A stretch of DNA of 64,000 bases, from contig JAAYPC010000079.1 in the NCBI GenBank assembly GCA_012519985.1, forward strand, positions 62,001 to 126,000, written 5' to 3'. The notes below the pieces were generated by a model. It saw only the letters and a list, made by a program, of their open reading frames with translations. It was not told where the DNA came from and made no database searches. Of this stretch, positions 1-64,000 are shown piece by piece (the stretch's first letter is position 1; each line of letters begins with the position of its first letter). The position numbers were made by a program, and so were the translations under genes. This DNA comes from Fibrobacter sp. (lineage in GTDB: Bacteria; Fibrobacterota; Chitinivibrionia; Chitinivibrionales; Chitinispirillaceae).

Positions 1-491
1 GTACAAAACTCATTTCCTGGAAGAGATTCATTGCAGACTCTGCATTTGAAAGAGGCTTTGGATGAAGAAAAAAGGTTATCATTAAGCACTGTCCAAGTGC
101 GCTTTTTTCTGCTAACAGAGACCGTCGCGTTTACATAAACCTGACCCTCAGGCAGTTTTGATCGTGGTATTTCAAAGATAAAAGCTAGAAGCTGATCATC
201 CAATGAATGCTTTATTTGGTGATCTGTCAGATTTTTAAACCTGAATAATTGTGGTGGAGCATTGCAAGTGGAAACAGCTATTGCTACTTCATTTACAGAG
301 ACAGGATAACGGTGAATATCGTTTATTAATAAAGCTACAGGAAGATCAGAGCCCGGACCGATTCGTCTGGGAAGGTCAAATGTGATTTCTGGTTCCCTGC
401 GATAAAGAAGGCTGGGGAAATGAGGAAAGAACCTGAAATGTATTTCTGCATACAGTAACAGAATCGGGAAATCGAAAAATGAAGGCAACAT
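1..491 (-). CDS. Partial protein of unknown function (5' part; runs off the left edge)
   Basis: The reverse strand is open from an ATG at 491 to the window edge, 163 codons without a stop. The protein begins MLPSFFDFPILLL, has a basic, aromatic segment near residues 20-32, then alternating hydrophobic stretches that suggest a beta-sandwich. The last visible part carries a CxxC pair (KCRVCNESLPG), possibly a metal site. I do not recognise the family. No Shine-Dalgarno sequence is visible before the ATG and the frame stays open upstream of it, so the start may lie further right. The unbroken frame and normal-looking composition are the main support for a real gene. Confidence 0.5.
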   Translation of the reverse strand, partial: MLPSFFDFPILLLYAEIHFRFFPHFPSLLYRREPEITFDLPRRIGPGSDLPVALLINDIHRYPVSVNEVAIAVSTCNAPPQLFRFKNLTDHQIKHSLDDQLLAFIFEIPRSKLPEGQVYVNATVSVSRKKRTWTVLNDNLFSSSKASFKCRVCNESLPGNEFC

Positions 492-1050
492 GAGATGAAA
501 AATAGCTACTTGGGCCAATTGGTTCAAACCAGTATTTCTACAATTGCGGGAGTCAGGAGGGGAGATGAATTAAAAAGGTAGTCTTGCGGCCACTCATACC
601 GATGGATCTTCTTTTTAGAGGTTATCCGATATTATTTTTGCCTGTCTGACTATTAGATCAGATATTAAGATAGGCCTAAATCGAACGATTCTTTTACGTG
701 ACTCACTTCGATCCATTGTTTATCGGCTGAAGTTTTTTGATCATATCACCTGGTAGATATGCTCTTCCTGTCTCCCATCCACCTTCCAATAGCAGGGCTG
801 ATTGAATGGTGAACCTGTTCTCCGAAGCCCTGCGAAGGACGAACCTGTTCTCCGAAGCCTTGCGAAGGACGAACAAAACTTCAGGACCGCTAGCCTAATG
901 GGCTCTATGCGATTCACGCAAAACAATCGTCCGGATCAGGTAGAAATTATTTTACTGAAGTACGGGTTGGGATATCCCGGATTCTTTTTTCCTTGTCCAG
1001 GTGCATTTCATCAGGTTCCAGAAAACTCTACACAATAAATCCGGCATACC
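492..1050. other. Intergenic region with a 30-bp tandem duplication
   Basis: About 560 bases between the minus-strand partial gene and tamB. It should contain promoters for both divergent genes, but I could not assign convincing -35/-10 boxes. A tandem repeat lies at 811-874. The short ORFs that cross it (741-926 minus, 802-1038 plus) have repeat-derived sequence and no recognisable motifs, so I do not call them genes. Confidence 0.6.
811..874. repeat. 30-bp direct tandem repeat, two copies
   Basis: Two contiguous copies (811-840 and 841-870) differ at one base (position 20 of the unit, c versus t). They are followed by the first four bases of a third copy. Each unit contains the cores GTTCTCCGAAG and TGCGAAGGAC. 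No inverted flanks or ORF of a mobile element are visible. Confidence 0.85.
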
Positions 1051-4000
1051 ATGAGAAAATGGAGATTTATTATCCGGCTGGGGATAATTTCAGCCGTCAT
1101 TATCATATCAATAGCTTTTTTTTGTGCTACCATCTATGGTGTTCTTCTGTTGCCTCCTGTGCAGAATTATGTCTGTGATATCGTAGAAAAAGAGCTGGAT
1201 TCACTTCTTGAGGGAAATGTTGAGATCGGAAGGATCAGATCAAATCTGCTCTCCAGGCTCGATATTCACGATTTAAAGGTTAGGGATAAAAGCGGACGTG
1301 AAGATTCCGTTTCGATTGATTATATCAGGGTACGATATAACATTCTGGCTCTTTTGAACCGGACAGTACACGTGGTTTCAGTCTTTGGGAGAGGGCTGAA
1401 TGCAACTCTTTCGGTTACAAACGATGGAGAGCTTAAGATACCGGTCTATCCGGATTCGGCATTGGTTGATTCGCTTATGAAAAAGGAGCCACCAAAAGAA
1501 CGGGGACGTGTGAATATTTCTCCAAAGAGCTCATCTCCGTGGAAAATGATAATTGGAAACGTCAGGTTAAACAATGTGAACGCTGTGTACAAAGACAGTT
1601 GCTTGCATTTTATGGGATCTGTAAGAGGTGCAAGAATAAGGGCCAGGTTTCCTGAAATTGATTCCATAAAGTTGGAGTTGCGGGTTCCTCAGGCGGAGTT
1701 TAGCAGTAATTGGTGGGAAGGGACTCTGGACACTATTGGCGGTAGTGCAATTTTACGTTTTAATCAGTTGAATCTACTGGAATCCTATGTGAAGGGATCT
1801 GGGACAGAAATTACCGGATGGGGCACGATTCCTTTTGATATGAAAGAAAGCTGGGATCTTCATGCCACTGTAAGCACAGAGATGGCACCGGTACTGGCAA
1901 TTCATGGATATGTTCCAGCTTTTAAACCTCAGGGGTCTCTATGGGCAGAGGCATCCTGGCAAGGAACTCTGGAAAACCCGATATTAAAATACAGAACTAC
2001 AGGTTCCGGGTTGAACTTTTATTCTTTTGACATCGATACCTTCCACCTTCAGGGGGGGTATGTAAACGATTTTGTGGCAAGCACACAAGGCAAGATCGTT
2101 TCGCAACTGGGGAAAATTACACTGGATGCGGGAATTCAGATCCCCCGGCTCATGAGGAGACCTTCTTTCGGTAAATATCAGGCAGACGTCTCCATTGATC
2201 AGGCCAGGCTGACATTACTAAAGGAAAAACTGGATCTGGATGAAAAGAACATACCTGGAAAAAAGGCTTTTGTCAAAGGGAAGATCAAAGGTACCGGTTT
2301 TGAAAGATTACCGGATTATGCGCTGTTAAGAATTGAAGCTGAAGATGAAATATTTGACAAAGATACCTTGAAGCTTTATACAGAACTTAATAACAGACAA
2401 TGGGTTATAAATGGAGAGCTGGGACGGGATTATATTGAAGGAAGTGGACGAATTCAGTCGAATCTGGCAGTCCATGGGAAGATTGCCGGTCAGATAGCTG
2501 ATGCAGCTTTTCTGAGCCAGTACTTTCTAAAGGAGAGAATCGATGGATCGGTGAAATTTGAATCATCCATTGATGGATTGATTGGAGATCCTTTTATTCA
2601 TTGTGCAATCAGAAGCAGGAATCTCAGGTGGCGTTCGGTAAGATCGGATGTTTTCAGTACTTCGGTTCAGTATGATGGAGATGAGCTTAATCTGGGATAC
2701 CTTCGTGCGAAGATCTCAGCAAATCTGGATACACTGGCGGATTTCTTTAAAATTGATGGAATAAGCGGATCGATGACTGCTGCTGTTAAGGCTTCGGGGC
2801 CGATCTCATCTCTGGATGTCTCAGCCATGGTTTCTGGAAAAGAAATCAATTACAAAGGATACAGGGCCGATTCTGTAAATGCCGATCTGAAAATTGATGC
2901 CTATGACCGGATAAGCTGGAGTAATGGTTATGTGTGTCTGGAAGGGACTCAGGTGAAAAGCAGGGGGAAGTTCACTGTTTCAAACATGCTGACAGATATC
3001 TCCCTTTCGGTACAAAAACAGGGACTGGAAAGCAACAAGAGAGCAGGAGAGATAAGTTTTAAGGGGTTGTTGGGGAAAGATTCGGTCAGCTCGGGGTTTA
3101 AAATTTCGAAGCTGGATATTTCTGCGATATCTCCCTGGTTTTCTTTTGACAGAAATTATAAGGGAGCATTGGATGCTCAGGGAAATTTCGAAGGAACCTG
3201 GAAGGCTTTTCAGGGAAAAGTAGAAGCCAGGCTGGATCAGCCGGGGTTTAAGGTACATCGCCTGGCTTCTATCGATTGTATACTGGGGATGGCAGATTCC
3301 CTGTTAACTGTAAAATCAATAATATTTCTGAAAGATTCCTCATCGCTGCTGCACCTGAATGCATCTTTACCGCTTTTACCATCAAAGGGGTGGGGGATTG
3401 ACATGATGGGTACAGAAGTCGCCAGGGTGGATCTTGCTGGTACCGGTGTAAATCTTGATGGGATTGCATTTATTCTTGACAGCAGCTCTATAGCCAATGG
3501 CGTTGGTAATGTAAAACTTAATATGTACAGTGATCAGGGTACCTGGGCTCTGAAAGGAACGGTTAAGATAGACGATGGAGTTTATCGTAACAGGAAACAG
3601 AGGGTTTCCATCAATAACTTAAGAATGGCAGCAACATTATCCGGAACGGTTTCGGATCCACTACTGGAATATGATGTTTTTTGTGGTTCTTCAAGAGTTC
3701 AGCATGGCAGTGCAGACAGTCTGTATTTAAAGGGATATTTGACTCTGGATACCTTTAAAGTGACAGGAAGCAAGTTCTGGTTCTCCCAAAACGGAACAGT
3801 GGAAGCCAGTGTGAAAGTTCCCCTGAAAAACATGGATTCACTGATGATTCAGCCTGGTTTTCAGACAGATTTCAACATTAACCGATTCCCTATGGTTAAT
3901 CTTTCACCCTTCATGACGGAGAACACTATCAGAAGCGGTGTGATCAATGGTAAAGGGGTAATAAAAATAACCGGAGGACGGCCTGTTCTTTCGGGCAACA

Positions 4001-5166
4001 TCAAAATGGAAGATGGACGGTTTGCCATTGAGGAGATGAATCCGGTAATCGGTCCTGTTGATGTGCAGCTTGTGATGCGCAGTGATTCGGTTATAGTGAA
4101 ACAACTAAGCGCGAAATGCGGAAAAGGGAAAATAAGGGGAGATGGATTTATAATCTGGAGCAGTTCTGGTTTGGAACAGATGAAAATAGATGTTATAAGT
4201 AAAGATGTACTGCTGGATTTCAGGGATCTAGCAGCGATCCGCATTCAGAATGGCAATCTTCGTTTTTCAAATAAAAATGATGGTGGTTTTCTGGTCAAAG
4301 GCAGTATTGATCTGGGAGACACCAGAGTAGTGAGAGATCTGAGACTGGCTGATTTGCTGGAGCAGGTACAGAAAAATAATATCAGTGTGCAGAAGGATCC
4401 GTTTCTGCAAAAACTGTCAATCATGGTAGAAGTTAAGCTGCTTGACAATTTGACAGTGGATATGAATCTTGGCGATTTTAAAATGGGCGGTGAGATTTCT
4501 ATAACAGGGACTGCAGAGAAACCTTCCTACACCGGAGAAATCAGAGTAAATGAAGGTTATATAAATTATCTCGATCGCAAATTCGAATTCACCAAAGGGA
4601 ATTTCTATAACTATGACCCTTACAAGATGGACCCGCTTCTGGATCTGGAGGCGGTGACCGAGATAGACATGATCTCACCAGCAGCAAAAGGGCAGCTTCA
4701 GACAATCGAGTCAGACACGATTTATTTGACAATAAGGGGAAGGATGAGTGAGCCGGAAGTGCGGTTATGGGCCAAGGATATGCCGTTAGATGAGGGTAAT
4801 ATTATAAGTATACTTACTCTAGGCCAGCCATTAGGGGCTGTAGGGGAGGACCTTGGAGAGAGGCTGAAAATCTTTGCACAGCAGAGCATAATTGGTTTTG
4901 GAACCAGGAAACTGGAACAGCTCCTGGGAATCGAAAAAATAGATCTCAAAGGTAATCTGTTTGATTTCGATTCTGAGCATAGTCCAACATTGAGTTTAAC
5001 CAAACGATTTTCCCCAAGATTTCTCCTTTCATACGAAACCGCCCTGGGTGATCTTACAAAACCAAAAGTGAGCGCGATGTTCCGTCTGACTAAGCATTTT
5101 TTTGTGGAGGGGCAGACAAGCATCGATAATCATGGACTGGACTTGCTTTTTAAATACAGCCGATGA
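1051..5166 (+). CDS. tamB: TamB-like translocation and assembly module protein (AsmA/DUF490 family)
   Basis: A 1371-residue protein with one N-terminal membrane anchor (about residues 6-30), then more than a thousand residues of repeating beta-strand sequence, and a C-terminal DUF490/TamB-type domain (about residues 1080-1371). E. coli TamB (about 1260 aa) has the same plan. Proteins of this family span the periplasm and work with an Omp85 partner in outer-membrane protein assembly or lipid transport. The next gene is that partner and overlaps the stop codon by ATGA (5163-5166), which implies translational coupling. The start is the ATG at 1051, just before the membrane segment; no strong ribosome binding site is seen. 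Family assignment is by architecture and context. Confidence 0.88.
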   Translation: MRKWRFIIRLGIISAVIIISIAFFCATIYGVLLLPPVQNYVCDIVEKELDSLLEGNVEIGRIRSNLLSRLDIHDLKVRDKSGREDSVSIDYIRVRYNILALLNRTVHVVSVFGRGLNATLSVTNDGELKIPVYPDSALVDSLMKKEPPKERGRVNISPKSSSPWKMIIGNVRLNNVNAVYKDSCLHFMGSVRGARIRARFPEIDSIKLELRVPQAEFSSNWWEGTLDTIGGSAILRFNQLNLLESYVKGSGTEITGWGTIPFDMKESWDLHATVSTEMAPVLAIHGYVPAFKPQGSLWAEASWQGTLENPILKYRTTGSGLNFYSFDIDTFHLQGGYVNDFVASTQGKIVSQLGKITLDAGIQIPRLMRRPSFGKYQADVSIDQARLTLLKEKLDLDEKNIPGKKAFVKGKIKGTGFERLPDYALLRIEAEDEIFDKDTLKLYTELNNRQWVINGELGRDYIEGSGRIQSNLAVHGKIAGQIADAAFLSQYFLKERIDGSVKFESSIDGLIGDPFIHCAIRSRNLRWRSVRSDVFSTSVQYDGDELNLGYLRAKISANLDTLADFFKIDGISGSMTAAVKASGPISSLDVSAMVSGKEINYKGYRADSVNADLKIDAYDRISWSNGYVCLEGTQVKSRGKFTVSNMLTDISLSVQKQGLESNKRAGEISFKGLLGKDSVSSGFKISKLDISAISPWFSFDRNYKGALDAQGNFEGTWKAFQGKVEARLDQPGFKVHRLASIDCILGMADSLLTVKSIIFLKDSSSLLHLNASLPLLPSKGWGIDMMGTEVARVDLAGTGVNLDGIAFILDSSSIANGVGNVKLNMYSDQGTWALKGTVKIDDGVYRNRKQRVSINNLRMAATLSGTVSDPLLEYDVFCGSSRVQHGSADSLYLKGYLTLDTFKVTGSKFWFSQNGTVEASVKVPLKNMDSLMIQPGFQTDFNINRFPMVNLSPFMTENTIRSGVINGKGVIKITGGRPVLSGNIKMEDGRFAIEEMNPVIGPVDVQLVMRSDSVIVKQLSAKCGKGKIRGDGFIIWSSSGLEQMKIDVISKDVLLDFRDLAAIRIQNGNLRFSNKNDGGFLVKGSIDLGDTRVVRDLRLADLLEQVQKNNISVQKDPFLQKLSIMVEVKLLDNLTVDMNLGDFKMGGEISITGTAEKPSYTGEIRVNEGYINYLDRKFEFTKGNFYNYDPYKMDPLLDLEAVTEIDMISPAAKGQLQTIESDTIYLTIRGRMSEPEVRLWAKDMPLDEGNIISILTLGQPLGAVGEDLGERLKIFAQQSIIGFGTRKLEQLLGIEKIDLKGNLFDFDSEHSPTLSLTKRFSPRFLLSYETALGDLTKPKVSAMFRLTKHFFVEGQTSIDNHGLDLLFKYSR

Positions 5167-6971
5167 GAAAAATGAAAAGAATAGCTATTTGTAGATGGGT
5201 TATTTTTTTAATTCTGGTTGGAATCCTCTCAGAGGTTTCGGCTAAAGCTGACGACTGGAGATTAAAGAAAATAACCATTACAGGAAACAAGACGTTTAAA
5301 ACCAGTGAACTCAAAACCTTGATGGGACTGAAAAAAAAGAGGTTTCTGAGATCGCCCCGATTTTCTTCATCAAAGTTGCGTTCAGATGTCTCATCGCTTA
5401 TTCGTTTTTACAGATCTCAGGGATTTTTTGCGGTTGATATTCATCGCAGCGTAAACAGAGATTCACTAAAGCACAGAGTTTATGTTGAATTATTTATCGA
5501 TGAAGGTGAGAGAACCAGAATAAGTGCAATAGACTTATCACAAAAGCGTTCAATACTGGAGACCTCGATCCTGACAAAACTTAAGAGTCAGCCACATTGT
5601 CCACTGCTTATGTCGGATCTTGATTCGGATGCCGATTTTCTTAAGTCTGAATTGGCTAACAAGGGATTTTTAAAGGCAAAGGTGGAATCTCAACTGGAAG
5701 TAGATTCATCAAAGAGTAATGCCAGGATTACTTTCATGATTAATGAAGGTCCTTTGATCAGTGTGGATACCATTATCTTGTCTGGAAACAAGCACGTTCA
5801 TTCCAGGGTGCTTACTCGTGAGTTGGATTTTGGTAAAGGCGACACCCTTACCATCAGAAAAATCCGCTCATCTGAGCAAAAACTCTACAAAACTAATCTG
5901 TTTAATTTTGCGCAGATCGAGCCGATTGTAGAAATCGATTCTTCAGGTGATAGTTCCATCTCTCAGAGCAGTTTCCCGGTGAAAGTGGCAGTGCAGCAGG
6001 CCGATTTTTTCCGCATTGAAGGTGGTGTGGGATATGGAACGGCTGATGGTCCAAGAGCTTCGCTTCGTACCTCTTACGCCAATGTCTTTCAGATTGGCCA
6101 TAGCCTGACCTTTAATGGCAAATACTCGGTTAAGCTGCAGAATGCAGAGATTGTTTATGGAGTCCCCTGGTTTTTAGGGCTTCCGCTCCAGTTTAACAAT
6201 ACGGCGTATCTGGAGCGTCATGATGACTATAAAGATACATACTATGGGGTTTTTCATGGAATAAGGTTCTCTGTTGGTCGCACAACGAAATTTAATCTGG
6301 CTTATCAGTTTCAACTTGATTGGGAAGAGATCAACCATCTGCGGGCTAAAAACGATAGTTATCTGCCTGAGCTTCCGACAAAAAGTATCGGGTTACGTGT
6401 TTCCTATGATTCCAGAAATAATCTTATAAATCCTTCTAAAGGGATACTAAACTCCTTTGAAACAGAAGTTTCCGGGTTGACCGGAAAGTCCAACCAGTTT
6501 ATGAAAATAACCGATGATTTCCGTTTATACTGGAAAGTCGGATCTGTAGTTGTTGGAAACGGGTTAAAGGTTGGTTGGATAAAGACATATGGACAGAGCA
6601 TAGCAATTCCACCTCAGGAGCGTTTTTATATTGGGGGAGCCAGATCGGTCAGGGGCTTTTCGGAGAATAACCTGAAAGTTGAGCTTCCCGGAGAGCTTCA
6701 GAGTTCCAATATAATGTTAACAGCTAATCTGCTTGATATCAGGATTCCACTATTTTGGTGGTTTCAGGGTGCTGCATTTATCGATGCTGGTAATGTCTGG
6801 CAGAGTGTTGGCTACGATAAAATATTTAAGGATCTTCGTTGGGCAGCAGGCCCTGGAATTCGTTTGAACACTCCGATTGCAGTGGCGCGGTTTGATGTTG
6901 GTTTTAAATTGAATCGCAAACCCGGTGAAGGTCTCTATGAATTGCATTTTGATTTGGGACAACCATTTTGA
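5163..6971 (+). CDS. tamA: Omp85-family outer-membrane assembly protein (TamA-like)
   Basis: A 602-residue protein with a signal peptide (about 1-29), at least two recognisable POTRA modules (around WRLKKITITGNKTFKTSELK near residue 31 and VDTIILSGNKHVHSRVL near 200), and a C-terminal 16-strand-type barrel. The barrel carries the family signature GGARSVRGF near residue 490, the L6 loop VRGF motif of Omp85 proteins. The last residues end in an aromatic (LGQPF), as in outer-membrane barrels. The length matches TamA (577 aa in E. coli) better than BamA (about 800 aa). The ATGA overlap with tamB supports a TamA-TamB pair. Confidence 0.88.
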   Translation: MRKMKRIAICRWVIFLILVGILSEVSAKADDWRLKKITITGNKTFKTSELKTLMGLKKKRFLRSPRFSSSKLRSDVSSLIRFYRSQGFFAVDIHRSVNRDSLKHRVYVELFIDEGERTRISAIDLSQKRSILETSILTKLKSQPHCPLLMSDLDSDADFLKSELANKGFLKAKVESQLEVDSSKSNARITFMINEGPLISVDTIILSGNKHVHSRVLTRELDFGKGDTLTIRKIRSSEQKLYKTNLFNFAQIEPIVEIDSSGDSSISQSSFPVKVAVQQADFFRIEGGVGYGTADGPRASLRTSYANVFQIGHSLTFNGKYSVKLQNAEIVYGVPWFLGLPLQFNNTAYLERHDDYKDTYYGVFHGIRFSVGRTTKFNLAYQFQLDWEEINHLRAKNDSYLPELPTKSIGLRVSYDSRNNLINPSKGILNSFETEVSGLTGKSNQFMKITDDFRLYWKVGSVVVGNGLKVGWIKTYGQSIAIPPQERFYIGGARSVRGFSENNLKVELPGELQSSNIMLTANLLDIRIPLFWWFQGAAFIDAGNVWQSVGYDKIFKDLRWAAGPGIRLNTPIAVARFDVGFKLNRKPGEGLYELHFDLGQPF

Positions 6972-7285
6972 GAATTTGGTTTCTTTTCTGAAATCACTAC
7001 TATTCCATAGCTGGTTAATTAAGCTTTTTTGGTGTTCTGAACAGCAATAACGGAGTTCCGAACTGCGTTCACGAAGTTCCAAACAGCGATGACGAACCCG
7101 ACCTTTCGAGTTCTGAACTCGGCATTTGGAGTTTGTGGCTTATAAAGGAGGTGGAAACTGAAGTTCAAAGAGAGCAGAAAAAATGCTGACCTAACTTTGC
7201 CCTTGCTAAGTAAGTATAAGGGAGCGCTTTCAGCGAGGGACCTTACTTGAAAAAGTCTGTAATTCTGAGCGCTTCCGGGAACTAC
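6972..7285. other. Convergent intergenic region with repeats and a hairpin
   Basis: About 310 bases between the converging tamA and obgE genes. It contains the 21-bp-period array at 7034-7130. It also holds a dyad with arms AAGTAAG (7208-7214) and CTTACTT (7242-7248) and a smaller CGCT/AGCG stem inside. No T-run follows on either strand, so it is not a classic intrinsic terminator. No gene is seen. Confidence 0.5.
7034..7130. repeat. Degenerate 21-bp-period array with GTTCnGAAC dyads
   Basis: Units start at 7034, 7055, 7076 and 7110. The first three follow each other every 21 bases and the fourth comes after a 13-base remnant (7097-7109). Each unit begins with a GTTC(C/T)GAAC-like palindrome (third copy GTTCCAAAC) and ends in a purine-rich CGGA, CGAA or TGGA. 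Between these the sequence has diverged. The region is non-coding. Confidence 0.7.
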
Positions 7286-8269
7286 TCATTCGTTTTCTTC
7301 TTTAACACTAACAACCATGCTGTAAAGTCTCTTTAAGACTGTATCTATTCCTTCTCCGGTTGCAGCGCTCATGGTTAACCAGTCTTGCGGCAGTTTCAGG
7401 TGAGAGTCAGAAGGGAGCAGGTCCGATTTCGAAAGAATAAAACATTTCGGTTTAGATACCAGTTCCTGACTGTAATGTGCAAGTTCATTCAGAAGAATAT
7501 CTGCATCGGCGAGCGGATCAGTGGAGGTCGCTTCTACGAGTATGGCCAGGATTTTGGTTCGCTCAATATGTCGTAAAAACCGAATCCCTAGGCCTTTGCC
7601 TTTATGACAATCTTCGATCAGACCTGGAATGTCAGCCACTATGAAAGAATCGTAACCACCGGCCATTTTCACTATTCCCAGATTGGGGCTGGTGGTGGTG
7701 AAAGGGTAATCGGCAATTTTTGGTCTGGCTTTTGAGATTTTGGAAAGGAAAGTGGATTTGCCAGCATTAGGTCTGCCTACCAGACCCACATCTGCCAACA
7801 TTTTCAGTACTAATCTGAGATTTTTTTCCTCTCCTGGTTTTCCTGGTTCTGAGTGATCAGGATTGGGATTTCTGGATGACACCAGAGTACCGTTGCCTCT
7901 GCCTCCTCTGCCTCCTTTGGCAATGATTACCGGGGTTTCTTCCTGCAAGCAATCTATTAACAGATCACCACTATCCTTATCATAGATAACGGTGCCCAGA
8001 GGAACTTTAATGGTGATGTCCTCACCACTTCTACCTGCTTTATTTGAGCCTTTTCCGTGAGCCCCGCGTTCCGCTTTATACTGTTGATGATAGGCTATAT
8101 CCTGAAGTGTATGGATCTGTCTTGAGCCGATTACATAGATATGCCCTCCACGGCCTCCATCGCCTCCATCAGGTTTTCCTTTAGGTTTGTATTTTAGACG
8201 CTCATAAGAGAAGCATCCGTTTCCACCATCTCCTGCTTTTACGAATATCGTGGTTTCATCAATAAACAT
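7286..8269 (-). CDS. obgE: GTPase Obg/CgtA
   Basis: A 327-residue protein. The N-terminal Obg fold (residues 1-160) is glycine-rich (GDGGNGC, DGGDGGRGG, KGGRGGRGN). The G domain has G1 GRPNAGKST (165-173), G3 DIPG (213-216), G4 SKSD (280-283) and G5 SAAT (301-304). Obg binds the 50S subunit and acts in ribosome assembly and stress control. The protein stops soon after G5, so it lacks the C-terminal extensions seen in E. coli (390 aa) or Gram-positive Obg. It lies 26 nt after the fmdB-type gene. An AAGGA sequence precedes the ATG. Confidence 0.95.
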   Translation of the reverse strand: MFIDETTIFVKAGDGGNGCFSYERLKYKPKGKPDGGDGGRGGHIYVIGSRQIHTLQDIAYHQQYKAERGAHGKGSNKAGRSGEDITIKVPLGTVIYDKDSGDLLIDCLQEETPVIIAKGGRGGRGNGTLVSSRNPNPDHSEPGKPGEEKNLRLVLKMLADVGLVGRPNAGKSTFLSKISKARPKIADYPFTTTSPNLGIVKMAGGYDSFIVADIPGLIEDCHKGKGLGIRFLRHIERTKILAILVEATSTDPLADADILLNELAHYSQELVSKPKCFILSKSDLLPSDSHLKLPQDWLTMSAATGEGIDTVLKRLYSMVVSVKEENE

Positions 8270-8295
8270 TAAAAAGGATTCCTTAGCAGTTAAAA

Positions 8296-8565
8296 TCAGG
8301 CAGAAGAACTTTTGCTGGAAGAGGTCGATGCTGTTGAGGTAGAACTGCTCTCAGAACTGGCTGAACGTTTATATGAATCAGAACGGTAATCGGTAATATA
8401 GAAACCACTTCCCTTGAATAAAAAACCGGCGCCTGGAGAAAAAAGTCTTTTTACCACACCATCACAACCCGGCTTTTTGCAAGATGTTAATGGCTTTGCA
8501 CTGATACTCTGGAACTCTTCAAAGACAAGACCACATTTCTGGCATTTATACTCATATGTCGGCAT
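8296..8565 (-). CDS. FmdB-family zinc ribbon protein
   Basis: An 89-residue protein beginning MPTYEYKCQKCG, the hallmark of the FmdB/CxxC_CXXC_SSSS family. Two CxxC-type pairs (YKCQKCG and SCKKPGC) would bind zinc. The tail is very rich in serine and threonine. The function of the family is unknown; the name comes from a regulator next to formamidase genes. I chose the ATG at 8565 over the upstream in-frame ATG at 8592 because the family always starts MPTYEY and because an AGGAG ribosome binding site lies 9 nt before 8565, inside the longer ORF. The gene sits between rimO and obgE in one operon. Confidence 0.85.
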   Translation of the reverse strand: MPTYEYKCQKCGLVFEEFQSISAKPLTSCKKPGCDGVVKRLFSPGAGFLFKGSGFYITDYRSDSYKRSASSESSSTSTASTSSSKSSSA

Positions 8566-8660
8566 ACGCAGCAACTCCTTTAATACCAACAAAAAATTTA
8601 CTCACTAAATACCGGCGTATTCAGGTCTTGAAAAATAATAACTTTTAAAAGAATAAGCAA

Positions 8661-9947
8661 TTATCTGCCGGATAATGGTTCTGCAAAGAGATCGTAGTCT
8701 GAAGCTCCAATGATTTTTACACTGGAAATAGTACCAGGGGTAAAATCTCCGCTGGTCAGAAGAACTTTTCCATCTACTTCTGGGGCATCAGACTGAGATC
8801 TGGCTTCAAAATTAAAGGAAGGGTCCTCACTGATATCATCGATTATGACTTCCATAGTTGAACCAATTTTGGATTCCAGGATCTCTCTGCTTATCTCTCT
8901 TTGCACTAGCATCAGCTCTTCACATCTTTTTATTGCAGTAGCAATTCTTGGGCGAGGTTTTAATTCAAAGGCCTTTGTGCCCTGCTCTGCAGAGAATGGG
9001 AAAACTCCCAGTTTGTCAAAGCGGGCAAACTCTATAAAGCTCAATAATTCCTTGAAATGGGTGTTTGTTTCACCTGGAAACCCCAGGATAAAAGAACTTC
9101 TGATTGAAGCATCCGGTACTACTGTTCTGATTTGTTCTATCAGGTTATAGATCTCTTTTGTTAAAGGGGTTCTGTTCATGGATCGAAGTATCGGCTCGGA
9201 GATGTGCTGCAGGGGAATATCAAAGTAGGAGCAGATACGTGGTTCTCTGGCTATCAGTTCGAGAAGGTTTTGATCAACATATCTGGGATGCAGATACATG
9301 CAGCGGATCCAGGGGAATTCGGTTTTAGCCAGCAATTGCTCAAGAAGAGAGGTGAGGGAGCTGCCGCGGTCTCTGCCAAAGAAAGAGGTATCCTGAGCAA
9401 CTAAAATCAGCTCCTTTACACCGCTTTGATAGAGCCACCTGGCTTCATCGATTATTTCCCGGGTTTCTCTGCTGACAAAACGGCCGCGAATACCAGGGAT
9501 TACACAGAATGTACAACCATGGGAGCAACCTTCTGCAATTTTTAAGTATTGAGTAGCCTGCAGGCCGGAAAGCTCTCTTTCGAAAGTTGATGGTTTCATT
9601 TGCTTGTAAAGATTGCGAAGCATTTGCTGCCAGTCGTTGACACCGACCCACAAGTCAACTTCGGGGAATTTTTCTGCAACTTGCTTTCTATATCTTTGTG
9701 AAAAGCAGCCACTGACAATCAGTGTCTTACAATTTCCGTTCTTTTTTTGGGATGCAGCTTCAAGAATAGTATCGATTGCTTCTTCCTGAGCCTCTCTGAT
9801 AAAGGCACAGGTGTTAACAATTATTATATCAGCGATCTGAGGATCTCTGGTCAGTTCAAAACCGGCGGATCTGAACAGGTACAGAATTCTCTCACCATCG
9901 ATGAGATTCTTGCTGCAACCAAGGTTGTATAATGCTACTTGTGACAT
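8661..9947 (-). CDS. rimO: Ribosomal protein S12 methylthiotransferase RimO
   Basis: A 428-residue radical SAM enzyme that adds a methylthio group to an aspartate of ribosomal protein S12. The N-terminal UPF0004 domain starts MSQVALYNLGCSKNLID with the first cluster cysteine and includes NTCAF and SGCFSQ. The radical SAM site is CSHGCTFC, near residue 145. A TRAM-type domain forms the C-terminus. SKNLID is typical of RimO rather than MiaB. I chose the ATG at 9947 because the longer frame would start with TTG inside a terminator hairpin (9951-9980). No strong Shine-Dalgarno sequence precedes 9947. Confidence 0.93.
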   Translation of the reverse strand: MSQVALYNLGCSKNLIDGERILYLFRSAGFELTRDPQIADIIIVNTCAFIREAQEEAIDTILEAASQKKNGNCKTLIVSGCFSQRYRKQVAEKFPEVDLWVGVNDWQQMLRNLYKQMKPSTFERELSGLQATQYLKIAEGCSHGCTFCVIPGIRGRFVSRETREIIDEARWLYQSGVKELILVAQDTSFFGRDRGSSLTSLLEQLLAKTEFPWIRCMYLHPRYVDQNLLELIAREPRICSYFDIPLQHISEPILRSMNRTPLTKEIYNLIEQIRTVVPDASIRSSFILGFPGETNTHFKELLSFIEFARFDKLGVFPFSAEQGTKAFELKPRPRIATAIKRCEELMLVQREISREILESKIGSTMEVIIDDISEDPSFNFEARSQSDAPEVDGKVLLTSGDFTPGTISSVKIIGASDYDLFAEPLSGR

Positions 9948-9950
9948 AAA

Positions 9951-9980
9951 TAAAGAGGGGCTTTGCGATTGCAAAACCCC
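9951..9980 (-). terminator. Intrinsic terminator after the SPOR lipoprotein gene
   Basis: On the minus strand GGGGTTTTGC pairs with GCAAAGCCCC across an AATC loop (one G-U pair), followed by TCTTTATTT. It lies 35 nt past the lipoprotein stop and ends directly before the rimO ATG, so rimO expression by read-through would depend on it. Confidence 0.75.
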
Positions 9981-10014
9981 GTATTTCTATTATTGTTTAA
10001 AGTAAAATTCAAAA

Positions 10015-10899
10015 TCACCATTCATCATCCAGAGGAACATCTGGAGTCTGGGGTGGGGTAGATGGAGTGACAGCATTTACCGGCGCAGGCTCTGCAGAGG
10101 GAATGGAAGGAGCCGGAGCAACCGAAGGAGGTGGCGGGTAACTTGCTGCCGGGCTGCTCTGATCGGGCATCGGTGGGTTGTCCATAGCCGGAATATCCGG
10201 AACCGGCGAGCTGTTTACAGTCGGAGCACTTTGATCCGGGATCGGTGGTGTATAGGTCTCAACCGGAGTACTTGGTTCGGGAGCAGGCGGATAAGTTTGG
10301 TAGCTTTGGTATGATGAGCCACTGTTGAAATCGGATGCCGGGGTAGTTTCCCCAAAACCGCTTCCCTCAATTCCGATATTGTCATTAGCTTTGTTGTCTA
10401 CCCAGAATTCATAACCCAGTGGTTTTAAAGTTTCATTTCCAAAATCTCTGGCAGTAGAGACTTGAGCAAAACGTCCGATTCGTACTCTGTAATAGGTACC
10501 GAAAAGTTCAGGAGTGGGGTTTTGTACTTCAGCCACATAAGCAGGGTATCCCTTAGCTTCCAGCTTTTCAACCAGTCGATCGGCCAGGGTGCGTGAAGCG
10601 ACAGTTGAAATCTGTACAACGTATCTGCCATTGCTGGAGAATTGCGGTGGTTCTGATGAGGAAGCCGTATTGTCGTAGCTGGAAGATACTTGCTTTGAAG
10701 AACTGCTGGGAGTAGATGATTCGGGAGATTCGGTGTCTTCCTTATAAAACTCCTCGAAGATATCCGCAGTCGAAGACTGTGATTGATAAGTGTTTTTTGA
10801 AGATTGTGAAAATTCTGTGTCGCTCTGTTCTTTTTTCTTTGCACAACCTATAATAACCACGACTAAAAGAATTCCGGCAAGGAGCTTTCCGCGAAGCAT
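10015..10899 (-). CDS. SPOR-domain lipoprotein
   Basis: A 294-residue protein with a lipoprotein signal (hydrophobic core from residue 7, lipobox IIGC at about 16-19, then CAKKKEQ). A serine-rich linker follows, then a SPOR domain at about residues 92-165 (GRYVVQISTVASRTLADRL...YRVRIGRF), and a long proline-rich tail. SPOR domains bind denuded septal peptidoglycan, so a role at the division site is likely. AAAGGAGG lies before the ATG. A terminator follows. The proline-rich tail of about 100 residues is unusual and may span the periplasm or the wall. The precise role (RlpA-like, DedD-like) cannot be told from this. Confidence 0.8.
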   Translation of the reverse strand: MLRGKLLAGILLVVVIIGCAKKKEQSDTEFSQSSKNTYQSQSSTADIFEEFYKEDTESPESSTPSSSSKQVSSSYDNTASSSEPPQFSSNGRYVVQISTVASRTLADRLVEKLEAKGYPAYVAEVQNPTPELFGTYYRVRIGRFAQVSTARDFGNETLKPLGYEFWVDNKANDNIGIEGSGFGETTPASDFNSGSSYQSYQTYPPAPEPSTPVETYTPPIPDQSAPTVNSSPVPDIPAMDNPPMPDQSSPAASYPPPPSVAPAPSIPSAEPAPVNAVTPSTPPQTPDVPLDDEW

Positions 10900-11252
10900 C
10901 GTTCCTCCTTTATAATGTCAACTTGACCGTTCTGCAGCATTTCAATTTATTTACCAGATACTAAAATTACAATATTGGAAAAATTATTTCCATCAAATTT
11001 TCAATGAATTATGCTTACGGGATAAAGCCAATACTGAATCTTTTAAAAAAAGCCTTATTGATGGTAATTTTTTTCACTTAAAAACAAGAGAATTTTCATT
11101 ACGTTTATTTTTGGAAAAAAATTGCCTTACATTTTGGTCTTTCAGAATTTTTCTGTCGATTAAAGACCCATCCTTGCGTTTATAAGAACTGGATGGGGTC
11201 CTTGTGGACAGCCACTATTTATAATCAGCAAAACATAAGCCTGAAAGTGGAT
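10900..11252. other. Intergenic region between hisB and the SPOR gene
   Basis: About 350 AT-rich bases. It holds the predicted hisB terminator hairpin (11153-11200) and should contain the promoter of the SPOR lipoprotein gene, but I could not pick convincing promoter boxes. No ORF with a recognisable product is seen. Confidence 0.5.
11153..11200 (-). terminator. Possible terminator downstream of hisB
   Basis: On the minus strand GACCCCATCC (11200-11191) pairs with GGATGGGTC (11173-11165) with one bulged base and a 17-base loop, followed by TTTAATC. The T-run is short, so this is tentative. Confidence 0.45.
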
Positions 11253-11843
11253 TTAAAGAACTCCTTTAGTAGAAGGAAGTGAATCAGAAGATCGGGGATT
11301 AATGCTGCAAGCTTCAGAAAGTGCTTTAGCAAAAGCCTTAAAGATTGCTTCGATGCCGTGATGGCTGTTTCGGCAACGGATCAGATCAACGTGAATTGTG
11401 CACATTGAATGATCCGTAAAGGCTTTGAAAAAATCGTGTATAAGGTCGCAATCAAAATTTCCGATCTGCCGATCGGACAATTCAACTTCGTAAACAAGAT
11501 TGGGCCTTCCGGCAATATCCAGACAAACTCTTGCCAGGGATTCATCCATTGGGACATAGCTGAATGCATACCTTTTTATTCCTTTGCAATCACCTAAGGC
11601 TTTCTGTAAAGCCATTCCAAGAGAGATTCCTGTATCTTCCACACTGTGGTGAAAATCCACTTCGGTATCTCCTTTACAGCTTAACTTCAGATCAAACAGA
11701 CCATGTCTGGAAAAAAGGGAGAGCATGTGATCCAAAAAGCCATTTCCACTTGCGATATCATATTTGCCACTGCCGTCCAGGTCTATTTCAACTGTAATAT
11801 CGGTCTCGTTTGTCTTACGGTTGATAACTGCTTTTCTGCTCAT
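11253..11843 (-). CDS. hisB: Imidazoleglycerol-phosphate dehydratase
   Basis: A 196-residue monofunctional HisB, the sixth step of histidine synthesis, with no N-terminal phosphatase fusion. Manganese-binding motifs are visible: the DFHHSVEDTGISLG segment and NSHHGIEAIFKA near the C-terminus, plus FLDHML near residue 36. It is the last gene of a minus-strand run (maf, rodZ-like, tatD, 44-aa ORF, hisB), an unusual location apart from other his genes. A eukaryotic-type hisA lies about 4 kb away on the other strand. The C-terminus (SSDSLPSTKGVL) is typical of bacterial HisB. Confidence 0.95.
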   Translation of the reverse strand: MSRKAVINRKTNETDITVEIDLDGSGKYDIASGNGFLDHMLSLFSRHGLFDLKLSCKGDTEVDFHHSVEDTGISLGMALQKALGDCKGIKRYAFSYVPMDESLARVCLDIAGRPNLVYEVELSDRQIGNFDCDLIHDFFKAFTDHSMCTIHVDLIRCRNSHHGIEAIFKAFAKALSEACSINPRSSDSLPSTKGVL

Positions 11844-11878
11844 TTTTATGCCTTATCTCTGAATCGCTCACCAATAAC

Positions 11879-12013
11879 TTAACTTTTATAATGATCTTTT
11901 ATTTGCTGTACGATACTGGTGATTTTTTTTTCCAGTTCATTAAGCTCAAGTAACAGATACACTATCAGGAACAGGATTCCAAAAATTGCCAGAATGAAAA
12001 AAAAAGTCCACAT
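11879..12013 (-). CDS. Small single-span membrane protein (44 aa)
   Basis: An ATG at 12013 opens a 44-codon frame ending with TAA at 11879-11881. Residues 3-22 are almost entirely hydrophobic (TFFFILAIFGILFLIVYLLL). They are followed by a short amphipathic helix with heptad-like leucines and isoleucines and alternating charge (ELNELEKKITSIVQQIKDHYKS). That fits a type I or II single-pass protein with a small coiled-coil tail. It fits the operon exactly: 32 nt after tatD and 35 nt before hisB. No strong ribosome binding site is seen (CCTGGAATATACTC upstream). No family is recognised. Confidence 0.5.
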   Translation of the reverse strand: MWTFFFILAIFGILFLIVYLLLELNELEKKITSIVQQIKDHYKS

Positions 12014-12045
12014 GAGTATATTCCAGGTTTTAAATCTGTAAAATA

Positions 12046-12810
12046 TTAAAGGGAACTGTTAAAAAAAAGCGAGTTAAAGTTTTTTTCAAGCTGAAGCTGA
12101 AGCCGGTCACTTTCCCAGTCAAGAAGCCTGGCAAGCTCACCTGCGGTATATTTAAGAAAGGCAGGACGGTTCTTTTTTCCCCGGTAAGGAACAGGAGAAA
12201 GATAGGGAGAATCAGTTTCGATTAGAACTCTTTCTATGGGAACTGATGGTACGACAGCTCTGATTTCTGCATTTTTAAATGTAATTATTCCCGAAAAAGA
12301 GAGATAATAACCGGCATCGACTATTGCCTGCATGTCATCAAAAGAACCTGTAAAACAATGAAAAAGAACCCGCCTTATACCGATGGAACGGCAGATTTCC
12401 ACCACTTTTTTTTCTGAACCACGTGAATGAACAATTGCTGGCAGATCTAATCTTGCTGCAAGCTCAAGCTGAGCTTCAAAAAAAGGAAGCTGCATATTTA
12501 ATGGGGGATATCTGGGGTTGGTAGAATCTAATCCAATTTCACCTAATGCGATGATCCGAGGCTTTCTAAGCAGGGAACTTAATGATGAAAGCCAGTCAGG
12601 ACTCTGACTGGTTACATCAAAAGGGCTGATTCCCACTGCTCCGTAAATGTGATCAGAACACTGACACTGCTCTGTGACTTTAATTGCAGTAGGTATATCG
12701 GTTGCAGTCGAAAGAATTACCTCAACAGATGCAACGCTGGCTTCCTGTACTACTTTTTTAAGAGAATCCGGCTCATAGTCAAACAGATGTGCATGAGTAT
12801 CTATCCACAT
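12046..12810 (-). CDS. tatD: TatD-family metal-dependent hydrolase (DNase)
   Basis: A 254-residue TIM-barrel protein. The motifs of the family are all present: WIDTHAHLFD at the start (metal ligands), ALGEIGLD, IVHSRG, LFHCFTGS and IETDSPYLSP near the C-terminus. TatD proteins are 3'-5' exonucleases or phosphodiesterases involved in DNA repair and quality control. The gene starts 17 nt after the rodZ-like gene and belongs to the same minus-strand operon. No strong Shine-Dalgarno sequence is seen, which suggests coupling to the upstream gene. Confidence 0.93.
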   Translation of the reverse strand: MWIDTHAHLFDYEPDSLKKVVQEASVASVEVILSTATDIPTAIKVTEQCQCSDHIYGAVGISPFDVTSQSPDWLSSLSSLLRKPRIIALGEIGLDSTNPRYPPLNMQLPFFEAQLELAARLDLPAIVHSRGSEKKVVEICRSIGIRRVLFHCFTGSFDDMQAIVDAGYYLSFSGIITFKNAEIRAVVPSVPIERVLIETDSPYLSPVPYRGKKNRPAFLKYTAGELARLLDWESDRLQLQLEKNFNSLFFNSSL

Positions 12811-12827
12811 ATTTTCAACTGTTTAAA

Positions 12828-13706
12828 CTATAGGCGTTCTTTAAACACCGAATTCCACTTTGAAAGAGTCCAGATTATTGGTTTGCCGGTTTTATCCAGT
12901 TTGAATGCAACTATTCCGGTACCGCGCACAGTAATTGGTTTCCCTTTAAAGCTGTATTTAACTGTTGAATTGTTTCCAACATGGACGTTGAAACTGTCTT
13001 TAGCGGTAAATATCCGGCTTTGGTTTTTAGCGATGATGTTTTTCCAGGAGGTGCCATCTGAGAAGACCTGAACCCAGGCAGAATCACTGATCACATCAAG
13101 CTGCAGACTCAATAAACCGGTAGTGTCCACCATTGTATCGGCTAACAGAGCAGAGCTGCTATCTGTTTGCTGCAGAGGTGTTTCAGAAAACATGCTGTCA
13201 TCATCAGCAAGGGAATCAGTGAGATTGTCCTGTGTTATTTGCAGGGTTGTATCTGATTCGGTGAAAAAATAATCAGTGGTGGAGATCCACCCTTTTTTGT
13301 TTGCCAGGAAACTGAAACCAGCCAGAAGAGCGATCAGAATCAATACTGTAATAAGCATCGGGCTTTTGGTCTCTTCTTTTTCTTTCATGCTTACTGAAAT
13401 TTTGGAAGCAGTTTCTTTTTCTATACTCATGCCCCGTTCCATATAGAATTTTTTCAAGATCTCTTCTGAGTCCAGGGACAGGTATTTCGCTAAAGAGCGC
13501 AGATATACCCTGACATAAGGATCTGCAGGCAGTGCCTCATATTCACTGGCTTCCAGCGCTTTTATGTATTTAACATTGAGCTTGAGATCTTTTGCAATGG
13601 TTTCCACGGTAATTCGCCGGGTAATTCTTTCTTTACGGAGAATATCTCCGACCCGGTCCCTTGAGAGATCCGTAGCATTGAGATCTGTTTCATTATTCTC
13701 AGACAT
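12828..13706 (-). CDS. rodZ: RodZ-like protein (HTH, membrane span, DUF4115)
   Basis: A 292-residue protein. A cytoplasmic HTH_25 domain lies at about residues 20-95 (VGDILRKERITRRITVETIA...). A single membrane helix lies near 118-136 (ITVLILIALLAGFSFL). A periplasmic acidic linker and a C-terminal DUF4115 domain (SDSAWVQVFSDGTSWKNII) follow. RodZ links MreB to the cell envelope and helps set rod shape. I chose the ATG at 13706 because AAAGGA precedes it. It overlaps the maf stop by 8 nt, so translation is probably coupled. The longer frame upstream lies inside maf. MreB itself is not in the window. Confidence 0.85.
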   Translation of the reverse strand: MSENNETDLNATDLSRDRVGDILRKERITRRITVETIAKDLKLNVKYIKALEASEYEALPADPYVRVYLRSLAKYLSLDSEEILKKFYMERGMSIEKETASKISVSMKEKEETKSPMLITVLILIALLAGFSFLANKKGWISTTDYFFTESDTTLQITQDNLTDSLADDDSMFSETPLQQTDSSSALLADTMVDTTGLLSLQLDVISDSAWVQVFSDGTSWKNIIAKNQSRIFTAKDSFNVHVGNNSTVKYSFKGKPITVRGTGIVAFKLDKTGKPIIWTLSKWNSVFKERL

Positions 13707-14313
13707 TTGAGGGTTCCTTTCGGAAAATGAATTCATTAAAAAGGCTGATCGTTCCGGATACCGGCAGTCCGACCACATTATAAAAGCAACCATCAATTCT
13801 ATCTATAAAAATCATGGCTTTACCTTGAATTGCGTAACTACCGGCTTTGTCCTGATATTCTGGAAAATGAAGATAATGCTCTATTTCCTGGTCTGAGATG
13901 CTGCGAAAAAAAACCGACGTACTTACAACTGTTGTTTTGCAGAAATTCTCTTCTGCACAAAGCAGCGCCACACCAGTTACCACCTTATGTTTTTTTCCAG
14001 ACAGACTTTTGAGCATTTTAAAGGCATCTTCATAACCTGCCGGTTTCCCTAAAATAACCGAATCATTCACCACCACTGTATCTGCACTTAAAACTAATGC
14101 CTCAGGGTTAGCTTCTGAAACAGTTCTTGCTTTAATCGATGCTAATTTCTGCAAAGACTCGTTAAGGTGATCAGAATCCAGATATAGATTTTCATTAAAT
14201 TCAGTTGGAACAATCGTATTAAAAGAAAATCCCATCAAAGAGAGAATCTGTTTCCGGCGTGGTGAGCCGGAAGCTAATATTACAGTTCTGCCAGGATTAA
14301 ACCAGTAATTCAT
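13699..14313 (-). CDS. maf: Maf-family nucleotide pyrophosphatase
   Basis: A 204-residue protein with the Maf signature ILASGSPRRKQIL near the N-terminus, the catalytic region LSADTVV near residue 74, and SGKKHKVVTGVAL further on. The family hydrolyses canonical or modified nucleoside triphosphates (dTTP/UTP or 7-methyl-GTP) and has been linked to septum inhibition. Which subtype this is cannot be decided from sequence reading alone. I chose the ATG at 14313 (MNYWFNPGRTVILASGS). The longer frame would need a TTG start at 14364. This is the first gene of the operon that runs to hisB. Confidence 0.9.
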   Translation of the reverse strand: MNYWFNPGRTVILASGSPRRKQILSLMGFSFNTIVPTEFNENLYLDSDHLNESLQKLASIKARTVSEANPEALVLSADTVVVNDSVILGKPAGYEDAFKMLKSLSGKKHKVVTGVALLCAEENFCKTTVVSTSVFFRSISDQEIEHYLHFPEYQDKAGSYAIQGKAMIFIDRIDGCFYNVVGLPVSGTISLFNEFIFRKEPSNV

Positions 14314-14642
14314 AAATATAGTTAAACCAATGATGATGGGACAATTTCTCCACGCAGGAGCCAAAATGATTGAAACATAACAACCTGAAAAATCAATTGT
14401 TATACATTAATAAATATACCATTGTGATATTTAAGGTGGAAGAGTAATGTTGCCAGGCCTGAGCTGTCTCGTTTAATAGCAAAACTGGAAGGTAACAATT
14501 AATGTACCAGAGATTACGGAAAAATGAGTATCAATTGCTTTTTTTTGGGGGGCAAGGAAGTAATATTTGGAAATAATATACTGTAGATGATCTTATTGCA
14601 GGGGCAGAGTTAAATTCTGCCCCTGAGATGTGAGTGTACTTC
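14314..14642. other. Intergenic region between maf and the MORN lipoprotein gene
   Basis: About 330 bases, AT-rich, separating two minus-strand units. It carries the strong hairpin at 14599-14625 and must hold the maf operon promoter, for which I find no clear boxes. No ORF is supported. Confidence 0.5.
14599..14625 (-). terminator. Probable terminator after the MORN lipoprotein gene
   Basis: A perfect 10-bp stem, CAGGGGCAGA with TCTGCCCCTG, has a 7-base loop and lies 18 nt past the stop codon. The minus-strand tail (CAATAAGATC) has no real T-run, so it may act as an RNA 3'-end stabiliser instead. Confidence 0.5.
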
Positions 14643-15386
14643 TTAGAAAACTTCACCTTCTACCTGTACTCCATTTTCATATTTTGCTCTGGAGCGTACC
14701 TTCCCATTTTCTCTGTACATGAAACGGTCTCCTTCATAATTACCATCCTTGTAAAAACCGCTCTCCTCTTTTTTACCGTTTTTATAAAAGGTGGTGAAAG
14801 GACCATTAAGCACATTCTTTTTATAGTTTACTTCGGTTTTCATCTTTCCGTTTTCATACCATTCCTGCTCTACACCCTCTTTGTCACCATTAACATAGGT
14901 CTTGAGAGTCTTTTGGAGCCCTGATGGATAATAGCTGATTTCCTGTCCATCTTTTTTCCCAGCTTTGTAGGTGACCTCTGATTGGATCGAACCATCTTCG
15001 AAATAGGTCTTAAAAGGCCCCTCAACTAAAGAATCTACATAGTTTGCTTCGCTTTTGAGTTTGCCATCCTCATACCAGGATTTTTCCGGTCCATGCTTTT
15101 TACCAGCTTTAAAAAAGGTTTCTTTGTATTTGGCACCGCTGACATAATACATTGTCTGGATGCTATCAGCAAGGCCATCTTTAAAATAGGAATCCGATTG
15201 TATCTTACCATTAGCGTGGTAAAAAACAGTTCGTACGAGGTTTTTGGGTGATCCTTTATAAAAAATGACTTTCTTTGGTGATCCATCAGGATGCGATTCC
15301 TGTACCGCTTCTTTGATTGTGCTGTTGTCTGAGCATCCAACCAAACCAACAATTATAGCTGCAACTCCAATGATTTTCAGATGCAT
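14643..15386 (-). CDS. Lipoprotein with YwqK/MORN-type repeats
   Basis: A 247-residue protein with a lipoprotein signal (lipobox LVGC at about 15-18, CSDNS after it). The rest is eight to nine tandem repeats of about 23 residues with the consensus Y-x-x-G-K-x-x-x-x-x-x-Y-x-x-G-x-x-x-G, as in EDGKLKSEANYVDSLVEGP. This is the MORN_2 or toxin-antitoxin YwqK type. In most bacteria the molecular role is unknown, and no toxin gene is adjacent here. GGAGA precedes the ATG at the proper distance. It appears to be a single-gene unit. Confidence 0.78.
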   Translation of the reverse strand: MHLKIIGVAAIIVGLVGCSDNSTIKEAVQESHPDGSPKKVIFYKGSPKNLVRTVFYHANGKIQSDSYFKDGLADSIQTMYYVSGAKYKETFFKAGKKHGPEKSWYEDGKLKSEANYVDSLVEGPFKTYFEDGSIQSEVTYKAGKKDGQEISYYPSGLQKTLKTYVNGDKEGVEQEWYENGKMKTEVNYKKNVLNGPFTTFYKNGKKEESGFYKDGNYEGDRFMYRENGKVRSRAKYENGVQVEGEVF

Positions 15387-15571
15387 GAGGCTACTCTCCT
15401 TTTAAAAATGAGATTGCAATTAATATAATCATCTAAATTAATATGTTTATGGGTTCAGGTCAAACAACAGGATAAGATCAGGCACATACTATTTTCAGGG
15501 TGAATTTTGATAGTTAAGTGAAAATAATTTTAATAAAAAGGCGTAGAAGAAATACCTTTCAGGAGTAAAAT

Positions 15572-16336
15572 GTGAAATTCCATCCCTGTATCGATATTCA
15601 TGGTGGAAAAGTGAAGCAGATCGTTGGCAGCACCCTTTCTGGGAAAGAAACCGATCTGGTCACCAACTTTCAGACGGATCTAAGTCCGGCATATTATGCA
15701 GAAATTTATAAAAATGATAAGCTTACCGATGGACATGTAATAATGCTGGGTGAGGGAAATGAAAATGCTGCAATTCAAGCCTTGAATGCTTATCCGGGTG
15801 GATTGCAGGTTGGAGGTGGTATCAATCCTCAAAATGCATTCATTTTCCTGGATGCTGGTGCATCTCATGTAATTGTCACTTCTTATGTATTCAGTGGAGG
15901 TAATGTGCAATGGGAAAGGCTTGCACATCTTTCTAAAACTGTGGGTAAAAGTAAACTGGTGCTGGATCTCAGTTGCAAAAAAAAAGACGGGCAATATTTT
16001 GTTGTAACCAATCGGTGGCAGATGTATACAGAGTTAACAATTTCTTCGGATACTTTCGGAGCTTTGGCAAAGTACTGCGATCAATTTCTTATTCATGCAG
16101 CCGATGTGGAAGGAAAAAAAGAGGGTATAGATGAAGAACTGGTATCCCTTTTAGCCAAGTATTCTTCTATTCCGGTTACCTATGCTGGTGGAGTCAACTC
16201 GATTAATGATCTGGAGCGCATTCGGGATGCAGGAAATTACAAAGTAGATGTGACTATTGGAAGCGCACTTGATCTTTTTGGTGGACATTTAAAATATAAG
16301 GATATCCTCTCATGGTTTCACCAAAACATTCATTAG
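15572..16336 (+). CDS. hisA: Eukaryotic-type HisA (ProFAR isomerase)
   Basis: A 254-residue (beta/alpha)8 isomerase of the HIS6/HisA-euk type. It converts ProFAR to PRFAR, the fourth step of histidine synthesis. Segments typical of fungal and plant HIS6 are visible: [75 protein letters not shown] and [14 protein letters not shown]. Ordinary bacterial HisA lacks the LSC(K/R)K...W segment and the HAADVEG loop. The start is GTG at 15572 with AGGAG 6 nt upstream; the ATG two bases earlier runs into a stop. The gene overlaps the following apbE by 25 nt. Confidence 0.88.
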
Positions 16337-17328
16337 TAATTTTCCTGTTCTGTATATTTGGTATTGGTTGTAAAAAAAATCCTGAACTGGCAAAGAAGAA
16401 ATATTTCCGCATGGACACCATCACCGAAATCTCTCTTGTCCTCAGGGATAAAAGGGATAAAATAGAGATAGAACAGTGCTGGAATTCCATAGATTCTTTA
16501 TTAAAAGATTGGGAAGAGCGTTTCTCTGTGGAAAGTTTCGGTTCTGAGGTGCGGTTGCTTAATGAGCGGGAAAAAAACGCTATGCCACTTTCTCCTCAAC
16601 TAAGGGAGATGATTCAGTTTGCATTGGATTATGGGGATACTCTGGAGGGTGGGTTTGATTTGACAGTGCAGCCTCTGAAAAAACTCTGGGGGTTTGGTGA
16701 AAATTCCCAGGCAGATAGTTCTTTGCCTTCTGAACACCAGATTCGGTCTGCCCTGGAGAAGGTTGATTTCAGAAGGTTGAAAATAATCGGTGATTCTATC
16801 TTTTTCTCATCCCAACAGACTCAGATCGATGTTGGAGGAATTGCAAAAGGGTTTGTGCTGCGAGAAATCGGAAAACTGCTCAATAGCTACGGAATTAATG
16901 ATTACCTGATTTCAGCCGGTGGAGACATAATCGTAAAAGGGAAACGTGCGGATGGAAAACCCTGGCGGATAGGCATACAACACCCCAGAAATGATGGGGC
17001 TATAGGTGCTCTTGAGCTTGACAGTGGATCGATTGTTACCAGTGGAGACTATGAGAGATATCGCATCGTTGATGGAAACAGGTATCATCACCTTTTTAAT
17101 ACCAGGACCGGCTACAGCAGTACAAAAAACCAGAGTCTGACTGTCTTTTGTCTGGATCCGGCAGAAGCTGATGTCATGAGTACTGGCCTGTTTAGCAGAA
17201 GTGCAGAAGAAATATTGAAATTTGTAAATTCGCGCCCCCGTCTTGAATGTATGGTTGTAGACTCTTGCGGTAAAGTATTTAAAAGTAGAGGATGGCAAGA
17301 CAGGGTAACCATTTTTAATGAAAACTGA
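16312..17328 (+). CDS. apbE: FAD:protein FMN transferase (ApbE) lipoprotein
   Basis: A 338-residue protein with a lipoprotein signal (FCIFGIGC near residues 13-20) and the ApbE fold. Motifs include [20 protein letters not shown] (flavin site), [30 protein letters not shown] and DVMSTGLF. ApbE attaches FMN to a threonine of redox proteins such as NqrB/C or RnfG at the periplasmic side. No Nqr or Rnf gene lies in the window. It is transcribed with hisA and overlaps it by 25 nt. An intrinsic terminator follows. Confidence 0.92.
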
Positions 17329-17340
17329 ATCGGGGCTGCT

Positions 17341-17369
17341 GCTATTGTTTTATCAACAATAGCTTTTCA
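17341..17369 (+). terminator. Terminator of the hisA-apbE unit
   Basis: GCTATTGTT and AACAATAGC form a perfect 9-bp stem with a 5-base loop, followed by TTTTCAG. It begins 13 nt after the apbE stop and overlaps the last codons of the convergent kdsA. Confidence 0.6.
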
Positions 17370-18168
17370 GATAATCATATAGATTTAACAGACGAGGCAC
17401 GTTCTGCTCAAACTCTTTAAGGTAAAGACTGTTAGGGCCATCACATAGAGCCATGTCCGGATCCGGGTGAACTTCAAAGAATAATCCATCGACTCCAACT
17501 GCCAATGCAGCTTTAGCCAGGGGTATGGCCAGCGATCGGTTTCCAGAGGATTGACCGTTACCTGCACCTGGCTGCTGAACGCTATGGGTAGCATCAAATA
17601 TCAGGGGTTTACCCAGACTTTTCAGAGTATCGAAACCTGCGAAATCCACCACCAGACGGTTATATCCAAAAAAAGTTCCCCGCTCGGTGAGCCAGGAGTT
17701 TTCACCTGCTTTCTCCAGAGAGTATTTCATCTCCAGTGGGGAGAGGAACTGCCCTTTTTTGACATTCACAATTTTTCCGGTTTTGCCTGCATTGTAGAGC
17801 AAATCGGTCTGTCGGCACAGAAATGCAGGTATTTGAAGTACATCCACTACCTGGGCCGCCTCTTCTATTTGGGATACTTCGTGAATATCTGTCAATAGTG
17901 GCAGGCCGGTCTCTTCTTTGACAATTCGTAGAAGCTCCAGCCCTTCGGTTTTCCCGGGGCCTCGGAAAGAATTTAGGCTAGTGCGGTTGGCTTTATCGTA
18001 AGAGGCCTTGAAAACTATATCGACTTTATGTTTGATAGAAAGGTCGGCGAGAGTCGCTGCGATCTGAAGAGTGACGTCACGATTTTCCAGGACACAAGGA
18101 CCTGCAATAAAAAAAAGACCGGGCTCGTTTGAGTTTTTATAACTGAAAATGGAGGTGGATTTTTCCAT
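17353..18168 (-). CDS. kdsA: 3-deoxy-8-phosphooctulonate synthase
   Basis: A 271-residue class I aldolase-type enzyme that joins arabinose 5-phosphate and phosphoenolpyruvate to make KDO 8-phosphate for lipopolysaccharide. Motifs: FIAGPCVLEN near the start, FKASYDKANRTS, RGPGKTEGL, LTDIHE, FDATHSVQQPG and FFEVHPDPDMALCDGPN. The asparagine in KANRTS and the cysteine in GPCVLE should be compared with metal and non-metal types. Its presence shows an outer membrane with KDO-containing lipopolysaccharide. It runs toward apbE. The stop codon lies inside the apbE terminator hairpin. Confidence 0.95.
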   Translation of the reverse strand: MEKSTSIFSYKNSNEPGLFFIAGPCVLENRDVTLQIAATLADLSIKHKVDIVFKASYDKANRTSLNSFRGPGKTEGLELLRIVKEETGLPLLTDIHEVSQIEEAAQVVDVLQIPAFLCRQTDLLYNAGKTGKIVNVKKGQFLSPLEMKYSLEKAGENSWLTERGTFFGYNRLVVDFAGFDTLKSLGKPLIFDATHSVQQPGAGNGQSSGNRSLAIPLAKAALAVGVDGLFFEVHPDPDMALCDGPNSLYLKEFEQNVPRLLNLYDYLKSYC

Positions 18169-18210
18169 GATTCTCCCACTAGATTTTATAGAAAATCCGG
18201 TTGATTTTAA

Positions 18211-18240
18211 TTGACTCCGGTTGATGGATCGACTTATATT
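18211..18240 (+). promoter_or_regulatory. Sigma-70-type promoter for gap
   Basis: TTGACT at 18211-18216 and TATATT at 18235-18240 are separated by 18 bases. Transcription would start near 18247, leaving an AT-rich leader of about 80 nt before the GGAGG of gap. Confidence 0.6.
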
Positions 18241-18314
18241 AGTCGCCGTAAGTTATGAACATAAAATAGAATATTCTCTTGCAAAACAGCGTACTTTCTT
18301 TTTATTCATTATAA

Positions 18315-19388
<1,074 letters not shown>

Positions 19389-19418
19389 ATCGTTATCTGA
19401 TTTACTTTAATTTTCAAG

Positions 19419-19450
19419 GAGGAACGGAAAGACCGTTCCTTCTCTTTTTA
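19419..19450 (+). terminator. Intrinsic terminator after gap
   Basis: AGGAACGG (19420-19427) and CCGTTCCT (19433-19440) form an 8-bp stem with loop AAAGA, followed by TCTCTTTTT. It probably reduces transcription into pgk, which lies 57 nt further on. Confidence 0.85.
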
Positions 19451-19506
19451 AATACTGCACAATCAACTCGCCTGATTTTTGATACTATTAGAGGAGCGAA
19501 AAAAAT

Positions 19507-20775
19507 ATGGCAATCACCAAAAAGACTGTTAAAGACATCAAATTTGATGATAAGCGTGTGGTAATGCGTGTAGATTTCAATGTTCCACTTAAAGATGGTG
19601 TCATTCAGGATGATACCCGTATAGTTGCTGCACTTCCTACAATTACTTACATTCTTCAACAGAATGTAAAAAGCCTGGTTTTAATGTCTCATTTGGGCGA
19701 TCCTAAAAAAGACATTGCAAAGGCCAGAGAAAAGGCAGAAAAGGACGGAAAAGCCTTCGATGAGAAGAAGTTCAGCGAAGGAAAACATAGAATGGCTCCT
19801 GTTGCAGCCCATCTTTCCAAACTTCTTAATAAAGAAGTAAAGTTAGCTCCCGGAACGATCGATGAACAGACTCAAAAGATGGTTTCTTCTCTTTCGGGTG
19901 GAGAGGTTCTGCTTCTTGAAAATACCCGCTATAACAAAGAAGAGACCTCCAAGGATGCTTCAGAGCGGGAAAAGATGGCCAAAATTCTTTCCACCTACGG
20001 CGATATTTATGTAAATGATGCTTTCGGTACAGCACACCGGGCCCATGCTTCTACAGAAACACTGGCTAAATTTCTTCCTGCAGTTGCAGGTTTCCTGATG
20101 GAAAAGGAACTTGAGTTCCTCGAAGAAAAGATAGTTAAAAACCCTCAGAAACCGTTTGTTGCCATTATTGGAGGAGCAAAAGTTTCATCAAAGATTGCAG
20201 TGCTGGAAAGCCTGCTGGCAAAGGTTGATGCTTTGGTGATCGGGGGAGGGATGGCTTATACATTCCTTAAGGCTCAGGGAATCTCGGTAGGTAAGTCACT
20301 GATCGAAGATGAAATGCTTGATACTGCAAAAGATGTTCTGGAAAAGGCAAAAAATGCAGGTGTGAAGATATTGCTTCCTGTGGATCATGTGGTTACCCAG
20401 CAGTTTGCTTCTGATGCCCAATCAAAAGTAACTAACAGCGCGGCTATAGAAGATGGCTGGATGGGTATGGACATCGGCCCTGCGTCTATTGAGAACTTTA
20501 AAAATGAACTTAAAGACTGTAAAACTGTGTTCTGGAATGGTCCCATGGGCGTTTTTGAATTTCCTAAATTTGCTGCTGGAACTCAGGCTATTGCGGAAAC
20601 ACTTGCACAACTCAAAGACGTTACTACCGTAATCGGTGGTGGAGACTCTGTATCTGCGGTTAAAAAGGCTGGTGTCGCAGATAAAATGTCACACATTTCT
20701 ACCGGTGGTGGAGCTTCTCTGGAACTGGTAGAAGGGAAAATCCTGCCTGGAGTGAAAGCTCTGAACGATAAGTGA
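19507..20775 (+). CDS. pgk: Phosphoglycerate kinase
   Basis: A 422-residue enzyme that transfers phosphate from 1,3-bisphosphoglycerate to ADP. Motifs: VVMRVDFNVPL at the N-terminus, LMSHLGDP (normally SHLGRP), YVNDAFGTAHRAHAS, IIGGAKV, IGGGMAYTF, GWMGMDIGPAS, WNGPMGVFE and the nucleotide-binding GGGDSVSA with STGGGASLELVEGK near the end. It is longer than typical bacterial Pgk (about 390 aa) because of an insertion near residues 62-90 (KAREKAEKDGKAFDEKKF). The arginine of SHLGRP, usually conserved, is Asp here. GAGGAG precedes the ATG. Confidence 0.97.
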   Translation: MAITKKTVKDIKFDDKRVVMRVDFNVPLKDGVIQDDTRIVAALPTITYILQQNVKSLVLMSHLGDPKKDIAKAREKAEKDGKAFDEKKFSEGKHRMAPVAAHLSKLLNKEVKLAPGTIDEQTQKMVSSLSGGEVLLLENTRYNKEETSKDASEREKMAKILSTYGDIYVNDAFGTAHRAHASTETLAKFLPAVAGFLMEKELEFLEEKIVKNPQKPFVAIIGGAKVSSKIAVLESLLAKVDALVIGGGMAYTFLKAQGISVGKSLIEDEMLDTAKDVLEKAKNAGVKILLPVDHVVTQQFASDAQSKVTNSAAIEDGWMGMDIGPASIENFKNELKDCKTVFWNGPMGVFEFPKFAAGTQAIAETLAQLKDVTTVIGGGDSVSAVKKAGVADKMSHISTGGGASLELVEGKILPGVKALNDK

Positions 20776-20779
20776 CAAT

Positions 20780-20812
20780 AAGGGGCTGTCATTTGATGGC
20801 TCCTTTCTTTCT
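20780..20812 (+). terminator. Possible terminator after pgk
   Basis: AAGGGGC (20780-20786) pairs with GCTCCTT (20799-20805) with one G-U pair and a 12-base loop, followed by TCTTTCT. It lies four bases past the stop codon. Confidence 0.5.
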
Positions 20813-20889
20813 AAAAAATACTTGAAATCCAAGAGTGATTTTATCTATATTCAGAAACTCTTATAAAGTGAATGGCTGAAAGGACAAGA

Positions 20890-21645
20890 ATGGCTCGCAA
20901 GAAATTTGTTGCTGGAAACTGGAAGATGAACACCACTATTGATGAAGCGAAAGCTTTGGCAAAGGGTGTGGTAGAGACTGTAGGGAATGTAACTGATGTT
21001 GATATTGCGGTCTGTCCTCCTTTTACAAACCTTTTGGCAGTTGCAGAGATCTTGAAAGGTTCTTCAGTTAAACTTGGAGCACAGGATGTGCACTGGGAAG
21101 CAAAGGGAGCCTATACAGGTAAAGTCAGTTGTTCTATGCTCAAGAGTGTGGGTGTTACCTATGTAATAGTAGGACATTCTGAACAACGACAATATTTTCA
21201 TGAAACTGACGAAACAGTTAATAAAAAAGTTAAAGCCGTTCTGGCTTCAGAGCTCTTGCCGATTATTTGCATAGGTGAAACTCTGGATGAAAGAAAAAGC
21301 GGCCAAATGGATTCCGTTATCGAGAGACAGGTTAAAGGCGCTTTCTCAGGTATTGAAGCTTCAGATGTTACTAAATGTACAATTGCTTATGAACCCGTAT
21401 GGGCTATAGGAACAGGTGAGACTGCTACTCCCCAACAGGCTAATGAAGCTCATATTTTTATCAGGAAAATCATTGAAAAGTTATATGATAAAGAGATTGC
21501 CGCCTCCTTAAGAATTCAATACGGTGGTAGTATGAAACCGGAAAATGCCAAGGAACTGCTGGCACAGAGTGATGTTGATGGCGGTCTGATTGGCGGAGCA
21601 TCATTAAAGGCTTCTGATTTTGCCGGTATCGTAAATCCGGTTTGA
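20890..21645 (+). CDS. tpiA: Triosephosphate isomerase
   Basis: A 251-residue TIM barrel. The catalytic residues are present: Asn10 and Lys12 in AGNWKMN, His in VGHSEQRQ, and Glu in AYEPVWAIGTG. The phosphate-binding loops YGGSMKP and GGLIGGASL are also seen. I chose the ATG at 20890 (MARKKFVAGNWKMN) because AAAGGA lies 5 nt upstream, inside the longer frame that begins at 20872. It completes the gap-pgk-tpiA glycolysis cluster. secG follows after 23 nt and is probably co-transcribed. Confidence 0.97.
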   Translation: MARKKFVAGNWKMNTTIDEAKALAKGVVETVGNVTDVDIAVCPPFTNLLAVAEILKGSSVKLGAQDVHWEAKGAYTGKVSCSMLKSVGVTYVIVGHSEQRQYFHETDETVNKKVKAVLASELLPIICIGETLDERKSGQMDSVIERQVKGAFSGIEASDVTKCTIAYEPVWAIGTGETATPQQANEAHIFIRKIIEKLYDKEIAASLRIQYGGSMKPENAKELLAQSDVDGGLIGGASLKASDFAGIVNPV

Positions 21646-21668
21646 TGTAACATTAACAAAGGTAGTTT

Positions 21669-22067
21669 ATGCTTTTTGCAATCCTTGTATTTTTCTTTAT
21701 TATTGTTTGTATCTTTTTAGTATTTCTTATTCTGATTCAATCCGATAAGGGTGGTGGCATTTCCGGAGCGATCGGTGGATCTCTGGGAGGCGCCAGCAAT
21801 CTTCTGGGTACTCAGGATACTGCTAATATTCTTACTAAGGGAACAGCAATTTTCGGTGGAGTCTTTCTTTTGCTTTGTGTCTTGATGTCATTGACTTTAA
21901 GTCAGCAGAACAACTCTGCCAAAGCCTCGATTCTTCAGGAAAAAATTGCTAAAGAAAAGAAATACTCTCCTGCATCTGCATTGGATAATGCCGCAGGAAC
22001 AGAAGGATTGCAGTTAGACAATCCGGACGCCATAGAAAAGTCCGCTGTCCCTGCAGATTCTAAATAA
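21669..22067 (+). CDS. secG: Preprotein translocase subunit SecG
   Basis: A 132-residue membrane protein with two helices (about residues 2-26 and 53-76). The family motif LILIQSDKGGGISGAIGG lies between them, as does the typical GGASNLLGTQDTANILTKGTAIFG segment. SecG assists SecYE in protein export. A charged, low-complexity C-terminal tail of about 50 residues is longer than in E. coli. AGGTAG precedes the ATG. The neighbour order tpiA-secG-tRNA-Leu is found in other bacteria as well. Confidence 0.93.
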   Translation: MLFAILVFFFIIVCIFLVFLILIQSDKGGGISGAIGGSLGGASNLLGTQDTANILTKGTAIFGGVFLLLCVLMSLTLSQQNNSAKASILQEKIAKEKKYSPASALDNAAGTEGLQLDNPDAIEKSAVPADSK

Positions 22068-22089
22068 TTTAACTTTTGCTCTTTAAAAT

Positions 22090-22173
22090 GCGGTTGTGGT
22101 GGAACTGGTAGACACGCTACTTTGAGGGGGTAGTGAGCGCTAGCTTGTGTCGGTTCGAGTCCGACCAACCGCA
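22090..22173 (+). tRNA. tRNA-Leu (anticodon GAG)
   Basis: Eighty-four bases fold as a class II tRNA. The acceptor arms are GCGGTTG and CAACCGC with discriminator A. The anticodon stem is CTACT/GGTAG with loop TTGAGGG (GAG at 22124-22126). There is a long variable arm, and the T arm contains GGTTCGAGTCC. The CCA end is not encoded. It reads CUC and CUU leucine codons. Confidence 0.95.
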
Positions 22174-22184
22174 TCTAAAATATT

Positions 22185-22217
22185 AAAGCCGTGAGAATAA
22201 CTCTTACGGCTTTTTTT
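22185..22217 (+). terminator. Intrinsic terminator after tRNA-Leu
   Basis: AAAGCCGTGAG and CTCTTACGGCTTT form a strong stem with loop AATAA (one mismatch) followed by a run of T. It ends the tpiA-secG-tRNA transcript. Confidence 0.9.
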
Positions 22218-22293
22218 ATTGCTCTTACATTTTTATATGCGATTATTCGTATTTTCAGGTTAAGTGTGTGCACAGGAAGCTTAGGTGTTCTTT

Positions 22294-23367
22294 ATGTCTG
22301 AAGGGAATGATGGTTTGATACGTTTCAAGAATCTGAAAATCTCATCTGTTGCAGATGTAATTGAAAAGATGGGAGAGAAGAAATTCAGGGCTACGCAAAT
22401 AATGAAATGGGTGTATCAGAAAAGGGTGGATTCATTTGAATTGATGAATAATATGCCCAAAGTGCTGCGTCAGAAACTAAGTGAAAAATTCTCTTTAAAA
22501 AAAATGGAACTGGTATCTACAATGGAATCCAGAAGCCGCGATGCAGTTAAATTTGGATTCCTATTACACGAGTCTTCACATATCGTGGAAAGTGTCTTAT
22601 TGATCGACAGGAACAGGAGAACAGCCTGCTTATCGAGTCAGTTGGGTTGCGGTTTGGGATGTGTGTTTTGCGAAACCGGAAAGATGGGGTTGATCCGGAA
22701 TCTTGCTCAGGATGAAATTATAGGCCAACTAATCGGAATAAATGATTTCCTGGAAAAAAGAGGAGATAAATCAGTCACTAACATTGTCTTTATGGGCATG
22801 GGAGAAGCTCTTTCCAATTTCGAAAACTTCAGATCTGCTCTTGATATTATCATGAATGAAGATTGTTTTAATATCGGAGGCAGGAGAATCACCGTATCTA
22901 CCGCTGGTGTAATTCCTTCGATTGAGAGACTTATGAATGAAGACCTTAACATTGGTCTGGCTATTTCTCTGAATGCCTTTTCTGATAAACAACGCAGCCA
23001 AATAATGCCGGTAAATAACAAATATCCTATTGCCCGGCTTATTGAAATAGCCAAAAGATATTTCGATAAAACCGGTCGAAGAGTGACTTTTGAATATGTC
23101 CTGATAGAAGGGGAAACCGATACCGATGAGGCAGTAAATGCACTCAGCAATCTGCTGGGTGGTTTTCCTTGTAAAATAAATGTGATTCCGGTTAATCCTG
23201 GCAAAAGTTCAGGGTTTAAGAGTCCGGCTGAAGGCAGACTTGAGACTTTCGCAAATAAATTGCATCAGAGGGGGTTATCGGCAACCCTTAGAAAAAGCAG
23301 AGGAAAGGACATATATGGTGCATGTGGTCAGCTTTCCTCCAGAGAATCATGCGTCAGGCAGGATTAA
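22294..23367 (+). CDS. rlmN: 23S rRNA (adenine-C2)-methyltransferase RlmN
   Basis: A 357-residue radical SAM enzyme that methylates A2503 of 23S rRNA and A37 of some tRNAs. Motifs: RATQIMKWVYQK, the radical SAM site CGLGCVFC, VFMGMGEAL, ITVSTAGV, LAISLNAF and, at the C-terminus, RGKDIYGACGQL with the methyl-carrying cysteine. I prefer the ATG at 22294 (with TAGGTG upstream). A GTG at 22285 with AGGA upstream would add three residues. The last four bases overlap the end of the convergent small gene. Confidence 0.95.
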   Translation: MSEGNDGLIRFKNLKISSVADVIEKMGEKKFRATQIMKWVYQKRVDSFELMNNMPKVLRQKLSEKFSLKKMELVSTMESRSRDAVKFGFLLHESSHIVESVLLIDRNRRTACLSSQLGCGLGCVFCETGKMGLIRNLAQDEIIGQLIGINDFLEKRGDKSVTNIVFMGMGEALSNFENFRSALDIIMNEDCFNIGGRRITVSTAGVIPSIERLMNEDLNIGLAISLNAFSDKQRSQIMPVNNKYPIARLIEIAKRYFDKTGRRVTFEYVLIEGETDTDEAVNALSNLLGGFPCKINVIPVNPGKSSGFKSPAEGRLETFANKLHQRGLSATLRKSRGKDIYGACGQLSSRESCVRQD

Positions 23368-23636
23368 CTCTGCATCAGTTCTTTCCAGATGCCAGTAAAT
23401 TCAAACTCCAGAATATCTGCAACCGCAACCCAATCTTCCATTTTTTGCATGGTGAAAAGTGTTTCCAGAGAGTAGAGCAGTTTCTGAAGTTGCTTTGGGG
23501 CCACTTTTCTGTTCTTTAGTTCCGTTTCCATACATTGCAGTGTTTCATTGAGTCTGGATGATGCAACACTGTAATCACCACAGCGCAAAGAATCTATGAT
23601 GTCTCGAAATGAGAGAGAAATATGTTCATTGGGCAT
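23364..23636 (-). CDS. Small helical protein, possibly a flagellar chaperone
   Basis: A 90-residue protein predicted to be all helical, with no signal peptide or membrane segment. The sequence has the look of FliT/FliS/FlgN-like small chaperones (regular hydrophobic spacing, RLNETLQCMETELKNRK, then MEDWVAVADILEFEFTGIW), but I cannot assign it to a family. The location, 150 bases from a divergent glycosyltransferase gene and 2 kb from flagellin, is the only further support. The start has no clear ribosome binding site. Its end overlaps rlmN by 4 nt. The flagellar role is inference. Confidence 0.6.
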   Translation of the reverse strand: MPNEHISLSFRDIIDSLRCGDYSVASSRLNETLQCMETELKNRKVAPKQLQKLLYSLETLFTMQKMEDWVAVADILEFEFTGIWKELMQS

Positions 23637-23788
23637 AAATATTTATTTCTTTTCTTAGTTGTAATAGTCTAATCAATTATATCCCGCAACCAGTTCGTTT
23701 TTCAATGATAAAAAAAGGAAGTCATTGAAATACCAGTGAATAAAACATAAACTTAGGTTAAAAAATATCAGATCAGGCCAGGAAAATA

Positions 23789-25390
23789 ATGAAAAAGTAT
23801 GCATGCCAGCTTTTTACAGCTCAAACAGGAGAGAGTTCTGCAAGGTTGGAAGATGAGAATGGAAACACAATTCATCTTCACTCGCTTGTAGATCCTCGGT
23901 TGGAAAGCCGTTATTTCCAGGATTTAAATATCTGGGGAGACAGGATCATTTTACTGGGAACAGGACTGGGTTATCATGTTTCTCAGTTACTGCACAGAAT
24001 CCCTTCTGATAGCCAAATCATAGTCATTGAATATTACCAGGAACTCGCCGAGATTTGTATCAAAGAGAGGTTCAGTAAGCAACCGGTTTTTATAACCAGC
24101 CAATCTTCTGATCCGGTAAGTATTCTCCGCAATTTTATCGATGGCGGCAGGTATGTACAGGTAATCAAGCACCCTGTTGCTTACAGAGTGCAACAGCTTT
24201 TCTATGATAAATTGCTTCAGGAAACGTTGTACTCAAAAACTGTCAGTAAAGAGAGAACATCGCTGTTATTGTATGGCAATTTTTTCCTTCAGGAGGAACT
24301 CAGATCTGCCATGAATAACTGCGGTAATACGGCGGTTTTTGATTATCGCAAATTCAGTGATTGCCTGCATTATCACTGTGATTTGGAAGAGAGTCTGCAG
24401 AAACTCCGGCCCGAAATGATTATTTCGGTAAACATGATGGGTTTTGATGGAAGCGGAGTTCTCAGTGACCTTTCTTTTAAATATGGAATACCGGTTAGTG
24501 TATGGTTTGTAGATGATCCTACACCAATTCTTCTGCATCAGAATCAGTTCATAAAATCTAATATGACAGCTTTCTGCTGGGAGAAGACATATCTGAATGG
24601 TTTAAGGAAAGCCGGGTTTAAGGATGCGCATTATCTGCCTTTAGCCACATCGCCAGAATTGTTTTCCAGGAAACCAGCTTCCCCTGGCACTGTAAAATTA
24701 GCCTTTGTAGGAAGTGCAATGAATGGGGAATTTCTGGAAAATATCAGAAGGAAAATTATATGGAACCCTTCTTACGATTCAATTGTCAAACAATCCGCAG
24801 AGATAATTTCTGAATGTAATCGGTGCAATGTGGCTGATATAATTTCTCAGGTCTCTCGGAAGCTCAATATTTCCTTACCAGATGATACCAGGAATGTAGT
24901 TTGGTTGCAGGCATTGATAATTCATACTGCAAGCATGCTGAAGCGAAAAAGAGTAATTAATTCCGTGAAAGATCTTGGAATTGAGACTTTTGGAGATCCG
25001 CAGGGGTGGAGGCAGTTATGTGGAAGCTGGATTAAAACTCACCATGATATTGATTACAGAACCGAACTGGCCTCTGTTTACAGAAAGATTGAGATTAACC
25101 TGAATATTACCAGCTCTCAGATGCCAACAGGAGTAAATCAGCGTGTTTTTGATATCCCTGCAAGTGGCAGTTTTGTTTTGAATGATAAACAGAGTGATCT
25201 GGAGGAATTATTTGAAAAGGATGAGGTCGTAACGTACTGTTCAATTGATGAGCTGAAGGAAAAAATCCGGTATTATAGTAATAATGAGAGTGCACGCAGG
25301 CGGATAAGTGAAAATGCCCTATTTCACATTATGAAGGAGCATACCTATCTAAATCGTTATAAAAAAATGTGTACCCTTATAAATAAGTGA
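23789..25390 (+). CDS. Maf/CgeB-like glycosyltransferase, probable flagellin modification
   Basis: A 533-residue cytoplasmic protein in two parts. The N-terminal part (to about 170) contains LLGTGLGYHVSQLLHRI followed by IIVIEYYQELAEICIKERF, like the Maf (motility accessory factor, DUF115) and related proteins. The second part has the DUF3880/CgeB pattern: VWFVDDPTPILLH, CWEKTYLNGLRKAGF, YLPLATSPELF, ending with glycosyltransferase-1-like NLNITSSQMPTGVNQRVFDIPASGSFVL and LEELF, HTYLNRYKKM. The flagellin gene follows after about 170 nt of leader, so flagellin is the likely acceptor. The sugar cannot be deduced. AGGA precedes the ATG. Confidence 0.75.
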   Translation: MKKYACQLFTAQTGESSARLEDENGNTIHLHSLVDPRLESRYFQDLNIWGDRIILLGTGLGYHVSQLLHRIPSDSQIIVIEYYQELAEICIKERFSKQPVFITSQSSDPVSILRNFIDGGRYVQVIKHPVAYRVQQLFYDKLLQETLYSKTVSKERTSLLLYGNFFLQEELRSAMNNCGNTAVFDYRKFSDCLHYHCDLEESLQKLRPEMIISVNMMGFDGSGVLSDLSFKYGIPVSVWFVDDPTPILLHQNQFIKSNMTAFCWEKTYLNGLRKAGFKDAHYLPLATSPELFSRKPASPGTVKLAFVGSAMNGEFLENIRRKIIWNPSYDSIVKQSAEIISECNRCNVADIISQVSRKLNISLPDDTRNVVWLQALIIHTASMLKRKRVINSVKDLGIETFGDPQGWRQLCGSWIKTHHDIDYRTELASVYRKIEINLNITSSQMPTGVNQRVFDIPASGSFVLNDKQSDLEELFEKDEVVTYCSIDELKEKIRYYSNNESARRRISENALFHIMKEHTYLNRYKKMCTLINK

Positions 25391-25431
25391 CAGGATATAA
25401 AATCTGCTTGTTCATATTTTATAAAAAGCAC

Positions 25432-25459
25432 TAAAGGTGGGAATCATAAAAGTCGATTA
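25432..25459 (+). promoter_or_regulatory. Sigma-28 (FliA)-like promoter of flagellin
   Basis: TAAAGGTG (25432-25439) and GTCGATTA (25452-25459) are 12 bases apart and resemble the flagellar consensus TAAAGTTT-N11-GCCGATAA. It sits about 140 nt before the flagellin ATG, downstream of the glycosyltransferase stop. Confidence 0.55.
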
Positions 25460-25473
25460 ATGTTTAATGAAGG

Positions 25474-25497
25474 CGGTTATCAAGAGTAAGATAACCG
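25474..25497 (+). promoter_or_regulatory. Hairpin in the flagellin 5' leader
   Basis: CGGTTATC and GATAACCG form a perfect 8-bp stem with an 8-base loop. It would lie about 10 nt from the 5' end of an mRNA started at the sigma-28-like promoter. A role in stabilising the abundant flagellin mRNA is inferred. Confidence 0.5.
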
Positions 25498-25600
25498 GGA
25501 ATAAGAAAAGAAAATCAAAAAGATGGCAAGGATGCCAGAGCTTTAGTCACCACGGATGATGCCATTTTACGCGGGGTATCATCGAAACAAGGAGGTTCCT

Positions 25601-26473
25601 ATGCGTATCAATCATAACATCTCTTCCATGCACACCCAGAATGCCATGTTCAAGGTCAATCGGGACATGAAGGTTTCTCTGGAAAGATTGTCAACCGGTT
25701 TGCGCATAAACCGTGCTTCCGATGATGCTGCCGGGCTGGGTGTTTCAGAAAACCTAAGAACTCAGGTTAGAGGTACAGCGCAGGCAATGCGTAATGCACA
25801 GGATGGCATAGCGGCTATCTCCATTGCAGAAGGTGCTGCAAATGAGATTTCCGATATACTTCAGCGTATGCGTGAACTGGCAGTCCAGTCAGCTAATGAT
25901 ACTTTGACTTCAACAGAACGAGCATACACCAATCAGGAGTATCAGCAACTGATTTCTGAAATTGACCGGATTGCAGAAGTTACCAACTACAATGGCATGA
26001 AACTGATCTCATCAAGCGGAACCAACCGAAATGAACGCTTCGGTATCGGCTCGGATGGCTCGGCATTGTGGATTGATGCAAATGCAAATCTCGGAAAAGA
26101 TTCAATTACTATCACTATCGATACTCTTACTACCACCAGCCTTGGAACAGGTGGCGGTACCGCTCTCAATACTACTTCACTCGAAGATCAGGAATCAGCG
26201 GTTGAAGCGATACGGTCTCTTGATGAGTCAATTGACAGTGTTAACACCATGCGTTCCAATATGGGAGCTTTTGTTAATCGTCTGGAACACGCGATCAATA
26301 ACCTCTCTGTGTCCAATACCAATCAGCAGTCTGCAGAGTCTCTCATCAGAGATGCAGATTTCGCCTTCGAATCTGCTCACTTTACCAGAAATCAGATACT
26401 TTCTCAGTCTGGAATATCGATGTTGGCACAGGCAAATATGTCTACCCAGGGGGTTTTGCAGTTGCTTGGATAA
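25601..26473 (+). CDS. fliC: Flagellin
   Basis: A 290-residue flagellar filament protein. The N-terminal D0/D1 domain begins MRINHNISSMHTQNAMF and contains LSTGLRINRASDDAAGL, the region seen by TLR5 in other species. The C-terminal domain ends ANMSTQGVLQLLG. The central variable part (about residues 150-200) is very short, so there is little D2/D3 domain, giving a thin filament as in spirochaete or alpha-proteobacterial short flagellins. I chose the ATG at 25601, with GGAGG 5 nt before it, over the longer frame from 25556. A strong terminator follows. Serines and threonines near 160-190 could be sites for glycosylation by the upstream enzyme. Confidence 0.97.
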   Translation: MRINHNISSMHTQNAMFKVNRDMKVSLERLSTGLRINRASDDAAGLGVSENLRTQVRGTAQAMRNAQDGIAAISIAEGAANEISDILQRMRELAVQSANDTLTSTERAYTNQEYQQLISEIDRIAEVTNYNGMKLISSSGTNRNERFGIGSDGSALWIDANANLGKDSITITIDTLTTTSLGTGGGTALNTTSLEDQESAVEAIRSLDESIDSVNTMRSNMGAFVNRLEHAINNLSVSNTNQQSAESLIRDADFAFESAHFTRNQILSQSGISMLAQANMSTQGVLQLLG

Positions 26474-26498
26474 CAGGGATTTTCAGGCAGCTTATAGT

Positions 26499-26535
26499 AA
26501 AGGAAAGTGGCAATCAGCCACTTTCCTTTTTTTTT
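26499..26535 (+). terminator. Intrinsic terminator of flagellin
   Basis: A perfect 13-bp stem, AAAGGAAAGTGGC with GCCACTTTCCTTT, has loop AATCA and ends in a run of T. It is the strongest terminator in the window. Confidence 0.95.
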
Positions 26536-26647
26536 ATGGCTGCGACTGATCTTCGTGAATTATAAGATAAGTAAGTTGCAGGTCTTTCATTATCACGCGC
26601 CTCCAGCAGAACTCATAATTGTATGATAGCAGACATAAGAACAGGCA

Positions 26648-27466
26648 TTAAGCATCAAATTCTGACCAGGATGGGTTAATAAACCTTTGATTCTCCGATA
26701 TATTATCAATCATTGAGGACTCCTGGTCGGATAAGGTTATGCTAAGAGCCCCAAGATTGGCAATGATGTGTTCTTCTGAGGAAGATTTGGGAATAACCAC
26801 CAATCCTTTTTTAATCAGCCAGGCAAGAGCGACCTGTCCCGGACCGGTATCTTTATTTTGTCCAATCTTTTGCAGAAGATCACTTTCGAATACTTTCCCT
26901 CGTGCCAGGGGTGAATAGGCTATGATGACAATCTGCTTCTCTTTACAGTATTGATATAACTCTTTCTGGAAAAGAAACGGATGAAACTCGACCTGGTTGA
27001 CTGCTATGGGAAGAACTGTGGATTTAAGAGCTTCTTCAAGGTGATTGATTGTAAAATTGCTGACTCCGATACTTCTGACCAGATGTTCTTCAACAAGTTT
27101 CTCAAATGCCTTGAATGTCTCATTCATGGGAATGAATTTGTTAGGCCAGTGAATTAAAAGCAGGTCCAGATAATCGGTGCGCAACTTTTCCAGAGAACTG
27201 TGGCATTGGTCGATAACATCTTTGAAACGCAATTTCTGATACCACACTTTGGAGGTTAAAAAAAGTTCTTTTCGGTTGATTCCTGAAGTCTGGATTGCCT
27301 GACCGATATCATCTTCATTTTCGTAGGCGTTGGCGGTGTCTATGTGGCGATACCCATTCTCCAGCGCCATTAATACAGAATCAAAGCACTCCCGGCCATT
27401 CATTAACCAGGTCCCTAATCCCATTACCGGAATTGAGTATCCGCTTTTGAGAAGAATCGTTTTCAT
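26648..27466 (-). CDS. Aldo/keto reductase
   Basis: A 272-residue NADPH-dependent oxidoreductase of the AKR superfamily (AKR5-like). The catalytic tetrad can be placed: Asp and Tyr in DTANAYENEDDIG, Lys in LTSKVW and His in LLIHWPN. VMGLGTW near the N-terminus, RSIGVSNF, VNQVEFHPF and IPKSSS near the C-terminus are family signatures. The substrate cannot be inferred; small aldehydes such as methylglyoxal, or 2,5-diketogluconate-type compounds, are usual. I chose the ATG at 27466 (MKTILLKSGY) with AGGTG upstream; the longer frame would start with GTG. It faces the flagellin terminator and appears to be a single gene. Confidence 0.9.
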   Translation of the reverse strand: MKTILLKSGYSIPVMGLGTWLMNGRECFDSVLMALENGYRHIDTANAYENEDDIGQAIQTSGINRKELFLTSKVWYQKLRFKDVIDQCHSSLEKLRTDYLDLLLIHWPNKFIPMNETFKAFEKLVEEHLVRSIGVSNFTINHLEEALKSTVLPIAVNQVEFHPFLFQKELYQYCKEKQIVIIAYSPLARGKVFESDLLQKIGQNKDTGPGQVALAWLIKKGLVVIPKSSSEEHIIANLGALSITLSDQESSMIDNISENQRFINPSWSEFDA

Positions 27467-28036
27467 AAGCACCTGTATTTTATATCAAATGAGTCTGCCC
27501 AGAAATTAACAATTTTTTAGAATGCAAAAAATGAACCTCTTTTTGTCTGAAATTCAGTAGTTTCCGGTTAATTTTACGAAAGATCACTGAATTCCAAATA
27601 AATCAAAAATCACAATATCCAAAATTCCAAAAAAATTCCAAGTTACAATGCTTTAAGTTCCAAACCGGTACAGGAGTAAGAGAATTAGAATGCGAGGATC
27701 GATGAGAAAGTTTCTCTTGTGAATGAGAAAAATTCTTATGTGGAGTAGAAAGTTACTCATGTGGAGTAGAAAATTACTCATGTGGAGTAGAAAATTACTC
27801 ATGTGGAGTAGAAAATTACTCATGTGGAGGAGTAAGTTACTCATGTGGAGTAGAAAATTACTCATGTGGAGGAGTAAGTTACTCATATTGAGTAGAAAAT
27901 TACTCATATTGAGGAGTAATTTACTCATATTGATGAGAAAATTTCTACGGCAGTGGGGTAAATTTCTTCTGTCCCTTGAAATTCGACAGGAACGGGACAC
28001 TACTGTCTGAAACCAATCAATTATCTGAGGGCAAAT
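27467..28036. other. Long intergenic region with a 21-bp palindromic array
   Basis: About 570 bases, very AT-rich on the left and then a tandem array (27701-27952). The long ORFs that cross it on both strands are by-products of the repeat period being divisible by three. I see no other gene. The first 200 bases must contain the promoter of the aldo/keto reductase gene; TATAAA near 27483 (minus strand) is a possible -10 box. Confidence 0.6.
27701..27952. repeat. Twelve 21-bp tandem units, each with an inverted repeat
   Basis: Twelve units follow without spacers. Unit starts are 27701, 27722, 27743, 27764, 27785, 27806, 27827, 27848, 27869, 27890, 27911 and 27932. Three in the middle are identical. 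Most units contain GAGTA-N6-TACTC. Three contain the shifted palindrome GAGTAA-(G/T)-TTACTC (27827, 27869, 27911). The left outermost unit contains GAGAAA-G-TTTCTC. Units end ATGTG on the left and ATATT on the right. Degenerate traces extend a little further on either side. Confidence 0.92.
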
Positions 28037-28687
28037 TTAGAGACTATCTTCCAGAATTCTGATAATCTCCCTGGGATCAGAAATGAGAAAATCTGGCGAG
28101 AATGACTTCAGTAAGTCTTTTGAATTATATCCCCAGGTTACTGCTATGGATTTAACACCCGCTTCTCTTACCGCCTCTATATCCCTGGTTTCATCACCGA
28201 CATAGAACACCATCTGTGGTTGAAGCTTATGGTGTTGAATCACTCGTTTAAGCGCTTTTGACTTGTTCCAGATATGCAAAGAGGAATAGATAAAATCAAA
28301 TTCAGGAAATTTAAAATGCTTGAGGAATGAGCGCACATTTCTTACTGAATTAGAGGTTATAATACCCAGCAGAATCTCTTTCTTTCGTATCTCTTCAATA
28401 GTTTCTTTTATCCCATCAAATGGAACCACATTATTTAGTCCCTCTTTCAGTAACCTTCTGGCTTCCCATACTATAAAGGGAAGCTTTATGCGAGGTATGG
28501 CTAAAAGCTCCATAACTTTATGTGAATCCAGGTTTCTGTATGTTTCCGCCTGATCCGCTTGAATCTGCCTGAATCCGAATTTCTGGGATAATTTATTCAG
28601 TATGCGCAGATAAAAGGAGAAAGTATCTGCAATGGTTCCATCAAAATCAAATATAAGAGTAGCTTTTTTGCCGGTTGAGGTAGTCAT
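28037..28687 (-). CDS. HAD-superfamily phosphatase (phosphoglycolate phosphatase-like)
   Basis: A 216-residue haloacid dehalogenase-type hydrolase. The motifs are visible in order: IFDFDGTIADT (motif I, nucleophile Asp14 and acid Asp16), GIITSN (motif II), and the lysine of KALKRV with FYVGDETRDIEAV (motifs III and IV). A helical cap follows motif I, as in the Gph/PpaX group. It probably removes phosphate from a small metabolite; phosphoglycolate or pyrophosphate are common substrates, but the choice is not readable from sequence. It lies next to the palindromic array and is not obviously part of an operon. Confidence 0.85.
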   Translation of the reverse strand: MTTSTGKKATLIFDFDGTIADTFSFYLRILNKLSQKFGFRQIQADQAETYRNLDSHKVMELLAIPRIKLPFIVWEARRLLKEGLNNVVPFDGIKETIEEIRKKEILLGIITSNSVRNVRSFLKHFKFPEFDFIYSSLHIWNKSKALKRVIQHHKLQPQMVFYVGDETRDIEAVREAGVKSIAVTWGYNSKDLLKSFSPDFLISDPREIIRILEDSL

Positions 28688-28905
28688 ATAGTTATTATAA
28701 TTTTGCAGTGAGGGTTTTCCAATTTAAAAAATCAGGATTCCAAATTATTCTTCATTTGGTGGCAAGGAACACTCTTATATGATTTTACTTAATAAAAATT
28801 GGTTTTGGTGATGAAGAATCACGCTGCCCGGATGGGCGATTGTAAAAAAACAAACTTCAAATTATTTTCTTTAAAACGTTTTCTGCAAACTATCCGGAGT
28901 AATCT

Positions 28906-29319
28906 ATGAGAAAATACTTTCTTTCTGCTTTATTGTCTGTTTACCTTCTGATATCCGTTTGCACTTCTGGGATTGGTACTGTTGTGCTTGAACCTGAAGA
29001 GGGGCTGATTGTCAGAATCTCTGATATTAAGCTGGTTAAATCGCAGGGCAGGGTACTAGGTTTTGTGGAGATAGAGAACAAGACAGATGAGATAAAGAAA
29101 GTGTCCAACAGGGAGCTGTTTTTATATTGCGGTGAAGACAGCGCATCTGCATCGGTAAAAATGCCTGGTGAATGGGTGATAGACAAGGGATTGATAAATG
29201 TCAGCAGCGCCAAAACAGTGAGGTACCAGGTTTATTGGCCTCTTCCTGCCTGTAAGGATCCTTCCACTATCAAGGCCAAATATGTAAGGATACTGGAAAA
29301 TGAAGAAGAAGAAAAATGA
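28906..29319 (+). CDS. Secreted protein of unknown function
   Basis: A 137-residue protein with a signal peptide (about residues 1-24, MRKYFLSALLSVYLLISVCTS). A compact beta-rich domain follows (FVEIENKTDEIKKVSNRELFLYC...), of the type seen in FxLYD or DUF3426-like proteins. I do not recognise the family with confidence. It ends in an acidic EEEEK tail and overlaps the DUF2164 gene by 20 nt, which suggests the two are co-expressed. The Cys20 before Thr-Ser-Gly could be a lipobox (SVC) but is not a convincing one. Confidence 0.6.
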   Translation: MRKYFLSALLSVYLLISVCTSGIGTVVLEPEEGLIVRISDIKLVKSQGRVLGFVEIENKTDEIKKVSNRELFLYCGEDSASASVKMPGEWVIDKGLINVSSAKTVRYQVYWPLPACKDPSTIKAKYVRILENEEEEK

Positions 29320-29575
29320 AAAAACCATAGATATGCTGAAGGGAAGAATTCCATTGGAACACCGGATGGAATTTCTTGCAAAACTACAGGAATTTCTCAT
29401 TGATGAATATGAACTCGATCTTGGTGAATTTGAAGCAGAGGAACTGTTTGAATTCTTCTGCGAAAAAATTGGCCCCTTGTTTTATAACTCCGGAATCCTT
29501 GATGCCCGCAAATTTATGGAGCAAAGGTTTATGGAAGCAACCGAGGATATGGTGACTATTGAGATAAATGAGTGA
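29300..29575 (+). CDS. DUF2164-family protein
   Basis: A 91-residue protein. The core (LQEFLIDEYELDLGEFEAEELFEFFCEKIGP, then FYNSGILDARKFMEQRF) matches DUF2164, a small helical family of unknown function. The N-terminus is very basic (MKKKKNEK), the rest acidic. It starts inside the preceding gene, with AGGA about 9 nt before the ATG, so translation is likely coupled. The AlkD-like gene starts 48 nt later. Confidence 0.75.
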   Translation: MKKKKNEKTIDMLKGRIPLEHRMEFLAKLQEFLIDEYELDLGEFEAEELFEFFCEKIGPLFYNSGILDARKFMEQRFMEATEDMVTIEINE

Positions 29576-29623
29576 AACGCCTGATTCAGATGTGATTTAC
29601 ATAGTTACCTATGGGAGGGCCTG

Positions 29624-30331
29624 ATGGAAGAGATCTTAGAAAAAGTCAGAAAAGAACTGAAAAACAATATCGATGAAAAAACCCAAAAGAGTAGCCAGAA
29701 TTTTTTCAAAGAAAAAATAAAATTCTACGGTGTAAAAGTTCCGGTTGTTAATAAGATCAGCAAAACTCTTTTCACCCTTATAAAAACTGAATCAAAGTCA
29801 AAAATATTTGATCTATGTGAAAAGTTGTGGCAATCAGGGATTCTTGAAGAATCTTTCGTTGCCTGCAATTGGTCCTACCGTATCCATAAGCAATATGAAC
29901 CCCAGGACATTCACATATTCGAAAAATGGATCGATAATTACGTGAATAACTGGGCATCCTGTGATACTCTCTGCAATCATACTGTTGGACAATTCATTGA
30001 AATGTATCCTGATAATATTTCCAGATTAAAAAATATGGCAAGCTCAGAAAACCGATGGATGCGGAGGGCATCTGCAGTGACTCTGATTATTCCTGCGCGG
30101 AAAGGAAAATTTCTCAGCGATATTCTTCAGATAGCAGACATCTTACTATTGGATAAAGATGATTTAGTTCAGAAAGGGTATGGGTGGATGTTGAAGGCTG
30201 CCAGTGAAGCAAATCAGCAAGAGATTTTCAATTATGTGATCAAAAACAAATCGGTCATGCCCCGTACAGCTTTAAGATATGCAATCGAAAAAATGCCAGC
30301 AGAATTAAAAGCCGAAGCAATGAAAAAATAG
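29624..30331 (+). CDS. DNA alkylation repair protein (AlkD-like)
   Basis: A 235-residue all-helical protein built of HEAT-like repeats, of the PF08713 family. Recognisable parts are FYGVKVPVVNKISK, LCEKLWQSGILEES, WIDNYVNNWASCDTLCNHTVG, NRWMRRASAVTLI and DKDDLVQKGYGWMLKAASE. AlkD excises bulky or cationic alkylated bases without flipping them. The catalytic triad of AlkD (two Trp and an Asp) is matched by the Trp and Asp of NNWASCD and the Trp of NRWMRR. It begins 48 nt after the DUF2164 gene and has GGAGG upstream. Confidence 0.88.
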   Translation: MEEILEKVRKELKNNIDEKTQKSSQNFFKEKIKFYGVKVPVVNKISKTLFTLIKTESKSKIFDLCEKLWQSGILEESFVACNWSYRIHKQYEPQDIHIFEKWIDNYVNNWASCDTLCNHTVGQFIEMYPDNISRLKNMASSENRWMRRASAVTLIIPARKGKFLSDILQIADILLLDKDDLVQKGYGWMLKAASEANQQEIFNYVIKNKSVMPRTALRYAIEKMPAELKAEAMKK

Positions 30332-30385
30332 TGTTTGATTCGGGTTAGTGTATGAAAACAAGAATTCAAAAAGATCTAACTAATA

Positions 30386-30616
30386 ATGACTAAAGAATAT
30401 TGGAAAAATATTTCTATTGTCTTTTGGATAATCATTATCACCGAATTGATGCTTTTGGCATTAGCATTAATAATCGGACGAACATGTAGTTACAGAGAAA
30501 CCTTTATAGGCTTCGGTATATTGGGTGCCTTTTTAGGTTTTCCTATAATTATTGTTGTGTTACTAATAACTCTTGTTGATTTGGCCAAAGATCGGATTGA
30601 AAGGAAGAAAGGTTAG
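30386..30616 (+). CDS. Small membrane protein of unknown function
   Basis: A 76-residue protein with two hydrophobic spans (about 8-30 and 41-65) separated by a short RTCSYRETF loop, and a basic tail (KDRIERKKG). No family is recognised. There is no strong ribosome binding site. It may be a real small membrane protein or a fortuitous frame. The clean two-span pattern and charge distribution favour a gene. Confidence 0.5.
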   Translation: MTKEYWKNISIVFWIIIITELMLLALALIIGRTCSYRETFIGFGILGAFLGFPIIIVVLLITLVDLAKDRIERKKG

Positions 30617-30638
30617 AAGCAATTGAAGTCAAAGGGCT

Positions 30639-31328
30639 CTAATTTTCATTTTCTTCTTTTCCATACTCTTTTATTATCTGCCCAGCCCAGTCAAACAAAA
30701 CTCTAGACAACTCATAGAAATTAATCTCCTGACCGGACGCATCTCTTTTCATTTCTGAATATGTTTTAAGAAGTTTCTTCTCCCGTGGGGAGACTTTTGC
30801 AATCAGGTCACTGTGTTTCTTAATGTAAATGCCGGTCTGGTAGTAGAAGAGAGCCTGTATTACAAAAACAGCTCCTTTGTAAAGGGATTTAAGGATCCCC
30901 GGGTCTTTCTCATGTACAACATTATGTCCACACAGATGATAAATATTGCATGCGCCAAACTGGATAGCGCTTCTATTGTCTTCTCTGCTTAATCGAGGGA
31001 GCAGAGTTTGAAGATCACCCAATAGTGGGGTCGTGTCATGATAAAACTGGAACAGATCTGCTTTGCTCCAGTTAAGTAACTCCTGTTTTCCTGATATAAA
31101 GCCACAGATTTTATCCCGGTCAGAAAGTTTTGAGATTGCATCATCATAGGCTTTCAGGTCATCGATAGATAAACTGTCCAGAATAACTACCAGATCGATA
31201 TCGCTTTTTTCATCAGCTTCTCCTCTGCCATAGCTGCCCTGAAGTCCTACAAACAGAAGGCGTGAACCAAAAAGTTCTTTTACAATTTGAATGTACTGTT
31301 TAATCCATGTTTCCAGGTTTATTTGCAT
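30639..31328 (-). CDS. Nucleotidyltransferase-domain protein
   Basis: A 229-residue protein with a minimal NTase fold at the N-terminus: QGSYGRGEADEKSDIDLVVI gives the GS...DxD metal-binding motif at about residues 29-49. The C-terminal part is helical (YKGAVFVIQALFYYQTGIYIKKHSDLI), like the HEPN-type or substrate-binding helical domain of kanamycin-nucleotidyltransferase relatives. The substrate is unknown. No toxin-antitoxin partner (HEPN or MNT pair) is adjacent, so a stand-alone transferase is more likely. Confidence 0.75.
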   Translation of the reverse strand: MQINLETWIKQYIQIVKELFGSRLLFVGLQGSYGRGEADEKSDIDLVVILDSLSIDDLKAYDDAISKLSDRDKICGFISGKQELLNWSKADLFQFYHDTTPLLGDLQTLLPRLSREDNRSAIQFGACNIYHLCGHNVVHEKDPGILKSLYKGAVFVIQALFYYQTGIYIKKHSDLIAKVSPREKKLLKTYSEMKRDASGQEINFYELSRVLFDWAGQIIKEYGKEENEN

Positions 31329-31433
31329 GATAATAGCATAGTATCAGGCACGATTCGCCTGATCAGTCTTTGATATTGTAATGAAGAATAATAAAGATAT
31401 GAACTAATCCGGATATACTGGAGAATACCTCTC

Positions 31434-32084
31434 TCAGTAAAATCCCGGATAATATTCATTGTAAATTTTCTTTATCTCGTTAAGTGTCTTTTCGGGGTTT
31501 TCGGACTGGGTCAACTGTCTCACCATACTGAAATTGACTGCACCAGCTTCAAGAACTTCCCTGAGGTTAGTAAGATCGATACCACCAATTGCAACTGCAG
31601 GCACAGTAGCCAGTGAAAGCATCTCTTTCATTCCATCGATACCAATGACCGGATCTGCAATTACTTTGGTGGGAGTAGGATAGACCGGACCTATTCCAAT
31701 ATAATCGGGGCTGAGTGCAACAGCAGATGCGGTTTGTTGTGGAGAATGAGTAGAGATACCAATGATTTTGGAATATCCAAGAAATTCACGAACCTCATCG
31801 TAGGGCATATCGGTTTGTCCTATATGCACTCCATCAGCACCGCAGGTTCTGGCAATTCTGGGGTAATCGTTAATAATCAAATTAGTAGAGGTTCCTTCGG
31901 TGAGCTCACAAAGTGCATAAGCAATTCTGCAGATTTCCAGCTCAGAGCAGTTTTTCATTCTAAGCTGCACAAATTGGATTCCATTATCGACCAGCATCTT
32001 GGTCGTTTCCACATATCCTTTAAGGGGATCGGTGAGGATGGCATAAAACCCAAATTGATCAGTTATCGTTGAATTGTTTCTCAT
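31434..32084 (-). CDS. thiE: Thiamine-phosphate synthase
   Basis: A 216-residue TIM barrel that couples HMP-pyrophosphate with thiazole phosphate. Motifs: QLRMKN, NDYPRIARTCGADGVHIGQTDM, IGISTHS, DYIGIGPVYPTPTK and VAIGGIDLTN. In typical ThiE the order IGxGPVFxTxTK and the pyrophosphate-binding AxGGI are the same, so ThiE is preferred over the regulator TenI. No other thi gene lies in the window and I saw no TPP riboswitch in the 160 bases upstream. AAAGGGTA precedes the ATG. Confidence 0.9.
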   Translation of the reverse strand: MRNNSTITDQFGFYAILTDPLKGYVETTKMLVDNGIQFVQLRMKNCSELEICRIAYALCELTEGTSTNLIINDYPRIARTCGADGVHIGQTDMPYDEVREFLGYSKIIGISTHSPQQTASAVALSPDYIGIGPVYPTPTKVIADPVIGIDGMKEMLSLATVPAVAIGGIDLTNLREVLEAGAVNFSMVRQLTQSENPEKTLNEIKKIYNEYYPGFY

Positions 32085-32578
32085 AGAAGTACCCTTTAGA
32101 ATAATATAGTTGTTTTGATTGATGCTTCTGAATTAACCGATTAACCTAATTTCCGGACAAACCTAAAGTGTACTTAACTACATCGTAGCCCGTTCACATC
32201 GTGAACAAAACACCTTTCTATAAAAATTAATTGAGATTTCTGAAAATTACAAGGAATTGTCCCAGCGGTTGGAGTGGCGAAGGCATAGGAAGTCGCGCAG
32301 GTTAGAAAAACCTGCGATTAGTGGGAATGGGAATCTGGATGGCAGGAGAGCTCGCGTAGAATGCTGTAAAAATGCGCAAAACGGGTTATACACAGAGTGC
32401 AGATAGACCAGAGCGCTATAAGGACCGATGCGGAAATGATTCTGGAAGAGAGAACTCCCATCTGAGCGTACACAATAAACACGTTTTCTATCAAACAGAC
32501 GTATTCCGGGCAGGATATATTTTGTTTTCATCTTTACACTGCTTTGATGTCCGATAAAAAGAGGAGTAGCGATAAAAA
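32085..32578. other. Intergenic region between thiE and the RumA/RlmD gene
   Basis: About 490 bases between divergent genes. The thiE-proximal part is AT-rich and holds two close dyads at 32180-32206. The part from about 32250 to 32480 is richer in GC than its surroundings and contains a perfect 8-bp hairpin (CGCAGGTT-agaaa-AACCTGCG, near 32295-32315). The long minus-strand frame through it (32247-32762) runs into the downstream gene and is not called. It may be a structured leader or an untranslated RNA. Confidence 0.45.
32180..32206. promoter_or_regulatory. Two adjacent dyads sharing an ACATCGT core
   Basis: CTAC-ATC-GTAG (about 32178-32188) is followed at once by GTTCAC-ATC-GTGAAC (32192-32206). 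Both are perfect inverted repeats around ATC. They lie between the divergent thiE and RumA-type genes and could be operators, but no regulator can be named. Confidence 0.35.
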
Positions 32579-33736
32579 GTGCATAAATGTTCTCATTTCC
32601 CGCGCTGTGGCGGGTGTTCTTTACTGGAAACCGCATATCCTCAGCAGCTTTCCATGAAAAAGCAAATTCTTCAGGAGTGTTTTTCATCACTGAATGTGAC
32701 AATAAAAGAGATTGTAGCCAGTCCGGAACCCTGGTTTTACCGGCACAAGGTGCAGCTTCCATTTGGTTTTGACAAGAAGAGGGGAGGCCTGGTTCTGGGA
32801 TGTTATGGAACCGATTCTCATACTGTAGTAAATCAGACCGGATGTTTCATACAGGATAAGGATCTTACTGCAATTGCATCGGCGGTTCGTGAATGGGCAA
32901 AAAAGTGCCATCTCAGTCCTTATAATGAGCAGAGCGGGAGCGGTTTTCTGAGGCACGTACTTTTGCGTAAAGGTGCTGGTACAGGTGAGATCCTTATAGG
33001 AATAGTGACTAATGGAGAGCAGCACAGTGGCAGCAGGTATTTTTCAAATCTGCTTCTGAAAATGTCAGAGGATCGGATTGATAAAAAAAGCCGGATTGTA
33101 GGGATAGTACAGAATGTCAATACCAGAAAAACCAATGTAGTACTGGGAGAAAAAGAGGCGCTCTGGTGGGGAAGACCTTATTTGAAAGAGGTATTGGGAG
33201 CTCTCAAGTTCAAAGTGGGGCTTTCCACATTTTTTCAGGTAAATCCATATCAGACACCAAATCTATATGACGAAGTGAGAAAATGGGTGCCGCAAGGGAC
33301 ATCGGTGCTTGACCTTTATAGTGGAACCGGATGTATTGCATTGTGGATTTCATCCAAAGCAACTGAAGTCATCGGTATAGAGGAAAACAGAGCTTCAGTT
33401 GATGCTGCCCGAATAGCTGCAAAATTAAACAAGATTACAAATGTAAAATTTATCGCAGGAGATACTGCTCAGTTACTCCCGGCGATGACTCAGAAAGGTT
33501 ATTCTGTGGCAGTGGTTGATCCTCCCCGTAAAGGCCTTGACAGCAATGTAATTAAAACCATTACAGATTCTTCGTTGCAAAGATTGATCTATGTTTCATG
33601 CAATCCGCAGTCTCTTGCCAGAGATATCACATTATTTAAGAATAGATTCAGTGTAGTTTCTGTGCAGGGATTCGACATGTTTCCTCATACAGAGCATATC
33701 GAGACGGTAGCAATGATGACAAGAGTGGGCAAGTAA
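32579..33736 (+). CDS. rlmD: RNA (uracil-C5)-methyltransferase, RlmD/RumA family
   Basis: A 385-residue SAM-dependent methyltransferase. The N-terminal iron-sulfur cysteines (CSHFPRCGGC at about 4-13 and CFIQD near residue 86) fit the 4Fe-4S cluster of RumA. The catalytic core has VLDLYSGTGCIALWIS (SAM binding), AVVDPPRKGLD and LIYVSCNPQSLARD, which holds the nucleophilic cysteine. A TRAM-like start is missing; the protein begins at the cluster. The start is GTG at 32579, since a TAA stop precedes it in frame; GAGGAG lies 12 nt upstream. RlmD versus RlmCD or TrmA-like specificity is not settled. Confidence 0.88.
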   Translation: MHKCSHFPRCGGCSLLETAYPQQLSMKKQILQECFSSLNVTIKEIVASPEPWFYRHKVQLPFGFDKKRGGLVLGCYGTDSHTVVNQTGCFIQDKDLTAIASAVREWAKKCHLSPYNEQSGSGFLRHVLLRKGAGTGEILIGIVTNGEQHSGSRYFSNLLLKMSEDRIDKKSRIVGIVQNVNTRKTNVVLGEKEALWWGRPYLKEVLGALKFKVGLSTFFQVNPYQTPNLYDEVRKWVPQGTSVLDLYSGTGCIALWISSKATEVIGIEENRASVDAARIAAKLNKITNVKFIAGDTAQLLPAMTQKGYSVAVVDPPRKGLDSNVIKTITDSSLQRLIYVSCNPQSLARDITLFKNRFSVVSVQGFDMFPHTEHIETVAMMTRVGK

Positions 33737-33873
33737 AGGGTTTGCAAATCTTTAGATTGATACCTGGCGATAGCAGAGGGAACTTCAGGTCAATATTACT
33801 GTATACTTGAAATCGAGTGACAAAAAGGAGTTAGATTTAGAAATTCAAAGATTCACAGGTGTTTGTTTCAACA

Positions 33874-34251
33874 ATGGAGAATTACGATATTGTAAAAGCC
33901 GATTTCAATGAAATCGCAGAACTGGGCAGCGATCCAAAGTGGAATCATAACAACTGCTACTTTCCATATCTGCTGCGTCAGATACCTTCGGAAGCGGAAA
34001 CCTGTCTTGATATTGGATGTGGCAAAGGAGAGCTATCAAAATTATTATCTGAGAGAGTGAACAAAGTAATTGCTGTTGATTTTGCCGACAAAATGATAGA
34101 ATATGCCCGCTCCAATAATGCTGCCAGATGCCAAAGTGCAGCGGAAACTGTTTTGGCGGTATTCTCTTATCTGGGAAAAGATTTGAAAATGATTTCTCAA
34201 AAGAGGCGACCAGTTAAGTCGTCTCTTCATGCCAGGCGGACATTCAACTGA
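33874..34251 (+). pseudogene. Truncated class I SAM methyltransferase
   Basis: The first 85 or so residues are a normal methyltransferase N-terminus: MENYDIVKADFNEIAELG, then the SAM motif I TCLDIGCGKGELSKLL and VIAVDFADKMIEYARSNNA. After this the expected motif II-III region (Asp/Asn-rich, DxxxS or xHH) is absent and the frame ends with a basic, non-family tail (SQKRRPVKSSLHARRTFN) that overlaps the end of nifU on the other strand. A full-length enzyme would need at least 200 residues. An internal deletion or frameshift is likely, so I call a remnant rather than an active gene. Confidence 0.65.
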
Positions 34252-35069
34252 TCCGAAATCTTCTCTTTTAATTTCTTTTCGACCACCGAAATCAGAGTCA
34301 TATTGGAGAATGCGCAACCGGAGCAATGGCCTTTAAGTTCCACCAGAACGTCGTTGCCATCGATATCGACCAGTTCACATGAGCCGCCATCCTGAGCCAG
34401 AACCGGGTTAACGTCTTCTTTGAGAACTGTGCGGATTTTATCGATTTTCTGAAGAGTGGTGAGTCTGACCGGTTCTGTTTTAGTTTCTTTTTGGGTCATA
34501 TTTCCCAGGGTAGAATCGATGATTTTCTGGATCTCATCCCTGCAGCCTCCGCATCCGCCCCCGGCTTTAGTGAAATTGGTGACGTCATCAACGGTTTTAA
34601 GGCCGTTTTCGATGACTGCTTTCTCTATCTCTTTGTCGGTGATTCCAAAGCAGGTACAGACGACATGCCCTTCTTTGTGTGCCTGGGGAGAGATTTTGCC
34701 TCCGCTTTCAAAAAAAGAGATTGCAGCTTCCAGAGCTTCCTGCCCCATCACACTGCAATGCATTTTTTCTCTGGGAAGTCCACCCAGTGCATCGGCTATA
34801 TCCTTGTTGGTTATTTTTTTGATTTCATCCAGGGTTTTGCCTTTACACATTTCAGTAAGTACTGAAGCAGATGCGATAGCACTTCCGCAACCGAATGTTT
34901 TGAAACGTATATCTTCGACTTTACCATCCTTGTCCAGTTTAAAAGTCAAACGTAGTGCATCACCGCAAGTAATATTTCCTATTTCTCCGAAACCATCAGG
35001 GTTCTCGATCTCACCCACATTGCGGGGATGCAGGTAATGGTCACGAACTTTTTCAGTATAATTCCACAT
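34227..35069 (-). CDS. nifU: NifU-type iron-sulfur cluster scaffold
   Basis: A 280-residue three-domain protein as in nitrogen-fixing bacteria and Epsilonproteobacteria. The IscU-like domain (1-125) has the cluster cysteines in GNITCGDALRL, KTFGCGSAIAS and EKMHCSVMG. The central BFD-type domain (about 132-185) has VVCTCFG and GGGCGGCRDE. The C-terminal NifU/Nfu domain has GHCSGCAFSNMTL. It assembles and delivers Fe-S clusters. No nifS lies adjacent, so the cysteine desulfurase is elsewhere. No nif genes are in the window, so housekeeping use is likely. CAGGAGT precedes the ATG. It follows the DHH gene by 26 nt. Confidence 0.92.
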   Translation of the reverse strand: MWNYTEKVRDHYLHPRNVGEIENPDGFGEIGNITCGDALRLTFKLDKDGKVEDIRFKTFGCGSAIASASVLTEMCKGKTLDEIKKITNKDIADALGGLPREKMHCSVMGQEALEAAISFFESGGKISPQAHKEGHVVCTCFGITDKEIEKAVIENGLKTVDDVTNFTKAGGGCGGCRDEIQKIIDSTLGNMTQKETKTEPVRLTTLQKIDKIRTVLKEDVNPVLAQDGGSCELVDIDGNDVLVELKGHCSGCAFSNMTLISVVEKKLKEKISDQLNVRLA

Positions 35070-35095
35070 ACATTACTCCTGTCAAATTGATGGAT

Positions 35096-36142
35096 TTACA
35101 AGAGATTCTCCTGAGGAACTCCAGAAATCCCGAAAACTTCTTTTATGGTATATTCGAATTTCTCCAAGACTTTATTTGCATTATCTGCTTCTATGGGGAT
35201 TCTTCCTGCGGCTACCCTGGAGTGACCGCCGCCGCTTCCACCCAGAATCGCTGCCAATTTTTCTGCGTTTGCTCCGGCGCTATCATCATTTTTTGATCTT
35301 AAAGAGTAGAAGATCTGATTTTTAAAAAGTCCGGAGCAAATCATCCATTCCAGTTTCTCCAGACTATGGAAAAGGTCTGCCATTTCGGCAATGTAGTCAG
35401 GAGTAGAGACAACCCCCAGGTGAGTGTATCCCACGGTGTCATAAGTTACTGCTGATTCAGCAGCTTTGTGAATAATTTTAAAAAATTCTACGTCACGGTC
35501 AGGGTTTTCAATCCTTGACAGTAATCGGTGGTCCATGATATCAAAAAGATATTTGTAGCATTCGAGATCATCGGGAGATACTTCTCTGCGCATATCTCCG
35601 GTATCGGTTTTTATACCATAAAAGAGAGCAGTAGCCAGCTTAGGTGTGATGGGGCAATGGGCTTCCAGCAGGTATTTGGTAATAATGGTGGATGTTGCGC
35701 CAAAATCTTTTCTTATATCAAAGAAGTATGTTGATCCTGGAATGGGGTCATTTGGATGGTGGTCTATGACTGCATCTACAGGGGTTGAGATCGGAAGAGA
35801 GACATTCCCCTTGCCAGGGAAAGAGTCTACCAGGATGATCTTTTCAAAATCTTCGATTTCAGTTAGTACAAAAGGTACTGTTTTAATGTTCAGAAAGCGG
35901 ATCATGGCACGGTTTTCTGCTCTTCCCACAAAGCCCCCAAAAGAAATAATTGAGGATTTTATGCCCCAGAAGGAGAGTAGATCAGAGACACCAAATGCTG
36001 AAGCGAGACAATCCGGATCTGGGTAGTCGTGGGTAAGGACAAGCACCGAGGAAGCTGGAATGATGTGGTTTTTTAATTCTTCAATCTTTTCTGCAAAATC
36101 ACCAGAATGATTCTTAGGAGTGTTGTTACAGTTATCCGTCAT
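35096..36142 (-). CDS. DHH/DHHA1 phosphoesterase (NrnA-like)
   Basis: A 348-residue protein with the DHH family motifs: LVLTHDYPDPDCLAS (motif I), ILVDSFPG, DAVIDHHPND (DHH, motif III) and the DHHA1 end GGSGGGHSRVAAGRI. Related NrnA enzymes degrade 2-5 nt RNA and dephosphorylate pAp, and others hydrolyse c-di-AMP or c-di-GMP-derived pGpG. No CBS or PAS regulatory domains are present, so a stand-alone NrnA-like role is the best guess. It is followed by nifU on the same transcript. Confidence 0.85.
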   Translation of the reverse strand: MTDNCNNTPKNHSGDFAEKIEELKNHIIPASSVLVLTHDYPDPDCLASAFGVSDLLSFWGIKSSIISFGGFVGRAENRAMIRFLNIKTVPFVLTEIEDFEKIILVDSFPGKGNVSLPISTPVDAVIDHHPNDPIPGSTYFFDIRKDFGATSTIITKYLLEAHCPITPKLATALFYGIKTDTGDMRREVSPDDLECYKYLFDIMDHRLLSRIENPDRDVEFFKIIHKAAESAVTYDTVGYTHLGVVSTPDYIAEMADLFHSLEKLEWMICSGLFKNQIFYSLRSKNDDSAGANAEKLAAILGGSGGGHSRVAAGRIPIEADNANKVLEKFEYTIKEVFGISGVPQENLL

Positions 36143-36222
36143 AGTTTAATTTGTTGTCCCAGGTCCGGTTTTTAAATTTTGCACAGATGATCATTCTTTC
36201 CCCATAAAGGGGAATATTATAT

Positions 36223-36250
36223 TTGCAATAAGGACCTTGTTTAATATAAT
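36223..36250 (+). promoter_or_regulatory. Sigma-70-type promoter for the phosphoesterase gene
   Basis: TTGCAA (36223-36228) and TATAAT (36245-36250) are 16 bases apart. The predicted start point falls in the direct repeat at 36251-36280. Confidence 0.5.
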
Positions 36251-36280
36251 ATATGATTTTGAAGAATATGATTTTGAAGA
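36251..36280. repeat. 15-bp direct repeat, two copies
   Basis: Two perfect tandem copies of ATATGATTTTGAAGA (36251-36265 and 36266-36280), directly after the -10 box. It may be a slippage duplication. Confidence 0.8.
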
Positions 36281-36344
36281 GTAAGCCATTTTTAGAAGTG
36301 AACCAGATCTCTAATCACAGACTATCTGGAAACGGGTAAAACTA

Positions 36345-37076
36345 ATGAGGTATGCAATAATTTCTGATATCCATGGAAATCTAGAGGCGCTTATTGCTGT
36401 CCTCAATGATATCCGTGAAAAATCGATTGATTCAGTAATCTGTCTGGGTGATATCGTAGGTTACTACCCTGATCCTGAGAGGTGTGTTGAGCTGGTAAAA
36501 GAGAACGTGGATCTGTGCGTAGCCGGTAATCATGATTATGCGGCTATCGGCAAGATCGATACTCAGAATTTTACTTTTCATGCATTTGCAGCCATGGAAT
36601 GGACAAAACAGAATATTTCTGTTTCTGCGCAGCAGTATCTTTCATCTCTTCCGCTAACTATAGAAAAGGATGAGATGTTTTTTACCCACTCTTCACCTTC
36701 CAACCCACAGGAATGGGTTTATGTTTTCCCTGACAGTGAAGATGCCGTATTTGAAGCTTTTAACAGCCTGGTTCATCCATTGAATTTCATTGGCCACACC
36801 CATTGGCCATCAATACTTATTCAGGATAATGAGAAGATAATTCTTCATTCCGATCACCGGATAAAAGTCAATAAGGGCAACTATTATCTTATCAACGTGG
36901 GAAGCGTAGGACAGCCCAGAGATTTTGATTCGCGTTCATGTTATGCTATATTTGACTCCGAATCCTCAGAGTTAAGTCTTTTACGGGTGAAATATAATTA
37001 CCGGGAAACTCAGAAAAAAATAAAGGAAAATCATCTTCCGCTTTTCCTGGCAGAACGTCTGGAAAGAGGGAGATGA
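36345..37076 (+). CDS. Calcineurin-like metallophosphoesterase (YfcE-like)
   Basis: A 243-residue protein. The metal-binding motifs are all visible: AIISDIHGN, CLGDIVGYYPDP, VAGNHDYA, FFTHSSP and FIGHTHWPS. It ends in INVGSVGQPRDFDSR, typical of the YfcE/YvnB-type phosphodiesterase and Ap4A-hydrolase-like families. It has no signal peptide, so it acts in the cytoplasm. Substrate is not determined. It has a good promoter candidate upstream and is divergent to the NrnA-like gene. The next gene starts 108 nt after its end. Confidence 0.88.
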   Translation: MRYAIISDIHGNLEALIAVLNDIREKSIDSVICLGDIVGYYPDPERCVELVKENVDLCVAGNHDYAAIGKIDTQNFTFHAFAAMEWTKQNISVSAQQYLSSLPLTIEKDEMFFTHSSPSNPQEWVYVFPDSEDAVFEAFNSLVHPLNFIGHTHWPSILIQDNEKIILHSDHRIKVNKGNYYLINVGSVGQPRDFDSRSCYAIFDSESSELSLLRVKYNYRETQKKIKENHLPLFLAERLERGR

Positions 37077-37184
37077 TTCCACTTTCAGATGTGGCTGACC
37101 TAACATAATCTTCTGTCAGGATCAGATTTCAAGGAAATGCCTCTCTTTATTTCAAATCCTCTATTCAAAATCGGTTCATAATAC

Positions 37185-39734
37185 ATGGAAAAACTCTCAG
37201 ACATTATCGAAAGAAAACTTCTTCCTTTTGTGGAAAAACCGCTGCGCTATACAGGCGCCGAACTGAACATAATAAGAAAAAACACTGATGCCATTGATCT
37301 GCATGGAGTGCTGTGCTTTCCTGACCTCTATGATATTGGTATGTCACATTTCGGGTTACAGATACTCTATCATATTGTGAACAAGAGGGAAAGATGGGCA
37401 CTTTCAAGAAGTTTTGCTCCCTGGAGTGATGCTGAAAAGCTGATGCGGGATCTGAAAATCCCGCTTTATACACTGGAGTATTATTCTCCGGTCAAAGATG
37501 CCGACTGGGTGGGCTTTTCTGTACAGTATGAGCTGCAATTTACAAATCTGGTCAATATGCTGGATCTTGCCGGTATTCATGTTTTCAGTAACGAAAGAGA
37601 GGAGCATGAGCCGCTTATAATTGCTGGAGGCCCTTGTGTGTCAAACCCCGAACCGCTGGCACCTTTTGTGGATGCTTTTGCTCTGGGAGATGGTGAACAG
37701 ACGATAGTCAGTATCTGCACGGTTCTGGAAAAAGCCAAAAAAGAGGGCTTGCCCAGACAAAAGAAAATAGAGCTGCTTTCAGAAATACACGGAGTGTATG
37801 TTCCCTCTCTTGTCCAGACACAAAAAGTCGGGAATTATGTTGTTCCTGTTGATGGACAAAGGGTGGTTACTGCTGCAAAAATCGCTTCTTTGGATACTGA
37901 AAACTATCCTGAAAAACCGGTTGTTCCTCTGATCGAAGTCGTTCACTCCAGACTGGCGGTTGAAGTGATGCGGGGCTGCACCAGGGGGTGCAGATTCTGT
38001 TCGGCGGGAATCAATTATCGGCCGGTAAGGGAGAGGACTGTCCGGGATATTATGGAGCAGATTCGTTGTGGAGTCGATTCTACCGGATGGAAGGATGTGG
38101 GTTTACTTAGTCTTTCTACCGCTGATTATTCCTGTTTTTCCACACTTCTGGGAGAAGCCCGGAAGGTAAAGCACCGCAAGCATGTTTCTCTTGGGCTGCC
38201 TTCAACCAGAATCGATGCGCTCTCCGAGCAGCAACTGGAATTATATGAGAGTGTTACCTCGACTTCTTCCATAACTATTGCACCGGAAGCAGGAAGCATG
38301 AGGTTGCGTAAGGTGATCAACAAGGATTTTACTGATGAAATTATTTTTGAAACAGTAAAACGACTATTGGACCGCAACGTTCAGACACTTAAACTCTACT
38401 TTATGGTAGGGCTTCCAACTGAAACGATGGAAGATATAGATGCGATCGTACAGATGGTTTCTGCGATTTCAGTCATGGTTCGGAAAAAGTCGAGAAGAAG
38501 AGTGGTGCATGTGGCTATTTCGCCCTTTTCACCCAAGGCTCATACTCCATTTGGAAGAGAACCCATGGCAAGTGTTGATACTCTGCTGCAAAGAAGCATT
38601 TACATAAAACGTGCATTATGGTCTTTTAAAAACACTAAAGTTTCTTATCGGGACCCACAAATAACTCTTCTGGAAACAGTTATGGCCAGGGGAGACAGGA
38701 CTGTGGGGCAATTGATTTATGAGGCCTGGAGAAGCGGAGCCCGCTTTGATGGCTGGGATGAATGTTTCAATGTGGATAGGTGGACTTCTGCAGCAAGTAA
38801 ATTGGGGGTGAATCCGGAAATTTATCTGCAAAGGATACCTGTAACCATGAAACTCCCGTGGGCAGCGGTTTCGACCGGAGTATCTGAAGAGTTTCTTTTG
38901 GGTGAAGCAGAAAAGGCCATGCAGCAGATTATAACCGCGGATTGCCGTAAAGATGGATGTAAGGGATGCGGTGTGTGCAATAGTCAGATAAAAAACAATC
39001 TGCAACATGATGAGTTCCCGGAGGAACAGCCTGCAGATGCAGATAAAGCTTCTTTGAGAAAAACTTCCGATCAGGGGGTGTTTTCTTATCGTTTTATTTA
39101 CCAGAAAACCGGATCATTGCGATTTTTAGGACACATGGACATGGTTGCTTTGTTTCATCGTGCTTTCCAGATGTCTGAAGTAAAGCTGGCGTACTCCAAT
39201 GGTTTTAATCCTCATGCCAGGATATCTTTTGGTCCACCTCTTCCTTTTGCGGTCTCAGGAGAGAGGGAAGCTTTTGATATAGTGACAACGGAACAATTTG
39301 ATAAAGATGTCCGTATCATTAATTCATTTCTACCAGAGGAACTTAGAATCACCGGTTTTTATCAATTAACGGACAGGGAAGCATCACTGAACTCATCAAT
39401 TGTTGCTGCCAAGTATTGTTTTGAAATTCCGCTTGCTAACCGCAGTGATCTGATAGAAGAAAGAATCGAAGGTTTGCTTTCCAGGGAACATGCAGAAATT
39501 ATTGTTGAAAAAAAAGGTGAAAAGAGGATAAAAGATGTGAGACCTGGAATACTGGAGCTTAAAGAGAATAGTGATGACTCAGGGTTTTATGCGCTGCTTT
39601 CGCTCAAACCACCTAATTCCTGTAAACCATCAGAACTGGTTTCTTTATTGTATCCAGAACTCGTTTTTACTGATTTTATGGTTACAAGAAGTAATTGTTT
39701 TATTCTAAGTCATGATACTTATGAGCCTCTGTGA
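37185..39734 (+). CDS. Radical SAM protein (TIGR03960-like) fused to DUF2344
   Basis: An 849-residue protein. The N-terminus (LCFPDLYDIGMSHFGLQILYHIVN...SVQYEL) is a B12-binding-type domain (about 30-210). The radical SAM site CTRGCRFC is near residue 265, and a four-cysteine cluster CRKDGCKGCGVC lies near 587-598. The C-terminal DUF2344 domain (about 630-849) begins YRFIYQKTGSLRFLGHMDMVALFHRA and contains NPHARISFGPPLP. Some bacteria have the two parts as separate neighbouring genes. The function is unknown; a role in RNA modification has been suggested because the gene often lies beside ribosome and RNase E/G genes. It is not adjacent to them here. Confidence 0.85.
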   Translation: MEKLSDIIERKLLPFVEKPLRYTGAELNIIRKNTDAIDLHGVLCFPDLYDIGMSHFGLQILYHIVNKRERWALSRSFAPWSDAEKLMRDLKIPLYTLEYYSPVKDADWVGFSVQYELQFTNLVNMLDLAGIHVFSNEREEHEPLIIAGGPCVSNPEPLAPFVDAFALGDGEQTIVSICTVLEKAKKEGLPRQKKIELLSEIHGVYVPSLVQTQKVGNYVVPVDGQRVVTAAKIASLDTENYPEKPVVPLIEVVHSRLAVEVMRGCTRGCRFCSAGINYRPVRERTVRDIMEQIRCGVDSTGWKDVGLLSLSTADYSCFSTLLGEARKVKHRKHVSLGLPSTRIDALSEQQLELYESVTSTSSITIAPEAGSMRLRKVINKDFTDEIIFETVKRLLDRNVQTLKLYFMVGLPTETMEDIDAIVQMVSAISVMVRKKSRRRVVHVAISPFSPKAHTPFGREPMASVDTLLQRSIYIKRALWSFKNTKVSYRDPQITLLETVMARGDRTVGQLIYEAWRSGARFDGWDECFNVDRWTSAASKLGVNPEIYLQRIPVTMKLPWAAVSTGVSEEFLLGEAEKAMQQIITADCRKDGCKGCGVCNSQIKNNLQHDEFPEEQPADADKASLRKTSDQGVFSYRFIYQKTGSLRFLGHMDMVALFHRAFQMSEVKLAYSNGFNPHARISFGPPLPFAVSGEREAFDIVTTEQFDKDVRIINSFLPEELRITGFYQLTDREASLNSSIVAAKYCFEIPLANRSDLIEERIEGLLSREHAEIIVEKKGEKRIKDVRPGILELKENSDDSGFYALLSLKPPNSCKPSELVSLLYPELVFTDFMVTRSNCFILSHDTYEPL

Positions 39735-39797
39735 TAACCGGTAATTGAGGGAGTTTTATTATCTGTAGAAAAATTAGCCGGATACTGTATTTCTACC

Positions 39798-39840
39798 TTG
39801 ACTTGCCAGTACCATATTAATATAATGGATATTCGATATC
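39798..39840 (+). promoter_or_regulatory. Near-consensus sigma-70 promoter with a dyad at the start point
   Basis: TTGACT (39798-39803) and TATAAT (39821-39826) are separated by exactly 17 bases. GATAT-TCG-ATATC (39828-39840) covers the expected start point and could be an operator. The leader to the ATG at 39966 is about 130 nt. Confidence 0.7.
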
Positions 39841-39965
39841 GAGGATTTTCCTGCAAAATCGATCATGATTTCGGTAATTACTGCCTTATAAACAAACCCG
39901 TGGCCTGTGATGGTTGACCCCAGACTTCCGGATTTAAAACGGGTGTACAGGGAAGGTAAAGTTTT

Positions 39966-42900
39966 ATGGCCAGCAGTGAATATGAGATTGTGAATTGTTT
40001 ACTTAGCAATGACAATCACCGGCTATGCGTTGTCAAGTCTAAGAGTGGAAACGAACAGTATTTAATGAAATTCTGTGAGATAGATGATTCTGCTCTTGAC
40101 TTGGGAAAAAGAAACCGCTACAAGCGTGAGCTTGAATTTATAAGTATCTTTGATCATCCAAACATTTTCAAGCCACTCTCCTCTGAAAACATAGAAACCT
40201 CGGTATCCATTATCTATCCCTACCGCAAAGGTACAACACTGCAGAGATTCTTTGCTGCAAAAGTTAATCTGAACATAGCTGAAAAATTAAAAATGATGAT
40301 TCAGCTTGTGGAAGCTCTTGAACATATACATTCCCGCGGTATTGTTCATGGAGATCTTCACCCTGGCAACATCTTTGTCAGGGAAGACAGGCAGGTAGAG
40401 ATTTATGATTTCAGCATGTGTATGACGGAAGAGGAATCTTCACGCAGACAGGATGGACTGGTTACTGGTACATATCCTTATCTGTCTCCAGAACAGACCG
40501 GATTTACCAGATTTAAAGTGGATACCAGATCAGATCTTTACTGCGCAGGAATAATACTCTATGAGCTCCTGTCGAACCGGTTCCCATTTGCGGTTACTAC
40601 AAACACCATTGAGGAACTGCTGGATTTCATGCTTAAAACAGAACTGGAGCCAGTTCGCAGCATTCCCTATTACATAAATGAAATACTGTTAAAAGCACTT
40701 CGCTCCACACCGGAAGAGCGTTATCAGACTGCAAGCGGTTTAAAGTATGATCTGAAAACAGCCCTGGGCATTATTCAAAATCAAAATGAGATTAAAGAGT
40801 TTATCCCTGGAGAAAAAGATACCATTATCGCAGTCAGCAGATTGCACTTTTTTATAGCACGGGAAAGGGAGATCGAAACTCTTAGCAAGGGCCTTTTGGC
40901 TTTAAGACAGAAGGAAAAATCTTCTTTTTTAATTACTGGTGGAGCTGGTATTGGCAAAACTGAAATAATACGGAAATTTCTGTCAAAAGAAGAGATCGAT
41001 TCTGTATATGTCGTTTCTGCCAGATGTAATAGATTTACCCCCAATCAACCTTATTCTACTGTTCGAAGTTTAATGCTTGATTTTATTGCTAAGATTCAGG
41101 ACAAAGATTCAAGAGACAAGATAGTATTAAGAGATCGTCTGAATGCTTTGTTTATGGAATATTCAGGAATTATTTGTTCGGTAATTCCTGAAATGAAAAG
41201 CTATTTTGATTCGATTCAGACAAACGAGCAGGTGCAAAAAGAATGGGGAGCAGAAAGAATTTCTCACATACTGGTATCGATGCTGGATATGATTTGCCAT
41301 TCGTTTCCGGTGATTTTTGTCATTGATGATTTGCAATGGATTGACTCACTCTCCATCAATCTTCTGTTGAAATTCAAGCGTAGTGATTCTGCAAAAATGC
41401 TGATCTTTGCTTGTAAGACTGAAAGCAAAGGAAACAGGCACATCTTTAAATATTCTCTGGCAGAAATTGCTGATAAAATGATGGAGATTCAGCCTTTCTC
41501 CAGAAATGAAACAGTATGGCTGATATATTCGATATTTGATCAGGTAAAAAATGAAGAGATCCTGGTAGACACGCTTGAGCATAAATGCAAAGGCAATCCT
41601 TTTATGCTTATTCAGATGCTGAGATATCTGCTGGATTCTTCTATAATAAAAAAAGAAAAAGAAAACTGGATTTTTGTACCTGAGTTGGTAAGTGAAATTC
41701 CTGGAAATCTGGATTCTGCAAGTCTTATTAAGCACAAAATTGCGAATTTATCGGAAAGGGAGCAGCATTACCTGAAGATTGGTTCGATGATGGGTGGGCG
41801 CATAGAGTTGCAGATTTTAGAGGAAGTTGGTGGTTTTGATGAATCACAGTCCAAATCTATACTAAAGAAGCTGGAATCCGAAGGGTTTCTGATCACAAAC
41901 TTCAAAGGCGAAGTAAGATTTGCACATGATAAAATACAGGAAGTTCTGCTTACAAGCATACCCGAAGAGGAAAAGGCTTTTATTTATGAGGCACTGGCTC
42001 AGGAGTACGAGGCTTTAAGCGACACAAAAGTGGAGTATCTGTTTGATGCCGCTGAAACTTTTCGCAAAACCAAAAGGCTGGACAAGGCGGTAGAGCTTTG
42101 CGAAAAGGCAGCCAGATATGCGGTGGAAAAAGCTGCTTATGAACTGGCCATCACATACTACTGCAATGCACTGGGCCTGATAGAGCAAATCTGCAGAAGC
42201 GGCAGCACTGTAATTTATGACAAAAGGAAGATAGAACTTGCTCTTGCAGAAGCATTGATGCTTAACGGTAAATATGAACAGGCTTTGCTTCTATACAATA
42301 ATCACTGCATCAATAAAGAAGAAAAATCGATTGAAGATTGTGAAATTATTTTCAGAGTAGGCTGCATTCACCTGAATATCGGTGAATATCTGCAAGCTCA
42401 GGACTGTTTTCACAACGCACTTACCATTCTCAAAATACCATTCTGTAACAGAAAATCCGGTTTCCTTTTTAACATTTTTGTTCAGATGATTTATCATTTT
42501 GTTTTGCGTTCACCTGTAAGGTATTTAATAATTAAAAAGGATGATCCACGAAAAAGGCTGGCAGTAAAGATCCTCAATAAATATTCTTACGCACTCTACT
42601 ATACAGATATCAGTTCCTGTTTTTATCCACATTTTCTGGCTTTGAACATTTCCAGGACTTTACCTGATTGTACTGAAAAGATGGAAATTTCGCTGCAGCA
42701 TGCTGTTATTGCTTATAGGATATATTTCAAATACAAGGTGTTTGGCAAGCTCGAAAAGATATTTGATTACATTAAAAAAACGGGTAATAAGAGTCTGATT
42801 GCCAGCACAAAAGCAATCAGCGGAATACTGCATTATTACCGTGCAAACTGGAAAGATGCCGAAGACACTCTGCTGGAGAGTGTTGGAGAATTTAAGGCTA

Positions 42901-45065
42901 ACGGTGATAATCTGAACCAGATTCTTTGCCTTGAGCATCTTTGGAAAATTCATTTTCTCAAGGGCGATATTAACAGAGCTTATGAATATATTTCTCATGC
43001 GGTTTCTCTGGTCAACCATACTCAGGAGAAGCTTGAGATCAAACCTTTGACTGCTGCCAGAATCCTTATTGAATGTCTGATGGATGCAAAAGCGGATCTT
43101 CAAAAAGAACCGCAGTTTCATTCAATTTCAGATGCTTCTACTCCCTTTCTTATTCAATCTCGAGTAAAAATATTACAGATGGAGTATGAACTGCTTTGCG
43201 GGAACTATAACCAGGCCTGGCGTATAAGTTCAGAATTTTTGCCTGTCTATAATAGCCTGTGGTTTAATTATGAGCATAGTGTACAGCTTTTTTCACTGTC
43301 CTGCGAGCTGGCAGTAAGAGAGATTTTAAGCAGCAGAACAGATAGAAATGTCATCATTGACTGCAAGAAGACCATGATAACATTCCGTCGTTCCTTAATT
43401 ATGCTACTTTTATCCTCCTTTCGATACAGAGCGTACAAGGGTGTGAGTTATCGGTTTCTGGGGTGGTATTTTTTCCTGGTTTTAAACCGAAAGCATATAT
43501 CAGGATACTTTTTCAAAAAGTCAGTCAAGTATTGTCATAAGCTTCAGATGAAACTGGAAGAAGCCAGAGCGTTTCGGGATTTAGGAATATTTAATGATCA
43601 ACGTAATCTTCCGGGAATAGCAACCGATCATTATGATGAGGCATTCAGAATTTTCAGGCAATGTGGTGCCCTTCTTGAAATTCAGAAAATATTAGATAGA
43701 GTATCTCCTGATAAATACAAGAAATATCTGGAAGAGACCACAAGAAGTTCTCTAAATATGGCCGAAAACTCTAATCAGATTCGTTTTGACACCCTTCTGC
43801 AGGTCAGCTCGTCAATATCTGAAATCGCTGAGTTACCGGTTTTGCTGAATCAGATTCTTTCCGGAATGATAAAGGCTACAGGTGCCCAGTACGGTTGTAT
43901 ATTCGTAAAGGACCAGGAAGATATACTTAAATGTATGCTAAAGCTGGATTTTCAGGGAAACAGGTTAGATGATGATGAAGTGGCAATTTCCTGGAAAATA
44001 GTAAGCAGAGCCGAGGATAGCAGGCAGATAGTGCTTGTCAATGATGGCGGGGAGGAGTGCGTAAATGAGAAAAAAGAAACAGAGAGAATCCGATCGGTGC
44101 TTTGTGTTCCGCTTTATAGAGAAGACAACTTCCTGGGATGCGTTTACCTGGGTAATGATAAAGTAGCTGGTTTATTCTCTGAGAGTGCTGTAAAGACGGC
44201 TCAAATTCTTTCGGCACATGCCGGAATTCTGTTGGAAAATTCATACCTTATGGAAAAGTACAAACAACTGAACCGGGATTTGGATAGTAAAGTCAAACAG
44301 CAGACTCATGATATCATGGAAAAAAACCGTCAACTGGAGGCGGCAAATCTTAAGCTGGTGGAATCAGAAAGAGTGAAAGGCGTTCTAAGTGGGACTCTGG
44401 TACATGACATTAAAAATTATGCCGCAGGAATTGAAGGAAATCTTCAATACCTTGGGAGAAAGATTGAACAGGATGAAAAGATCAGGAGAGTTCTGGATGT
44501 AGTGAGTGAAACCTGTTCAGATATAGTCAGTCTTGCATCCAATCTGCTGGATATTTCAAAAATGGACGAAGGAAAGCTGGTGGTAAGGGCTGAAAACCTC
44601 GATATCTCCTATGTTCAGACCATTGCAGAAAAGTTTTCTGTTAACACTTTGTTTGAAGAAAAAGAGATTCAGCCGGTAATAATACCCTCCAAAGAAAAAT
44701 TTACCATTTATGCCGATGTTTATCTGCTGGAGAGAGTTTTACAAAATTTGTTCAGTAATGCCGCAAAATATGTACCCCGTCATGGAAAAGTGGAGATGCA
44801 TTTTGAGGCTGGTGAGAAGGAGAATTTAATCTGCTTTTTCAATTCTGGAGTTGCGATTCCTGAAAAAGAACGAGAAATCCTGTTTGAAAAGTATGCCCGT
44901 ATCGAGCAACACCATTCCCAGTATTCAAAGGGATTGGGATTGTTTTTTTGCAGAATGGTGATGAATGCTCATAAGGGAAGAATCTGGGTGGAAACCGACC
45001 AGCACGGCAATCATTTTAAACTTGCATTTCCAAAAAAACTACCGGAAAATACCGACTCGGTTTAG
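39966..45065 (+). CDS. Hybrid Ser/Thr kinase, ATPase, GAF and histidine kinase
   Basis: A 1699-residue cytoplasmic protein. A kinase domain (1-270) has Lys35, the HGDLHPGN catalytic loop (128-135) and DFS (148-150) in place of DFG. An AAA/STAND ATPase follows, with Walker A GGAGIGKT (325-332) and Walker B VIFVIDD (449-455). A long helical, TPR-like region spans about 680-1270. A GAF domain comes next (about 1290-1420). The histidine kinase end has the phospho-acceptor H1480 in LVHDIKN, NLFSNAAKY and GLGLFF. This is the layout of predictive multi-sensor hybrid kinases in cyanobacteria and myxobacteria. No receiver is fused and no response regulator is adjacent. The long 5' leader and dyad suggest control of its expression. 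Confidence 0.88.
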   Translation: MASSEYEIVNCLLSNDNHRLCVVKSKSGNEQYLMKFCEIDDSALDLGKRNRYKRELEFISIFDHPNIFKPLSSENIETSVSIIYPYRKGTTLQRFFAAKVNLNIAEKLKMMIQLVEALEHIHSRGIVHGDLHPGNIFVREDRQVEIYDFSMCMTEEESSRRQDGLVTGTYPYLSPEQTGFTRFKVDTRSDLYCAGIILYELLSNRFPFAVTTNTIEELLDFMLKTELEPVRSIPYYINEILLKALRSTPEERYQTASGLKYDLKTALGIIQNQNEIKEFIPGEKDTIIAVSRLHFFIAREREIETLSKGLLALRQKEKSSFLITGGAGIGKTEIIRKFLSKEEIDSVYVVSARCNRFTPNQPYSTVRSLMLDFIAKIQDKDSRDKIVLRDRLNALFMEYSGIICSVIPEMKSYFDSIQTNEQVQKEWGAERISHILVSMLDMICHSFPVIFVIDDLQWIDSLSINLLLKFKRSDSAKMLIFACKTESKGNRHIFKYSLAEIADKMMEIQPFSRNETVWLIYSIFDQVKNEEILVDTLEHKCKGNPFMLIQMLRYLLDSSIIKKEKENWIFVPELVSEIPGNLDSASLIKHKIANLSEREQHYLKIGSMMGGRIELQILEEVGGFDESQSKSILKKLESEGFLITNFKGEVRFAHDKIQEVLLTSIPEEEKAFIYEALAQEYEALSDTKVEYLFDAAETFRKTKRLDKAVELCEKAARYAVEKAAYELAITYYCNALGLIEQICRSGSTVIYDKRKIELALAEALMLNGKYEQALLLYNNHCINKEEKSIEDCEIIFRVGCIHLNIGEYLQAQDCFHNALTILKIPFCNRKSGFLFNIFVQMIYHFVLRSPVRYLIIKKDDPRKRLAVKILNKYSYALYYTDISSCFYPHFLALNISRTLPDCTEKMEISLQHAVIAYRIYFKYKVFGKLEKIFDYIKKTGNKSLIASTKAISGILHYYRANWKDAEDTLLESVGEFKANGDNLNQILCLEHLWKIHFLKGDINRAYEYISHAVSLVNHTQEKLEIKPLTAARILIECLMDAKADLQKEPQFHSISDASTPFLIQSRVKILQMEYELLCGNYNQAWRISSEFLPVYNSLWFNYEHSVQLFSLSCELAVREILSSRTDRNVIIDCKKTMITFRRSLIMLLLSSFRYRAYKGVSYRFLGWYFFLVLNRKHISGYFFKKSVKYCHKLQMKLEEARAFRDLGIFNDQRNLPGIATDHYDEAFRIFRQCGALLEIQKILDRVSPDKYKKYLEETTRSSLNMAENSNQIRFDTLLQVSSSISEIAELPVLLNQILSGMIKATGAQYGCIFVKDQEDILKCMLKLDFQGNRLDDDEVAISWKIVSRAEDSRQIVLVNDGGEECVNEKKETERIRSVLCVPLYREDNFLGCVYLGNDKVAGLFSESAVKTAQILSAHAGILLENSYLMEKYKQLNRDLDSKVKQQTHDIMEKNRQLEAANLKLVESERVKGVLSGTLVHDIKNYAAGIEGNLQYLGRKIEQDEKIRRVLDVVSETCSDIVSLASNLLDISKMDEGKLVVRAENLDISYVQTIAEKFSVNTLFEEKEIQPVIIPSKEKFTIYADVYLLERVLQNLFSNAAKYVPRHGKVEMHFEAGEKENLICFFNSGVAIPEKEREILFEKYARIEQHHSQYSKGLGLFFCRMVMNAHKGRIWVETDQHGNHFKLAFPKKLPENTDSV

Positions 45066-45158
45066 TTTTTCTTAACTGATCAGTATTCAAGTGTAATGCA
45101 GTGATGTATATTTCTTTCGGTTTTTTTTGAAAACCCACGCTTTCACCGGAAGGTTATT

Positions 45159-45395
45159 ATGGCAAAGTTTTCCAAACGGCCAAAAATAGCATTGCTTTGC
45201 GGAACTGTATTAAAAGTTCTTCTGTTTGCAGCAGGGGGATTCCTTTTTTACCGAAAACGGGAAAAAGTGAAAAAATCTCTTTTCCAAAATTCGGGCTTCA
45301 TCCTTGCTGCAATTCATGGAATACTACTTTCACTGATTGCCATTATTTATCGGCTGATAGTAGCATTAAACTGGATTATTCAACAGGCCCGTTAG
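45159..45395 (+). CDS. Small membrane protein of unknown function
   Basis: A 78-residue protein with two hydrophobic spans (about 10-28 and 47-70), a basic connecting segment (YRKREKVKKSLFQ) and a basic N-terminus. AAGGTT precedes the ATG. No family recognised. The longer frame at 45197-45865 crosses it in another register; that frame is only real from 45476 onward. Confidence 0.55.
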   Translation: MAKFSKRPKIALLCGTVLKVLLFAAGGFLFYRKREKVKKSLFQNSGFILAAIHGILLSLIAIIYRLIVALNWIIQQAR

Positions 45396-45475
45396 ATATT
45401 GCTGGTTTTTGGTTTCGCCCTGGATGGCATTTCTATTGCTGTTTTGAAATATGTTTTGCAACCGGGGGGACTAAA

Positions 45476-45865
45476 ATGAATTCGTATGGTTATTTACGCT
45501 CAATCGATTCAGGGGTGGACCAGATCCTTAATAGATTACCTGCTCTGTTAGAGAGAGATGGTTTCATAATCGTCAGTTCCATTGATGTAGCTGGAATTCT
45601 GAAGGAGCGCCTGAACATTGATTATCGCAGGTACCATATACTTGGAATAACAAATCCGCCTCACCTTCTAAAAGCTTTGGATGCAGAGCAGGAGATTGGG
45701 CTTTTGCTTCCTGGCAATATAGTGGTATTTCAGAAAGCAGGTGGAGGTGCAATCGTGGGTTCGGTCAAACTGACCAACTTGTTGGAGATGAGTGGCAATG
45801 ATGAGCTCAGAGAAGTCGCTTATTTTCTGGAATCGAAACTTAAAATGATAATCGATGAAATTTAA
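45476..45865 (+). CDS. DUF302-family protein
   Basis: A 129-residue protein. The DUF302 features are ALLERDGFIIVSSIDVAGILKERL near the N-terminus, then RRYHILGITNPPHLLKAL, EIGLLLPGNIVVFQ and GGAIVGSV. DUF302 domains are small beta-alpha proteins, often linked to heavy metal or redox responses, of unknown biochemical role. I chose the ATG at 45476 because GGGGGGA lies just upstream and it is the first residue of the family match. Confidence 0.8.
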   Translation: MNSYGYLRSIDSGVDQILNRLPALLERDGFIIVSSIDVAGILKERLNIDYRRYHILGITNPPHLLKALDAEQEIGLLLPGNIVVFQKAGGGAIVGSVKLTNLLEMSGNDELREVAYFLESKLKMIIDEI

Positions 45866-45951
45866 CTGGTTACTATCCCTCTTTTTTTCTATTTTAATCA
45901 CCCTGAATAGTTCCTTTTATCACAATTTCCTCTTTAGTCTGGATCTCTTAT

Positions 45952-46434
45952 ATGTTTGTAAGCTCAATTGGGCAGGATTCTCATCGTTTTGAATCACAGG
46001 ACTCTTTAAAACCACTGATTTTAGGTGGAGTGGTCATCAGCGGTTGTCCTGGTCTATCCGGCAACAGTGATGCAGATGTTTTGCTCCATGCCATTACTAA
46101 CGCAATTTCCGGTATCAGTGGTGTGAATATTCTGGGCAAAGTCAGTGATGAGCTTTGTTTGAAAGAGGGTATAACCGACAGTAGAGGTTATCTTTCCGAG
46201 GCACTCAAGACTCTTAAAGGATATAGGATTGTGCATGTATCCATTTCCATTGAAGCTCGTCGTCCACATCTGGCTGACCATATCCTCTCTATCCGCTCTT
46301 CGGTGGCCGGACTGTTATCGTTACAGATAGATCATGTGGGTCTAACAGCCACCACTGGTGAGGGGCTTACATCTTTTGGAAAGGGAGATGGAATACAGGC
46401 ATTGGTAATCATTACCGCAGAGAAAATCAATTGA
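45952..46434 (+). CDS. ispF: 2-C-methyl-D-erythritol 2,4-cyclodiphosphate synthase
   Basis: A 160-residue enzyme of the non-mevalonate isoprenoid route. Zinc ligands Asp9 and His11 are in IGQDSHRF, the next His in DADVLLHAI, and VGLTATTGEGLTSFGKGDGI closes the active site. The order of motifs matches IspF throughout, although IGQDSHRF is a variant of the usual GxDVHxF. The ribosome binding site is weak. Its last bases overlap the stop of the convergent STAS gene by 8 nt. No ispD is adjacent. Confidence 0.93.
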   Translation: MFVSSIGQDSHRFESQDSLKPLILGGVVISGCPGLSGNSDADVLLHAITNAISGISGVNILGKVSDELCLKEGITDSRGYLSEALKTLKGYRIVHVSISIEARRPHLADHILSIRSSVAGLLSLQIDHVGLTATTGEGLTSFGKGDGIQALVIITAEKIN

Positions 46435-47578
46435 GCAAGGTCGTAGAATTTTTCAGAATCTCATTATCATAGACCATCTGAGCCTTCTCAAACCAGAAGT
46501 GTGGCGATTCCAGTATATATGGATTAGCTTCGGGTGTACATTTTTTCATCATATCTGAAAAATTATTGTACATATCTTTTGCACTGAGTTTATCACCAGT
46601 TTTTAAAAAAAACAGCATCTCCATATAATAAATCTTGGCCAATTGAATTGGGTTGGAATAAGCATTATTACTAAGTGCCTGAGAAAGCCAGGTATGGCAA
46701 TCTTTGAAAATTATCTCTTTTTCCTCTTCTTTGCAGTATTTCAGACTAAGAAATTTTATATATCCAATCATGTAAGGATTGAAATATGATTTGTTGATTG
46801 CTGCAATGCGCAGGCAGTCTTCAGCCAGCAGGTATGCATAATAGCTGGCTGTCTGATCTCTGGGGCATAGAAATGACAGTTCTTGATTGGATGTTTCGAT
46901 TATCCTTTTTCGCCTGGAAATTGATCTGGAGAGAAGCTGCTTTGTTCTGATGTCTATAGTTGAACGGAGTGCAATGGAACCGGTATTATCAAGAATGTTA
47001 AAATGTGTTAAATCGACAGAACACATGTAGCATTCGATGCAGATGACTGGACGCAAACTGAAAAAATCAAAATACTGTTTTTCCCTGTTAATGGAGAACG
47101 GGTAATAATCATCATCCTTCCAGCTCCATTCCATTGATGAACAATCTAGAAAGTAGCCTATTACATTTTTTGAGCCACATATCTCGCAGGAACACTTAAG
47201 GCGGTTCATTCCATTTTCACTAAACGTGTAGCTCAGATATTTTGGTGATTTACATTCAGTTTCAAATTCATCCAGGGTGTCTATAACCGGTATTGCCTTG
47301 TCAAGATTAGTGGTATCCAGGATATCTCGTACAGTCTGAGAGGGCTTTAGAAGGTACAGTGCTTTTTTAGATTCCTGGAGCCTTTTTTGAACGTTAAGAA
47401 AAAGGCGAATAATGCTGGAATCGATAAAAATGGTATTGGATAGATTAAGAACCAGGTGATTGTTATTATACTGGTTCATATACGAAGTGAGCTGAGGAGT
47501 AAGAGTCATCAGGGAACTCATGTTAACGTTTCCTGAAAGAACAACCTCAGTAAATCCATTTTTGACAAGGAATTGCAT
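46427..47578 (-). CDS. STAS-domain protein with cysteine cluster
   Basis: A 383-residue protein. An N-terminal STAS (anti-sigma-factor antagonist-like) domain lies at about 1-100: VVLSGNVNMSSL, then LVLNLSNTIFIDSSIIRLFLNVQK with the possible phosphoserine in DSS. A central region has two cysteine clusters (CSCEICGSKNVIGYF and CIECYMCSVD), likely zinc binding. The C-terminal half is helical (YAYLLAEDCLRIAAINKSY...), TPR-like. I chose the ATG at 47578 with GGGGTAA upstream; the longer frame would start with an irrelevant hydrophobic leader. It follows the protease-lipoprotein pair with a 98-nt gap. Confidence 0.65.
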   Translation of the reverse strand: MQFLVKNGFTEVVLSGNVNMSSLMTLTPQLTSYMNQYNNNHLVLNLSNTIFIDSSIIRLFLNVQKRLQESKKALYLLKPSQTVRDILDTTNLDKAIPVIDTLDEFETECKSPKYLSYTFSENGMNRLKCSCEICGSKNVIGYFLDCSSMEWSWKDDDYYPFSINREKQYFDFFSLRPVICIECYMCSVDLTHFNILDNTGSIALRSTIDIRTKQLLSRSISRRKRIIETSNQELSFLCPRDQTASYYAYLLAEDCLRIAAINKSYFNPYMIGYIKFLSLKYCKEEEKEIIFKDCHTWLSQALSNNAYSNPIQLAKIYYMEMLFFLKTGDKLSAKDMYNNFSDMMKKCTPEANPYILESPHFWFEKAQMVYDNEILKNSTTLLN

Positions 47579-47676
47579 TTCCACGGTTACCCCCCGGCAT
47601 AAAAGCAAATGAGCTGTAAATAATAATTTTAGAATTACACGTATATAAGTCAAGGGTTTTCTTTGAGAAATAAAAA

Positions 47677-48210
47677 TTATTTTGTGTAATGAGGGTAAAA
47701 GAAACTGACCAGTTCTTTATAGGGAAATCGCTGCTTATAGCTATTAAGCAATGATTTCAGGTAATTTAGAGGGTCGCTTTTTTTAGGTGAAGTCGAGGTA
47801 GCAGTTAGCGAGTAGATAAATTCTTTTCCATCAGGCAGGCGTTCAACTCTCATATTTACCGGCATTTTCAAGGTGTCATTTCGTAGATCCGCTTTAAGCA
47901 GGGTTACAGAAATCCGCATTGTAGGGCAGCTTTGAGTATCCTCAACCATCTCATAATATCCGAATTTTTCGCATCTTAGGAATTCCTCCTTGAGTGATTC
48001 CTGAATTCCAAGAATGTAATTCATAAGAATCTGCTGGGTCGGAGCATCATAAGGCCAGCCATCAAGCTGCTCCATTTGCGCTTCACTGATTAAAGGGGCA
48101 AGATATAGCTTCTCATAAGCTGCAGGAATTATTGCAGGTTCAAAATTGAGGCGCTTTGGTGAACAGAAACAAAGTGCTAAGGTAATAAAAAGAAGAATGT
48201 TTCTAATCAT
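47677..48210 (-). CDS. Lipoprotein of unknown function
   Basis: A 177-residue protein with a lipoprotein-type signal (MIRNILLFITLALCFCSPKR; Cys14 or Cys16 as the lipid site). The mature part is a compact alpha/beta domain with no recognisable motif (ADLRNDTLKMPVNMRVERLPDGKEF). Its ATG overlaps the TGA of the large protease gene (ATGA, 48207-48210), so the two are made together. Possibly an outer-membrane accessory factor for the protease. Confidence 0.65.
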   Translation of the reverse strand: MIRNILLFITLALCFCSPKRLNFEPAIIPAAYEKLYLAPLISEAQMEQLDGWPYDAPTQQILMNYILGIQESLKEEFLRCEKFGYYEMVEDTQSCPTMRISVTLLKADLRNDTLKMPVNMRVERLPDGKEFIYSLTATSTSPKKSDPLNYLKSLLNSYKQRFPYKELVSFFYPHYTK

Positions 48211-50528
48211 GGCGCCACTATGATTTTCTTTATGGAAGTTTTCCTTTTGCCTGAATTGTCTTTATATCTAATAGCCATGGAATAAAGGCCTGGACTAAAA
48301 TGTTCTTTCGGAATGAGCCAACAGTACTTTGGAACCGGGTGCGGGATTTTCATGAAATTCCTGTTTTGCGAAGGTGAACCTTCGTACTTAATTGAACCAT
48401 CCAGACTATAGACTCTTATATCAGATACTGCAACACCGCTGATAAAGATTGAGTCGGATTTTGAATGCCTGAGATGTATTCTGTTGGGGTAAACCATTAT
48501 TTTTTGTAGAGACTTGTTCAATGGTCGCCTGGTGCCGTAAATACCGGATTTAATGATTTCTGTGCTCAGAAGCACCGAATCGGATGTATGGGTCAGAACT
48601 GTAACCATTTTTTCCCAGGTGGACAAAATACTGTTATAATAATAGATGGGTGAATCTGAATTTTCTGCTGAGATAACATCCGACGGAAACCTTAATGAAA
48701 AAGTTATGGTAAGATTATTTCTGTAATGATCATTTTTCCATGAGCCTGGAATTCTGATATCATAAATGTTTGACATCTGGTTCATTGAATCTAAGTCTTT
48801 GTTAGCAATATCAGACTTAGAAATTAGTAGATTCCCGCGCAGATCGGTTTTTGTATGAAGAGTGATATTGGCATCGCTTTTATTGATGGGATAGATGACA
48901 TAGGTTGATTCTGCAAAATAGTTTATATCAGAATATTCAAACCAGACAGAATAGGGCAGAGCCTGTTCTGGAGTACCGTTTGACACTATTGCCAATGCAT
49001 AATCAGCATTATTCCATTCTGAAAATTGATAAAAGCCATTGCTTTTAGAGTCGAGCTGAACAGGAATTACCGTATCGCCATCTGATCTTCTTATGATAAT
49101 TGAGGCTGCCCAGAGCTTATCTGAGGAATGGCTCTGGTTCTCAGTTTCGTTGGAAAAATAAATATTTAAAGTATCAATGTCGGAATCGAGTCTTTTAATG
49201 TAATATTTCTCCATAGCATAGGGATTGATGGATTTTGTTGTGCCTATACGCTGGGTGCTGTTTTCCTGAAAACTCCAATGGTCAAATAGAGCTGCGTCAC
49301 TGAGGAAACGGTTAGTATCTGCAAGGTAGCCGGAAAAGTAAGATGCTGTATGGAAATCATTAAGCAAGGCTGCCCAGTCAAAACCAAATGCTTTTGCTGC
49401 AGAATTGATGTTCTGATTAAAATCCATGAGGGTTGCGAAATTGTTCTTGTGAACTTTGGTTATAAAATTATCAGCATTAATATGAGAAGTTACTTTCAGA
49501 AGATAGAGAAGGAGAATTGAATTGGTATATACATCATTACTGCCATTAAAAAATGACATACTGGGACCTGGGTAGCTGAAATAAATATTGGTATACTGGA
49601 CATAATCGTTGATGTCCTTGAAAAGAAACTCTTCCATAGCAGTGGCGCTGCCTTCTGTCCAACTGAGAGGAAATTTATCCAGTTGAGGCGGACCATTTCT
49701 GGTGTTAACATTCCAACTCATTGCATATTGAACTGCGTGAAAAAACTCGTGAGCGCAGGTTACTCTTATCCCTAGCTCTGGATTCTTGTCGTATCCTTGT
49801 TCTTTCCAGTAGGAGGTAGACCAGTTATTCCTTAATGAGATGTAGCTTGAGTAACCCTTCGATGAGTTGGTTGCCCTCTCACCAACCCAGGTGAGGCCAT
49901 AATCATAAGGAGATAGTTCTTCAACGATTACACTGTATCTCTCTGAATTGCCATTCTTTAAAAAAGGGGCAGGAGCAATAAGGCCAAATCTATCTATCTG
50001 AACAGACCAGCAACTGTCCAAAGCCCATCCTACTTCATCGATATAATCAGGTATTCCATTTGGTTTTTCCTCTCTAAGGCGCCAGTTTAAGCTTGAGTAA
50101 CCATAATTATCGGTAATGTCAACTGCATCGGCACCTCTCAGAGTGTAGCTGATATCGAAATTTCCTCCAGGGGAAATTATGGTAATAAAGGAATTGGGAA
50201 TCGTTGCAGCACTTTTATAAAGAGACTTGAATTCCGGGCTAAGATCATCCCAGAGCTGAATAAGAAGAAGGAAGTCTCTATCAGAAGGCCCTTCAGTGTC
50301 TGGGAATATTTTCTGTTGCAGGTTTGATGAGAAACCTCTGGACCGTTTTATACGTGATGTCTTGTGTTCAAGAATCGGTCGAAAGCGTTCTTCCAAAGTT
50401 TTTATCATCTCTGCTTTGTTTGAAAGAATGGATAGATCTGAATAAGTTAAATGTCTGGATTTGCCAGAAATGATTTGGGGCAAAAGAAGAAAAATTGCAA
50501 TAAAAGCTTTTCTAACCACAATTGACAC
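48207..50528 (-). CDS. Secreted zinc protease-like protein with C-terminal sorting domain
   Basis: A 773-residue protein with a signal peptide (about 1-23). A HEFFHAVQ zinc-binding HExxH motif near residue 264 lies in the segment RVTCAHEFFHAVQYAMSWN. Further on SWTEGSATAMEEFLF offers the third ligand (Glu). Such proteins (MXAN_6640-type putative metalloproteases) are found in myxobacteria and the FCB group. The last 90 residues (IMVYPNRIHLRHSKSDSIF...IRVYSLDGS...FSPGLYSMAIRYKD...KIIVAP) look like a type IX secretion sorting domain, so export to the surface is likely. It is overlapped by the lipoprotein gene. Confidence 0.75.
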   Translation of the reverse strand: MSIVVRKAFIAIFLLLPQIISGKSRHLTYSDLSILSNKAEMIKTLEERFRPILEHKTSRIKRSRGFSSNLQQKIFPDTEGPSDRDFLLLIQLWDDLSPEFKSLYKSAATIPNSFITIISPGGNFDISYTLRGADAVDITDNYGYSSLNWRLREEKPNGIPDYIDEVGWALDSCWSVQIDRFGLIAPAPFLKNGNSERYSVIVEELSPYDYGLTWVGERATNSSKGYSSYISLRNNWSTSYWKEQGYDKNPELGIRVTCAHEFFHAVQYAMSWNVNTRNGPPQLDKFPLSWTEGSATAMEEFLFKDINDYVQYTNIYFSYPGPSMSFFNGSNDVYTNSILLLYLLKVTSHINADNFITKVHKNNFATLMDFNQNINSAAKAFGFDWAALLNDFHTASYFSGYLADTNRFLSDAALFDHWSFQENSTQRIGTTKSINPYAMEKYYIKRLDSDIDTLNIYFSNETENQSHSSDKLWAASIIIRRSDGDTVIPVQLDSKSNGFYQFSEWNNADYALAIVSNGTPEQALPYSVWFEYSDINYFAESTYVIYPINKSDANITLHTKTDLRGNLLISKSDIANKDLDSMNQMSNIYDIRIPGSWKNDHYRNNLTITFSLRFPSDVISAENSDSPIYYYNSILSTWEKMVTVLTHTSDSVLLSTEIIKSGIYGTRRPLNKSLQKIMVYPNRIHLRHSKSDSIFISGVAVSDIRVYSLDGSIKYEGSPSQNRNFMKIPHPVPKYCWLIPKEHFSPGLYSMAIRYKDNSGKRKTSIKKIIVAP

Positions 50529-50604
50529 TTTTTGGGAACAAAACTTAAATGGAAATATGCTTAGATCAGAAAATACTCTATCGTAGATGAGGATACATAG
50601 TCTT

Positions 50605-50638
50605 CAAAAAAGAAACGGGTGCCTGAAAAGCACCCGTT
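50605..50638 (-). terminator. Intrinsic terminator, minus strand
   Basis: AACGGGTGC and GCACCCGTT form a perfect 9-bp stem with a 7-base loop. On the minus strand it is followed by TCTTTTTTG. It ends the candidate RNA or the TPR transcript. Confidence 0.8.
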
Positions 50639-50750
50639 CTATTTGAAAAATAGTATTGAACCCGTTAACTCACTGTTTCCCTCTGAACGTGGGGAAGCCG
50701 AGGGAAACAGAGTCGCACACAAGGGAGGTGCTCAGAGTTTTAGGGCTTGT
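50605..50750 (-). ncRNA. Candidate small structured RNA with terminator
   Basis: The minus strand from about 50750 to 50605 has a long hairpin with an 11-bp perfect stem (CTGTTTCCCTC with GAGGGAAACAG, 50674-50710) extended by ACTC/GAGT, a smaller CTATTT/AAATAG stem, and a terminator. TATAAA (50763-50758 on the minus strand) could be its -10 box with a poor -35. It does not match 6S, 4.5S, tmRNA or RNase P as far as I can recall. Alternatively it is a structured 3' UTR of the TPR gene. Confidence 0.4.
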
Positions 50751-50888
50751 TCATTTCTTTATATCGGAAACGGCAACAGGTCACTTTAGTAGTTTTTAAT
50801 AATTTCCGGTCCTTTCTCTTTTTCCTACAGGTTACTTCATAAGGAAAACTGCGGTTAAAAAAGGAACAGAATCTCTCAAATAATCCAT

Positions 50889-51653
50889 TCAACTTGCAGA
50901 ATCAAACTGAGATGCAATTTCTTCCAGCGATGGAAATTCTTTTCGGTATAGATTAAAAATCTCTCTGGCGTAATCAACTTTGTTACATTCTTTTGCTGCA
51001 TCCAGGAGATTTTCAAACATCTCGGAGTCCAGAGGATTAAGTTTAATGGATTCGACAAACAAAGACAGAGAATCTTCAAATTTTTTCTGATGATAGCAGA
51101 TGATTCCCAAACCACCAAAAGCTCTGGCATTTGGACCTTCGCTGTCATTGGATTTTAAAAATAGTTCCATGGCTTTAATCAGATTTCCAGCCATTAATTC
51201 CTTTTCTGCTTCATCCAGAATCGGGCTGTAAACTCCAATGGCCATGGCTTTCGGACTGAAATAGATATTGTCACCTTGTTCAATAATGTTTTCTCTGATT
51301 GTTTTAATCTCTTCGAGGTTTGGATCTATCCCCAAAGCATTCTCTAAAAAGGGGAGGATCTCCTGCGCTTTCCGAAGCTTCAGTGAAGCATCGAATAAAT
51401 TCAGCAAGGCATCAAGGTAGACCGGATTGATTGAGACAGACTTTACAAACATGGTATAGGCATCCTGCCAGAAATTTCTGGCCCATGACAGAACACCCAT
51501 ATTGTTGAAAGCCCTCCAGTTTTGCGGATCGCTTTCTACGATTGAGACTAAAATTCGTGCGGCTTCCTGCAAATTTCCCGCTGAAATCGCTTCTTCTGCC
51601 TGCAGGTTTTCTCTTTCGAATCTCTCTTCAATAAAAGGTGGTTCAGGGTGCAT
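50889..51653 (-). CDS. TPR-repeat protein
   Basis: A 254-residue cytoplasmic protein. TPR units are visible at about residues 18-50, 52-85 (WRAFNNMGVLSWARNFWQDAYTMF), 86-115, and 165-240 (ARAFGGLGIICYHQKKFEDSLSLF). They follow the 34-residue TPR spacing with Pro at the end of helix B. It probably serves as a protein-protein adaptor. It is divergent from dsbD and its ATG lies close to it. The PPFIEERFERENLQ segment near the N-terminus suggests a conserved short motif. Confidence 0.8.
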   Translation of the reverse strand: MHPEPPFIEERFERENLQAEEAISAGNLQEAARILVSIVESDPQNWRAFNNMGVLSWARNFWQDAYTMFVKSVSINPVYLDALLNLFDASLKLRKAQEILPFLENALGIDPNLEEIKTIRENIIEQGDNIYFSPKAMAIGVYSPILDEAEKELMAGNLIKAMELFLKSNDSEGPNARAFGGLGIICYHQKKFEDSLSLFVESIKLNPLDSEMFENLLDAAKECNKVDYAREIFNLYRKEFPSLEEIASQFDSAS

Positions 51654-51798
51654 TATTAATCTCTCCCTTTAGATGAGCGAAATGGCTATTTTTATAGTCC
51701 TGATGCCATTATTAAGAATAAAAAGGAAATATACATTGAACAAGTACGAAATAAAAAGTAATGCAAGTTGTTACGGCTTAAAAAACAGGGGAGAACTC

Positions 51799-53703
51799 AT
51801 GGATAAAGTCCTGAAAAAACTTTTTTCCACCAGATTATTTATTCCCATCATTCTGGTTGTTTTTTCATCTCAACTGCTCCTTGCTTCTCAGGAGGATTTG
51901 GCAGTAGAGCTGGTCCCTTCAAAAAGAGCATACACTGCCGGAGATTCGATTATTCTGGCTCTCAAAATTATTGTTCCCGAAAAATATCATCTGTATGGAA
52001 ATCCTCTCGGACCCGGGATCGGAAAACCTCTTGAGATTTCGATTGATGGTGCAAGAGATGTTGTCTGGGATGGCATCAGGAAACCTGCTGCCAGGAAATA
52101 CAAACCTCCTGTTGGTGAGTGGGTCTTTGCGTATGATGATCAGGTTGTTTTTTATATAACTGGGAAAATTCCCCCTGAAATTAGTGGAAACATTGAAGGT
52201 GTGATTCATGTTGAAGGTCTGATCTGCAACACAGCATGTATTCCAGTAAAAAAGGAGATATCTTTTAGTATCAGTCTGAAAGAAACGGCTGAATCTGATC
52301 TGCATTTTAAAAATGATCCTGACATTTTAAGACTAATGACTTCAGCAACGGGTTCTTTTCCCTTATCAACTCATACTGTTACTGAAACGCCATCGGTTAT
52401 AGGTCTCGATCTGAGTGGCTTAAGTGTCAAGGCTCCATCACAGAACACTCTTGTGCAGTGGAACTACTCACCGCTTGAAAGCAGGATGAATTACAATGTC
52501 TGGCTTGCCATACTGTTAGGATTTCTTGCTGGAATAATAATGAATGTAATGCCCTGTGTTCTTCCAGTGCTGGGAATAAAGATACTTTCCTTTTCAGAGA
52601 TTCGTCAAAGCTCCCGTAAAATGGCTTTTGTAAAAAGCCTGGTTTTTTCAGCCGGCATGCTTTCCATATTTTTGGTTCTTGCATCGCTGGCATCGTTTGC
52701 CAATTTCTCCTGGGGAGAACAGTTCCGAAATCCGTCTGTGCTGGTCGTGATTATTGCCGTAATTGTGATTTTTGCTTTGGGAATGTTTGACCTGTTCATG
52801 ATTCAGGTACCATCCAGTATTGCTCAGATGGGAGTAAAGAAGAGAAGCGGATTAACAGGTGATTTTTTTAACGGAATGTTTGCTTCCATTCTGGCAACTC
52901 CCTGCAGCGGTCCACTGCTTGGAGCAACTCTGGCCTGGACCCTGACACAAAAACCATTGATAATATTCACAATTTTTACTTCGATCGGTCTGGGTATGGC
53001 TTTCCCGTACATTTTGCTCTCACTCAGCAGCAGAATAGCCAGCATAATTCCCAAACCAGGCAATTGGATGAATGATTTCAAACATCTAATGGGGTTTATA
53101 CTGCTTGGTTTTGCTGTTTACCTTATGGTAGGTCTTCCCCAGAACATGCTGATAAGTACTGTTGGAATGTGTCTGGTATTGGTTTTTGGTATTGCTTTTT
53201 TCACCCATTATGCACCATTTGGATCATCGATTAAAAGAAAAGCCGTGGTGGCAGCAATGGCCCTTATTATTTGCTTTTCGGGAGTTTATGTTAATTTTGG
53301 AATACTATACAGGATTATCGCAGCAGATGAAAAAGGGATAGCTGGCCAGGAAAATGGGAGTTGGAAGGAGTTTTCTGCTGATGAATTGAAAAAAGCTCAT
53401 GAACTGGGACAGAATGTAATAATCGATTTTACCGCCAACTGGTGTGTAAATTGCCAATTTAATAAAGTGACTGTGCTGAATACATCGCAGATTAATAAAT
53501 TAATAAAAGAGAAGAACATAGTAGCCATGAAGGCAGATCTGACCAGGCCAGATCCCCAGATAGAATCACTACTTCATCATTTAGGTTCACGAAGCGTGCC
53601 ATTTTTGGCTATTTTCTCAGGTACAAATCCGTATGAACCGGTCATAATGAGAGATATAATCAACAAAAAGAAACTGGTGAATGTATTAAAACAACTGGAG
53701 TAG
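51799..53703 (+). CDS. dsbD: Thiol:disulfide interchange protein DsbD
   Basis: A 634-residue inner-membrane electron carrier. A signal peptide leads to an N-terminal DsbD-alpha domain (to about 180) with the redox pair in LICNTACIPVK. About eight membrane helices (about residues 235-510) hold the pair in NVMPCVLPVLGIK and ATPCSGPLLGATL. The C-terminal thioredoxin domain has FTANWCVNCQFNK (about 546-558). It passes reducing power from cytoplasmic thioredoxin to periplasmic proteins. I chose the ATG at 51799 with GGGGAG upstream; the longer frame upstream has no signal sequence. Confidence 0.93.
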   Translation: MDKVLKKLFSTRLFIPIILVVFSSQLLLASQEDLAVELVPSKRAYTAGDSIILALKIIVPEKYHLYGNPLGPGIGKPLEISIDGARDVVWDGIRKPAARKYKPPVGEWVFAYDDQVVFYITGKIPPEISGNIEGVIHVEGLICNTACIPVKKEISFSISLKETAESDLHFKNDPDILRLMTSATGSFPLSTHTVTETPSVIGLDLSGLSVKAPSQNTLVQWNYSPLESRMNYNVWLAILLGFLAGIIMNVMPCVLPVLGIKILSFSEIRQSSRKMAFVKSLVFSAGMLSIFLVLASLASFANFSWGEQFRNPSVLVVIIAVIVIFALGMFDLFMIQVPSSIAQMGVKKRSGLTGDFFNGMFASILATPCSGPLLGATLAWTLTQKPLIIFTIFTSIGLGMAFPYILLSLSSRIASIIPKPGNWMNDFKHLMGFILLGFAVYLMVGLPQNMLISTVGMCLVLVFGIAFFTHYAPFGSSIKRKAVVAAMALIICFSGVYVNFGILYRIIAADEKGIAGQENGSWKEFSADELKKAHELGQNVIIDFTANWCVNCQFNKVTVLNTSQINKLIKEKNIVAMKADLTRPDPQIESLLHHLGSRSVPFLAIFSGTNPYEPVIMRDIINKKKLVNVLKQLE

Positions 53704-53721
53704 CTTTTCAGTACTTTTTAT

Positions 53722-54660
53722 TCACTCCAGTTTCTCTGCTGCTTTAAGCACATCTTGTACCGAAATGCTCTCCATACATTTATGATCACAGCTTCGGGGA
53801 GCATCCTTCTTGAGATGACAAGGGGAGCAGGTTTGCTTGTTGTAAAGTATAGTGACACTTTTTCCAACAGGGCACCACACTACCGGGTTTGAAGAGCCAA
53901 ACAGAGCAATCGTTCTGCAGCCTGATATTGCTGCAAGATGTGTAATACCACTGTCATTACCAATGTAAAAGCTGCAATGCTTCAACAGATAAACTAAGGA
54001 TAAAAGACTTTGATTAAAAAGAATTTTATCCTCCTCCGGGAATCGTAGACGATACTCTGCTGGTCCTGCAATCCAGATAATCTCAAAGCCACGTTTTTTA
54101 AGTTGATCTGATAAACTCAAATAATTTTTAAAGGGCCAGTTTTTCAAACGACTTCCGCTTCCCGGGCACAATACCACCGCCTCCCTGGTCTCACACAGAA
54201 ATTGTTTTACCTTGTCTGATTCATCCGGAGGAATATTAAATTCCGGAAAGATGTCAAAACCCGGTGTTAAATACTGCTGAAAAAGAGAAAGATGATAGTT
54301 TACAATGTGAATGTTCTCGTTTGCCGGGAAAGGCTCGTGTACCATAATGTTCGGACTGGCAAACCGGGAAACATTCATAACAAGATGTGAATCATGGGAG
54401 GAGAACAGAAGGAAACGGTCGAAACGGTTTGTCAGTTCAATCGTTTCTGGAGCATATTCATCCAGAAAAAACGGAATATAAGATTTGCTGTTGATATCCA
54501 GAATCTCATCTATCAAACCTGCTGCTTTGGCGAGCAGGGCATAAGAAGGTTTTCCGAGCAGGCTGATATAATCAGTGCAGATGTTTCTGAAAAGCTTTAA
54601 TAAAGGTAAAGAGGTAAGAAAATCGCCAAGTGCCCCGTTATGGTAAACTAACGTTTTCAT
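53722..54660 (-). CDS. Glycosyltransferase family 9 (heptosyltransferase-like)
   Basis: A 312-residue protein. The family signatures are HNGALGDFLTSLPLL at the N-terminus (Asp in the catalytic loop), VVLCPGSGSRLKNWPF, and GNDSGITHLAAISGCRTIALFGSSNPVVWCP near the end. GT9 enzymes add heptose or other sugars to lipopolysaccharide cores. Here the sugar is uncertain. It follows the GSCFA gene by one base and ends 18 nt from the convergent dsbD. Confidence 0.85.
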   Translation of the reverse strand: MKTLVYHNGALGDFLTSLPLLKLFRNICTDYISLLGKPSYALLAKAAGLIDEILDINSKSYIPFFLDEYAPETIELTNRFDRFLLFSSHDSHLVMNVSRFASPNIMVHEPFPANENIHIVNYHLSLFQQYLTPGFDIFPEFNIPPDESDKVKQFLCETREAVVLCPGSGSRLKNWPFKNYLSLSDQLKKRGFEIIWIAGPAEYRLRFPEEDKILFNQSLLSLVYLLKHCSFYIGNDSGITHLAAISGCRTIALFGSSNPVVWCPVGKSVTILYNKQTCSPCHLKKDAPRSCDHKCMESISVQDVLKAAEKLE

Positions 54661-54661
54661 A

Positions 54662-55648
54662 CTATAATAATGATTGGAAATATCTCAAATCTTCTGAGAA
54701 GTTGATTTCCGGATAATCGGAAAGAAGTAACTCAATTTTTTTTATCTGGGAAAGCGCAAATGCCTTTGTAGAATCCATCTCAGGGTAGAGAATCCTGTGT
54801 TCACGGGCCAGAAGAACCGGAGTGTAATCTTTTATAAAAGACATGGCTTTTTCAGAAAGGAATGCCTTCTGAAATTTTTCCCATATTATTGAAATTGCAG
54901 TCTCATTTGGGTGAATCATATCCTGATTGTAGAAACGGTAATCCCGAAGCTCATCCATCATTATTTCATATGCTGGGAAGTAACAGACTTGGGAAAAACG
55001 TTTTTCAAGAGCATAAATTGCAGTTATAAGGTGAGATTTGCTGACCTGATTTTTATGCAGACTCTCCTGAATATAGCGCACGGGACTAACTGAAAAAACT
55101 ATGTTGAGAGAGGGACTAGAATCAAAAAGATCTTCAAAAATCGGACTGAATGTGTTTACAATTAAATCTGGTGTCAAAAGTGTCTGGTGAAAATTGTTCT
55201 GGGGAAATTTGTGACAGTTGGCAACAACCCTTTTATTTTCGAGAAGGCAGAAGACTGATGCGGTACCGGGGGTTAGTAGAAGAAAGTCAAGCTTTTTGTA
55301 GAACTGACAGGCCTTTTCCAGTTGGTCATTCATATTCTGGAGAGTAATATCAGGATCAGGATGTGAGAACCTGGAATGATGATCCCAGCTTTTATAAAGA
55401 CCCTGATGGTAAAAAATATCTTCTCTTGTGTAGGGTTGAGCTGAGATTATACGGGATAGAGCAGATGCTATGGAACAGGGATTATAAAGTGTTCCAGTAG
55501 GATTGCTGCACACATTAAAATGGTAACGATTCAGTTTCTCTGCAATATGCTCAGAAAAGCATGAGCCCAGAAGAAGCAAATATTTGTCATGAGTTATTTT
55601 TTTTGGGCTTGGAGAAATGGTTACCTGTGTCTGAAGTTGTATGCTCAT
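54662..55648 (-). CDS. GSCFA-domain protein
   Basis: A 328-residue protein whose start contains LLLGSCFSEHIAEKLNRYHF, the GSCFA motif that names the family (PF08885), followed by NPTGTLYNP. The family is an SGNH/GDSL-like hydrolase group often found in polysaccharide clusters. The catalytic Ser is in GSCF and a His is in FLL.PGTA.. / QDMIHPNETA near the end. A sugar O-acetyl esterase or transferase role is inferred. It overlaps the YkgJ gene by 4 nt (ATGA). Confidence 0.8.
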   Translation of the reverse strand: MSIQLQTQVTISPSPKKITHDKYLLLLGSCFSEHIAEKLNRYHFNVCSNPTGTLYNPCSIASALSRIISAQPYTREDIFYHQGLYKSWDHHSRFSHPDPDITLQNMNDQLEKACQFYKKLDFLLLTPGTASVFCLLENKRVVANCHKFPQNNFHQTLLTPDLIVNTFSPIFEDLFDSSPSLNIVFSVSPVRYIQESLHKNQVSKSHLITAIYALEKRFSQVCYFPAYEIMMDELRDYRFYNQDMIHPNETAISIIWEKFQKAFLSEKAMSFIKDYTPVLLAREHRILYPEMDSTKAFALSQIKKIELLLSDYPEINFSEDLRYFQSLL

Positions 55649-56184
55649 AAGCTGGATAAGGCAAATGTTAACTTATCTGGGATTTTTCCTGAAGTGATAT
55701 CCGAGAGTAAAATACGTTGAGAAGCCAATTCAGGAAAACCTGCCAGTGTACAGAAAGCCATATTGATTTTCATCAGATTTATTGTCAGAGATTCCCAATC
55801 GAGAATACTGGTCTGGTCTGGATTCTTACATCCCTGAAAATTATAAGGGCAGCTTTGAATACATGAATCTTCACCACTTTTTAAAAGAAGACCGTGAGTA
55901 CGGCAGATCACAGGTCTGCAACTGTATATTCTGCATCTGTTGTTTTCAAGAAATGTGCAGCATCCCGGGTTATTAGTGGATCGACAAGTCTGGGCGTTAA
56001 GACCTATATGCATGATAATCTTAAAAGCTTCGATGGCAGATACCGTTTCAAGCTCACAACAGTCGCTGCAGCCAGCATGGCAGTGAATTTGATCTGGATT
56101 GTAAATTACAGCCTTGTCCCAGAGAGAGTCGCAGAAAGCGCAGATTGAATCATATCTGGAAATGACATCTTTTAAAGTGGGCAT
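55645..56184 (-). CDS. YkgJ-family cysteine cluster protein
   Basis: A 179-residue protein. The cysteine pattern CHAGCSDCC, then GCCTFLENNRCRIYSCRPVICRTHG, matches PF03692 (putative zinc- or iron-chelating, YkgJ). Members of this family are small cytoplasmic proteins of unknown function, some linked to lipoprotein or Fe-S roles. It lies between the heparinase-like and the GSCFA gene with 10-nt and overlapping junctions, so it belongs to the same operon. Confidence 0.82.
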   Translation of the reverse strand: MPTLKDVISRYDSICAFCDSLWDKAVIYNPDQIHCHAGCSDCCELETVSAIEAFKIIMHIGLNAQTCRSTNNPGCCTFLENNRCRIYSCRPVICRTHGLLLKSGEDSCIQSCPYNFQGCKNPDQTSILDWESLTINLMKINMAFCTLAGFPELASQRILLSDITSGKIPDKLTFALSSL

Positions 56185-56194
56185 ATTCTGCCAA

Positions 56195-58231
56195 TCAATC
56201 GAGTCCCATGGTTATTTTACCATCCATTATTACCAGCCCCTTAAAAAAGTCACCTGCATTTCCTGCAGATTTGAAAGGGCGCGGTCCTTTACCGGCTCCA
56301 ATATAGAAACCGACTTGATACATGGTTTCTCCTGCAGAAATATCTTTGGATTCCACATGTACGGCCAGCATATCAACTCTGCAGTTTTTCCAGTATGGAG
56401 GAGCATTGCGATCACCTCCGGGCAAATAATAAAGTCCTTTGGTCTTGCCCCATACAAATTGTAAAAGAAGATGGTTTTCGATGCTGGCCCAGAATGACGG
56501 GCAGTTTACTTCCCGGTATTTGTGCTGAGTGGAATTGAAAGTTTCCCTCAGTGAACCGCTGCAAAAGTCCAGTTTGTAATTAGTCCAGTGGTCATTAACC
56601 AGATACAATGGAGAAAGATACTGTTCATGCATTTCAAAAGTGCTGTCAGCAGTGATATCATCCAGAATCACTAATCCATCATCTCCCCAGGTAAGAACTC
56701 TTATGTCTCTGTGAAAAACTAAGTTGCCTCTTAAATCGAAATAGTTGATTCTCCCGCTTGTATCAAAACCGTCCCTTTGAAAACGGTCCCAATGATATGC
56801 TACTTCCCAGCTCTTTACCGGATTACTTATCGAAGGAATTCCCAGTAAGGAAGCTTTGAACTGTGCAACCAATTCCGGTTGATTATGAACGCTGAAACCG
56901 ATAAGAGGATGATTTCCAATCGCTTTCCAGGCCATACTCCTGGTAGTGCGGATGTTTCGTCGGTAACAGACTTCAACATAGGGATAGATGTGGCGGGTAT
57001 CGATGGCATTTTCAATCTGGCCGGAAGAGAAAAACCTCTGCTCTTTTGAAAATGGCAGACATGCCAGAAGAGAAAGTTCGAGGCCTACCTGACTCTGGAA
57101 AAACAGCTCCCATCCTTCATGGTGTTGCTCGAAACCGAAAACCCATGGTCCCTGATTTTCCTGACTGGTTAACAAACAGGTGTCCATCCAGGAGAGGAGC
57201 TTGCTGGTCATGTGCAGTGCTCTGGGATCATTATGCCACAGACCCCATGCAAGAATAAATGGTCTGGGAACGAACATGGGCATGTCATGTCCACCAGGAG
57301 TAAAGATTAGTCCGTTGGGAAGGCAGAATCGCAAAAGTATATCGAAAGTCCTCTGGTGATTTTTACGGGCAAGAAAGTCCGGTCTTTCCTTGTTGTGCAT
57401 TGAGTAGGCAGACATTGACAGGACTATCCAGGCACCATACATCAGGACTTCCGGATGGAAAAAACCGTGATTCTCTGCTGTCATATCAGGAAAAAGGTTT
57501 TGGGTAGATACCGTTTTAGCGATAGAACTGCCGAAATATTCACTGTGATCAGTTTTGTCATGAACACAGGATGCTATATTGACAGCCCATTTTCTCAGTG
57601 ACAATTCCCATTTGGATAGATTTGGATGTTTGGGATTGAGGTTAATTGCCCAGGCAAGCACAAGAGTGTCAAGAGCATTCTCTTCCACTTTTGTGTCGAA
57701 TTCACTTCCGCTTGGCGGAAGAAGATCTATGAAGCGATCTGCTTCAAATGCCACGATTTCCTTTATGCGGGCAACAAGTTTCTGGTCAAGTATTTCACGG
57801 CAGAATACAGAACACACTCCAAGCAGCGTGGCCCACATACTGCTTCGCCAGTTTTCTCCCCATCTTTTACGCTCAAGAAATGTTTCCACATCCAGAGAGC
57901 CAGTCAGATGAGTTTCGCAAGCCCAGTGCACTCCTTTTCTGATTTTTTTTATCAGGTCTTCTTTGTTGATTATTGCGCTGATAAGGTCATACTGATTCAG
58001 ATAAAGATAACTTCCCAGCGTACATAAAATGTTAATGTGGGGCCGGATAACATATTCGATCACCGGAGAAGAGGATCCTACAGATCGCATGTTAAAGGTT
58101 TGAGGGTCAATAGACCCAAAAATACCGTTTTCCTGATCGATGTCCGCCCAGGACTTCAAATAATATGGAATACTTCTCGAAAGGAGTCGAAGAATTTTCT
58201 GAGATTCTATTTTTTCGGTAAATTGAAGCAT
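56195..58231 (-). CDS. Large protein, possibly a heparinase-like (alpha/alpha) toroid
   Basis: A 678-residue protein without a signal peptide. The first half is helical with many Trp/Trp-Gly pairs (RRWGENWRSSMWATLLGVC is similar to a toroid motif), containing ENHGFFHPEVLMYGAW and TPGGHDMPMFVPRP. The second half is beta-rich (VHNQPELVAQF, RINYFDLRGNLVFHRDIRVLTWGDDGLVILDDI). Alginate lyase/heparinase II/III proteins have such a plan, but I cannot place catalytic His/Tyr with certainty. The operon order with GT9, GSCFA and YkgJ suggests surface-polysaccharide metabolism. It is the first gene of that operon. Confidence 0.6.
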   Translation of the reverse strand: MLQFTEKIESQKILRLLSRSIPYYLKSWADIDQENGIFGSIDPQTFNMRSVGSSSPVIEYVIRPHINILCTLGSYLYLNQYDLISAIINKEDLIKKIRKGVHWACETHLTGSLDVETFLERKRWGENWRSSMWATLLGVCSVFCREILDQKLVARIKEIVAFEADRFIDLLPPSGSEFDTKVEENALDTLVLAWAINLNPKHPNLSKWELSLRKWAVNIASCVHDKTDHSEYFGSSIAKTVSTQNLFPDMTAENHGFFHPEVLMYGAWIVLSMSAYSMHNKERPDFLARKNHQRTFDILLRFCLPNGLIFTPGGHDMPMFVPRPFILAWGLWHNDPRALHMTSKLLSWMDTCLLTSQENQGPWVFGFEQHHEGWELFFQSQVGLELSLLACLPFSKEQRFFSSGQIENAIDTRHIYPYVEVCYRRNIRTTRSMAWKAIGNHPLIGFSVHNQPELVAQFKASLLGIPSISNPVKSWEVAYHWDRFQRDGFDTSGRINYFDLRGNLVFHRDIRVLTWGDDGLVILDDITADSTFEMHEQYLSPLYLVNDHWTNYKLDFCSGSLRETFNSTQHKYREVNCPSFWASIENHLLLQFVWGKTKGLYYLPGGDRNAPPYWKNCRVDMLAVHVESKDISAGETMYQVGFYIGAGKGPRPFKSAGNAGDFFKGLVIMDGKITMGLD

Positions 58232-58270
58232 GTGAAGTGCCTTAATGTGCTGAATTGTTGTTGGGGGACG

Positions 58271-58498
58271 TTAAACCGGTTTATCCATAGGATAGACGAC
58301 TATCACATTTTCGTCATCTGATGCCTCTTTGCATTTCTTGGCAAATTCCCTTGCTGTGTTTGAATCATAAAGAACAATAAAAGCATCACCAAAAAAACGG
58401 GGAAGCCGGTCACCTTTAAGCCAGTCTATATGTTTGTTGACCAGATCGCGTAAAAACAAGTTATCCGGACCTGAATAACCAATTCCTAAATATGTCAT
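58271..58498 (-). CDS. Small protein of unknown function
   Basis: A 75-residue protein (MTYLGIGYSGPDNLFLRDL...), rich in charged residues at the end (AKKCKEASDDENVIVVYPMDKPV). It has no signal peptide or membrane segment, and I recognise no family. It lies 40 nt before the heparinase-like gene. I chose the ATG at 58498; the longer frame would need a GTG start at 58543. GGAAAAAG precedes the ATG. Confidence 0.55.
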   Translation of the reverse strand: MTYLGIGYSGPDNLFLRDLVNKHIDWLKGDRLPRFFGDAFIVLYDSNTAREFAKKCKEASDDENVIVVYPMDKPV

Positions 58499-58664
58499 TT
58501 TTCTTTTTCCAATTTTTAAGTCTGATGGTCGATTTCGTTTCACAGTATCTCTGAAGTTTTTCTGTATAAAAACTAGAAAGAGAGCAAGTCTGTTGCCTGC
58601 TTTTGCCAGAAATCTGAGAAAAAAACGTTCGTTATTAGGTTAAATTAATAAAAGGAATGTATTG

Positions 58665-58706
58665 TGAAAAAGGAAGATCAATAATAAGGTTTTTTTTTAT
58701 TATTGA
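58665..58706 (-). terminator. Possible terminator after the HTH-STAS gene
   Basis: TCAATAATA and TATTATTGA form a perfect 9-bp stem. On the minus strand it is followed by TCTTCCTTTTTC. The loop carries a long A run on that strand, so pairing may vary. Confidence 0.4.
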
Positions 58707-58755
58707 ACCTCAATGTTGGGTATTTAAGTTCCTGGAGTTTCGTTATTGAAATGTT

Positions 58756-59328
58756 TCAGCTTTTGTTGAATATGGATTTATTGGAAAAAGCAGCATCTTC
58801 AAAAGCTCTTTCTGTCCCAAAAATTGGCACTGTATCTTCTATTTTGGATTCACTGAGAGTGGCTTCAATTTGCGGAGAGGGATCTAAAATAGCTAAAAAT
58901 CTTCCTAATTCCTGAAATTTAATGAAAGAGTTCCGAATAAAATTACAGGAATCGGAGTCAATAAGCAAAACGTCTGTTAATCGAAGTGCTGTTGCTTTCC
59001 AGGGAGCCGTAACAGCCTTATCTATCTCTTTTTCCAACAAGTAAAGGTTACGTTTGTGCAGGACCCCTACCAGTTGAATTACCGCATAACGGGTCTTAGT
59101 GTACAGGTATACATCTAAAAAGTCACTCACCGAATGTTCCTGGGAAACAAATGCAGAATCTGTGACACCTGAATCATTTTTCTGCTTTATCCGCATAACG
59201 ATGCCATTAACGGTCTTTAAAGGAAGATTCAAAGTAGCAGCAATTACCTTAGGCTCAATGTTTCTTTTGATCATTCGATAGATGCGGTGATACATTTCCA
59301 GAGAAAGCTCATCTGACTGTTTTTGCAT
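58756..59328 (-). CDS. HTH plus STAS-domain protein
   Basis: A 190-residue protein. The N-terminus (about 1-50) resembles a helix-turn-helix (MYHRIYRMIKRNIEPKVIAATLNLPLKTVNGIVMRIKQ), the sort used by sigma-70 region 4-like or MarR-type proteins. The C-terminus (about 78-180) is a STAS-like domain (VIQLVGVLHKRNLYLLEKEIDKAV, VLLIDSDSCNFIRNSF). It may be a DNA-binding response part of a partner-switch system. No anti-sigma kinase is adjacent. Confidence 0.65.
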   Translation of the reverse strand: MQKQSDELSLEMYHRIYRMIKRNIEPKVIAATLNLPLKTVNGIVMRIKQKNDSGVTDSAFVSQEHSVSDFLDVYLYTKTRYAVIQLVGVLHKRNLYLLEKEIDKAVTAPWKATALRLTDVLLIDSDSCNFIRNSFIKFQELGRFLAILDPSPQIEATLSESKIEDTVPIFGTERAFEDAAFSNKSIFNKS

Positions 59329-59495
59329 ATGATCCCCATTCTGTGCATAGAATTTTATTTCAGTATTTTACATTTTCGGATTAAGGGGGTCAATGTTTCC
59401 TAAAGCATCTATAAAGGAAAATATGGTATTATTTTCACTTCTGAACTGTATCCAAAAGTTCATTTATTGTCCGGGTTTCCAGGGGTGTTGCCTTC

Positions 59496-59524
59496 TTGTG
59501 CCTGTGAACACAGCGATGTATATT
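59496..59524 (+). promoter_or_regulatory. Promoter of tRNA-Ala
   Basis: TTGTGC (59496-59501) and TATATT (59519-59524) are 17 bases apart. The tRNA starts at 59536, so a short leader of about 5 nt would be trimmed by RNase P. Confidence 0.6.
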
Positions 59525-59535
59525 TTACGGATCAA

Positions 59536-59608
59536 GGGGCTGTAGCTCAGTTGGGAGAGCGCGACGTTCGCAATGTCGAGGTCAGGGGTTCGATCCCCCT
59601 CAGCTCCA
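59536..59608 (+). tRNA. tRNA-Ala (anticodon CGC)
   Basis: Seventy-three bases. The acceptor arms are GGGGCTG and CAGCTCC with the G3-U70 pair that marks alanine. The D arm has GTAGCTCAGTTGGGAGAGC, the anticodon loop is TTCGCAA (CGC at 59569-59571) and the T arm has GGTTCGATCCC. The discriminator is A and CCA is not encoded. It reads GCG. Confidence 0.95.
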
Positions 59609-59655
59609 TAACCGGACTGATTTTGACTGTTGGCAAGAAAAATGTCAGTAACTCT

Positions 59656-61929
59656 ATGTTTGTGTACCCAAGAAGATACCACCGCATTATGCAATTAGCA
59701 CGATCAATTTTAATTCTGTTAATAATTGCCACTACTTCCTTCTCTGTTGAATCCTTCAGAAGCTTTTCATCCTGCATCTCTGTACAGGACATAGAAATAG
59801 TGGGTGACACAGTCTGGGTAGCCTCCAGTGGCGGCATTTATAAACACAGCCGATCGACTGGAGAAGGAACATTACTTTCAAATACCTCTTCATTGCCAGA
59901 TCCTTTTCATACCACATTATGTTTTGATTCAGAAAAAACTATCTGGTCAGGAACAAATCAGGGATACCTTGCCAGATATACTACTGGAGGGAAGAGGAAG
60001 GTTTTTTACAGCTATGTATCAGCGAAGTGGCCGATAACCAATCTGCAAAGCCATGGTAAGTACATGATAGTTGGTTCTGTAAATGGACTAAGCATTTTCG
60101 ATACAAAAAAGATGAATGCAGTTAAAAGCGCCACTAAATTTGATACTCTCCCCACTGCAAGGGTAAATGCGCTGTTGATTCACAATAATACTATTTATGT
60201 CGGTCTGGATCATGGCATAGCAAAGTTGAACATCTCTGGGGGAATAGAATCCATAAAAAACATGTATGATCCTGGTATATGGGTTCTGGATACATCAACA
60301 GCAAGTTCGGTACGGAGTTTTCTTGTTATCTCCGGGAAAGTTAAGGCATTTTCCGGTTTTTCAGCAGTGTTTAAAGGTGAAATACTTCATTCGGATAACC
60401 GCACTCTTTACAGCAATAATAAGGAGGTTTACAAGTTTCCCAGTGATATTACAGTCATAAAATCAAATGGAAACGAATGCTGGATTGGTACAAAGGAGAA
60501 TTATTTTTACCATTGGGATGGAAAAAACGCTACCAATTACAGCATCCCGGGAATGACTTGTGCAAATATAAACAGAATATATGTTGATCATGCTTCCAAT
60601 GTGTGGCTGATTCCCAGTATAGATGCAAGTAACTTCCGTTGGTGGCATGCAATAATGTCTTTGCAGAATGATCAGTGGAAACTTTATAACTATAAAAATT
60701 ATCCTGAAATGGGCCCCTTTGGCGATAATCCCAACTCTATTGGCATCACAGAAAGCCGTCATACAGGTAAAGGTTCCGAACAATGGAAAATGTGGTTTGG
60801 TTTTTCTGGAGGTGGAACAAAATGTTATTTGCCAGAGTCAGACAAATGGTCGGTATTCAGCGAATTACAACAATCGGGAACCGGTGCTCCGTCCAAATTT
60901 TACCATAACAAATCACTTTGGACTAAAAATGATGCGATAGCACAGGATTCTTCGGGATACATCTGGATCTCTTTCTGGAGAAACGTTAACAACTCTTACA
61001 ATCACCACGCATTGCTCTGTTATGACTCCGAGCATGAACCGGATACCGAGCAAAAAGATCCTGAGAAAGCTCATTTCCGCTGGTTCTTTGGTGTAAACGA
61101 TATCGGTCACTCTAATGATTACACCTTTTTGAATGTAGACAAAGAGGGAAACATTATTGCTGGCAGCAGGGATGGAAAAGTAATAGTTTTCAATCATAAT
61201 GGAAATCCTTTGAAAGATTCCGTATCAGTTCGGGGTGTTTTCACAAGAGGAAGAAATGAATTCGGAGACCTTCAGGCACTGGGTAATATCCTGGACATGG
61301 CAAGTACAGATGATGGGACAACCTGGATAGTTACTCAGAACGGAGTTTACAAACTTGAGACCAGACTCAGCGATCCTCTTTTTCCCTATATTAGTGATAC
61401 GCTGGAATTGTATGAGGAATTTGGAACTGGGGTAAGAGCAATTGAAGCAGAAGATGCCTCAGTACTCTGGATGGGAGTAGCTAAAGAGGGAGTGGTAAGA
61501 TATGACCTTCTTACAAATGAGCGGACCGTTTTCGGGACATCTCATGGGTTGATTTCCACTAATATAACAGATCTGGCTCTGGACAGGAAAAATGGTCTGC
61601 TTTGGGTAGCAACAGAGGATGGTATTTCCAGGTTATCGATCGGATATAAATTTTCAGAGAATACCAGTTCAACTGTGCTTGTCTATCCTAATCCTTTCAG
61701 TAAAAAACGTCACTCGATGATTCACTTCAAGAATATCCCTGGTGGAAGCAAAGTGGAAATCTATGACCTGAGCGGAAAGCTGATCGATAAGGCAAAAGTG
61801 GCACGTGAAAGTAAAGAGGGCACCTATTACACCTGGACTCCTCCCTCAGGAACAGTGCCGGGAACCTATTTTTATTTGATTCATGGGGATAAATTAAAGA
61901 AAGCCAGTAAATTCATAATAACTCCCTGA
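59656..61929 (+). CDS. Secreted propeller protein with type IX sorting domain
   Basis: A 757-residue protein with a signal peptide (about 12-31, MQLARSILILLIIATTSFS). It has repeated propeller blades of the two-component regulator/YVTN type (VGDTVWVASSGGIYKHSR, KTIWSGTNQGYLARY, ECWIGTKENYFYHWDGKN, TWIVTQNGVYKL, LLWVATEDGISRL). The C-terminal sorting domain (LVYPNPFSKKRHSMIHF, VEIYDLSGKLIDKAKV, VPGTYFYLIHGDKLKKASKFIITP) directs export by the type IX system. I chose the ATG at 59656. The longer frame starts inside the tRNA-Ala and is an artefact. An ATG at 59689 is also possible. Confidence 0.8.
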   Translation: MFVYPRRYHRIMQLARSILILLIIATTSFSVESFRSFSSCISVQDIEIVGDTVWVASSGGIYKHSRSTGEGTLLSNTSSLPDPFHTTLCFDSEKTIWSGTNQGYLARYTTGGKRKVFYSYVSAKWPITNLQSHGKYMIVGSVNGLSIFDTKKMNAVKSATKFDTLPTARVNALLIHNNTIYVGLDHGIAKLNISGGIESIKNMYDPGIWVLDTSTASSVRSFLVISGKVKAFSGFSAVFKGEILHSDNRTLYSNNKEVYKFPSDITVIKSNGNECWIGTKENYFYHWDGKNATNYSIPGMTCANINRIYVDHASNVWLIPSIDASNFRWWHAIMSLQNDQWKLYNYKNYPEMGPFGDNPNSIGITESRHTGKGSEQWKMWFGFSGGGTKCYLPESDKWSVFSELQQSGTGAPSKFYHNKSLWTKNDAIAQDSSGYIWISFWRNVNNSYNHHALLCYDSEHEPDTEQKDPEKAHFRWFFGVNDIGHSNDYTFLNVDKEGNIIAGSRDGKVIVFNHNGNPLKDSVSVRGVFTRGRNEFGDLQALGNILDMASTDDGTTWIVTQNGVYKLETRLSDPLFPYISDTLELYEEFGTGVRAIEAEDASVLWMGVAKEGVVRYDLLTNERTVFGTSHGLISTNITDLALDRKNGLLWVATEDGISRLSIGYKFSENTSSTVLVYPNPFSKKRHSMIHFKNIPGGSKVEIYDLSGKLIDKAKVARESKEGTYYTWTPPSGTVPGTYFYLIHGDKLKKASKFIITP

Positions 61930-61942
61930 GTAATCCAATCCG

Positions 61943-62752
61943 GTGATTATTTTGCATAGTTTTTCAGTAGTCATTCCTACCTGCAACCGCAACGAACTGC
62001 TTAAACGGGCCGTACAAAGTGTTCTGAGCCAGAGATTAATTTCTTTTGAAATCATAGTAGTTGATGATAGCACCGAGACTGATGTTTCCGGTAATAACAT
62101 CGAGCAATACCTCAGACAGTACGACATAACCTATATAAAAAGCGGCGGAAACAAAGGTGGAGCTTACTGCCGGAATCTGGGACTCTCTCAAGCCAGAAAT
62201 GAAATCGTTGCTTTTCTGGATGATGATGACAAGTGGCAGCCTGATAAGCTTTACACTCAGGCCTTGCTAATGAAAAATACCGATATTGCACTTTGCTATA
62301 CTGGCTTGTCTATTCGTGGACAGAATGGTTCTTTGCGTTACTCTTTTCGTAAACCCGGTTTTCCCGATCATTTCAAGTCTGTAATGAAGAAAAACTTTAT
62401 TGGTAGTACCTCATCTGTGGTGGCATGGAGATCACATCTGGAAGCAGTAGGTGGGTTTGATGCGTCTCTTCCTGCTCTTCAGGACTATGACCTTTACATC
62501 AGACTTTTAAAAAGGTGGAAAGCATGCTGGACACCCGAGCCGCTTACCTGGTGTGATGATATGCATGATCAGCAGAGAGTTTCGTGGAGCCGCAGGCGTT
62601 ATCTCGATGCAAGGGAATATATGATTAAAAAATATGAAGGGGAAAAGTATTATCCATTACTAGTGAAAAGCCTTAAAAATATTGAATACCTGAAAATTAT
62701 CAGATCCCGTCAGTTCTTGATAGAAACCATCCGCTCCATTCTAAAAAGATAA
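61943..62752 (+). CDS. Glycosyltransferase family 2
   Basis: A 269-residue GT-A fold protein. Nucleotide-sugar and metal motifs: SVVIPTCNRNELLKRAVQSVL, EIIVVDDSTE, GGAYCRNLGLSQA and FLDDDDKW (the DxD region). LQDYDLYIRLLKRW supplies the acceptor-side ED-like motif (QDYD). It probably adds a sugar to a surface glycan. The start is uncertain: GTG at 61943 or TTG at 61952; neither has a good ribosome binding site. It is followed after 6 nt by the GT4 gene. Confidence 0.85.
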   Translation: MIILHSFSVVIPTCNRNELLKRAVQSVLSQRLISFEIIVVDDSTETDVSGNNIEQYLRQYDITYIKSGGNKGGAYCRNLGLSQARNEIVAFLDDDDKWQPDKLYTQALLMKNTDIALCYTGLSIRGQNGSLRYSFRKPGFPDHFKSVMKKNFIGSTSSVVAWRSHLEAVGGFDASLPALQDYDLYIRLLKRWKACWTPEPLTWCDDMHDQQRVSWSRRRYLDAREYMIKKYEGEKYYPLLVKSLKNIEYLKIIRSRQFLIETIRSILKR

Positions 62753-62758
62753 CCCCTT

Positions 62759-63910
62759 ATGCAAAGGATAAAAGTCGCACATGTTTTGCACACCTTTCTG
62801 CCGGTTACTGAAAACTGGATTTTTAATCAACTGCATTATAATGATGCTTGTGATCACCTGGTAATCTCTCAATTCCTTAAAAACGAGTCTTTATTCCCGG
62901 TAAAGACTCTTTATTCTGCATGTGAAGGCGAATTCAGGCAAAAGATTTTTAAACAAATCTCCAGAATGAAAATCTGGCCGTTCCAGTCTTTCTACAATTC
63001 CATAATATGTAAAGAGATGCCACATATAATTCACGGCCATTTTTCCACTGAATCCTGCAGGGTTATAAATGTTGCTTCTCAGCACAAGATTCCACTGGTG
63101 ACTACCTTTTATGGTCTGGATGTAAACAAATTGCCCAGACGTAAATATTGGAAGAAAAAATATGCCAGTCTGTTTAAAACCGGAAGTGCGTTTATCGTAG
63201 AGGGACATCACATGGCAAATAAACTGGTTGAAATCGGTTGTGATCCCCAAAAGATAAATGTCATACACATTGGTATTGATATCGAAAGAATCCGTAAAAA
63301 ACTGAGTAGATTCAGAACTGACGAACCGGTTTTCAAGATACTTTTCATCGGTCTTGAAAGAGAAAAAAAAGGGGCAATGGATGCTGCACGGGCATTCTGC
63401 GGACTTCTTAAGAGTTTTCCCGATGCAGAACTTCACATGGTGGGAGAGGGCAAATATAGAAAGCAAGCGCAGGAATATTTCAAAGACAATGGATGCCTGT
63501 CAAGGGTCATTTTCCACGGAATGGTAAATGTAGACCGGTACCATGAACTGCTTGCTTTATGTGATGTTGTTTTAGCCCCAAGTTGTACTGCTGCCGATGG
63601 AGATACTGAAGGTGGAGCCCCAGTAGTCTGTATTGAAGCGCAAGCAGCAGAAAAGGTGGTGATAAGCACTAATCATTGTGATATTCCTGAAATTGTGCTG
63701 CATCAAAAAGGCGGTTTGTTGTGCAATGAGCATGATGTCGATCAATTGACCAGAAATCTTCTTCTGATGGCTCAGAACCCGCAACTGCGAAACCGGATGG
63801 GACAACAGGGTTATGCACATGTACAGAAAAATCACTCCATAGAAAAACAGGTTACAAAGATTACTTCTATTTACCGTAACATAATGGAGAACACAAATGA
63901 ACGATCTTAA
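62759..63910 (+). CDS. Glycosyltransferase family 4
   Basis: A 383-residue GT-B fold enzyme. The N-terminal half starts VAHVLHTFLPVTENWIFNQL, and FYGLDVNKLPRRKYW and VIHIGIDIERI lie in the middle. The C-terminal half has FLFIGLEREKKGAMDAARAF-type sequence (ILFIGLEREKKG), VGEGKYRKQAQEYF, FHGMVN and the EX7E-type end DTEGGAPVVCIEAQAAEKVVIS. It likely acts with the GT2 enzyme in glycan assembly. Its last 14 bases overlap the start of the next gene. Confidence 0.87.
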   Translation: MQRIKVAHVLHTFLPVTENWIFNQLHYNDACDHLVISQFLKNESLFPVKTLYSACEGEFRQKIFKQISRMKIWPFQSFYNSIICKEMPHIIHGHFSTESCRVINVASQHKIPLVTTFYGLDVNKLPRRKYWKKKYASLFKTGSAFIVEGHHMANKLVEIGCDPQKINVIHIGIDIERIRKKLSRFRTDEPVFKILFIGLEREKKGAMDAARAFCGLLKSFPDAELHMVGEGKYRKQAQEYFKDNGCLSRVIFHGMVNVDRYHELLALCDVVLAPSCTAADGDTEGGAPVVCIEAQAAEKVVISTNHCDIPEIVLHQKGGLLCNEHDVDQLTRNLLLMAQNPQLRNRMGQQGYAHVQKNHSIEKQVTKITSIYRNIMENTNERS

Positions 63911-64000
63911 ATTCAGCATCTGCAGTGATTCTCCGGTTTGCGATTCTCAATGGCTTTCTTACTGCATTGATTGCTCCTATACAACATTTTTTCAGACACC
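63897..64000 (+). CDS. Partial FemAB/GNAT-like gene (cut by the right edge)
   Basis: An ATG at 63897 opens a frame to the window edge (34 codons). The start MNDLKFSICSDSPVCDSQW...YTTFFQTP resembles the FemAB/GNAT N-terminal pattern W-x-x-x-[LV]...T-x-F-[FH]-x-[TS]-P, found in polysaccharide clusters. It overlaps the GT4 gene by 14 nt. Too little is seen for a firm call. Confidence 0.5.
   Translation, partial: MNDLKFSICSDSPVCDSQWLSYCIDCSYTTFFQT

Follow-up and report, generated by a model that had tools for sequence, protein, structure and literature searches.

REP/BIME-type palindromes are intergenic, dyad-bearing elements biased to gene 3' ends; their units are longer than those considered here, are dispersed with conserved sequence and are transposase associated. 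Plasmid iterons offer a second comparison: beside repB of the Moraxella osloensis plasmid pNP7-7 lie about 4.6 copies of a 21-bp direct repeat whose units are 100% identical. Closest to the locus analyzed here is a class of bacterial tandem repeats that are non-coding, 20-21 nt long, constant in size and variable in sequence, and found in Bacillus and many other bacterial groups (Subirana and Messeguer, 2021; PMC8161180). Several families are described per genome, with no function known, and these satellites abound in some species and are lacking in relatives; it is also pointed out there that 20-21 nt corresponds to two helical turns, and the authors propose small RNAs or a nucleoid protein that polymerises. 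Satellites of Bacillus coagulans are transcribed (PMC8161180, PMC8625621).

In the window (the whole stretch of 64,000 nucleotides that was analyzed), twelve 21-bp units with the central consensus GAGTAGAAAATTACTCATGTG abut without spacers at positions 27701-27952, with no strand assigned to the array or its parts. CRISPR was ruled out, since no unique spacers separate the units. Type A units (GAGTAGAAAATTACTC; GAGTA-N6-TACTC, dyad centre 8.5) occur four times in near-identical succession at 27743-27826 and again at 27848 and 27890, which makes six of the twelve, i.e. half rather than the majority assigned to this motif in an earlier, sequence-only reading of the locus. Three further units, at 27827, 27869 and 27911, are of type B (GAGGAGTAAGTTACTC or similar; GAGTAA-n-TTACTC, dyad centre 10). 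Their alternation with type A between 27827 and 27931 forms a 42-bp higher-order repeat, because of which the TRF score is slightly higher for period 42 than for period 21. The middle of the array is identical from unit to unit and its edges are diverged, with degenerate units GAGAAAGTTTCTC and GAGAAAAATTCTT at 27701-27742, the outer one carrying GAGAAA-G-TTTCTC, and another degenerate unit followed by GTGGGGT at 27932-27959, where homology to C69:299-557 stops. The dyads of the units at 27722 and 27932 are imperfect. The number of units, their contiguity, the three type B motifs, the left outer motif and the equivalence of unit length to two helical turns were all as that reading had given them.

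The array lies in a 564-bp gap. A HAD-family hydrolase gene (28037-28687, minus strand) faces it with its 3' end, around 84 bp away, and an aldo/keto reductase gene (26648-27472, minus strand) with its 5' end, around 229 bp away. Gene calls were heuristic, based on a dicodon score, and by this score no gene was called in 27472-28037. A coding repeat was rejected: the open reading frames of the two strands, 95 and 115 aa long, lacked both a Pfam match and a coding score, and the frame that is open in a sister array described below is interrupted by stops in this one. No replication or partition gene was found among the neighbours; the earlier reading had likewise seen no replication gene nearby. 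In the relatives examined with the best matches to either flanking gene, the other flanking gene was not found adjacent. The aldo/keto reductase orthologue of the related genome G016 (67% identical) has an unrelated 21-bp array at its 3' end, and none upstream within the G016 DNA covered.

A single homologous array was found elsewhere in the genome, at C69:299-550, also with 12 units and 70% identical. The alignment of the two ends at GTGGGG right after the last unit, flanks are not shared, and the genes adjoining the C69 array are unrelated to those described above. A relaxed pattern search of the genome gave no convincing third copy, and a search of 39 further genomes of the order returned no homologous array. 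A phage origin was rejected, with no match among phage records or viral contigs. A plasmid origin was likewise rejected: the sole match in plasmid DNA was to the pNP7-7 repeats, through chance similarity. Both are 21-bp direct repeats, but here 12 degenerate units lie among housekeeping genes and without a rep gene.

Arrays of the same period are numerous in this genome. Stretches of the genome totalling 784 kb (about 16.5% of it) were scanned with TRF, and period 21 was the commonest (20 of 65 arrays), with 13 of 65 having period 42 or 43, so that this length and its double dominate. These stretches were not a random sample: some were picked from pattern hits, and many start with a contig, a place where assemblies break on repeats. 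Densities may accordingly be too high. Among the arrays of 21 and 42/43 bp, about 24 are separate and non-coding, mostly unrelated in sequence (e.g. TGGTAAGTCAGAAATTGTTTT, TTCATCTGCACAGGATATCTT and GGGTTTAATTTGAAAGGTTTA), and several families recur at two loci of the genome. One of the unrelated arrays, three copies of GTTCCGAACAGCGATAACGAA with no strand assigned, lies in the window itself at 7034-7096, between convergent gene ends. Arrays of 42 bp were observed at contig ends or a few bases from them (L109:5283-5640, L116:5-400, L196:1-382); satellites therefore probably break the assembly, and a genome-wide count may miss some of them. Repeats of 7 bp (GAATATC, GAATAAC) form a further, separate family in intergenic DNA of this genome (L198:5530-5582, L197:10610-10869, L090:1601-1694). 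In 500 kb sampled from G005, a genome of the same family, 10 of 30 arrays had period 21; a few such arrays were found in the samples of G006 and G016, and none in those of G002, G003, G004, G007, G010 and G025, so that presence is patchy among relatives of one family, as judged from sampled densities. At two G005 loci (L169:3499-4092 and L174:18295-18835), two or three different 21-bp arrays lie side by side, and related arrays with ATGTTCC/GGAACAT in common are present at both.

These data place the locus in the published satellite class, which the sequence-only reading had missed in stating that no known family was matched. Like the satellites of PMC8161180, for which at least four copies of regular length served here as the criterion, the array is a non-coding tandem repeat of regular unit length (12 x 21 bp), in a genome that holds several families of equal length and different sequence, with species-specific units and, from samples only, a patchy distribution among relatives. 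It differs from them in its lineage, in the frequency of 42/43-bp arrays around it and in the dyad of its family. The locus is thus linked to a published and unexplained phenomenon, that of bacterial satellites with length fixed and sequence free.

The earlier reading had taken the dyads, at two-turn spacing, as suited to a dimeric protein or to a row of RNA hairpins, with arms described as changing together and the dyad as kept by selection or a copying process. When the 21 columns were permuted jointly, which preserves tandem structure, the dyad was better than chance (p = 0.024 for the window array, 0.005 for the C69 array), a real but modest effect in a genome holding dozens of arrays; its centre is identical in both arrays, which are not independent. 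The coordinated change of the arms was not borne out. The right arm TTACTC is common to types A and B, while three substitutions recreate the left arm GAGTA 3 bp later in the unit, moving the dyad centre from 8.5 to 10, and the only true T-A to A-T swap between unit types is at pair 7-13. Over the 20 distinct units of the window and C69 arrays, 352 of 500 shuffles had as many pairs changed on both sides at centre 10, and 48 of 500 had an equally high covariation score; values at centre 8.5 were also within shuffles. Compensatory change in the dyad was thus not found in the aligned units, and its maintenance by selection is unsupported. In the other arrays of the sample, dyad p-values were unremarkable and most arrays had no dyad. 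With many 21-bp arrays of unrelated sequence and no dyad, the recurrent property is therefore the period and not the palindrome.

We consider it probable that the array belongs to the 20-21-nt class of non-coding satellites, arose by slippage or unequal exchange and carries its dyad incidentally. Its homogeneous core and decayed edges, higher-order repeat, private sequence and patchy occurrence all point to such an origin, and the unremarkable dyads elsewhere and the lack of covariation above shuffles lend further support, as do the prevalence of the period with mostly unrelated units, the recurrence of several families at two loci and the placement of arrays near gene 3' ends (see below). The array would have started by a chance duplication; slipped strands during replication, or unequal recombination, would have enlarged it and evened out its units, and it would have persisted because its location in a spacer makes it nearly harmless. 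The dyad would most simply have been inherited from the founding unit, possibly sharpened by template switching between the arms, and would not be the feature that maintains the array. Four observations count against this reading: the dyad values and the same centre in both homologous arrays, their having 12 units each, RNA folding beyond the column-permuted control (see below), and a length shared without shared sequence, which neutral copying by itself does not readily explain. For the recurrence of 21 bp, either the copying step would favour this length or something reads the period, and a protein reading the two-turn period remains an interesting alternative.

Placement relative to genes was evaluated for 39 non-coding arrays of two genomes, in 32 independent regions; gene calls outside the arrays rested on the dicodon score. 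Of 52 gene ends facing arrays, 36 were 3' ends, where array-free intergenic DNA predicts 43% (p about 1e-4 in a binomial test that treats ends as independent). Among the 20 regions for which both neighbours could be identified, only one was divergent, against 31% expected (p 0.006). This 3'-end bias, which is not among the features reported in the sections of PMC8161180 consulted, is shared with REP/BIME elements, as are intergenic position and the dyad; the array differs from these in being tandem and essentially private in sequence. The placement is compatible either with spacers at transcript ends tolerating repeats or with a role at such ends.

A role of this kind is contemplated in the possible, if unlikely, alternative that 21-bp arrays are scaffolds on which a nucleoid-type protein polymerises along DNA in two-turn register with little sequence demand, so that an array stiffens, bends or insulates DNA close to transcript ends. 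It would account for units of one length and many sequences across arrays and genomes, the same proposal appears in PMC8161180, and 3' ends, to which the arrays are biased, are places where supercoils can meet. A-tracts per unit were 2.04-fold above the composition-matched expectation in G005, against 1.16-fold in ordinary intergenic DNA, but in G000 the enrichment (1.36) was near that of ordinary intergenic DNA (1.22). No protein is known for such a scaffold, occurrence among relatives of one family is patchy, and tolerance predicts the 3' bias equally well. Its broader form, in which bacteria of this family carry around a hundred 21-bp satellites per genome, positioned where transcripts end, and a protein that senses the two-turn period and not the sequence uses them to control supercoiling or nucleoid structure, is speculative and we hold it to be rather doubtful. 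The 3'-end bias and the existence of satellite-rich and satellite-poor genomes in one family make the puzzle of a fixed length with free sequence testable across related species.

It is improbable that the array acts as a row of RNA hairpins, in transcript stability or as a protein sponge, within the 3' untranslated region of the HAD hydrolase gene, past whose stop codon it begins. The bias of the class to gene 3' ends and the transcription of B. coagulans satellites (PMC8625621, PMC8161180) are consistent with this, and on either strand the predicted fold is more stable than in the column-permuted control, matched by only 4 and 2 of 200 permutations. Against dinucleotide shuffles the z-scores are -7.5 and -7.8, but they drop to -2.3 and -3.0 once tandem structure is preserved. 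Against it, pairs do not covary, dyads are missing from most other arrays, no terminator-like site was found for the array, and a search of Rfam returned no family, only a chance match to mir-384 (E 0.46). A 43-bp family of the same genome, at L101:17180-17380 and L184:5211-5515, carries a long inverted repeat (ACCATTGCACTCCTAGATAAGATGCTAGGAGTATCATGGT) and is a better hairpin candidate.

Two-turn spacing, dyads, a position upstream of the aldo/keto reductase gene and the pNP7-7 match had pointed to an iteron, a partition site or an operator-like array bound by a dimeric regulator. We hold any of these to be very unlikely, given the neighbours without replication or partition functions, the distance to the reductase start, the unrelated genes near the second copy, the G016 orthologue with its array on the 3' side, the many arrays without a dyad, and the 3' bias and scarcity in divergent regions, which argue against a general operator role. 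The tempting but probably wrong picture of a covarying operator array is thereby removed.

A degenerate pattern made of two units and the start of a third was also scanned across genome contigs and found in 34 places; because half of the dyad is built into the pattern, these places were not counted as dyad evidence. Many of them resemble coding repeats, and some, by eye, non-coding 21-bp arrays (Bacteroidetes, Kapaibacterium, Thermincola and Anaerocolumna). Apparently non-coding arrays of this length, with 8 to 24 units, were seen in unrelated phyla, at L061 and L075 (Bacteroidetes bin55), L071 (Kapaibacterium) and L079 (Thermincola), the last of which has units GAGAAG...CTTCT and GTGAGG...TCAC that suggest arm changes.
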